A stretch of 28,454 bases of DNA from a virus. A program made the position numbers and the translations under genes. Every line of letters begins with the position of its first letter. Within the stretch, counting starts at the first letter, position 1. The DNA lies in IMG/VR virus record IMGVR_UViG_3300027985_001046, positions 1-28,454 of that record; one strand, 5' to 3'. The notes under the pieces were generated by a model. That model did no database searches, was not told the DNA's origin, and worked only from the letters and a program-made list of their open reading frames with translations. Positions 1 to 28,454 of this stretch are shown piece after piece.

Positions 1-143
1 TCGTGTTGGCAACGGGGTCGCCCTTCACGTCCTCCATTCAGGTGACGACCGGAGGCACATGGGTGTCTGGCCAAGGGCAGGCGCTCGTCATGGAGGCGGA
101 CAACTCCCTGTCGTCCTATCTCGCCTTCGACGCTGAGGTCTGA
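1..143 (+). CDS. C-terminal end of a phage structural protein (partial)
   Basis: The reading frame is open from base 3 to a TGA at 141-143 and gives 46 C-terminal residues beginning VLATGSPFTSS and ending YLAFDAEV. It is cut by the left edge of the window. The next gene starts 2 bp downstream on the same strand, so it belongs to the same tail or virion operon. The fragment is too short to assign a family. A minor tail protein is inferred only from its neighbour. Confidence 0.6.
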   Translation, partial: VLATGSPFTSSIQVTTGGTWVSGQGQALVMEADNSLSSYLAFDAEV

Positions 144-145
144 CG

Positions 146-2059
146 GTGGCCTACGACCCGCTGCACAAGGGGTTCGGGGGTGTCGTCTACCGGACCCTGA
201 TCGGGCTGCACACGACCAGCTCGGCCCTGGAAGATGACGCCGGCGGGCCGTGGTGGGACTTCTACGTGGGCCCGTTGCCGTTCCTGGTGGATCCGGGGGT
301 GGAGCGGCCGTACCTGCGGGAGTCGACCCCGCCCCGCCGGGAGCGGGTCGACCAGGAGCGGGACCCTGGGGAGGCGTCGCTGGATTCGGCGACGTGGCTG
401 CGGTCGGCGACGTCGTGGCATCTGGGTGCGGGGCAGCAGGTGGCGGAGCCGTTGGAGTCGTCGGCGGACATCGCCCGGTTCCGGTTCCACGCGTCGGGTG
501 GGGTGGACCCGTGGACGCGTGGCCAGCTGTCGCTGCTGCCGGCGATGGATCAGCGGGCGACGGGGGCGCGCCGCTGCCTGGGGGTGGCGGGGCAGGGTGT
601 GCTGGTCAGCCACAACACAGCTGGCGTGAAGCTGTACCCGTCGTCGGGGTCGGCGACGGCGTTGTCGACGAAGACGGTGACGCAGCTGGCGGCCAACTCG
701 ACGTACTGGTACGCCCTGTCGAGCTCGGGGTTGGAGTACGGGCTGCTGGCCACCGGCGGCGAGGGTGGGCAGGCGCTGTCGGGGGCGACGGCGATCCACT
801 GGGGCCTGGACCGGCTGTGGGTGGCCGCGGGCAAGGATCTGCATGAGGTGACGACGACGGCGCCGCCGCCGGCGTTCGGCGCGGCCACGGAGTCGTTCCG
901 CGACGGGTCGATCGTGTCGATCGCGTCCTCGGGTGCGGCGCTGTACCTGCTGGTGAACGAGGCCATGAGCCGGGTGTACGAGATAACGGTCAACGACGAC
1001 GCGACGCTGAACTCGCCGCGGCTGGTGGACACGCTGCCCCGGGGGGAGACGGGCAACTTCCTGTACGGGTACCTGGGGCGCTACCTGGTGGTGGGCACGG
1101 ACAAGGGGGTGCGGGTTGCGGACTGCGGCACGCCGAACCAGCTGGCCATGGGGCCGCTGGTGGTGGAGATGGCCGGGGGGTGTGTGGACGCCACCGGCAG
1201 CGAGTCGTTCCTGTGGGTGACGTCCGGGTCGGACGGGGTGCTGCCGGATCCTGACGGGTCGGCGTCGCCTGGGCTGTGGCGCCTGTCGCTGGGGTCGCAG
1301 GTGGAGTCGGTGGCCGCCTACGGGGACACGGCCGCGGCCAGGTACGCGTACGCGGCGGACGTGTGGGCGAACACGTCGGGGCAGGTGTGGTCGGTGACGG
1401 TGTTCGCCGGGTCGCTGTTCATGGTGGCCGGGTCGTCGTCGTCGGATTCGCCGCTGTGGCAGCAGTCGTCGTCGCTGGTGACGTCGGGGTGGGTGTCGTC
1501 TGGGCGGGTGTCGTATTCGACGGCGGAGCGCAAGGCTTGGCTGTCGGTGGGGCTGGACGTGGCCGGGGATGGCACGGTGCTGGTGGAGGCGGACACGGGC
1601 CTGGGGTTCTCGGGTGTCACGATGTCGGCGGTGGGTGTGCCGTACGCGGGCACTGTGGACGTGGATGAGGATGTCCACGGCCCGTCGTCGTGGATGGAGT
1701 GGCGGCTGCGGCTGACCGGTGACGGCACGGTGGCCGGGTCGCCGACGGTGGAGGCTGTGGTGCTGCGGTCGGTGCCGTCGCCGCGGCGGACGCGGCGGCT
1801 GATGCTGCCGCTGCTGTGCAAGGACTGGCAGTCGGACCGGCATGGCACGACGGTGGGCTATGACGGGTTCGCCTGGGACCGGGTGCGGGACTTGGAGCAG
1901 TTGGAGCTGGTGGGCAACCTGGTGACGGTGCGGGACAGGCGCACCGGTGAGCAGGTGCGCTGCCAGATCGAGCGGGTCACGTTCGAGGGGCGCACGGCCC
2001 CCGATCGGGGCTGCACGAACTTCGGGGGCCGGCTGCAGCTGGTGCTGCTGGTGGTCTAG
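146..2059 (+). CDS. Phage minor tail protein (beta-propeller-like)
   Basis: A 637-aa protein with a GTG start 2 bp after the preceding stop codon. It is rich in Gly, Ser, Val and Trp. The middle shows repeated short strand-turn units of the type YWYALSSSGLEYGL, DRLWVAAGKDLHEV and RYLVVGTDKGVRVADCG, which suggests a WD/beta-propeller or fibre-like all-beta fold. The C-terminal part (LTGDGTVAGSPTVEAVVLRSVP, then a Arg-rich stretch) resembles virion-associated minor tail proteins of actinophages. I infer a baseplate or tail-tip role in host recognition, and no enzymatic motif is visible. Its TAG stop lies inside a CTAG shared with the stop of the convergent gene. It ends the structural operon at this side; no lysis genes follow. 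Confidence 0.6.
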   Translation: MAYDPLHKGFGGVVYRTLIGLHTTSSALEDDAGGPWWDFYVGPLPFLVDPGVERPYLRESTPPRRERVDQERDPGEASLDSATWLRSATSWHLGAGQQVAEPLESSADIARFRFHASGGVDPWTRGQLSLLPAMDQRATGARRCLGVAGQGVLVSHNTAGVKLYPSSGSATALSTKTVTQLAANSTYWYALSSSGLEYGLLATGGEGGQALSGATAIHWGLDRLWVAAGKDLHEVTTTAPPPAFGAATESFRDGSIVSIASSGAALYLLVNEAMSRVYEITVNDDATLNSPRLVDTLPRGETGNFLYGYLGRYLVVGTDKGVRVADCGTPNQLAMGPLVVEMAGGCVDATGSESFLWVTSGSDGVLPDPDGSASPGLWRLSLGSQVESVAAYGDTAAARYAYAADVWANTSGQVWSVTVFAGSLFMVAGSSSSDSPLWQQSSSLVTSGWVSSGRVSYSTAERKAWLSVGLDVAGDGTVLVEADTGLGFSGVTMSAVGVPYAGTVDVDEDVHGPSSWMEWRLRLTGDGTVAGSPTVEAVVLRSVPSPRRTRRLMLPLLCKDWQSDRHGTTVGYDGFAWDRVRDLEQLELVGNLVTVRDRRTGEQVRCQIERVTFEGRTAPDRGCTNFGGRLQLVLLVV

Positions 2060-2352
2060 GCGCTGTTGCCGCGGCGGTGGCGCGACTCGGCGTCGTTGCT
2101 GGACTTGTCGCTGGACTTGTCACCGCGGGGCTGCGGGGGCAGCTCGGTGAGGCGGAACCGGACCTGGGTCCGGCCGGCCTGCTTGTCGCTGGGGCGGCTC
2201 ACGTCGCGGCAGTTGGATATGGGTGGCCTGTCCAGGCATGCGGCGCACACGTCGAACTCGAAGCTGCGCATGCCGGGCCGGGAACACACCATTGTCTCGA
2301 CGGCATCGGATGATCCGCACAGGTCGCAGGTGAGGGTGATGAGCTGACCCAC
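2056..2352 (-). CDS. Small zinc-ribbon protein downstream of integrase
   Basis: A 98-aa protein with a GTG start (VGQLITLTCDLCG) 2 bp after the integrase stop, so it is co-transcribed with integrase. It has two CxxC pairs, CDLC near residues 9-12 and CAAC near residues 36-39, which look like one zinc ribbon. The C-terminal third is polar, charged and probably disordered (KSSDKSSNDAESRHRRG). Placement directly after integrase makes a helper role in integration or excision, or DNA binding, conceivable, but no excisionase winged-helix is seen. The TAG stop shares the bases CTAG with the convergent tail gene. Confidence 0.6.
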   Translation of the reverse strand: MGQLITLTCDLCGSSDAVETMVCSRPGMRSFEFDVCAACLDRPPISNCRDVSRPSDKQAGRTQVRFRLTELPPQPRGDKSSDKSSNDAESRHRRGNSA

Positions 2353-2354
2353 GG

Positions 2355-3380
2355 CTAGGCCCTCTCTCGCAGGGGGGTGATGGTGGCTGGCGTAGGTGAG
2401 TCTGCCCTATCGAACATCGGCTTACCCGCCAGGGCGATGTCACGTTGCTCACGTTCGGTGTCCCACCCGATGTACGTCTGGGTGACGCGGATGTCCTTGT
2501 GCCCGAGCATGGACGCAACCCGCATGAGGGCGGCGTCGTGGCCCACGGTGCGCAGCTGGTCGGCCAGGGCCCGGGCCCCGGAGCGGCGCAGGGTGTGCTC
2601 GCCCTGCCAGTAGGTGTCCAGCCCGAGCCGCTCGAGGGCACGCTGCACGGCCATGTAGGGCCGGTGGATGGGCTTGTCGGGGCGCAGGGGTGCGGGGGCG
2701 TCGGACACGCCGATGCGCCCGCTGGCGGGGTCGTAGAACGTGGCGGTGGGGTTCTTGGCGGGGATGAGGTACCACGTCTGGTGCACGGGCCCCTGGTCGG
2801 CGCGGTACCAGTTGAGCCAGCGGACCATCTCGCCGGCCAGCTCGGTGCACACGGGCAGCCGGTCGCCGCTCTTGGTCTTGGGCCGGTAGATGTGCAGGGC
2901 GTGGTTGTCGAGGTCGAGGTCGGCGACGCGGAGCCGCTGAATCTCGCTGCCGCGGAGGAACGTGTAGAGCCCGATGGCGCACAGGGCCCGATCGCGGGGG
3001 TGCGCGGCGGCGTCGAGGAGGCGGCCGAAGTCCTCGACGGGGACGCGGAGCTTGTCCGTCTCGGGGACGCGGATGGTGCGCCACCCGGCGGTGGGGTCGA
3101 AGTCTCTGGGCGCCATGCCGCAGCGGCTGGCCCACACGAAGAAGCCGCGCAGGTAGGACAGGTACAGGTTGCGGGTGGATTCCCGCCACCCGTAGTGGGC
3201 GAACAGCTGGTCGACGTGCGCGGGGGTGACGCTGGCGACGGTGATGTCGCCCCACAGGGCGATGGCCCGGCGCATCACCTGGGCGTTGTTGTTCACGGTG
3301 TTGGCGGCGAGGCCACGTGCTCGCAGGTGGCGCTCGTACTGATTCAGTGCGACGGGCAAGGGCTGGGACTTGCGGGCCAT
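2355..3380 (-). CDS. int: Tyrosine-family site-specific integrase
   Basis: A 341-aa tyrosine recombinase that would integrate the phage at a host attB and, with a helper, excise it. The N-terminal half (about 1-105) holds the SAM-like core-binding domain (YERHLRARGLAANTV, STRNLYLSYLRGFF). The catalytic domain carries the full set: R143 in FLRGSEI, K170 in PKTKSGD, H262-x-x-R265 in EHTLRRSG, H294 in MLGHKD and nucleophile Y303 in QTYIGW. The start chosen is the ATG at 3380, because GGAGG lies 6 nt upstream; an in-frame ATG at 3440 has no such site and falls inside the promoter. It is transcribed from the promoter at 3424-3453 and is adjacent to the attP core at 3471-3493. Length and motifs are normal. 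Confidence 0.95.
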   Translation of the reverse strand: MARKSQPLPVALNQYERHLRARGLAANTVNNNAQVMRRAIALWGDITVASVTPAHVDQLFAHYGWRESTRNLYLSYLRGFFVWASRCGMAPRDFDPTAGWRTIRVPETDKLRVPVEDFGRLLDAAAHPRDRALCAIGLYTFLRGSEIQRLRVADLDLDNHALHIYRPKTKSGDRLPVCTELAGEMVRWLNWYRADQGPVHQTWYLIPAKNPTATFYDPASGRIGVSDAPAPLRPDKPIHRPYMAVQRALERLGLDTYWQGEHTLRRSGARALADQLRTVGHDAALMRVASMLGHKDIRVTQTYIGWDTEREQRDIALAGKPMFDRADSPTPATITPLRERA

Positions 3381-3414
3381 GGTCAACCTCCGGCGGTGGC
3401 ATTGGCGGGGAAGA

Positions 3415-3453
3415 TTGACATGCACCCTAACCGTGCTCATGGTGCAGTGTCAA
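3415..3453. repeat. Inverted repeat over the integrase promoter (operator-like)
   Basis: TTGACA-TGCACC at 3415-3426 on the plus strand faces TTGACA-C-TGCACC on the minus strand (3453-3441). The 39-bp segment is therefore a broad inverted repeat of two promoter/operator half-sites. This arrangement would suit a dimeric repressor. Protein binding is inferred. Confidence 0.55.
3424..3453 (-). promoter_or_regulatory. Integrase promoter
   Basis: Read on the minus strand, TTGACA (3453-3448) is separated by exactly 18 bp from TAGGGT (3429-3424), a close match to actinobacterial group 1 promoters. It is followed within about 45 bp by the integrase start. The spacer begins CTGCACCATG, the motif shared with the other promoter-like sites in the window, so repression by a common regulator is likely. 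Confidence 0.75.
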
Positions 3454-3470
3454 CCCGGGGAGGTGGTCTA

Positions 3471-3493
3471 GGGTTCAAATCCCCCTCCGGACA
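3471..3493 (+). other. attP: Putative attP core (tRNA 3'-end-like)
   Basis: GGGTTCAAATCCCC followed by CTCCGGACA has the form of a tRNA T-loop (TTCAAAT) plus the 3' strand of an acceptor stem and a discriminator A. The rest of a tRNA is absent: bases 5' of GGG do not complete the T stem and no anticodon arm precedes it. A lone tRNA 3' end beside integrase is the usual form of attP for tRNA-targeting integrases. The tRNA isotype cannot be fixed; a class II Leu-type acceptor is possible. Flanking inverted repeats TTGCACGCCCC (3506-3516) and GTGCAA (3540-3545) could be integrase arm sites. Confidence 0.65.
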
Positions 3494-3558
3494 CGACCTG
3501 CAGTATTGCACGCCCCGTCCGGCATCGTTTCGGGGGAATGTGCAAGCGGGGCGCGCCG

Positions 3559-3593
3559 TTGACAGGCCACAGTGGCAAGCACCATGGCAAGAT
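3559..3593 (+). promoter_or_regulatory. Promoter/operator-like region upstream of the HTH gene
   Basis: TTGACA at 3559-3564 lies upstream of the HTH gene. It is followed by a direct repeat TGGCAAG-CACCA-TGGCAAG, of which CACCATGGCAAG resembles the motif at the other promoters. No good -10 hexamer at 17-18 bp is visible, so the exact promoter is uncertain. The direct repeat is an operator candidate. Confidence 0.4.
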
Positions 3594-3621
3594 GTCAGGG
3601 GGCCGGGAGAGAGGAAACGAT

Positions 3622-4086
3622 GTGGCCGCGTACAACCAGAAGGTGCCGGACAAGGGCACGCTGCGCCGCTGGCACGACGAGGGCCTGACCCACCAGCAGA
3701 TGGCCGAACGCATCCTCGAGGAGACAGGCGAGCGGGTGTCCCGATCGGCGGTGAGCATGGCGCTGCAGCGCCACGGCATCACCGACCGGGAGAAGCCGCG
3801 GTACCGCGACGAGGTGCCCTGGCGGGTGCGCGTCCAGCACCTGCGGGCCTACCCGGTGCGGATGCTGCGCCTGCTCGGCCGCCGCCGAGCCGGCGAGGAG
3901 CTGGACGCCGACGCTGCCCAGCGGCTCGCCGGGTGGCTGGCCACCCTCGCCGAGAACAACGCCGTCGTCGCCTACGACCCCGACACCGACGAAGGGTTCC
4001 TGTACGTGGCCCGGGAGCCGGGCGACCCCGAGGACATCCCGATCCGGCGGGAGCGGGTGTGGGTCAACCCACCGAAGGCGAGCTGA
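3622..4086 (+). CDS. Helix-turn-helix DNA-binding protein (putative phage regulator)
   Basis: A 154-aa protein. The GTG start at 3622 is chosen because AGAGGA lies 7 nt upstream; upstream in-frame codons translate attP-flanking DNA. Residues about 13-52 (TLRRWHDEGLTHQQMAERI then RVSRSAVSMALQRHGI) fit a helix-turn-helix of the kind that reads DNA by an AVSMAL-type recognition helix. The C-terminal half (VAYDPDTDEGFLYVAREPGD) is a conserved acidic region of unknown role. Many actinophages carry a similar protein beside integrase. The position next to attP and the divergent operator-like sites makes it a candidate lysogeny or early regulator, but this is inferred from context only. Confidence 0.7.
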   Translation: MAAYNQKVPDKGTLRRWHDEGLTHQQMAERILEETGERVSRSAVSMALQRHGITDREKPRYRDEVPWRVRVQHLRAYPVRMLRLLGRRRAGEELDADAAQRLAGWLATLAENNAVVAYDPDTDEGFLYVAREPGDPEDIPIRRERVWVNPPKAS

Positions 4087-4109
4087 CCGGCACGTCCATC
4101 GCGCACTGC

Positions 4110-4470
4110 TCGTGAGCCACCCCACCCCACCAGTGGGACACCGGATCGCCTGGGGCGACCGGTGTCGGGCACAGCCGGCAATCGCCGGGTCGGGTGGCTC
4201 TACGGATCCTCACGTTGGACTTCTCTCTCCACGGCCGGCTGCCGCCGGCCCACTGGGTTCCTCCCGGCCCATCCCGGGGCCGGGAGGAAGGACGGGAGAC
4301 TGCGCCCCCCTACCCCCCGCTGAGGCGGGGCAGGTCGGGTGCAAGCTCCCGCCCACCCCCCGGCCCCGGGAACGCATCCCGTGCGCCTGGTCGGATGGGA
4401 CTGGTCGCGCCGGGCGCCCCCCAAGGCTCCCGGCGACAGTCGGCGGGTCGCCGGCTGCTGCGGGCAGGAC
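4110..4470 (-). ncRNA. Candidate large structured non-coding RNA (class unknown)
   Basis: No protein-like frame is convincing between the HTH gene and 4573. The stretch holds a chain of strong inverted repeats. GAGCCACCC (4114-4122) pairs with GGGTGGCTC (4192-4200) and encloses two hairpins: 4137-4166 (13 bp, one bulged A, 3-nt loop) and 4175-4188. Further hairpins are 4233-4250 (7 bp), 4258-4289 (13 bp perfect, 6-nt loop), 4315-4330 (6 bp) and 4430-4454 (7 bp). A minus-strand promoter-like site ends at 4469, so a leftward RNA starting near 4462 is favoured; a rightward 3' UTR of the HTH gene is the alternative. No known RNA family is recognised. Confidence 0.45.
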
Positions 4471-4498
4471 GCTATGCCCCGGCATGGTGCATGGTCAA
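4469..4498 (-). promoter_or_regulatory. Leftward promoter facing the structured region
   Basis: On the minus strand TTGACC (4498-4493) is followed after exactly 18 bp by TAGCGT (4474-4469). The spacer starts ATGCACCATGCC, the shared promoter motif. Transcription would start near 4462 and read the hairpin-rich region, then run antisense to the HTH gene toward attP and integrase. Confidence 0.55.
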
Positions 4499-4541
4499 TC
4501 ACCACAGGCTGTGACATACCCCACACCCGATGTGGCCGGGT

Positions 4542-4565
4542 TTGACATGATCCATGCCATAGGGT
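4542..4565 (+). promoter_or_regulatory. Early rightward promoter/operator
   Basis: TTGACATGATCCATGCCA at 4542-4559 matches the shared motif (closest to the copy at 18505). It runs directly into TAGGGT at 4560-4565, a good actinobacterial -10. The TTGACA-TAGGGT spacing is only 12 bp, so TTGACA may act as operator rather than -35. The GTG of the next gene lies 7 bp after TAGGGT, which suggests a leaderless transcript for the early operon. Confidence 0.5.
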
Positions 4566-4572
4566 CGGTGCC

Positions 4573-4863
4573 GTGCCAACCACCGCCACCACGATGACCA
4601 CCGCACAGCATCGGGGGATCGTCGCCGTCCAGCTGGCCGGCGGACCCACCCTGATCGTTGCCCGAGACGGGCACATGGAAGGCTCCGCGCTCGCCGACCT
4701 GATCGCCGGGCTGGGTCTGCCCACCGACCTGTCGGCCCTCGACTGGGACTACGCCGAGGAGGGCGGCCTGGTGTTCTGGTGCGTCCAGCCCGCCGAGGCT
4801 GCGGCCCTCAGCCGCCTGCCCGAGCAGGACGACCCGTGGTTCGATCCGCTGGACCGCACATGA
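4573..4863 (+). CDS. Hypothetical early protein
   Basis: A 96-aa protein of unknown function and the first gene of the rightward early operon. The GTG at 4573 is 7 bp from a TAGGGT -10, consistent with leaderless translation; an internal ATG at 4594 is the alternative. The body (HRGIVAVQLAGGPTLIVARDG, then DWDYAEEGGLVFW) looks like a small alpha/beta domain with no metal or catalytic motif. It overlaps the next gene by ATGA, so the two are translationally coupled. Confidence 0.6.
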   Translation: MPTTATTMTTAQHRGIVAVQLAGGPTLIVARDGHMEGSALADLIAGLGLPTDLSALDWDYAEEGGLVFWCVQPAEAAALSRLPEQDDPWFDPLDRT

Positions 4864-5075
4864 GCGACGACGATCGGGTGAGCCTGGGCGGGCTGCAGCG
4901 CGCCGCCCGCAGTCACTGGCACACGACCCTGGTCGAGGGCCGGGCCATCGCCGCGGCCTTCGTCCTCGGCCACCAGCCGGACCGGCGGCGGGCGCACCGG
5001 TACTTCCGGGCCCAAGCTGACCACCTGGAGTGCGTCCGCACCATCCGCGACCTGCTCGACGCGGGGCTGGCGTGA
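4860..5075 (+). CDS. Small helical hypothetical protein
   Basis: A 71-aa protein beginning MSDDDRVSLGGLQRAARSHW, with its ATG overlapping the preceding stop (ATGA). It is mostly amphipathic helix with many Arg, His and Ala residues (RRRAHRYFRAQADHLECVRTIRDLL). No family is recognised. A further in-frame start near 4779 lies inside the upstream gene and is disfavoured. Confidence 0.6.
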   Translation: MSDDDRVSLGGLQRAARSHWHTTLVEGRAIAAAFVLGHQPDRRRAHRYFRAQADHLECVRTIRDLLDAGLA

Positions 5076-5179
5076 CCGCCCGCCCGGACCGCGGCCCGCT
5101 GCAGCGGTGCGCCCGCTGCGGCGCGACCTGGCGGAAGGATCACACGCCCCACCGGTGCGCCCAGGAGGTGAACGCGTGA
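5072..5179 (+). CDS. 35-aa zinc-finger-like peptide
   Basis: A GTG start overlaps the preceding stop as GTGA and gives 35 residues. The core is CARCGATWRKDHTPHRC, that is CxxC followed by His and a final Cys, which can bind one zinc ion. Its place in an unbroken chain of four-base overlaps supports it as a real gene. Function is unknown; a nucleic-acid or protein adaptor is conceivable. Confidence 0.55.
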   Translation: MTARPDRGPLQRCARCGATWRKDHTPHRCAQEVNA

Positions 5180-5277
5180 GCGCCGTTGCGCTGGGCCAGC
5201 GGGCACGGTTCCGCTCTGGCGACGTGATCGTGAAGGACATCAAAGAGGTGGCGCGCAACGTGGAGGTGCTGCCGTGA
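5176..5277 (+). CDS. 33-aa hypothetical peptide
   Basis: A GTG start overlaps the preceding stop (GTGA) and the TGA overlaps the next gene's GTG in the same way. The peptide (VSAVALGQRARFRSGDVIVKD...) looks like a single small beta barrel or strand pair. Support comes from the perfect coupling with both neighbours and from high GC3. It may also be only a coupling leader peptide for the nuclease gene. Confidence 0.45.
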   Translation: MSAVALGQRARFRSGDVIVKDIKEVARNVEVLP

Positions 5278-6170
5278 GCGACGACCCGGACACCCACGGC
5301 GGCGCCCACGACGAAGGCGTCCAGCGCGACGGCCGCGGCCGCCCCCTCATCGTCCCCGAGGGCGGGGGCAAGCCGATCGCCTACCAGCGGTGCTCCACGT
5401 TCGCCAAGACCCTGTCCGACTCGTCGGGGCTGATGGCGTGGAAGGTGCGGCAGGTGGTGAAGGGCCTGGCGATGGACCCCACCCTGCTCAACCACCTGCG
5501 CACGCAGCGGCTGGCCCCGGGCGACTGGGGCAACGCCGCGCTCGACCTGGTGGCCGATCGCGCGTTCGACGTGGCCGGGGCTGGGGAGTCCGCCGTCACC
5601 GGCACCACCATCCACGGCCTGACCGAATGGCTGGACGCCGGCGACGACATCGACTGGTCCGTACCCGACTTCCTGCCGTTCCGCGAGTTCGTGCTCGAGT
5701 ACCGGCGCCTGACCGCCGGGATCCGCATGATCGACATGGAGCAGTTCGTCGTCCACGACCAGCTGCAGGTGGCCGGCACCTATGACCGGCTGTGCGGGCT
5801 GCCCGCCCCGTACGACTGTGTGGCCATCGGCGACATCAAGACGGGCAAGCATGCGAAGCGCTCGCCGCATGAGCCGGCGATCCAGATGGGCACGTACGCC
5901 GAGTCGCGCCGGTACGACCCGGCCACGTGGCAGCGCTCCCCCATCCACCCGGACCTCAACCCGGACGTGGGCGTGCTGATCCACGTGCCGTCCAACGGGG
6001 AGCCGTCCGGGGTGTACATCCTCGACCTGGGCAAGGCCCGCCGGGTCGGTGTGCAGCTGGCGCACCTGACGAAGGCGTGGCGCCGCGCGAAGATCCTCAC
6101 CCCGTTCGAGCCGTCCGGGGTTGACATGCACCATGACCACGACAACGAAGGAGGCACGACCGGTGAGTGA
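5274..6170 (+). CDS. Cas4/RecB-like PD-(D/E)XK exonuclease
   Basis: A 298-aa protein of the RecB-nuclease/Cas4-like fold, which degrades or processes DNA ends in phage replication and recombination. Visible motifs in order: H114 in TTIHGLTEWL, D171 in VAGTYDRL, the D187-x-K189 pair in IGDIKTGK, and Q204-x3-Y208 in AIQMGTYAES, all the hallmarks of this superfamily. A Cys cluster for an iron-sulphur site as in true Cas4 is not evident, so the RecB-like exonuclease label is safer. It starts at a GTG coupled to the previous stop and overlaps the next gene by 8 bp. Neighbouring finger protein, helicase and primase genes make this a replication/recombination module. Confidence 0.8.
   Translation: MSDDPDTHGGAHDEGVQRDGRGRPLIVPEGGGKPIAYQRCSTFAKTLSDSSGLMAWKVRQVVKGLAMDPTLLNHLRTQRLAPGDWGNAALDLVADRAFDVAGAGESAVTGTTIHGLTEWLDAGDDIDWSVPDFLPFREFVLEYRRLTAGIRMIDMEQFVVHDQLQVAGTYDRLCGLPAPYDCVAIGDIKTGKHAKRSPHEPAIQMGTYAESRRYDPATWQRSPIHPDLNPDVGVLIHVPSNGEPSGVYILDLGKARRVGVQLAHLTKAWRRAKILTPFEPSGVDMHHDHDNEGGTTGE
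6121..6135 (+). promoter_or_regulatory. Copy of the TTGACA-TGCACCATG motif
   Basis: TTGACATGCACCATG lies in the 3' end of the nuclease gene, 28 bp before the GTG of the next gene. It is an exact copy of the motif core found at promoters. It also encodes part of the protein, so it could be chance or an internal promoter. No clear -10 at 17-18 bp is seen. Confidence 0.3.
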
Positions 6171-6639
6171 GCAGTGGGGCATCCAGGTGTCGTTCAAGAC
6201 GCCGCGGGGTGCGTTGGTGAACCTGCGGGCCGACACCCCGGAGCAGCTCGACGCTGAGCTGTCCGTCCTGCAGGACCGGGTGGCGCGCATCGCCGCGCTG
6301 GAGTCGACCCTGTGGGCGGCGGCCACGGTGGGTGAGGCCATGCCGATGGCCCCGGCGCAGCCGCAGACCCCGGCACAGCCGGCCCCCCCGGCCGGTGGCG
6401 GGTGGACCCAGCAGGGGCAGACCGCGCAGCCCCCGGCCCCCCCTGCCGGTGGCGGGTGGGGCGGTGGCGCCCCCGCGCAGCCGCAGCAGGCGGGCCGGCT
6501 GTGCAAGCACAACAGTGCGGCGAAGTTCGTGGAGGCCGGCGTCTACAAGTCCGGGGCCAAGCAGGGGCAGCCGCGTAAGGCGTTCTGGGCGTGCGCGTTC
6601 GACAAGGCCGACCAGTGCGACTACTTCGAGTGGGCCTAA
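6163..6639 (+). CDS. GRF-type zinc-finger protein, possible ssDNA-binding protein
   Basis: A 158-aa protein. The GTG at 6163 is chosen because GAAGGAGG ends 8 nt upstream. Residues 1-60 form a small domain (QWGIQVSFKTPRGALVNLRAD) and a helix. Residues about 62-110 are a Pro/Gln/Gly-rich linker with two copies of PPAGGGW. The C-terminus carries C114-x-H116, then GQPRKAFWAC144 and C152DYFEWA, matching the GRF-type zinc finger that binds single-stranded DNA in nucleases and topoisomerases. It lies between the exonuclease and the helicase genes, so a role in handling ssDNA at replication forks is inferred. The flexible linker is also typical of SSB-like proteins. Confidence 0.65.
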   Translation: MSEQWGIQVSFKTPRGALVNLRADTPEQLDAELSVLQDRVARIAALESTLWAAATVGEAMPMAPAQPQTPAQPAPPAGGGWTQQGQTAQPPAPPAGGGWGGGAPAQPQQAGRLCKHNSAAKFVEAGVYKSGAKQGQPRKAFWACAFDKADQCDYFEWA

Positions 6640-6645
6640 CCTGCG

Positions 6646-7515
6646 ATGCGGTCGCTGCACCGGGCGCTCCGCCAGGGGGTGATGGAAGGCGGCGGGCCTC
6701 TGCCCACCGTGTTCCCCTCCCTGGCGGGTGCCGGGTTCCATTTCCGGCGCGGCGAGCTGGCGATCGTCGCCGCCGAACCTGGGGCTGGCAAGAGTAGCTT
6801 CGCGCTGCACCTGGCCAAGCACGTCCGGGTGCCCACCTTGTACGTGTCGGCCGACTCGGACGCCCGCACCCAGATGGCGCGGCTGCTCGCGTCGGAGACG
6901 GGCCGCACCACCAAGCAGTGCGAGGACATCCTGGTCGACCCGCAGCAGCGGGAGTGGGCGGCCGGGCATCTGACCCGGGCCGCCGCCCACATCGCCTGGG
7001 GTTTCGACTCGTCCCCCACGTTGGAGGCGGTGGAGGAGGAGGTGGACGCGTTCATCACCAAGTTCGGTGAGGCGCCGGCGCTGCTGGTGCTGGACAACGC
7101 GTCCGACATCGTGGCCTACGAGGGCGACGAGTGGCAGTCCCTGCGGGCGTTGATGCGGGACATGAAGTTCTGGGCGCGCCGCTACGACATGTGCGTCATC
7201 GCCCTGCACCACACCAGCGAGGCGGCCAAGGGGCAGCCGTGCCAGCCCCGATCGGCGCTGCACGGCAAGGTCGCCCAGGTCCCGGCGCTGATCCTCAACC
7301 TGGCCTCGTCGGACGAGGGCTGGATGTGGGCCGCGCCCGTCAAGAACCGGCACGGCAAGGCGAACAAGGAGGGCACGTGGCACGTGAGCTGGCAGTTCTT
7401 CCCCGAGTCGATGGCGTTCTCTGATGGGCCGCCGGGGCAAGTTGGCGGACCCGGACAGGCCACCGGTGACGTGCGCGGGGTGCGGGGCCTGGCCGGCGCC
7501 GCTGCAGGTGCGTGA
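6646..7515 (+). CDS. DnaB/RecA-type ATPase, putative replicative helicase
   Basis: A 289-aa P-loop ATPase. Walker A is EPGAGKSS (residues 44-51, K49), Walker B is ALLVLDN (D150), and an HHTSE motif near 188-192 fits the DnaB/RecA superfamily. The N-terminal primase-interaction domain of full DnaB (about 450 aa) is missing, as in compact phage RepA/DnaB-like helicases. It probably unwinds DNA at the phage fork; a recombinase-type role is the alternative. The last ~30 residues are low-complexity Gly/Ala and overlap the next small gene by 92 bp, so the real functional end is near residue 258. No strong ribosome site is seen before the ATG. Confidence 0.75.
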   Translation: MRSLHRALRQGVMEGGGPLPTVFPSLAGAGFHFRRGELAIVAAEPGAGKSSFALHLAKHVRVPTLYVSADSDARTQMARLLASETGRTTKQCEDILVDPQQREWAAGHLTRAAAHIAWGFDSSPTLEAVEEEVDAFITKFGEAPALLVLDNASDIVAYEGDEWQSLRALMRDMKFWARRYDMCVIALHHTSEAAKGQPCQPRSALHGKVAQVPALILNLASSDEGWMWAAPVKNRHGKANKEGTWHVSWQFFPESMAFSDGPPGQVGGPGQATGDVRGVRGLAGAAAGA

Positions 7516-7594
7516 CAAGCGGGTCAAGCGGATCAGGTTCTGCGAGGGCTGCAAGGTGCCGCCCGAGCTGATGCGAGCAACGGAGGTGCAGTGA
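7424..7594 (+). CDS. 56-aa zinc-ribbon protein overlapping the helicase gene
   Basis: A short frame starting at ATG 7424 encodes a basic peptide with C17-A-G-C20 and C40-E-G-C43 (VTCAGCGAWP, then RFCEGCKVPP). Two CxxC knuckles 19 residues apart form a classic zinc ribbon. It overlaps the 3' end of the helicase gene in another frame, exactly where the helicase sequence becomes low-complexity, and its stop is 1 bp before the next ATG. A shorter GTG start at 7466 is possible. Function is unknown; nucleic-acid binding is inferred. Confidence 0.55.
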   Translation: MGRRGKLADPDRPPVTCAGCGAWPAPLQVRDKRVKRIRFCEGCKVPPELMRATEVQ

Positions 7595-7595
7595 C

Positions 7596-7982
7596 ATGGC
7601 ATGGCAGGTAGGGCAGCTGGCGAGCGCCCGGTACGGCGACAACACCGGCGTGACCGGGCGCCTGGTCGACGGCGGGTCGGGGGCTCTGGACATGGAGGTG
7701 GCCGGCGCGACGCTGCCGTTCACCATTGACGCGGACGGCACCCTGGCCGCCCGCTGGCAGGCGGCGGTGGAGCTGGTGGTGGTGGAGGAGCCGCGGCCGG
7801 CCCGCCCGGACCGGGTGGGGGCCGTGGTGGTCGCCCAGCATGTGGCGACGGAGGGCCCGCAGGTGTGGGTGTCCGACGGGGTTGGCCGGTTCCGGGTGGT
7901 GACCGGCCGGGTCCGGGCCACGGCCGACTGGGACCAGATGTTCGCCGTCACCGTGCACTTCGAGGGGGTGGAGTCGTGGTGA
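7596..7982 (+). CDS. Hypothetical protein, small beta domain
   Basis: A 128-aa protein starting MAWQVGQLASARYGD, with GGAGG about 10 nt upstream. Alternating hydrophobic residues (ELVVVEEPRPA, GAVVVAQHVATEGPQVWVS, FRVVTGRVR) predict an all-beta domain repeated roughly twice. No catalytic or metal site is visible and no family is recognised. The stop overlaps the next GTG. Confidence 0.6.
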   Translation: MAWQVGQLASARYGDNTGVTGRLVDGGSGALDMEVAGATLPFTIDADGTLAARWQAAVELVVVEEPRPARPDRVGAVVVAQHVATEGPQVWVSDGVGRFRVVTGRVRATADWDQMFAVTVHFEGVESW

Positions 7983-8203
7983 CCGGCCAGACCGAACCGC
8001 GCGGAATCGCCCAGACCCTCGAGCTGGCCCGGGCGCAGGCCCGGGCGCATCTGCTCGCGCGCAGGGAGACGGAGCGGACGCTGCGCTCGGTGCGGCGGGA
8101 GCTGATCCGCACCCGCGGGTCGCTGCGGACGTGGCGGTCGTGCTGCGCGCTGGCGGCAGCTGCCGGCCTGGTGGTCGGCGCGGTGATGGGTCGGGTGGTC
8201 TGA
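7979..8203 (+). CDS. Small single-pass membrane protein
   Basis: A 74-aa protein with a GTG coupled to the preceding stop. The first ~50 residues are a charged Arg-rich helix (LARAQARAHLLARRETERTLRSV). Residues about 52-72 (CCALAAAAGLVVGAVMG) form one transmembrane helix near the C-terminus. The layout, a cytoplasmic basic helix with a tail anchor, could attach phage complexes to the membrane, but function is unknown. Confidence 0.55.
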   Translation: MTGQTEPRGIAQTLELARAQARAHLLARRETERTLRSVRRELIRTRGSLRTWRSCCALAAAAGLVVGAVMGRVV

Positions 8204-8464
8204 GTGCCTGTGTACCCGGCGAGGAACCCCCAGCAGCCGGCCCCGGAGCCGGCGACGGTGCGGCAGATGCGGCAGCGGCTGGCCCGCGAGACGGCGGCGA
8301 AGGTGGCCGCGGAGGGTGCCGCGGCGCACGCTGAGGCGTGCGCGGAGAAGCTCGCTGCTGCCCTGGCCGAGGAGGCCGGCAAGCGGCGGTGCGTGTGCAA
8401 GCGGGCGGCCAAGGTGGCCCAGCCTGATGAGGGAGAGGGGCGGACGGGTGAAGGCGACAGCTGA
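8204..8464 (+). CDS. Ala/Glu-rich helical protein
   Basis: An 86-aa protein with a GTG directly after the preceding TGA. After a Pro-rich start, residues 18-60 form a long Ala/Glu/Arg helix likely to be a coiled coil (QMRQRLARETAAKVAAEGAA). CVC near residue 63 is the only Cys motif. It overlaps the next gene by 17 bp. Function is unknown. Confidence 0.5.
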   Translation: MPVYPARNPQQPAPEPATVRQMRQRLARETAAKVAAEGAAAHAEACAEKLAAALAEEAGKRRCVCKRAAKVAQPDEGEGRTGEGDS

Positions 8465-8684
8465 GGAGCTGCAGGCCCGCGCGGAGGCGCAGGCCGCGAA
8501 GCGTGAGGAGGCCCGGGTCGTGGCGATCCAGGCTGTTGGGGAGCTGGGCCGGGCGGTGCAGCTGCTCGACGCGGTGGTGGTCGAGGGGGCGCCGTGGATG
8601 GAGGTGCAGCGGCTGCACGGCAACATGCGCCGGCTGCTGCGCATCGTCGACGGGGCGACGTTGCGCGACGGGAGGGGCCGCTGA
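8448..8684 (+). CDS. Helical hypothetical protein
   Basis: A 78-aa protein, GTG start at 8448 behind a GGGAGAGG stretch. The sequence KATAEELQARAEAQAAKREEAR is a strong helix, followed by a second helical segment (VQRLHGNMRRLLRIVDGA). No family is recognised. TGA overlaps the next ATG (TGATG), which supports coupled expression. Confidence 0.55.
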   Translation: MKATAEELQARAEAQAAKREEARVVAIQAVGELGRAVQLLDAVVVEGAPWMEVQRLHGNMRRLLRIVDGATLRDGRGR

Positions 8685-9001
8685 TGTTCGGCACCGGGAG
8701 GAAGATCCGGGAGGCCACGGCCACGTGGGAGGGTGTGGCGGAGGGCTGGCGGCAGCTGGTGGTCGACATGCGTGGCCGGCTGCTGGTCACCGAGGCGACT
8801 CTGCACATGTCCCAGGGCCGGGTGCGTGAGCTGCGCGCCCTGGTGGCGCAGTACCGGGGCCTTTGGCTGGACGAGTGCGCCCGGGCGGAGCGGGCGGAGG
8901 CCGACGTGCGGGCGGTGGTCGCGTGCTGCGGCGGTGAGGTGCGGCCGTACGGGGTGGTCGTGATCCCGGTGCCGCGGCGTCGCAGGTGGTGGCGGTGGTG
9001 A
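8684..9001 (+). CDS. Hypothetical protein with long helix
   Basis: A 105-aa protein, ATG overlapping the preceding stop. The middle is a long amphipathic helix (HMSQGRVRELRALVAQYRG, CARAERAEADVRAVVACC). The end is strongly basic and Trp-rich (PRRRRWWRW), suggesting nucleic-acid or membrane contact. No known domain is visible. The stop overlaps the next GTG. Confidence 0.55.
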   Translation: MFGTGRKIREATATWEGVAEGWRQLVVDMRGRLLVTEATLHMSQGRVRELRALVAQYRGLWLDECARAERAEADVRAVVACCGGEVRPYGVVVIPVPRRRRWWRW

Positions 9002-9123
9002 GCCTCCACGTGGACGTGGCCGTGATCCGTGAGCAGCCGGGCGGCCCGCCGCTGGTGGCGTTCACGGCCGGCCCGGAGCTGGGGTCGGCGGTGCAGGTGA
9101 CGATGACGTGGCAGGCGCGATGA
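8998..9123 (+). CDS. 41-aa hypothetical peptide
   Basis: A GTG start inside the preceding gene's last codons (GTGA coupling) gives 41 residues (VSLHVDVAVIREQPGG... TMTWQAR) that look like four short strands. The end is coupled to the next ATG by ATGA. It is supported only by this coupling and by its codon pattern. Confidence 0.45.
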   Translation: MSLHVDVAVIREQPGGPPLVAFTAGPELGSAVQVTMTWQAR

Positions 9124-9257
9124 CGTGGCAGGCGGCCCTGTCGGTGGCCGCGTCGCTGATCCGCGCCGCGGACAGGGCGTCGGAGTTGGAGGGCGTGCCG
9201 GCGGAAGGGTTCGCCGCCCAGCTGCGCGAGGTGCGGGCGAAGGGGTGGGGCTGCTGA
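9120..9257 (+). CDS. 45-aa hypothetical peptide
   Basis: ATG overlaps the preceding stop. The product MTWQAALSVAASLIRAADRA... is a helical peptide ending KGWGC. Its first four residues repeat the MTWQA found at the end of the preceding peptide, a small local duplication. TGA overlaps the next ATG. Confidence 0.45.
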   Translation: MTWQAALSVAASLIRAADRASELEGVPAEGFAAQLREVRAKGWGC

Positions 9258-9583
9258 TGGCGACTGCGCGTGTGCGCCGTGGGCGCAAGACGCAGGCGAT
9301 CGTGGCCGCCCGCCTGCAGGATCTGTTCCCGGGGTGTGAGCCGGTGCCGGCGTCGCTGCCTGGCCGGGACATCCTCGGCACCCCGGGTGTGGCGATCGAG
9401 GTGAAGGCCCGCCGGGACCTGGTGCTGCCCGGGTGGCTGCGGCAGGCCGCGAAGAACGCCGGCACGGACCTGCCGGTGCTGATCCACCGCCCGGACGGGT
9501 TCGGTGAGCAGTCGGTGGGTGACTGGCCGGTGACGATGCGCCTGGCCGACTGGGAGAAGCTGATGGAGAGGGGCGGCAGCTGA
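9257..9583 (+). CDS. PD-(D/E)XK endonuclease, Holliday-junction resolvase-like
   Basis: A 108-aa protein with a compact nuclease core: D38 in PGRDILG, then E48-V-K50 in VAIEVKARR, with a preceding Arg/Lys-rich helix (RRGRKTQAIVAARL). This D-(x9)-E-x-K layout matches small phage resolvase or VRR-NUC-like nucleases that trim branched DNA before packaging. Length is normal for such enzymes. It sits in the replication module between small proteins and the primase genes. The exact substrate cannot be read from sequence. Confidence 0.65.
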   Translation: MATARVRRGRKTQAIVAARLQDLFPGCEPVPASLPGRDILGTPGVAIEVKARRDLVLPGWLRQAAKNAGTDLPVLIHRPDGFGEQSVGDWPVTMRLADWEKLMERGGS

Positions 9584-9894
9584 TGGGCACGACGCACTGC
9601 TGGGTGTGTGACCGGTGCGGCAAGCATGAGCCGCGGCTGCCGAACCAGGTGTACCGGGACGACATGGAGCTGTTCCCCGACGGGTGGCTGTTCCGCCGGC
9701 CGATCCGGAGGCTGGACACGCACACGGACATCCCGGCGCTGTTCTGCTCGCTGGGGTGCCTGCTGCGCGACGAGGTGGACCGCACCCCCACCCAGGACCT
9801 CGGGCAGATGGTCGCGCTGCTGGACTCGGTGCGGCCCTGGCTGGGTGTCGAAGCGCCTAGCTCGATGACCGCTGACCTGGCGGTCGAGCAGTGA
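9583..9894 (+). CDS. Zinc-binding hypothetical protein
   Basis: A 103-aa protein, ATG overlapping the preceding stop. It has CWVCDRCG near residues 6-13 and CSLGC near residues 55-59, likely one treble-clef or ribbon zinc site. The second half (DRTPTQDLGQMVALLDSVRPWL) is helical. No family is recognised. Its TGA overlaps the GTG of the primase zinc-finger gene. Confidence 0.6.
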   Translation: MGTTHCWVCDRCGKHEPRLPNQVYRDDMELFPDGWLFRRPIRRLDTHTDIPALFCSLGCLLRDEVDRTPTQDLGQMVALLDSVRPWLGVEAPSSMTADLAVEQ

Positions 9895-10271
9895 CCACCG
9901 TCCAAGGGCCGCGCATCGCGGCCGTCATCGCCCACTACGGCGGGGACGTGCCCTGGGACGACGACCGGTGGCGGCCCATCCGCTGCCCGTTCCACGACGA
10001 CCGCACCGCCTCGGCGTCGGTCAACTTCGAGCTCGACGCGTTCGCGTGCATGGCGTGTGACGCGCGCGGCAACTCGGTGACACTACTCATGCAGCAGGAG
10101 GGGTTGAGTGCGAAAGACGCTGACACCCGCGCAACGGAGCTTGCTGGCCACAGCGGTGGGGACGTTCGAGGAGCAGCTGGGGGCCGAGGTGGCCGCCCAG
10201 GGGTATCTGCTGGGGCGAGGGGTGGACGAGGCGGCAGCGCGTACGTTCCGCCTCGGCTTCGTCGGCGCTGA
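9891..10271 (+). CDS. Primase zinc-binding (CHC2) subunit
   Basis: A 126-aa protein. Residues 1-75 match the zinc-binding domain of DnaG-type primases: C32-P-F-H35 in IRCPFHDDRTAS and C53-M-A-C56 in FACMACDARGNS, followed by the helix SVTLLMQQEG. This domain recognises the priming template. After about residue 85 the sequence becomes Gly/Arg-rich and overlaps the TOPRIM gene in another frame, so the functional part probably ends there. It works with the next gene as a split primase. Confidence 0.75.
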   Translation: MTTVQGPRIAAVIAHYGGDVPWDDDRWRPIRCPFHDDRTASASVNFELDAFACMACDARGNSVTLLMQQEGLSAKDADTRATELAGHSGGDVRGAAGGRGGRPGVSAGARGGRGGSAYVPPRLRRR

Positions 10272-10767
10272 CGCCCCGCACGGGTTCCGCCAGTTCCGCG
10301 GCCGCCTGGCCATCCCCTACCTGACACCGGCCGGCCCGGTGGACATCCGGTTCCGGTGCATCCGATGCGCCGGCCGGTGCGAGGGTCACCCGAAGTACGC
10401 CGGCAGGGCCGGTGTCACACCGGACCTGTTCAACGTGGCCGCACTGCACCGCGAGTCGAACGTGCTCGCCATCTGCGAGGGCGAGTTCGACGCGCTCACC
10501 CTGGACCGGCTGGTGCCCACGGTGGGGGTGCCTGGGGCGCAGCTGTGGCAGCCGTTCCACGCCCGGCTGATGGAGGACTACGACCGGGTGCTGATCCTGG
10601 CCGACCCGGACGAGGCCGGCGACAAGCTGGCTGACCGGATCCGCGGGCAGGTGGAGCAGGCGGAGGTGATCCGCCTGCCCGACGGGGACGACGTGAACAG
10701 TGTGTGGGTGCGGGAAGGGCTGGCTGGGTTGCAGCGGCTGATCCTGCGGGACCCGTTCGCTATGTGA
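10108..10767 (+). CDS. Primase catalytic (TOPRIM) subunit
   Basis: A 219-aa protein holding the catalytic half of a DnaG-like primase, which makes RNA primers. TOPRIM signatures are E124 in AICEGEFDAL and D166-P-D168 in ILADPDEAGDKLA, which bind metal. A short Cys/His group (CIRCAGRCEGH, 84-94) precedes it. The GTG at 10108 has GGAGGGG about 5 nt upstream and follows an in-frame TGA, so it is an independent start, not a frameshift product. It overlaps the CHC2 gene by 164 bp in the +1 frame. It is the last gene of the early operon. Confidence 0.8.
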   Translation: MRKTLTPAQRSLLATAVGTFEEQLGAEVAAQGYLLGRGVDEAAARTFRLGFVGADAPHGFRQFRGRLAIPYLTPAGPVDIRFRCIRCAGRCEGHPKYAGRAGVTPDLFNVAALHRESNVLAICEGEFDALTLDRLVPTVGVPGAQLWQPFHARLMEDYDRVLILADPDEAGDKLADRIRGQVEQAEVIRLPDGDDVNSVWVREGLAGLQRLILRDPFAM

Positions 10768-10786
10768 GCTGGGGGGGTGGGGAGAC

Positions 10787-10826
10787 GCGGAAGCGCCCCG
10801 GGCCACCACAGCCGGGGCGCTTCCGC
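10787..10826. terminator. Bidirectional terminator hairpin
   Basis: GCGGAAGCGCCCCGG (10787-10801) pairs perfectly over 15 bp with 10812-10826 around a 10-nt loop. It lies 20 bp after the primase stop and 67 bp before the end of the converging leftward operon. The T-tract is weak (TTGTGT), as is usual in actinobacteria. Confidence 0.8.
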
Positions 10827-10892
10827 TTGTGTGGCTGCGGGCCGGCCAACCCGGAGAGAGGTTCGGGGGCCGGTCCCGCGCCGGGTGCCAGT

Positions 10893-11180
10893 CTACGCGC
10901 GGCGGGCCTGCTCGAGCTTGAGCGCGAGGAAGTCACGGCCGAAGTCGCGCAGGGTGGCCTGGCCGCGCAGGATGCGCAGCAGGTAGGCCCGCTGCCACAG
11001 CACGTAGTCGCGGGCGTCCGCCCGGCCCTGCTGCGGGTAGGCGTCGGCCACGCCGAGGGCGCGCAGCGTGTTGCGGACGATCGCGGCCCACACCTGGGCC
11101 CTGTCGGCCGGGTCGTGGCGGCCGAGCCGGTCGACGATGAACGGGTCGGTGACGGCGAGGGTGGGGTCGAGCCAGAGCAT
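10893..11180 (-). CDS. Hypothetical protein
   Basis: A 95-aa protein, last gene of the leftward operon. The ATG at 11180 is chosen over an upstream in-frame start because GGAGG lies 5 nt before it and it overlaps the preceding stop (TAATG). The body is helical and Arg/Ala-rich (VWAAIVRNTLRALGVADAY, YVLWQRAYLLRILRG). No family is recognised. Confidence 0.6.
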   Translation of the reverse strand: MLWLDPTLAVTDPFIVDRLGRHDPADRAQVWAAIVRNTLRALGVADAYPQQGRADARDYVLWQRAYLLRILRGQATLRDFGRDFLALKLEQARRA

Positions 11181-11509
11181 TACGCCTCCAAGGTGAGCTG
11201 GTCGGGGTCGGTGGTGGTGGGGATCAGGGGCAGGCACTGCGCGATGGTGCCATGGGCGGGGGCGACGACGCCGCCGGCTGCGACGTCGTCGTGTGCCTGG
11301 CGCATGCCGGTGTACGGCCCGTAGATGGCGAACAGGCGCCCACCGGTGATGAGGGGCACGGCGAACAGGCGTTCCCGTTCCCGTTTGGTGTTGAGTTCGC
11401 GGACGATCCGTTCGGCCATGATGAGCGGGTCGGGGTCGTGGTCGTGGCGGGGATCGGTGAGGATCCCCGCCACCAGCTGGCCGTCGGCCGGGTTGTAGCG
11501 GCGCTTCAC
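11180..11509 (-). CDS. Hypothetical protein
   Basis: A 109-aa protein beginning MKRRYNPADGQLVAGILTDP, with an acidic/His segment (DPRHDHDPDP) and a helix (LIMAERIVRELNTKRERERL). Its ATG overlaps the preceding stop (ATGA). No recognised domain; it may partner the downstream gene, with which it is coupled. Confidence 0.6.
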   Translation of the reverse strand: MKRRYNPADGQLVAGILTDPRHDHDPDPLIMAERIVRELNTKRERERLFAVPLITGGRLFAIYGPYTGMRQAHDDVAAGGVVAPAHGTIAQCLPLIPTTTDPDQLTLEA

Positions 11510-11802
11510 CGGTTCACCGGGGCCGCGGCCATCTTCTTGAACACCGGGTCGGCGAGCAGATGCTCGATCGCAGGGGTGAACGTCACCCTGAGCAGCTCGT
11601 CCAACGGGGGCGGCGGCTCGTTGTCAGTGCGAGGAGCGAAGGGCCGCCAGCGGCTGCAGTGCCTTAGGCACGGGGCGCACACGTCGGCGCTGCCGAGCCG
11701 AGCCCACTCGTCGCCCATCATGTCGGCCGTGCCCACCTGGCACCAGTCATCCTCGCCGCTGTGGTAGGGCTCCGGACAATCGCACAGGATCCCGTCGCTC
11801 AC
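11506..11802 (-). CDS. Cys-rich hypothetical protein
   Basis: A 98-aa protein with GTG start coupled to the preceding stop. It has CDCPEPYH near residues 7-14, C21, and CAPCLRHC near residues 42-49, which could bind one or two zinc ions. The C-terminal half (LDELLRVTFTPAIEHLLADP) is helical. Function is unknown. Confidence 0.55.
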   Translation of the reverse strand: MSDGILCDCPEPYHSGEDDWCQVGTADMMGDEWARLGSADVCAPCLRHCSRWRPFAPRTDNEPPPPLDELLRVTFTPAIEHLLADPVFKKMAAAPVNR

Positions 11803-12092
11803 GACGCGCCCCCGATCTCGCGGGCGATGCGGGCGGCGCGGTTCAGTCCGACGCGCTCAGACGCCCAGGCGTCTATTGCCTCGTGATCCATCGGGGAGCA
11901 CATCTGCTCAATCTCGATGCGTAGGGACACGGCATCGCGATCAGCCTCGATGGCCGCCGCGATCCGCTCGGCGGTGTCCCGGCGCGCGTCTGCCACCACG
12001 TCGGGGATGCCGCCGCCGCGCACGATGCGGGCGAGGTGGGCCATCCGCTCTCGCTCCTCAGTCCATGCAGCGGCCTCGATCAGCGGGGCCAC
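11799..12092 (-). CDS. Hypothetical helical protein
   Basis: The frame is open further upstream, but the part above 12092 overlaps the coupled gene 12080-12217, so GTG 12092 (97 aa) is preferred; starts at 12131, 12137 or 12203 cannot be excluded. The product is Ala/Glu/Arg-rich helix (TEERERMAHLARIV, AERIAAAIEADRDAVSLRIEIEQM). No family recognised. The stop is coupled to the next GTG. Confidence 0.5.
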   Translation of the reverse strand: MAPLIEAAAWTEERERMAHLARIVRGGGIPDVVADARRDTAERIAAAIEADRDAVSLRIEIEQMCSPMDHEAIDAWASERVGLNRAARIAREIGGAS

Positions 12093-12217
12093 GGCGGCGA
12101 GGCATCGCTCGCCCGTCTGTCGCAGGACGCGCACGCGCCATCCTGGTGCGGGATCGGGCACGGGAACTCCTCCAGCACTGCCCGCACCCACTCCTCGGGC
12201 CACTGCCGGCCGGTCAC
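12080..12217 (-). CDS. 45-aa Cys-containing peptide
   Basis: The GTG at 12217 overlaps the preceding stop (GTGA). The peptide VTGRQWPEEWVRAVLEEFPC... contains C20, C30 and C33 (ACASCDRR), which may form a small zinc site. The perfect coupling and protein-like helix at the start support it. Function is unknown. Confidence 0.5.
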   Translation of the reverse strand: MTGRQWPEEWVRAVLEEFPCPIPHQDGACASCDRRASDASPPWPR

Positions 12218-12321
12218 CACGCCCACCTGACCAGCTCGACCAGGCCGTGGATCGCCAGCGCCCACACGCCGGCGCCGATGGGGACGGTGACGATCAGGCA
12301 TCGGAGCCCGTTGCGGCTCAT
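12214..12321 (-). CDS. 35-aa membrane peptide
   Basis: ATG at 12321 overlaps the stop of the regulator gene (ATGA). The product MSRNGLRCLIVTVPIGAGVW... is one transmembrane helix with positive residues at the N-terminus. Similar one-helix peptides occur three times in this operon. Function is unknown. Confidence 0.55.
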   Translation of the reverse strand: MSRNGLRCLIVTVPIGAGVWALAIHGLVELVRWAW

Positions 12322-12848
12322 GCGGTCGCCCCCTGCAGCTCGGTGACGGTGATGCCGTGGCGGGCCAGGCGGGACCGCAGGACCCGCGGGTCGGTGCCGA
12401 TGGCGTTGGCGATGTCGGGCAGGGTGGTGCCGTTGCGCAGCAGCCCGGCGGCGGTCTGGTCGAACAGGTCGGCGGCGCGGCGGGCCCGGGAGTCGGGCGG
12501 GGTGTTGTTGCGGACCCGGCTGGACATGATCCACAGCCCGGTGAGCAGCGCGGCGTCGAGGACGTGCACGTCGGGCTCCCTCGAGTGGGGGGGCGTGACG
12601 CGGGTGGCGGCCGGGCGGGTTGGGGCCCTGGGCAGGCCCCGCAGCGGCGAGTCGGGCACCGCCTGGGCGGATGCCTCGATCTGGCGGACCCGTTCGCGGG
12701 TGACGCCGAGGGCGTCGGCGATTTCCTTCTGGGTCCAGCCGGCGCGGCGGATCTGCACGGTGTAGGCGGGCAGGCGGGGGTCGCGGTTGGCCCGCATGCC
12801 GGCGAGCGCGGCGGCGACGTCGGCGGGCAGCTGGGATGGCTTGGTCAT
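12318..12848 (-). CDS. Two-HTH DNA-binding protein
   Basis: A 176-aa protein. The ATG at 12848 has GAGAGG about 10 nt upstream. Residues about 33-58 (QIRRAGWTQKEIADALGVTRERVRQIEA) form a helix-turn-helix like sigma-70 region 4. Residues 136-166 (LLRNGTTLPDIANAIG, then LRSRLARHGI) form a second HTH-like unit. The middle is a Pro/Arg linker with a short hydrophobic stretch (LDAALLTGLWIM). It is a candidate regulator of phage transcription, possibly acting at the TTGACA motif sites; this link is inferred. Confidence 0.65.
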   Translation of the reverse strand: MTKPSQLPADVAAALAGMRANRDPRLPAYTVQIRRAGWTQKEIADALGVTRERVRQIEASAQAVPDSPLRGLPRAPTRPAATRVTPPHSREPDVHVLDAALLTGLWIMSSRVRNNTPPDSRARRAADLFDQTAAGLLRNGTTLPDIANAIGTDPRVLRSRLARHGITVTELQGATA

Positions 12849-12850
12849 GG

Positions 12851-13141
12851 TCAGCGTCCCTCTCGGATCAGCTGGTCCAGCTCGGCGAGCCGGGCGCGGA
12901 CCTGTTCGGTGGTGACCTGCCCGCCGGTGTGGCGGGTGGCGGTGGACAGCACCACGCCGGATGCGACGTGCACCAGGCCGGTGAGGATGAGCCGCTCGGC
13001 GTTCACGGGGTCGTGGCAGCGGGCGACGGTGGAGTCTCGGATGGTGAGGATGGCGTGGGCGGCGCGGTCGCCGTGGGCGATGCCGGCGGTGACCATCTGG
13101 ATGACGGCGGATGCGCACCGGTCCTCATCGGACAGTGTCAT
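12851..13141 (-). CDS. Hypothetical protein
   Basis: A 96-aa protein starting MTLSDEDRCASAVIQMVTAG, with AGGAAAGG about 10 nt upstream. It is mostly helical (DPVNAERLILTGLVHVASGVV, TEQVRARLAELDQLIREG) and ends 2 bp before the HTH regulator. No recognised domain. Helical bundle with an exposed C-terminal coiled coil is likely. Confidence 0.6.
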   Translation of the reverse strand: MTLSDEDRCASAVIQMVTAGIAHGDRAAHAILTIRDSTVARCHDPVNAERLILTGLVHVASGVVLSTATRHTGGQVTTEQVRARLAELDQLIREGR

Positions 13142-13162
13142 GTTAGGTTTGCCTTTCCTGGT

Positions 13163-13360
13163 TCATGTCAACGGTTGCGCGTTGTCGATGAGCCGCAGCC
13201 ACACCGCGAGGGTGTGGGCGTTGCGGCGCAGCAGCTCGGCGTCATCCTTGGCGGCCCTCGGGTCGCGGGTCGCGTTCCGCCCGATCGTGGCGGCCAGCCT
13301 GGCGCATCCCTCGGCCATCAGCTGCACCTGCTCGGGCAGGTCGTCCGGGTGGAACGGCAT
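13163..13360 (-). CDS. Small helical hypothetical protein
   Basis: A 65-aa protein, ATG overlapping the preceding stop (TGATG). The sequence DLPEQVQLMAEGCARLAATI and DAELLRRNAHTLAVWLRLI predicts two amphipathic helices. No family recognised. Confidence 0.55.
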   Translation of the reverse strand: MPFHPDDLPEQVQLMAEGCARLAATIGRNATRDPRAAKDDAELLRRNAHTLAVWLRLIDNAQPLT

Positions 13361-13488
13361 CAGCGGTGGTCCTTCCAGTAGAGGACGACGGCGTACACGC
13401 CGACGAACAGGGCCGCGGGGATGATGTACCCGAATCCGGCGGTGATCATGCTCTGCGGGCCGAACAGCCAGTCGAGGAGGCCGCTCAC
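13360..13488 (-). CDS. 42-aa single-pass membrane protein
   Basis: A GTG start at 13488 overlaps the preceding stop. The peptide VSGLLDWLFGPQSMITAGFG... has one strong transmembrane helix (YIIPAALFVGVYAVVLYW) and a charged tail KDHR. Such small membrane peptides in phage accessory operons can be holin-like or exclusion factors; there is no direct evidence here. Confidence 0.55.
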   Translation of the reverse strand: MSGLLDWLFGPQSMITAGFGYIIPAALFVGVYAVVLYWKDHR

Positions 13489-13586
13489 GCGGTCACCTCG
13501 GCGGCACGGTCGGCGCCGACCGCGGCGGCCGAGCGGGCGTCGGCCGCCTCCTGGATGCGGGCGGCCACCTTCTGCAGCTCGCTCAT
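13485..13586 (-). CDS. 33-aa helical peptide
   Basis: ATG at 13586 with AGGAGG about 11 nt upstream, ending in a GTGA overlap with the next gene. MSELQKVAARIQEAADARSA is one amphipathic helix. The strong ribosome site supports translation. Function unknown. Confidence 0.5.
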   Translation of the reverse strand: MSELQKVAARIQEAADARSAAAVGADRAAEVTA

Positions 13587-13861
13587 GTGGGCACTACCTC
13601 CTGTGTGGTGAGGGTGGGGTTGATCAGCTGGCCGGCGCGGGCGTCCGCCTCGACCAGGGCGTCGGTGAGCCGGTTGACGCGGCGGATGCCACGCATGCCG
13701 GGCAGGACCACGGGGGACGCGTGGGCCCAGTCGGGGATCCCGGTGAACGGGTCGACCGGTGCGGACACCAGCCACTCCACCTCGTCGGGGTCGACGTGGA
13801 TGGCCCACGCGTGGCCGTGGGCCACGAGGAACGTGTCCGGCTGCGGGATGTGCTTGGTCAT
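13583..13861 (-). CDS. LVAHGHA-motif hypothetical protein
   Basis: A 92-aa protein; ATG at 13861 preceded by GAGAGGA. It contains PDTFLVAHGHAWAI, then EWLVSAPVDPFTGIPDWAHASPVV. The same layout occurs in the second half of the gene at 15380-15871, so the two are paralogues within the operon. The conserved His pair could bind a metal or be structural. No function known. Confidence 0.6.
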   Translation of the reverse strand: MTKHIPQPDTFLVAHGHAWAIHVDPDEVEWLVSAPVDPFTGIPDWAHASPVVLPGMRGIRRVNRLTDALVEADARAGQLINPTLTTQEVVPT

Positions 13862-14013
13862 TTCGGATCCTCTCGGGTGGCGAGCTGGGCGTGGAAGTTG
13901 TCGTGCAGGCTCTCGTCCCACACGTAGGCACCGCAGTCGGTGCACTGGCGGGCGCTGTGGATTTCGTAGTCCTCGGTGGTGTGGTAGTAGCGGCGCGTGT
14001 AGTACGGGTCCAT
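13858..14013 (-). CDS. 51-aa C2H2-like zinc-finger protein
   Basis: ATG at 14013; the end overlaps the next ATG (ATGA). The peptide has Tyr-rich MDPYYTRRYYHTTEDYE and then CTDCGAYVWDESLHDNFH, that is CxxC-x11-HxxxH, a compact zinc finger. DNA or protein binding is inferred from the fold only. Confidence 0.6.
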   Translation of the reverse strand: MDPYYTRRYYHTTEDYEIHSARQCTDCGAYVWDESLHDNFHAQLATREDPK

Positions 14014-14014
14014 G

Positions 14015-14125
14015 TCACTCGCCTTCGATCCAGTCGCAGATGGTGTCTGCGAGTCCGATGCAGCTGGCCGCCGTGCTGGCCGCCGTGAGGGCGGCCAGCA
14101 CGACCAGCAGGGCGGCGGCGATCAC
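14015..14125 (-). CDS. 36-aa membrane peptide
   Basis: GTG at 14125 overlaps the preceding stop (GTGA). The product VIAAALLVVLAALTAASTAA... is one transmembrane or signal-like helix followed by CIGLADTICDWIEGE with two Cys. It could be an anchored or secreted peptide. Function is unknown. Confidence 0.5.
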   Translation of the reverse strand: MIAAALLVVLAALTAASTAASCIGLADTICDWIEGE

Positions 14126-14745
14126 CGGGTGTCCCCGGCGATGCGGCGCACCGTGGCCACCAGATCGGCCAGGGTGCGCAAACCGGCCATCTGCACGTCC
14201 ACCTCCACATCGCTCGGCGTGTAGGCGTGCACATCCCACGCCCCGGCGCCGCCGCTGCTGCCGGCGTACAGGGTGGTGCTGGCGTACAGGGCGGAGCCGG
14301 CGCCGATGGCGTAGACGAACCGCAGGTCCAGCGTGTCGTCGAGCACGACGCCCGGGTGGGGCGCCGGGTAGCTCGCCCGCCATCCGAGCTTGGCCACGGC
14401 CTCGCTGATCGCCGCGGCCCGGTCGTACATGGCGGCGGCGGCCTCGGCTTTGGCGACGCGCTCGGCGTCGCGCTGGCGCCTGGCCTCGATCAGGCGGGTG
14501 CCGATGGTGCGGGCCCAGCGGTCGGCCGCGCCGTCACCGAGCTTGGTGGTGGAGTCGGCGCCGGACGGGGCGCCGCAGCGGGTGACCGCGGTGTCGCCGC
14601 GGGCGGTCAGGTGGGCGTAGGCGCCGGACTGCACGTGTTGCATGGTGGCGTAGCCGCTGCCGTTGCCGGTGAGCGCCCATCCGTGGTGCTCCACCAGGTC
14701 GGCGACGAAGCCGCGGAAACGGTCGGTCGGGGTTGGGGCGTTCAT
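14122..14745 (-). CDS. Hypothetical protein, first gene after the internal promoter
   Basis: A 207-aa protein. ATG at 14745 has GAGAGG about 8 nt upstream and lies 55 bp after the promoter-like site at 14800-14829. Residues 1-75 contain FVADLVEHHGWALTGNGSG and a beta-rich segment (SGAYAHLTARGDTAVTRCG). Residues 85-125 form a long Ala/Arg helix. The C-terminus ends LADLVATVRRIAGDTR. No known domain. Frame extends upstream of 14745 through the promoter but has no ribosome site there. Confidence 0.65.
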   Translation of the reverse strand: MNAPTPTDRFRGFVADLVEHHGWALTGNGSGYATMQHVQSGAYAHLTARGDTAVTRCGAPSGADSTTKLGDGAADRWARTIGTRLIEARRQRDAERVAKAEAAAAMYDRAAAISEAVAKLGWRASYPAPHPGVVLDDTLDLRFVYAIGAGSALYASTTLYAGSSGGAGAWDVHAYTPSDVEVDVQMAGLRTLADLVATVRRIAGDTR

Positions 14746-14799
14746 GGGTTTGCCTCTCTCGGTTGTGGGTAGCTCCGTTGTGGTGGCGGTGCTGGCATA

Positions 14800-14829
14800 A
14801 GCCTTGCATCTGGCACGGTGCATTGTCAA
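14800..14829 (-). promoter_or_regulatory. Internal leftward promoter/operator
   Basis: On the minus strand TTGACA (14829-14824) runs into ATGCACCGTGCCA, and AAGGCT follows after an 18-bp spacer. It matches the site at 18476-18505 over TTGACAATG-N2-CCGTGCCA and again at AGGCTT. The -35 overlaps the stop of the DUF6884-like gene, so it starts a second transcription unit inside the operon. Confidence 0.6.
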
Positions 14830-15383
14830 GTCTGCTGGTGGTGGCGGGCCGTCAGCCATCCCTTCTGCTGCCCGATGCCCAGCCCGGCCAGCGGCGTGGC
14901 GGTCACGTTGAGCCTGCCCAGTCGCAGCGCCTGGACGTACCTGGCGGGGCACCACGCCTCCACCTCGGCCGCCAGCAGGTGCACCGGCCAGCGCCAGTGC
15001 TCGGGCTGCCCGGGCATCTGCCGGTGGTAGCTGTCGAAGCATGCGGCCGAGTGGACCTTCGACCCGAGCAGGGTCACGTCGTCGTCGGTGGTCAGGGTCG
15101 CGTCGTACGGGTCGATGACGTCGGTGGGGCGCAGCAGCCCGTGCTTGGCGGACAGGATCACCCACGGGCGGCCGTCGGCCTCTGCTGCCCGGCGTGCGGC
15201 GGTGAACAGCTGGCCGCGGTACAGGTCGGCGGCGGGTGCCGCCTGGGGGCCCTTGCGGGCCCCGCAGGCGATCACCAGCAGGCGTGGCGTCACGGTGGGC
15301 GCCGGGGTTGGGGCCAGGTCGTCGAGGGTGAGCTGGCCGGGGATGTGGGCGTGCTCGAGCAGGTGTGCGCCCATGGCGCTCAC
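14826..15383 (-). CDS. DUF6884-like protein
   Basis: A 185-aa protein; GTG at 15383 is coupled to the preceding stop (GTGA), with an internal ATG at 15374 as alternative. After a Pro-rich leader it shows LLVIACGARKG, DLYRGQLFTAARRAAE, WVILSAKHGLLRP and DPYDATL, the ordered motifs of the DUF6884 family, which is found in phages and bacteria and resembles base-modification or nucleoside-processing folds. The biochemical role is unknown. The C-terminal part (WPVHLLAAEVEAWCPARY) is helical. The stop overlaps the -35 of the internal promoter. Confidence 0.65.
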   Translation of the reverse strand: MSAMGAHLLEHAHIPGQLTLDDLAPTPAPTVTPRLLVIACGARKGPQAAPAADLYRGQLFTAARRAAEADGRPWVILSAKHGLLRPTDVIDPYDATLTTDDDVTLLGSKVHSAACFDSYHRQMPGQPEHWRWPVHLLAAEVEAWCPARYVQALRLGRLNVTATPLAGLGIGQQKGWLTARHHQQT

Positions 15384-15871
15384 CACCCGCCTGCCGTGTG
15401 GAGCTCGGCTTCCAGGTCGTCGGCGGTGCCGATCATGGCGGCCAGGCGCAGTTCCCAGCGGCGGGTGTCGCCGCGGGATTCGACGGGTCCGGCGTTGGCC
15501 ATGTCCAGCTCGCCGTCCGTGCGGATGGGGGCGGTCATCAGCTCGCCGTCGACGTTCCACAGGGCGTGGCCGTGGGCGACCAGGTAGGTGCGGGGCTCGG
15601 GCATGGTGGGCTTGTCGTGGGCGGGTGCGGGGACCAGCTCGGCGACCCAGCCGGGTCCGTGGGCCCGTGCCTGCCAGCCGCAGCGGCACTCGGCGCCGAC
15701 GGTGGTGGAGTTGTCCCAGTCGACGTCCGTCTCGCCGTCCCACGTGGTGAGCACGTGGCCGTCTGCGTCCCGCTCGGCCAGGACGCCGGCGGTGCCGGTG
15801 AGGTGTTCGATGGTGGACAGGCCGTCGATGGCGCCGCAGCTGGGGCAGGCCATGGGGGTGCGCTCGGTCAT
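15380..15871 (-). CDS. Zinc-ribbon plus LVAHGHA-motif protein
   Basis: A 163-aa protein; ATG at 15871. The N-terminal part has CPSC (residues 9-12) and CRCG (near 60), likely a zinc ribbon. The C-terminal part (PRTYLVAHGHALWNV, then DGELDMANAGPVESRGDTRR) repeats the layout of the protein at 13583-13861. The two share TxLVAHGHA, an AP motif and a DxAxAxPV block, so it is a fusion of a zinc domain with that domain. Function unknown. Confidence 0.6.
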   Translation of the reverse strand: MTERTPMACPSCGAIDGLSTIEHLTGTAGVLAERDADGHVLTTWDGETDVDWDNSTTVGAECRCGWQARAHGPGWVAELVPAPAHDKPTMPEPRTYLVAHGHALWNVDGELMTAPIRTDGELDMANAGPVESRGDTRRWELRLAAMIGTADDLEAELHTAGGW

Positions 15872-15875
15872 GGGG

Positions 15876-16124
15876 TCACGCCTCCTCGGGGTAGCGCAGG
15901 TTGGTGAATGCTTCGGCGGCCGCCATGGCGGCCTCGCGGGTGGGCTCGGCCCCGTACCCGGCGGGCAGCAGGGCCGGGTACGGCGGGCAGACGCGCCAGC
16001 GCCACTCGCCGCGCCACGCTCGGGACGGGAACACTTCCAGGCGGGCGCCGCGCAGGTCACGCTCACGCCACTCGGTCAGCTCCTCGTCGGGGGTGGGCGG
16101 GGCCCAGCCGGTCGTGCCGCGCAT
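15876..16124 (-). CDS. Hypothetical protein
   Basis: An 82-aa protein; ATG at 16124 has GGGAGG 8 nt upstream. It contains RLEVFPSRAWRGEWRWRVC and a closing helix TREAAMAAAEAFTNL, a pattern seen in small phage proteins of beta-beta-alpha type. No known function. Confidence 0.6.
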   Translation of the reverse strand: MRGTTGWAPPTPDEELTEWRERDLRGARLEVFPSRAWRGEWRWRVCPPYPALLPAGYGAEPTREAAMAAAEAFTNLRYPEEA

Positions 16125-16126
16125 GG

Positions 16127-16546
16127 TCACGCCTCCCGCCGGTCGTGGACGGACAGGGCGCCGTAGAACCGGTGCCCCAGCACCTCGCGCAGCACGTCGC
16201 CCACCCGGGAATCCGAGCTGTGGGCGAAGTTGCCGCCGGCCATGTAGTGCACACGGTCCCGCAGGTAGCGGGTGCCGTCCGGGGACAGGCCCACGGGCAC
16301 CAGGTGCACCGTGCCGGCGGTCAGCTCGAGCGCCACCGCGGGCGCCTGGTCGGACGCATCCCACAGCCGGCAGTCGTCGGGCATGGGCCGGACCGGCGCA
16401 GGGTCGGCGCCGTTGCCGATGAACGGCAGGACCGTGCCCACCAGGGTCAGCCGGTCACGCACGGCGGTGATGCCGCCGTTGGTGCAGTCAGGTGTGGTGC
16501 GGGCCACGTACAGCCGCATCCCCTGCACGGGGGTTGTCTCACGCAT
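16127..16546 (-). CDS. Hypothetical protein behind hammerhead ribozyme 3
   Basis: A 139-aa protein; ATG at 16546 with AGAGAGG about 7 nt upstream. The sequence (GMRLYVARTTPDCTNGGI, LELTAGTVHLVPVGLSPDGT, HYMAGGNFAHSSDSRVGDVLREVLG) suggests a mixed alpha/beta fold. No family recognised. Its mRNA would begin with the 22-nt stem I hairpin left by cleavage of the ribozyme at 16570-16624, giving a 56-nt leader. Confidence 0.6.
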   Translation of the reverse strand: MRETTPVQGMRLYVARTTPDCTNGGITAVRDRLTLVGTVLPFIGNGADPAPVRPMPDDCRLWDASDQAPAVALELTAGTVHLVPVGLSPDGTRYLRDRVHYMAGGNFAHSSDSRVGDVLREVLGHRFYGALSVHDRREA

Positions 16547-16569
16547 GGTTCGCCTCTCTCTCGGTTGGC

Positions 16570-16624
16570 TGGCTCATCAGCACCCGGGAGCCACCCCGGG
16601 TGGACGCCTCACGGCGTTTCGCCA
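16570..16624 (-). ncRNA. Type II hammerhead ribozyme 3
   Basis: On the minus strand, 5' to 3': stem II strand UGGC (16624-16621), GAAA (16620-16617, last A starts stem III), stem III ACGCC/GGCGU with GUGA loop (16617-16604), C17 at 16603, stem I CACCCGGG/CCCGGGUG with loop GUGGCU (16602-16581), CUGAUGA (16580-16574), stem II strand GCCA. All invariant core bases are present: CUGAUGA, GAAA, the A-U pair at the base of stem III and a GUC cleavage triplet. Cleavage is predicted between 16603 and 16602. It starts 10 nt after the upstream stop codon. Confidence 0.9.
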
Positions 16625-16634
16625 CGCGCTCGCC

Positions 16635-16919
16635 CTAGCCCTTGCGGGCGGCCAGGCGGTCCAGGTCCGCGGTCACTGCGGCGATGCGCTGCGTGTGCAG
16701 GGCCACCGTGTGCCCGCGCCCAAGCCAGCACGGGGCGCACCGCGGGTCGTACGGGACGGTTCCCTGGTCGATGTGCCACCAGGCGACGGGGGTCACGTCG
16801 TCCGGCCCGGCGCAGTGCACCGTCTCGCGGCCACCGTCGGCGGTCGGATGGGTCCGCACCCATCCACGGGTGTAGGGGATGCGGCGGAATGTCACGTCGC
16901 CGCGGTTCATGTCAGCCAT
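16635..16919 (-). CDS. Hypothetical protein
   Basis: A 94-aa protein; ATG at 16919, with MNRG at 16910 as alternative. It contains CAG, then DPRCAPCWLGRGHTVALH, giving a Cys/His cluster that may bind zinc, and a C-terminal helix (RIAAVTADLDRLAARKG). It is encoded 3 bp after the preceding gene and its stop is 10 nt before ribozyme 3, so its mRNA would end in the ribozyme's stem III hairpin. Confidence 0.6.
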   Translation of the reverse strand: MADMNRGDVTFRRIPYTRGWVRTHPTADGGRETVHCAGPDDVTPVAWWHIDQGTVPYDPRCAPCWLGRGHTVALHTQRIAAVTADLDRLAARKG

Positions 16920-16922
16920 GGG

Positions 16923-17117
16923 TCAGTCGTCCTCCACGTGGGCGTGCACCACGGGCAGGTCGTCCCCGTGCTGCGCCTGCGCCTCGGCCACGCTGTCGTA
17001 CCAGTAGCGGCCGTCCCCGTCGGGGGCCACGACCATGGCCGACCCGTCGCCCACCGCGTAGATCACGTCGAGCTTCTGCCCGGCCCGTGTCACGTACCCG
17101 CTTGCCCACCGTGCCAT
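16923..17117 (-). CDS. Small beta-type hypothetical protein behind ribozyme 2
   Basis: A 64-aa protein; ATG at 17117 with GAGAGAGG about 10 nt upstream. The sequence KLDVIYAVGDGSAMVVAPDG and RYWYDSVAEAQAQHGDD suggests three strands and a helix. No known family. Its leader after ribozyme cleavage would be 57 nt. Confidence 0.6.
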   Translation of the reverse strand: MARWASGYVTRAGQKLDVIYAVGDGSAMVVAPDGDGRYWYDSVAEAQAQHGDDLPVVHAHVEDD

Positions 17118-17142
17118 GTTGCGTGTCCTCTCTCGTGTGCCT

Positions 17143-17205
17143 GCCTCATCAGCGCCCCGGCGGCACCCGGGGCGAACCGGGCCCGGTCGGGGGCCCGGTT
17201 TCGGC
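17143..17205 (-). ncRNA. Type II hammerhead ribozyme 2
   Basis: On the minus strand, 5' to 3': stem II strand GCC (17205-17203), GAAA (17202-17199), stem III ACCGGGCCC/GGGCCCGGU (9 bp, loop CCGACC, 17199-17176), U17 at 17175, stem I CGCCCCGG/CCGGGGCG with loop GUGCCG (17174-17153), CUGAUGA (17152-17146), stem II strand GGC. Stems I and III are perfectly paired. The cleavage triplet is GUU, an allowed NUH site, so cleavage falls between 17175 and 17174. It starts 3 nt after the clamp stop codon. Confidence 0.9.
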
Positions 17206-17208
17206 TGG

Positions 17209-18024
17209 TCAGGACGGCAGCCGGACCGGCATCAGCACCGCGCTGTACGCGGCCCCGTCGAGGGCGGACGTGGCACCCGTGACCCGCAGCAGCGTGGGAA
17301 CCTCGCCGCCCGGCAGGGCCTGCAACGTGGCGTCACGGCCGGCGGCGACCGTCGCGGCCTTGCAGGCGTCGCCCATGAAGCACGCCTTCCAGGCGTCCAC
17401 GTCGCCCTTGCGTGCCTTGCGGGACGTGAACTTGCGCCACGGCAGCCACGCGGGGTCCGCGGTCGACTGGTCGACGTGCACCGTGCCCCCGGCGTGGCGC
17501 AGCTCCACCCACGTGCCGCCGTCGACGTCACCCTTGCGGGTCAACGGCACCGCAAGGGCCACCGTGCGGGCGGACTTGGGGATGCCTGCCAGCAGCTGGC
17601 GCGCCGCGGCCACACCCAGCAGCACCGGCAGGCGCTTGTCCGGCTGCACACCCGCGCCCTCCACCTGGTCGGCCGGGCGGTCCGCGTGCACCGACAGCGT
17701 TGACCACGCCATCCGGTAGCGGTCCGTCGCCACCACGGTCACGGCCCAGCCGCCAGCACCGGGCAGCCCGGCACCCGTGTGCCACCCCCGGTCCAGCCCA
17801 CCGGCGTGGCGGTCCGCCGGGCCCAGCTCCACCAGCACGTCACACACCGTCGTGCCCGGCACCGCGTCACGGTTGGCAGGTGCGGCGTGCAACGCCCACG
17901 CCAGCGCCGAGCGCAGACGCTCCGCCGGCAGATCCACCAGCAGGGTCCAGCCGTCGCCCGATCCCTCACGCACCGCGCCCACCGGCGCCACCAGCTCCAC
18001 ACGTGCATCCGTCGCAACACTCAT
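17209..18024 (-). CDS. Beta sliding-clamp-like (DnaN) protein
   Basis: A 271-aa protein related to the DNA polymerase III beta clamp. Two family signatures are visible: VTVVATDRYRMAWSTL (about 95-110), matching the LVATDxYRLA motif, and the extreme C-terminus AVLMPVRL, matching the conserved MPxRL end. It is shorter than bacterial DnaN (about 370 aa), so one subdomain may be reduced. A clamp holds the polymerase on DNA; no polymerase gene is in the window, so it may act with the host enzyme or compete with the host clamp. ATG 18024 is used because GAGAGG is 8 nt away; the adjoining GTG at 18027 is the alternative. It lies between ribozymes 1 and 2, so its mRNA would be released as a monocistronic message. 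Confidence 0.65.
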   Translation of the reverse strand: MSVATDARVELVAPVGAVREGSGDGWTLLVDLPAERLRSALAWALHAAPANRDAVPGTTVCDVLVELGPADRHAGGLDRGWHTGAGLPGAGGWAVTVVATDRYRMAWSTLSVHADRPADQVEGAGVQPDKRLPVLLGVAAARQLLAGIPKSARTVALAVPLTRKGDVDGGTWVELRHAGGTVHVDQSTADPAWLPWRKFTSRKARKGDVDAWKACFMGDACKAATVAAGRDATLQALPGGEVPTLLRVTGATSALDGAAYSAVLMPVRLPS

Positions 18025-18049
18025 CACGCGCCCCTCTCACGATCGACTC

Positions 18050-18107
18050 GGCTCATCAGCGCCCGGACGTCACCCCGAGCGGACACCCCCTACGGGGGTG
18101 TTTCGCC
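18050..18107 (-). ncRNA. Type II hammerhead ribozyme 1
   Basis: On the minus strand, 5' to 3': stem II strand GGC (18107-18105), GAAA (18104-18101), stem III ACACCCCC/GGGGGUGU with GUA loop (18101-18083), C17 at 18082, stem I CGCUCGGG/UCCGGGCG with loop GUGACG (18081-18060), CUGAUGA (18059-18053), stem II strand GCC. All catalytic bases and a GUC cleavage triplet are present, with cleavage between 18082 and 18081. Stem I uses two G-U pairs. It starts 1 nt after the stop of the upstream gene. Confidence 0.9.
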
Positions 18108-18108
18108 T

Positions 18109-18429
18109 TCACTCCCACACGTCCCCGTGGGTCAGCTGCCGCAACGCCACGAAACTGGCGAAACCGAACAGGTTCACGTCGAATACCCAACGCTCCACGT
18201 CCCACGCCAGCGCCAGCGTCGGCCACCCGTTCACGTCCACCAGGTGCACACGGCCCCCGAACACCTGCGCCGCGTCCGACCACGGCACCGCGTCGGACGG
18301 GTCGACCATCGCCAGCACCACGACCGAACCCTTCGGGTCCGGCACCAGCTCGCACTCACGGCATCCGTCCACACCACACCCTGCTGCCAGTCGCGTCCCC
18401 ACCTGCACCGACATGCCCAGCTCGTCCAT
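18109..18429 (-). CDS. First gene of the leftward operon, hypothetical
   Basis: A 106-aa protein; ATG at 18429 behind an A/G-rich ribosome site (GAGAGG, AGGGG). Residues about 16-24 (CGVDGCREC) hold three Cys. The rest is hydrophobic and beta-rich (VVVLAMVDPSDAVPW, RVHLVDVNGWPTLALAW, WVFDVNLFGFASFV). No family recognised. It is transcribed from the promoter at 18476-18505 and its stop codon abuts ribozyme 1. Confidence 0.6.
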   Translation of the reverse strand: MDELGMSVQVGTRLAAGCGVDGCRECELVPDPKGSVVVLAMVDPSDAVPWSDAAQVFGGRVHLVDVNGWPTLALAWDVERWVFDVNLFGFASFVALRQLTHGDVWE

Positions 18430-18475
18430 GTCCTGCCCCTGCCTCTCCCGCCGGCCGATCCGGCGAACACGGCAA

Positions 18476-18505
18476 AGCCTGCGGCATGGCACGGATCATT
18501 GTCAA
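18476..18505 (-). promoter_or_regulatory. Main leftward promoter/operator
   Basis: On the minus strand TTGACA (18505-18500) runs into ATGATCCGTGCCA, then CAGGCT after an 18-bp spacer. The site matches the one at 14800-14829 at most positions and shares TGATCC-R-TGCCAT with the early promoter at 4542. It lies about 50 bp upstream of the first leftward gene. Confidence 0.6.
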
Positions 18506-18580
18506 GCGGCATGGCAACCTCCCTACGGGAGAACCACCACCCCGACGTCGGGAGTGTCTTTCCGCACCCACCACCCACCC

Positions 18581-18602
18581 GCGCCCCACACCCGTGGGGC
18601 GC
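18581..18602. repeat. Perfect 9-bp hairpin followed by CCACCCATGGGG repeats
   Basis: GCGCCCCAC pairs with GTGGGGCGC around ACCC. Just downstream, ACCCATGGGG occurs twice (from 18613 and from 18624). It may be a terminator-like or packaging-signal element; transcription direction is unclear. Confidence 0.6.
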
Positions 18603-18656
18603 CCACCACCCACCCATGGGGCCACCCATGGGGGCGGACGAGCCCCACCGACGGCG

Positions 18657-18688
18657 TAGTACGTTCGTACTAGGTGAGCCAGGCTCAC
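18657..18688. repeat. Two adjoining perfect palindromes
   Basis: TAGTACG-TT-CGTACTA (18657-18672) is followed after one base by GTGAGCC-A-GGCTCAC (18674-18688). Both are perfect 7-bp inverted repeats with 1-2 bp centres. This is typical of dimeric-regulator operators or of terminase/cos recognition sites. Confidence 0.65.
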
Positions 18689-19204
18689 TGTCGGCGCTGT
18701 GGGCGCCCCCCCGCCCGCCTGGGGCGTGGGTTCGCGTCCGGCGGCCGCCCTGCGCCCGAGTGGGGGGCCACTTGTGGGCCAATTCGCACCGCGGGGCCGC
18801 CGGGCAGCTCAGGATGCTTGACCCGGGGGTGTTATAACGCGGCGGGCGGGGGGGCGTGTGTGTGTCCCCTCGAGCGTGTGCCACATGTAGTTCGGGGGGT
18901 GGGGGCGTCCCGCCCTGTGGGGGCGGGTCGCGGGGGTTGTGGGGGTCTGGTAGATGTCCCCCGTGTTTGTCCCCCAAAGTGGTGGGTTGGGGGGAATGAA
19001 TTGGCCTGTGGATATTGTTGCTCCTCACAGGGCGCGCGGAGCGCGCGCAGGGGTCGGGGCCTCCTGGACCCGGCCCCGATGGGCCGCCGGGAGGCGGCAG
19101 GGGGTTCGGAGCTTCTCACTGGGGGTGGTGTGCCCTCGCCCCTTTGGGGGCGTGGGCGCAGCCGGGGGTTCATCTTCGGTGATTCCTTTCGATGTCTCGT
19201 CGTC

Positions 19205-19234
19205 AGGGGGATATCCCCTTCGGTGATACCCCCT
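19205..19234. repeat. Hairpin with TTCGGTGAT repeat upstream of terminase
   Basis: AGGGGG-ATATC (19205-19215) pairs with GATACCCCCT (19225-19234) with one bulged base. It includes the palindrome GGGGATATCCCC. TTCGGTGAT within it (19219-19227) repeats TTCGGTGAT at 19175-19183, 44 bp away. Confidence 0.55.
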
Positions 19235-19308
19235 TCCTCCTCGACGGTTTGGGTGCGCGCGAGGCTTGGGCTCGCCGCGGGCCCACCAGGTGGTTTGGCG
19301 TGTCTGTG

Positions 19309-19328
19309 TCATCCACAGGTTGTCCACA
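19309..19328 (+). promoter_or_regulatory. Pair of DnaA-box-like repeats
   Basis: TCATCCACA (19309-19317) and TTGTCCACA (19320-19328) are direct repeats 11 bp apart, about one helical turn. TTGTCCACA is the preferred DnaA box of Streptomyces. They lie 25 bp before the terminase start, so they could be bound by host DnaA or by the HTH at the terminase N-terminus. Confidence 0.5.
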
Positions 19329-19352
19329 GCGGGTCATGTCATGCTGGGCGGT

Positions 19353-21362
19353 ATGGGTGATGGGCGACGGGTGTCTCCGGGTCGGCGTCGGGTGGCGGTG
19401 TCGGATCGGGTGGTGGCTGCTGGGGATGGGCGGTCGTTGGCGAAGCGGGAGGCCCAGGAGCGGTTCTGCATGCTGCTGTTGGAGGGCTTGTCGGTTGGGG
19501 ATGCGTTGCGTGAGGTGGGCCGGTCGGCTCGGGCGTATGAGGAGTGGCGGAGGGATGCTGCGTTTCGGGCGCAGGTGAATGGGATTCGGGAGCGTCGGGG
19601 GTTCTCGGTGCCGGACCGCCGGGGGGCGGCCCGGCGGGAGGCTGAGGGTGGGGGTGCGGCCGCGGATGTTCGGGATCCGCGGTCGTTGTCGTTTGCGGAG
19701 TTCTCTGAGCGGTATTTGCACCAGCGGGTGTTTCCGCATTCGCAGAATATTGTGGATTTGATTGAGGGTCGTGAGCCGTCCTGGCTTCATCCGTCGATGG
19801 AGCTGGATTTGGGCGGGGGGGATGTGGATTTGGGGTGGGCGGATCGGGTGATGGTGAACTGCCCGCCTGAGCACGCGAAGACGACGATGGTGACGATCAA
19901 CTACTCGGTGTACCGGATCTGCATGGATCCGAGTGTGAAGATCATTCTGCTGTCGAAGACGTTGAAGATGGCGAAGAAGATGCTGATGGCCGTCAAGAAG
20001 CGCTTGACGGATCCGCAGTATATTGACCTGATTCGGGATTTCGCCCCGCCGGGCGGGTTTGACGCGGATTCGGATTCGTGGTCGGCGGAGATGATCTACG
20101 TGGCTGGGCGTGATGTGGAGTCGGGGCATCCGACGGTGGAGGCGAAGGGCATCCATGGGCACATCTACGGTTCGCGGGCGGATCTGATCATCTGCGACGA
20201 CCTGGTGGACCGGGCGAACGCGCATGACTGGGAGTCGCAGCTGGACTGGATCGAGTCTGAGGTGCATTCGCGGCTGTCGGATGACGGGATGCTGCTGATG
20301 GTGGGCACGCGTCTGGCGGCGGAGGACTTCTATCTGAAGGCGAGGGATGCGGAGCGGTACACGGATGGGGATTGCCCGTGGGTGTACCTGGCGATGCCGG
20401 CGGTGCTCGAGTACGCGGACGACCCGAAGGATTGGGTGACGTTGTGGCCGGCGACGAACGCGGAGCCGCGGCAGTCGGCGCGGCGGCCGCGGGCGCAGCG
20501 CCCGGATGGGCTGTGGCCGATGTGGGATGGGCCGGCGTTGGCGCGGAAGCGGCGGGGCATGACCCCGGAGCTGTGGGGCCGGCTGTACCAGCAGAAGCAG
20601 ATCGCCAGCGACATGACGTTCAAGCCGGCGGCGGTGGCGGGTTGCACGAACGCGGGCCGGAATGTGGGGCGGATCCCGCGGGGGCATCCGCGGTGCCGCC
20701 CGCAGGGCATGGATGGGCTGCATGTGGTGGCCGGGCTGGACCCTGCCACCTCGGGGTTCACGGCGGCGACGGTGGTGGCGCTGGATCCGGTGTCGGGCCG
20801 GCGGTTTGTGCTGGATGTGCGGAACAAGCGGGGCTTGGGGGTGGAGCCGGATCGGATCCGGCAGCTGATCTACGAGCTGACCGACCGGTACGGGATCAGC
20901 GAGTGGGTGATTGAGACGAACGGGTTTCAGGGGTTCCTGGCGAATGACACGGCGGTGCGGCAGTTCCTGGCGCTGCGGGGGGTGACGATTCGCCCGCATC
21001 ACACCGGTGTGAACAAGCGTGACCCGGATTTCGGTGTTGCGGCCATGTCGCTGTTGTTCCAGGGGTGGGAGGACGGGCACAATCTCATTGAGCTTCCGTC
21101 GCCGCACATGTCTGAGGGGGTGAAGGCACTTGTCGACCAGCTGGTCGCGTGGGTGCCGTCGCTGGGCCGGAAGCTGCAGCAGGACGCGGTGATGTCGCTG
21201 TGGATGGCGGAGTTGGCGTGTCAGCGGCGTATGGAGCAGGCGCATTCGGGGTTCCGGGGGGGCCGGCGTAACCGGTGGGTGACCCCGGCGGGGCGCCGCC
21301 GGCAGCGCACGGTGTCGGCGATGGACGCGGCCGAGCTGGTCGCCGGGTCGAGGGAGCACTGA
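19353..21362 (+). CDS. terL: Terminase with TerS-like N-terminus and TerL ATPase/nuclease
   Basis: A 669-aa packaging motor protein. Residues about 30-75 (AKREAQERFCMLLLEGLSVGDALREVG, ARAYEEWRRD) look like the HTH of small terminase subunits. The ATPase follows: Walker A variant CPPEHAKTT (170-178, K176) and Walker B LIICDDLV (278-285, D282/D283). The RNase-H-like nuclease has D463 in AGLDPATSG, E521 in VIETNG and D611 in QQDAVMSLW. It cuts and pumps DNA into the prohead. No separate small subunit gene precedes it in the window. The ATG at 19353 is preferred; ATG 19341 is in frame and neither has a good ribosome site. Codons use more T and G at wobble than the portal gene, a hint of different ancestry. 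Confidence 0.9.
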   Translation: MGDGRRVSPGRRRVAVSDRVVAAGDGRSLAKREAQERFCMLLLEGLSVGDALREVGRSARAYEEWRRDAAFRAQVNGIRERRGFSVPDRRGAARREAEGGGAAADVRDPRSLSFAEFSERYLHQRVFPHSQNIVDLIEGREPSWLHPSMELDLGGGDVDLGWADRVMVNCPPEHAKTTMVTINYSVYRICMDPSVKIILLSKTLKMAKKMLMAVKKRLTDPQYIDLIRDFAPPGGFDADSDSWSAEMIYVAGRDVESGHPTVEAKGIHGHIYGSRADLIICDDLVDRANAHDWESQLDWIESEVHSRLSDDGMLLMVGTRLAAEDFYLKARDAERYTDGDCPWVYLAMPAVLEYADDPKDWVTLWPATNAEPRQSARRPRAQRPDGLWPMWDGPALARKRRGMTPELWGRLYQQKQIASDMTFKPAAVAGCTNAGRNVGRIPRGHPRCRPQGMDGLHVVAGLDPATSGFTAATVVALDPVSGRRFVLDVRNKRGLGVEPDRIRQLIYELTDRYGISEWVIETNGFQGFLANDTAVRQFLALRGVTIRPHHTGVNKRDPDFGVAAMSLLFQGWEDGHNLIELPSPHMSEGVKALVDQLVAWVPSLGRKLQQDAVMSLWMAELACQRRMEQAHSGFRGGRRNRWVTPAGRRRQRTVSAMDAAELVAGSREH

Positions 21363-21364
21363 CC

Positions 21365-23176
21365 ATGGAGCAGGATCAGCCCGCGAGGGTGCTGGTCGCC
21401 GAGCTGGCCCGGCTGCAGACGAAGTTCGCCGAGCGTGACATGCGGATGCGCAGGATCGCGCTGTGCCGCACCCCCGGGGGGATCCGCCAGGTCGCCCCCG
21501 AGATGTTTCCCGACGACGAGTCGTCGTACAGCGAGGCGATGGTGGCCAACACGGTCGACATCGCCGCCCGGGACCTGTCGGAGGTGTCGGGCAAGCTGCC
21601 GTCGATCGACTGCCATTCGGCGGTGGCCACATCGGACCGCCGGCGGGCGTTCGCGGAGAAGCGCACCCAGATCGCCAACGGGTACGTGCACTGGTCGGAC
21701 CTGGCGGTGCAGATGGTGTCCGCGGCGGACCGGTACCACAGCTACGGGTTCCTGCCGGGGCGGGTGCGGCTGGACTTCAAGCGCAAGCGCCCGGTGATCG
21801 AGCTGATGGACCCGCGCGGCTGCTACTACGTCACCGACACGTGGGGGGCGTGCGTCCGGTTCTACCGGGTGCAGACCTTGTCCGGCGACGACGCGGTGGC
21901 CCAGTTCCCCGAGCTCGAGAATGACATCAACCATGCCGGCCGGTCACAGCAGGTGGAGCTGGTGCAGTTCATCGACCGGCAGCGGATCGGCCTGTTCACC
22001 ACGATCGGGTCCGGTCGGGTGCTGCGCCTGGCGGCGAACCCGCTGGGGCAGACGATGGTGCACATCTTCAAGCGTCCCGGGCTGCTCGACGAGGAGATTG
22101 GGCAGTTCGATGACGTGATCCCGGTGCAGGTGGCGAAGGCGCGCCTGGCGACGCTGCAGCTGGAAGCGGCGGAGAAGTCGGTGCAGGCCCCGATGGCGAT
22201 GCCGTCGGATGTGCTCGACTTCGAACTCGGCCCCGAGTCGGTGCTCAAGTCGGCCACCCCGGAGAAGATCCGCCGCGTCGACCTGCCCCTGTCCCCCGGC
22301 ATCTTCGCGCAGGCGTCGCAGCTGGACGACGAGCTGCGCCGCGGCGCCCGCCACCCCGACCCGCGCACCGGCAACACCGACGCGTCCATCGTCACCGGCC
22401 GCGGCGTCGACGCGCTCATGGGCGGGTTCGACACGCAGATCCAGACGTTCCACGAGGTGGCCCGCCACGGCCTCGGCAAGCTGATCGCCTGGTGCTTCGC
22501 CGCCGACGAGAAGCTGTGGCCGTCGGTGGAGAAGGAGACGGAGGGCGCCCTGTCGGGCACCCCCTACAAGATCCGGTACCGGCCCGACCGGGACATCAAG
22601 GGCGACCACACCGTCGTCGTCACCTACGGCCTGCTCGCCGGCCTGTCCCCCAACCAGGCGCTCGTGTTCGTGCTGCAGGCGTTGGGCGCCGGGCTGGTGT
22701 CCAAGGACTACGGCCGGCGGCAGATGCCGTTCGGGCTGGACGCCGCCGCGGAGGAGGCCCGCATCGAGATTGAGACGCTGCGCTCCGCGCTGCAGCAGGG
22801 AATGGCCGGGCTGGGCGCCGCCCTGCCCGCCATGGCCACCCAGGGGCAGGACCCGTCCGACGTGATCGCCCGCCTGGCCACCGTGCTCGAGCAGCTGCAG
22901 CGCGGCAAGTCGATCGAGGAAGCCACCTCGGTCGCGTTCCCCCTGCCCCAGCCCGAGCCGCAGCCCGACCCGGCGGCCGACCCGGCCGCCCAGGGCATGC
23001 CCGGGGGCACCCCCCCGGGCATGGACCCGCTGGGCATGATGCAGGGCGTCGCCCCCGGCCAGGCACACATGGGCCCCGGGGGCCGGCCCGACGTGATGAG
23101 CCTGCTGGCCAACGTCGGCTCCCGCGGCCAGGGCAACCTCGACGCCGGCGTGATCCGCCGCCTCCCCGCGAAGTGA
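21365..23176 (+). CDS. Portal protein
   Basis: A 603-aa protein that forms the dodecameric ring at the capsid vertex, through which DNA enters. Identification rests on position directly after terminase, size and the typical portal pattern: N-terminal helices, a beta-rich wing (RVRLDFKRKRPVIELMDPRGCYYV), a central long helical region (ARLATLQLEAAEKSVQAPMAMP) and DASIVTGRGVDALMGGFDTQIQTF near the clip/stem. The C-terminal ~80 residues are Pro/Gly/Met-rich and disordered. ATG at 21365 has GGGAG 9 nt upstream, just after the terminase stop. Frame extends upstream inside terminase without a ribosome site. Confidence 0.8.
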   Translation: MEQDQPARVLVAELARLQTKFAERDMRMRRIALCRTPGGIRQVAPEMFPDDESSYSEAMVANTVDIAARDLSEVSGKLPSIDCHSAVATSDRRRAFAEKRTQIANGYVHWSDLAVQMVSAADRYHSYGFLPGRVRLDFKRKRPVIELMDPRGCYYVTDTWGACVRFYRVQTLSGDDAVAQFPELENDINHAGRSQQVELVQFIDRQRIGLFTTIGSGRVLRLAANPLGQTMVHIFKRPGLLDEEIGQFDDVIPVQVAKARLATLQLEAAEKSVQAPMAMPSDVLDFELGPESVLKSATPEKIRRVDLPLSPGIFAQASQLDDELRRGARHPDPRTGNTDASIVTGRGVDALMGGFDTQIQTFHEVARHGLGKLIAWCFAADEKLWPSVEKETEGALSGTPYKIRYRPDRDIKGDHTVVVTYGLLAGLSPNQALVFVLQALGAGLVSKDYGRRQMPFGLDAAAEEARIEIETLRSALQQGMAGLGAALPAMATQGQDPSDVIARLATVLEQLQRGKSIEEATSVAFPLPQPEPQPDPAADPAAQGMPGGTPPGMDPLGMMQGVAPGQAHMGPGGRPDVMSLLANVGSRGQGNLDAGVIRRLPAK

Positions 23177-23183
23177 GGACCGC

Positions 23184-23633
23184 ATGAGCGAGCACGGAGG
23201 GTACCGCCGCCCCGGCAACCCCGCCCCGGTGTCCGGCCCCGGGCAGCTGTCCCGCCGCACCGACGGCGGCCCTGGGCAGCCGATCCGCGACCCCGGCGGG
23301 CTGCCCTACGGGGAGAACCAGCAGCTGCACGCCCAGATGCAGGCCGCGCCCATGGCCCGCCAAGCCCAGGTCCCCACCTCCGGGCTGGCCGACCTGATCG
23401 ACGTGCCCACCGTCCCCATCGGTGACGGCACCCGCTACCCCGACGAACCGATCACCGCCGGCGCCGCCGGCGGGCCGGGCCTCGGCCCCGAAGTTCTCGC
23501 GTCCGCGGGCCGCACCGGCCCCACCCGCGTGAAGCTGCAAGCCCAGCTGCCCGTCATGCAGCGCATGGCCGACCAGCCCGGCGCCAGCCCCGAGTTCCGC
23601 GCCCTCGTCCGCTACCTGAGAGTGCAGGTCTGA
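23184..23633 (+). CDS. Small disordered protein after portal
   Basis: A 149-aa protein, ATG preceded by GAGG. It is rich in Pro, Gly, Gln and Arg in its first 110 residues with no clear fold, then ends in a helix (QLPVMQRMADQPGASPEFRALVRYLRVQV). In actinophages with a giant protein after portal, a short linker-like protein is often found here; a head-assembly or scaffold-type role is inferred from position. Stop is 1 bp before the next ATG. Confidence 0.6.
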   Translation: MSEHGGYRRPGNPAPVSGPGQLSRRTDGGPGQPIRDPGGLPYGENQQLHAQMQAAPMARQAQVPTSGLADLIDVPTVPIGDGTRYPDEPITAGAAGGPGLGPEVLASAGRTGPTRVKLQAQLPVMQRMADQPGASPEFRALVRYLRVQV

Positions 23634-23634
23634 C

Positions 23635-26600
23635 ATGTCGTGGACCGACCGGCTCGGCCAGTTCGTGTCCTGGCTCGGCGACGTCAGCGGCGTGTCCGAC
23701 GTCGCCGACGAGTTCTCGTCCGCCATCGCCGAGGACGGCATCAGCCGCGGCGAATGGGGCAGCATCCTGTGGCAGGGGGCGCAAACCCCGTTCGAGTCGG
23801 CCACCGTGCCGTTCCGCGCCGCGGCCAACATCGGCGAGGCGTACTACGAGGACGTGTTCCGCCCCGGCGTCAACATCGCCAAGGCCGGCGCGCTCGCGCT
23901 GCAGGCCCCCCTGTGGCAGGCCCGCGGCGAAAGCTACGGCGACTACCTGAGCCGGGCGTGGGACCGCCGCGACGACGTGTCGTGGGGCGAAATCGGGTGG
24001 ATGGGCAACACCCGCGTCATCGACAACATCTTCGGCGGCGACAGCAACGGGTGGCGGCACTACGACCCGTTCGTCGACGGCGACATCGAGCGGTGGCGCG
24101 GCAGCGGACTGGACCTGCTGTCCGGCGCCGCCGACTTCACCAAGGACATCTTCTTCGACCCGCTGACCTACGCCGGCGCGCCGGTGAAGGCCGCGCAGGC
24201 CATGGCCAAGGGCGCCCGCGTGGTGTCCATGGCCGAGAAGGCCCACGCCGGTGTGATGGCCCGCCGCGGGCTCATCTCCGCCGACGAGATTGTGACCAGC
24301 TTGGAGTCCGGCGCCCACGCCGAGACGCTCGGGTTCCTCGGCCGCGAGACGAACCCCGCCGTGCTGTCCCAATGGGCCGAACGGTCCGGGCTGGGCATCG
24401 CCGACCCCGACGCGTTCGCCCACCTCGCCGCACCCCTCAACGGCACCGACGAGGCCACCGACCTGATGCGCGTGCTGTACCTCGGCGACGCCGACGCCGG
24501 CGCCCGCCTCGTCGCCGCCCACGGCGTCGAGTACGACCTGACGTTGAACAGCTCCAAGTGGGCCGACGACGCGATCCGCCAGCTGTCCCCCGAGACGGGT
24601 GAGCTGATCGACGCCGACCCCCACCTCGAGCGGATGCTGGGCGACTACCTCGCCGGCACGGAGCAGGCCGGCGACGTGGCCGACGCGGTGCGCCGCGCCG
24701 AGGAATACACCCGCGGCGTCAGCAAGCTGCTCGACGAACCGGCCACCGGGGCCCGCCGGTTCCTGCCCGACGAGGACCGGCTGCTCGGCCGGGCCCGCGC
24801 CAAAGGCTCGATCCGGTCCGCCGTCCGCGGCTCCCAAGGCATCACCCGCGACGCGATCGTCACCACCTACCAGCCCAGCCGGCTGCACCCCGGCGTGTTC
24901 GTCGTGGAACGCCCCTCCGGGCTGGTCCGCCCCGAATCGGCCGACGCGTTCGGGGAGGTGGCCGCACAGATCCGCGAGCTGGACCGGCTCACCTCCGGGG
25001 AGCTGGTCCGCTCCGGGCTGGCCGACGAGGTGACCCAGCGGTGGATGGCCGCCGCCACCCTCACCGACCCGGCGTCCGCCCGCGGCGCCGTCGCCCACAG
25101 CCTCAACCGCATCGGCATGGGCCTGATGAAGCGCAAGTACGGGCTGTCCGACGAGCTGGCCGACGAGCTGTACCGCCTGGCCAACGAACGCTCCACCAAG
25201 GTCACCACGAAGCTGCGGGAGCAGGGCTGGCTCGGGCTGGCCCTCGACAACGGCAGCATGGGCATCCTGCGCGCCCCCGTCCTGCAGCGCACCACACCCA
25301 ACGCGGTGCAGCTGTGGGACTGGCGGCGCATCGACCGCACCCTGTCCCGGTTCGAGGGCACCCGCTGGCAGAAGGTGTACCACTCGGCGCTCACGTCGGG
25401 CACCGCCGACGTGCTCGACATGGTGAACACCATCTTCAAGACGTCGGTGCTGATGCGGCTCGGGTACACCATCCGCAACCTGGCCGAGGCCAGCTTGAGC
25501 ATCGCCGCCGTCGGTCGCCTCGGGCACGTGTCCGCCGCCGTCGGCTACGAGCGGATGGCCACCCTGCTGCGCTCCGCGAAGCTTCCCGCGCTGCGACTGG
25601 TCGACCAGCTGGCCATGTCGTTCGGGTGGCGGGACAACCCCCTCGACGTGCAGCACGGCCTCGTCGGCGCCGACGCCGCCCTCGACGCCAAGCAGTCCCA
25701 GCTCGACCAGCTGGCCCACGACCTCGCCTACGTCGACCACGACACCCTGCTGCGCTCCGCCGACGAAGCCGAGCAGCGGCTGGGCCGGCAGATCCTCGCC
25801 CACAAGACCACCCTCGGCGAGCACGACATCACCTGGCACGGCACCGACGGCGACCTCACCCTCGACCCCGCCCGACCCCTGCCCACCACCAGCATCCACG
25901 CCGCCGCCCAGCGCCACGCCGACGCCGGCGCGTGGCAGCCGCTGCACGTCGCCGACTTCGCCGAGGGCGCCGACGAGCGGGGGCTGATGGGCCCCCACCC
26001 CGACATCGACCGCGGCTACCGCGGCGGCGCCAGCCCCCTGTACCACGGCGGCCCCCGCTGGGCCGGCGACAAGCGCGACCCCCGCAAGCGCGGCGACGTC
26101 CGCATCGACCCGGACCGCGTGGGCCCGCAGGAACTGATCGGGCCGGCGTTCTACACCACCGACGGCAAGCCCGTCGCAGGCGCCTACGCCGCGGCCAACA
26201 CCCGCGGGCAGACGTACACCGTCATCTGGCAGCCGTTCCGCGCGCCCCAGATCTTCGACGCCGACCGGCCCTGGCGCGACATCCCCGAGGCCGGCGACTT
26301 CTTCGACCAGTTCACCGACGACCTGCGCGAGGCCGCCGCCGCCCTCCACGGCGGCACCCCGCCCGGGTTCGACAAGCGCATCGCCGACGCCCGCGCCCGC
26401 GCCCTCACCCCCGAGGACACCGACCTGCCCCTGTCCCAGTACGCGTCCGCCCAGTTCGACGGCGTGCGCGTCGCCCTCGACCAGGTGGCCGCCGGCCAGC
26501 TCGACCCCGACGACGCCGTGGGCGCCATCGACATCATGCTGCAGTCCCCCCTCACCCCCGAGCAGCGGCAGCTGGCCAAGGAGGCCCGGGCGCTGGTCGC

Positions 26601-28454
26601 CGACCCCGACGTCGACCCGCAGGACATCGCCGACCTGGTGGACGACATGTCCCGCAGCTACTCGGCGGCCTACTGGTGGAACCTGTCCGCCACCAGCGGC
26701 GACGACTTCATCGGCAGCATGGGCCGCCTGGCCGCCGACATCGTGTCCGAGGTGATCGTCGGCAACGGGCTCGGCGACGAGGCCGTCGACGCGTTCCTCG
26801 GCCGCTACTTCGGCCGCACCTCCGCCGACTTGGCCGACGAGTGGAACACCGGCCGCGGCTTCCAGCAGCTCGACCTGGACAGCGACGACCCCAGCCGGCC
26901 CATCGTCCTCGAGTCGCTGACCGCGCTGCAGCGCGCGTTCAACGACCACCTGCGCGGCGAAGGCTACGACGCGATCCGGCACACCGGCGGGTTGAACTTC
27001 CCCGGCAACCCGCAGCACGCCGTCACCGCCTTCATCAACACCGACGACGTGCGCGTCGTCGGCGACGACTGGCTCGACTGGGACAACGCCAAGGTGCTCT
27101 CCGCCGCCCGCGACATGGCCATCCAGCTGCGCGGCCAGCTGCAGACCGGGGCCAAGGTCCGCCGCGTCGACTACGACCACCGCCCCAACCCCGGCCTCGT
27201 CGCCGACGGGCAGGACGCGATCGGGTACACCGACGTCACCACCGACCGGGTGGAACGCTGGATCAACGACCCGGTGGCCCTCACCCGCGAGTTCGGCTAC
27301 TCCCAGCGCAAGAAGGACGCGCTGATGTTCCAGCGCCGGTTCGAGACACTCGCCCCCGGCCGCAAGCCCACCGCCCACCCCGTCGCGAGCTACGGCCCCA
27401 CCGCCGACCTGACGTCGTGGGCCACCGTCCCCGACGACATCAGGCGGGCCCTCCGCTGGCGCCACCACGTCAAGACCGACGGCCCCAAGCGCCGGGTCCG
27501 CTCCTACACCGGCGACCTCAACGCGGCCAAGGCCGGCGACAAGGCCGCCGTCGCCCGCATCACCCAAGCCGCCTACGACGCCGGCTACGCCCGCGTCGTC
27601 CTGCCCGACCGGGCCGCGTTCGGCGGCCGGCAGATCCTCGTCGACCCCCGCGCCGTCGGCCCCGCCGGGCTGGAACGACGCATCCAGCAGCGCATCGACC
27701 AGGTGGCCGCCACCGCCGAGGCCGGGGTGGAGCTCGGCGCGCCCACGCGGGTCACCCGCGACACGCGCCGCGCAGAGCGGGCCGCCCGCGAACGCGACTA
27801 CCGCGCCGGGGGCAACCCCAACCCGCGCCCCGTCGTGCCGTCCGCCGAAGCCCGCCTCGCGCAGGCCCACCTCAACGACGGGCTCGAGGACGCGGTGGCC
27901 GCGCTGGTGACCGACCGGGCCGCGCTGCGCGCCCAGCGGGACCAGCTGGCCACCCGCCTGGCCACCGCGCAGGCCCGCCGCGCCCGGCTGCAGCCGCTGG
28001 CCGCGCAGGGCAAGGGGTTCGGCACCCGCGACTTCACCGTCCGCGGACCCCACGGCGAGGACTACACCGTCGCCGGCCCGTTCGCCGGCGAGGCAGGGTC
28101 GCTGTACGCCCGCATGGCCAGCTCCGACGACACCTACCACAACCTCGTCATCGGCTCCGAGCTGTCGTTGAAGGCCGGCGCCGGCATGGGCCCGGTGTCC
28201 GTCGCCCCCACCAACCCGCGCTACTTCGAGGCGTGGTCCAACATCCTGAACATGCACTTCCGCGACCCCGAGTCGCGCCGCATCGACCCGCTGGTCGAGC
28301 GGGTCCTCGACGGCATGAGCTACGAGGAGGCGGTGCACTGGGCCACCAGCACCGCCGACGGCTACCAGTGGGCCCACGCCATCGGCCTGCCCCGCTCCTC
28401 CACCGCCCGCCTGTCCCGCAACGCCGAGGGCAGCGTGCTGCGCGACGAGGCCCT
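23635..28454 (+). CDS. Giant virion-associated protein with ART-like region (partial)
   Basis: The ATG at 23635 opens a frame that runs without stop through the right edge, at least 1,606 aa. The N-terminal 200 residues are helical and hydrophobic (AGALALQAPLW, GLDLLSGAADFTKDIFFDPLTYAG). A second helical stretch follows near 640-660. Residues about 790-1145 look like an ADP-ribosyltransferase fold: SPLYHGG (Y803), PAFYTTD (F839) followed by AYAAAN, and later GYDAIRH (1110) with AFINTDDVRVV (1133), the order seen in phage ART domains. The catalytic Gln/Glu is not clearly placed. Actinophages carry such proteins in the virion, where they may be ejected with DNA and modify host targets. Codons are strongly C-ending. 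Antisense open frames here are shadows. Confidence 0.75.
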   Translation, partial: MSWTDRLGQFVSWLGDVSGVSDVADEFSSAIAEDGISRGEWGSILWQGAQTPFESATVPFRAAANIGEAYYEDVFRPGVNIAKAGALALQAPLWQARGESYGDYLSRAWDRRDDVSWGEIGWMGNTRVIDNIFGGDSNGWRHYDPFVDGDIERWRGSGLDLLSGAADFTKDIFFDPLTYAGAPVKAAQAMAKGARVVSMAEKAHAGVMARRGLISADEIVTSLESGAHAETLGFLGRETNPAVLSQWAERSGLGIADPDAFAHLAAPLNGTDEATDLMRVLYLGDADAGARLVAAHGVEYDLTLNSSKWADDAIRQLSPETGELIDADPHLERMLGDYLAGTEQAGDVADAVRRAEEYTRGVSKLLDEPATGARRFLPDEDRLLGRARAKGSIRSAVRGSQGITRDAIVTTYQPSRLHPGVFVVERPSGLVRPESADAFGEVAAQIRELDRLTSGELVRSGLADEVTQRWMAAATLTDPASARGAVAHSLNRIGMGLMKRKYGLSDELADELYRLANERSTKVTTKLREQGWLGLALDNGSMGILRAPVLQRTTPNAVQLWDWRRIDRTLSRFEGTRWQKVYHSALTSGTADVLDMVNTIFKTSVLMRLGYTIRNLAEASLSIAAVGRLGHVSAAVGYERMATLLRSAKLPALRLVDQLAMSFGWRDNPLDVQHGLVGADAALDAKQSQLDQLAHDLAYVDHDTLLRSADEAEQRLGRQILAHKTTLGEHDITWHGTDGDLTLDPARPLPTTSIHAAAQRHADAGAWQPLHVADFAEGADERGLMGPHPDIDRGYRGGASPLYHGGPRWAGDKRDPRKRGDVRIDPDRVGPQELIGPAFYTTDGKPVAGAYAAANTRGQTYTVIWQPFRAPQIFDADRPWRDIPEAGDFFDQFTDDLREAAAALHGGTPPGFDKRIADARARALTPEDTDLPLSQYASAQFDGVRVALDQVAAGQLDPDDAVGAIDIMLQSPLTPEQRQLAKEARALVADPDVDPQDIADLVDDMSRSYSAAYWWNLSATSGDDFIGSMGRLAADIVSEVIVGNGLGDEAVDAFLGRYFGRTSADLADEWNTGRGFQQLDLDSDDPSRPIVLESLTALQRAFNDHLRGEGYDAIRHTGGLNFPGNPQHAVTAFINTDDVRVVGDDWLDWDNAKVLSAARDMAIQLRGQLQTGAKVRRVDYDHRPNPGLVADGQDAIGYTDVTTDRVERWINDPVALTREFGYSQRKKDALMFQRRFETLAPGRKPTAHPVASYGPTADLTSWATVPDDIRRALRWRHHVKTDGPKRRVRSYTGDLNAAKAGDKAAVARITQAAYDAGYARVVLPDRAAFGGRQILVDPRAVGPAGLERRIQQRIDQVAATAEAGVELGAPTRVTRDTRRAERAARERDYRAGGNPNPRPVVPSAEARLAQAHLNDGLEDAVAALVTDRAALRAQRDQLATRLATAQARRARLQPLAAQGKGFGTRDFTVRGPHGEDYTVAGPFAGEAGSLYARMASSDDTYHNLVIGSELSLKAGAGMGPVSVAPTNPRYFEAWSNILNMHFRDPESRRIDPLVERVLDGMSYEEAVHWATSTADGYQWAHAIGLPRSSTARLSRNAEGSVLRDEA

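Follow-up and report, generated by a model that had tools for sequence, protein, structure and literature searches.

Three type II hammerhead ribozymes in the intergenic gaps of a leftward phage operon and their probable role in processing an early transcript

The virus record analysed here (IMG/VR, 28,454 bases of 72% G+C, referred to as the window) has terminase and portal genes that run rightward from about 19.3 kb and a run of leftward genes at lower coordinates. Three hammerhead ribozymes lie within 1.6 kb of this leftward run, each on the genes' strand and each filling a gap between co-oriented genes (Table 1), in line with the first-pass annotation, which had placed them between genes of one phage operon. 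The upstream stop codon stands 0, 2, and 10 nt before copies 1, 2, and 3, respectively, and the next start codon follows the Rfam element after 15, 17, and 16 nt. The sole ribozyme-free gap of the stretch is the one between the 64-aa and 94-aa genes, whose 3 nt leave no room for a ribozyme. The first gene of the unit more likely starts at an internal ATG near 18429; searches of Pfam, PHROG, and NCBIfam returned no family match for it, and most of the ribozyme-flanking proteins are likewise without a family assignment in these searches. Farther down the same gene run, at 14826-15743 on the minus strand, lies a gene for a DUF6884-domain protein (Pfam, 93.9 bits).

Table 1. Genes, promoter-like box, and ribozyme parts in the leftward gene run (window positions; cleavage sites are predicted)
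Feature	Position	Strand	Detail
Promoter-like box TTGACAATGATCCGTGCCA	18470-18505	-	ahead of first gene; sequence similarity
First gene of leftward unit	18109-18492	-	longest reading 127 aa; stop adjoins ribozyme 1
Hammerhead II copy 1	18043-18108	-	RF02276 57.2 bits, descriptor, and fold
Copy 1 parts		-	stem II GGC 18107-18105; GAAA 18104-18101; stem III 18101-18083; stem I 18081-18060; CUGAUGA 18059-18053; stem II 3' strand 18052-18050
Copy 1 predicted cleavage site	18082/18081	-	
Copy 1 pseudoknot	18044-18072	-	loop I UGAC 18072-18069 with tail GUCG 18047-18044
272-aa gene	17209-18027	-	between ribozymes 1 and 2
Hammerhead II copy 2	17135-17206	-	RF02276 46.2 bits, descriptor, and fold
Copy 2 parts		-	stem III 17199-17176 (9 bp); stem I 17174-17153; CUGAUGA 17152-17146
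Copy 2 predicted cleavage site	17175/17174	-	after GUU
Copy 2 pseudoknot	17137-17166	-	loop I GUGCC 17166-17162 with tail GGCAC 17141-17137; 5 Watson-Crick pairs
64-aa gene	16923-17117	-	3' of ribozyme 2
94-aa gene	16635-16919	-	3 nt past 64-aa gene
Hammerhead II copy 3	16563-16624	-	RF02276 55.1 bits, descriptor, and fold
Copy 3 parts		-	stem III 16617-16604 (5 bp); stem I 16602-16581; CUGAUGA 16580-16574
Copy 3 predicted cleavage site	16603/16602	-	after GUC
Copy 3 pseudoknot	16566-16593	-	loop I UGGCU 16593-16589 with tail AGCCA 16570-16566; 5 Watson-Crick pairs
139-aa gene	16127-16546	-	3' of ribozyme 3; phrog_6045

The 272-aa protein had been read as a sliding clamp, an identification that we do not retain. 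Its match to the DnaN family PF02767 is a short one to domain 2 around TDRYRMA and scores 12.4 bits, below the cut-off of 27, and other support is lacking: no relevant sequence match was found in Pfam, PHROG, NCBIfam, or PDB, the protein has no similarity to an annotated mycobacteriophage clamp or a neighbouring TM4 protein, and its single-sequence fold (pLDDT 31) was unusable. A search of IMG/VR gave no relatives of either the 272-aa or the 139-aa protein.

A single transcript likely spans the three copies, judging from the co-orientation and tight spacing of the genes and from the promoter-like box (TTGACAAT..CCGTGCCA) that stands ahead of the first gene at 18505 and has a similar counterpart at 14829, the interval being free of TTGACA. 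A consensus promoter scan called no sigma-70 site for this box. On the minus strand, the leader CCGAGAGAGGC(A/G)AACC precedes a start codon both after a ribozyme (16546-16563) and after the promoter-like box (14740-14829), as if it were a ribosome-binding module common to different cassettes. Elsewhere in the window, an imperfect inverted repeat (TTGACATGCACC...GGTGCAGTGTCAA, 3415-3453), for which a half-site of similar sequence lies at plus-strand position 6121, is a possible operator or divergent promoter.

All three copies match the full Rfam model of the type II hammerhead (RF02276, positions 1-66) on the minus strand, above its cut-off of 37 bits and with E-values of 1.6e-9 to 1.2e-6, and no further match at or above the cut-off occurs in the window. 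An independent structural descriptor made of stems and core, leaving the pseudoknot aside, found the same three copies in the window and no others, and gave none in an order-1 Markov control of 1.15 Mb. The core is intact in every copy (CUGAUGA, GAAA, and the A15.1-U16.1 pair closing stem III), residue H17 is C, U, and C in copies 1 to 3 and never G, and both the RF02276 alignment and the fold give an open stem II (3 bp) with loop-closed stems I and III. Stem I consistently has 8 bp and a 6-nt loop, while stem III has 8, 9, and 5 bp. The first-pass annotation had named this class, a core with an NUH site, an 8-bp stem I, and a stem III of 5-9 bp, all of which the covariance-model search and the structure bear out, and its three cleavage positions are the same as those predicted here from structure. 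Its element locations hold as well, but not its 3' ends: the real elements reach about 4-8 nt farther because the pseudoknot strand belongs to them. GC-rich stems III and I between genes could also be hairpins that end transcription or simply stabilise the mRNA, and not ribozymes; yet such hairpins need no invariant CUGAUGA, GAAA, and UH core, no U-run follows the stems, and a terminator scan found none here on the minus strand, and we regard this explanation as next to impossible.

Fast cleavage in the type II class depends on a pseudoknot, overlooked in the first-pass annotation, in which loop I pairs with the tail beyond stem II, and type II hammerheads usually rely on this contact (Perreault et al. 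2011, PMC3088659). A pseudoknot of at least 4 pairs, a majority feature of the class, is present in copies 1 to 3. Their loop I sequences are GUGACG, GUGCCG, and GUGGCU, and by Watson-Crick count each loop finds its best or an equally good partner among the three tails in its own. The pseudoknot of copy 1 is the weakest, with 3 Watson-Crick pairs and 1 G-U pair (Watson-Crick core GAC/GUC). At position 3 of the shared register UG(N)C, the copies have A-U, C-G, and G-C, which amounts to covariation within one genome and extends to the pseudoknot what had been claimed for the stems, namely that pairing is kept while sequences differ. Among the matches listed, 211 distinct viral copies were collected with a pattern blind to the pseudoknot; 127 of them form at least 4 Watson-Crick pairs at this place compared to 45 with shuffled partners, and at least 5 pairs are found in 69 of the 211 compared to 10.5.

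Self-cleavage is a predicted activity of all three copies. The hammerhead fold is the minimum free energy (MFE) structure of copy 1 before any pseudoknot energy is added; with the pseudoknot energy likewise left out, the MFE structures of copies 2 and 3 lie 2.6 and 0.7 kcal/mol below the hammerhead fold. Copy 2 is the likeliest slow one, given its GUU site (U at H17) and the competing fold, and copy 1 may also cut slowly because of its weak pseudoknot.

The first-pass annotation had considered three such copies unusual and outside standard annotation, but RF02276 exists for precisely this class, a pattern scan of IMG/VR found the hammerhead pattern in at least 120 viral stretches, and Rfam searches of whole records found as many as 11 matches in one record (among records picked partly for multiple copies). 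In a set of 200 viral copies that do not lie near contig ends (among the matches listed), with mechanical ORFs as genes, 151 have a stop codon upstream and a start codon downstream in place, compared to 43 in antisense and 27-37 at random positions. Stops peak 0-4 nt ahead of stem II (78 of the 167 copies with an upstream stop) and starts cluster 25-34 nt past the core, again among the matches listed. Annotation mainly agrees with our ORF calls in four annotated phages, except for copies inside genes with doubtful starts. A common function of the downstream proteins was sought and discarded, as no family occurs in more than 4 of 87 (among the matches listed); one downstream protein in the viral survey has an ArdC match.

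Together with this positional rule, the lack of a common family downstream suggests a general intercistronic processing role, which fits best. The peak of stop codons would also suit regulated switches in which cleavage answers a ligand, magnesium, or a ribosome finishing the upstream gene and tunes the next one, since a ribosome terminating at that distance would sit over the 5' strand of stem II, and ligand or protein control of hammerheads in general was raised previously (Perreault 2011, PMC3088659). However, the copies have no extra ligand-binding domain, their stems I and III are short with loops of 3 to 6 nt, and unrelated downstream genes fit general processing better than a specific signal. 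We consider such regulation unlikely and general processing the better account.

Streptomyces phages are among the records that gave several matches. Phage R4 (JX182370) has 9 copies above the cut-off, Hank144, Spernnie, and Loofah have 7, 8, and 11 within the stretches searched, phiELB20 has 10 matches, and Caelum has 10 of which some are below the cut-off; in all six, every copy is on the minus strand in one leftward operon. Corresponding gaps often keep ribozymes among these phages. As in the window, the arrays lie in a leftward operon of the early region, the ribozyme fills the gap from stop codon to ribosome-binding site, and the start codon mostly follows 7-22 nt past the element (15-17 nt in the window). 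They differ in having 7-11 copies per genome compared to 3 here, and their genes have no detectable homology to those flanking the window's ribozymes. The annotated R4 genes gp60.1, gp67.1, and gp75.1 (3263-3346, 5626-5718, and 8574-8675; 27-33 aa) each enclose an entire type II hammerhead and probably represent ribozymes rather than genes, while the 5' ends of gp72, gp76, and gp81 as annotated run through hammerheads, probably due to starts annotated too far upstream. In Spernnie, a single base separates two adjacent type II hammerheads at 11573-11701, and a very short RNA would be excised if both cut. In Hank144 and Loofah, a hammerhead stands ahead of an OCR-like antirestriction gene, recalling the ardA association described by Perreault 2011 (PMC3088659).

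The window has no near DNA relatives among phage records. Its terminase is nearest to those of Streptomyces phages and about 41% identical to Beephvirinae terminases, and hammerheads are absent from six named phages whose terminases are related, including four from the Beephvirinae. The closest hammerhead-bearing terminase relative in IMG/VR (48% identity) is on a phage-like Streptomyces hoynatensis contig of 46,451 bases with one type II hammerhead (52.8 bits). This element resembles those of the window in lying on the same strand, leftward, about 3 kb before the terminase and adjoining a stop codon, but it is a single copy and its flanking genes are not recognisably homologous. Five other terminase relatives found in IMG/VR, some of them short fragments, have no hammerhead. 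In Saccharothrix sp. ALI-22-I, a type II hammerhead immediately precedes the gene of a relative of the 139-aa protein (33% identity), the arrangement seen at copy 3, though this may be fortuitous, as the Saccharothrix array has a ribozyme near most of its genes. It is the one point at which this exact locus could be compared, as close relatives of most of the genes were not found, and the mycobacteriophages TM4, TClif, and McProf with phrog_6045 relatives have no hammerheads.

The total absence of hammerheads from the six phages with related terminases is what one might expect if these elements were hitch-hikers or in decay and had little effect, in which case the motif would persist between genes as easily evolved and harmless; random-RNA selection indeed readily yields hammerheads (Perreault 2011, PMC3088659). 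We find this very improbable in view of the intact core of all three copies with a pseudoknot that changes in step, the strong same-strand intercistronic placement of some 200 viral copies (among the matches listed), and the many corresponding gaps retained in Streptomyces phages.

Type II hammerheads and their prophage clusters flanking single genes were described by Perreault et al. 2011 (PMC3088659), who reported that three tandem arrangements self-cleave in vitro and that a triple array from Agrobacterium does so in E. coli, and who proposed processing into operon- or gene-length mRNAs; a 2017 review (PMC6155905) still listed the role of phage hammerheads as an open question. The window shares with those clusters the architecture, the core, the loop I/tail pseudoknot, and the presence of several copies flanking genes or short blocks, but it comes from a new, uncultured high-GC phage and has other flanking genes. 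Phage type II hammerhead clusters are thus a common kind known since 2011 to which the window adds a further three-copy case. Theta (HDV-like) ribozymes of gut phages (PMC10879173) are also phage-encoded self-cleaving RNAs with proposed transcript processing, but their fold is unrelated and their proposed targets are tRNA 3' trailers, not mRNAs. Hammerhead arrays of Streptomyces phages were not found in the literature by a search that reached few subscription journals, and we claim no priority for them.

We consider it highly probable that the three hammerheads process a leftward early transcript of this dsDNA phage, their most likely function being to cut one early transcript co-transcriptionally into mRNAs that carry one or two genes. 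The ribozymes would fold while emerging from the polymerase, the loop I/3'-tail pseudoknot would keep stems I and II together, and each copy would cut itself 3' of H17. Four products are expected: a piece with the first gene, the 272-aa gene at 18081-17175 (907 nt), the 64-aa and 94-aa genes at 17174-16603 (572 nt), and the remainder from the 139-aa gene on. Stem III would form a hairpin carrying a 2',3'-cyclic phosphate at the 3' end of each upstream piece; each downstream piece would start at a 5'-OH with stem I folded as a hairpin, possibly with the pseudoknot, and its ribosome-binding site would come just past the pseudoknot strand. Since both new ends would be structured, the probable benefit is that translation and decay of adjacent early genes are uncoupled. 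The predicted unpaired fraction of the ribosome-binding sites rises from 0.35, 0.58, and 0.57 before cleavage to 0.53, 0.70, and 0.72 after it, values that were computed without pseudoknots or controls and that we do not count as evidence.

The structure of these ends allows a more tentative idea, "cut and cap", which we see as possible though doubtful. Loops of about 1 nt, the 8-bp stem I, and a connector of about 11 nt suggest that stem I and the loop I/tail pairing may persist after cleavage as a 5'-terminal H-type pseudoknot, with stem III capping the upstream 3' end, so that the resulting mRNAs would be independently lived and resist 5'-end-dependent decay (RNase J, RNase E).

The window provides a clear three-copy case, and its comparison with other phages gives a sharp order of stop codon, ribozyme, ribosome-binding site, and start codon. 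Arrays of 7-11 copies in named phages, including R4 on Streptomyces coelicolor, make the processing hypothesis directly testable. If "cut and cap" is true, phages carrying arrays of this kind would divide a single early transcript into end-protected, independently lived mRNAs.
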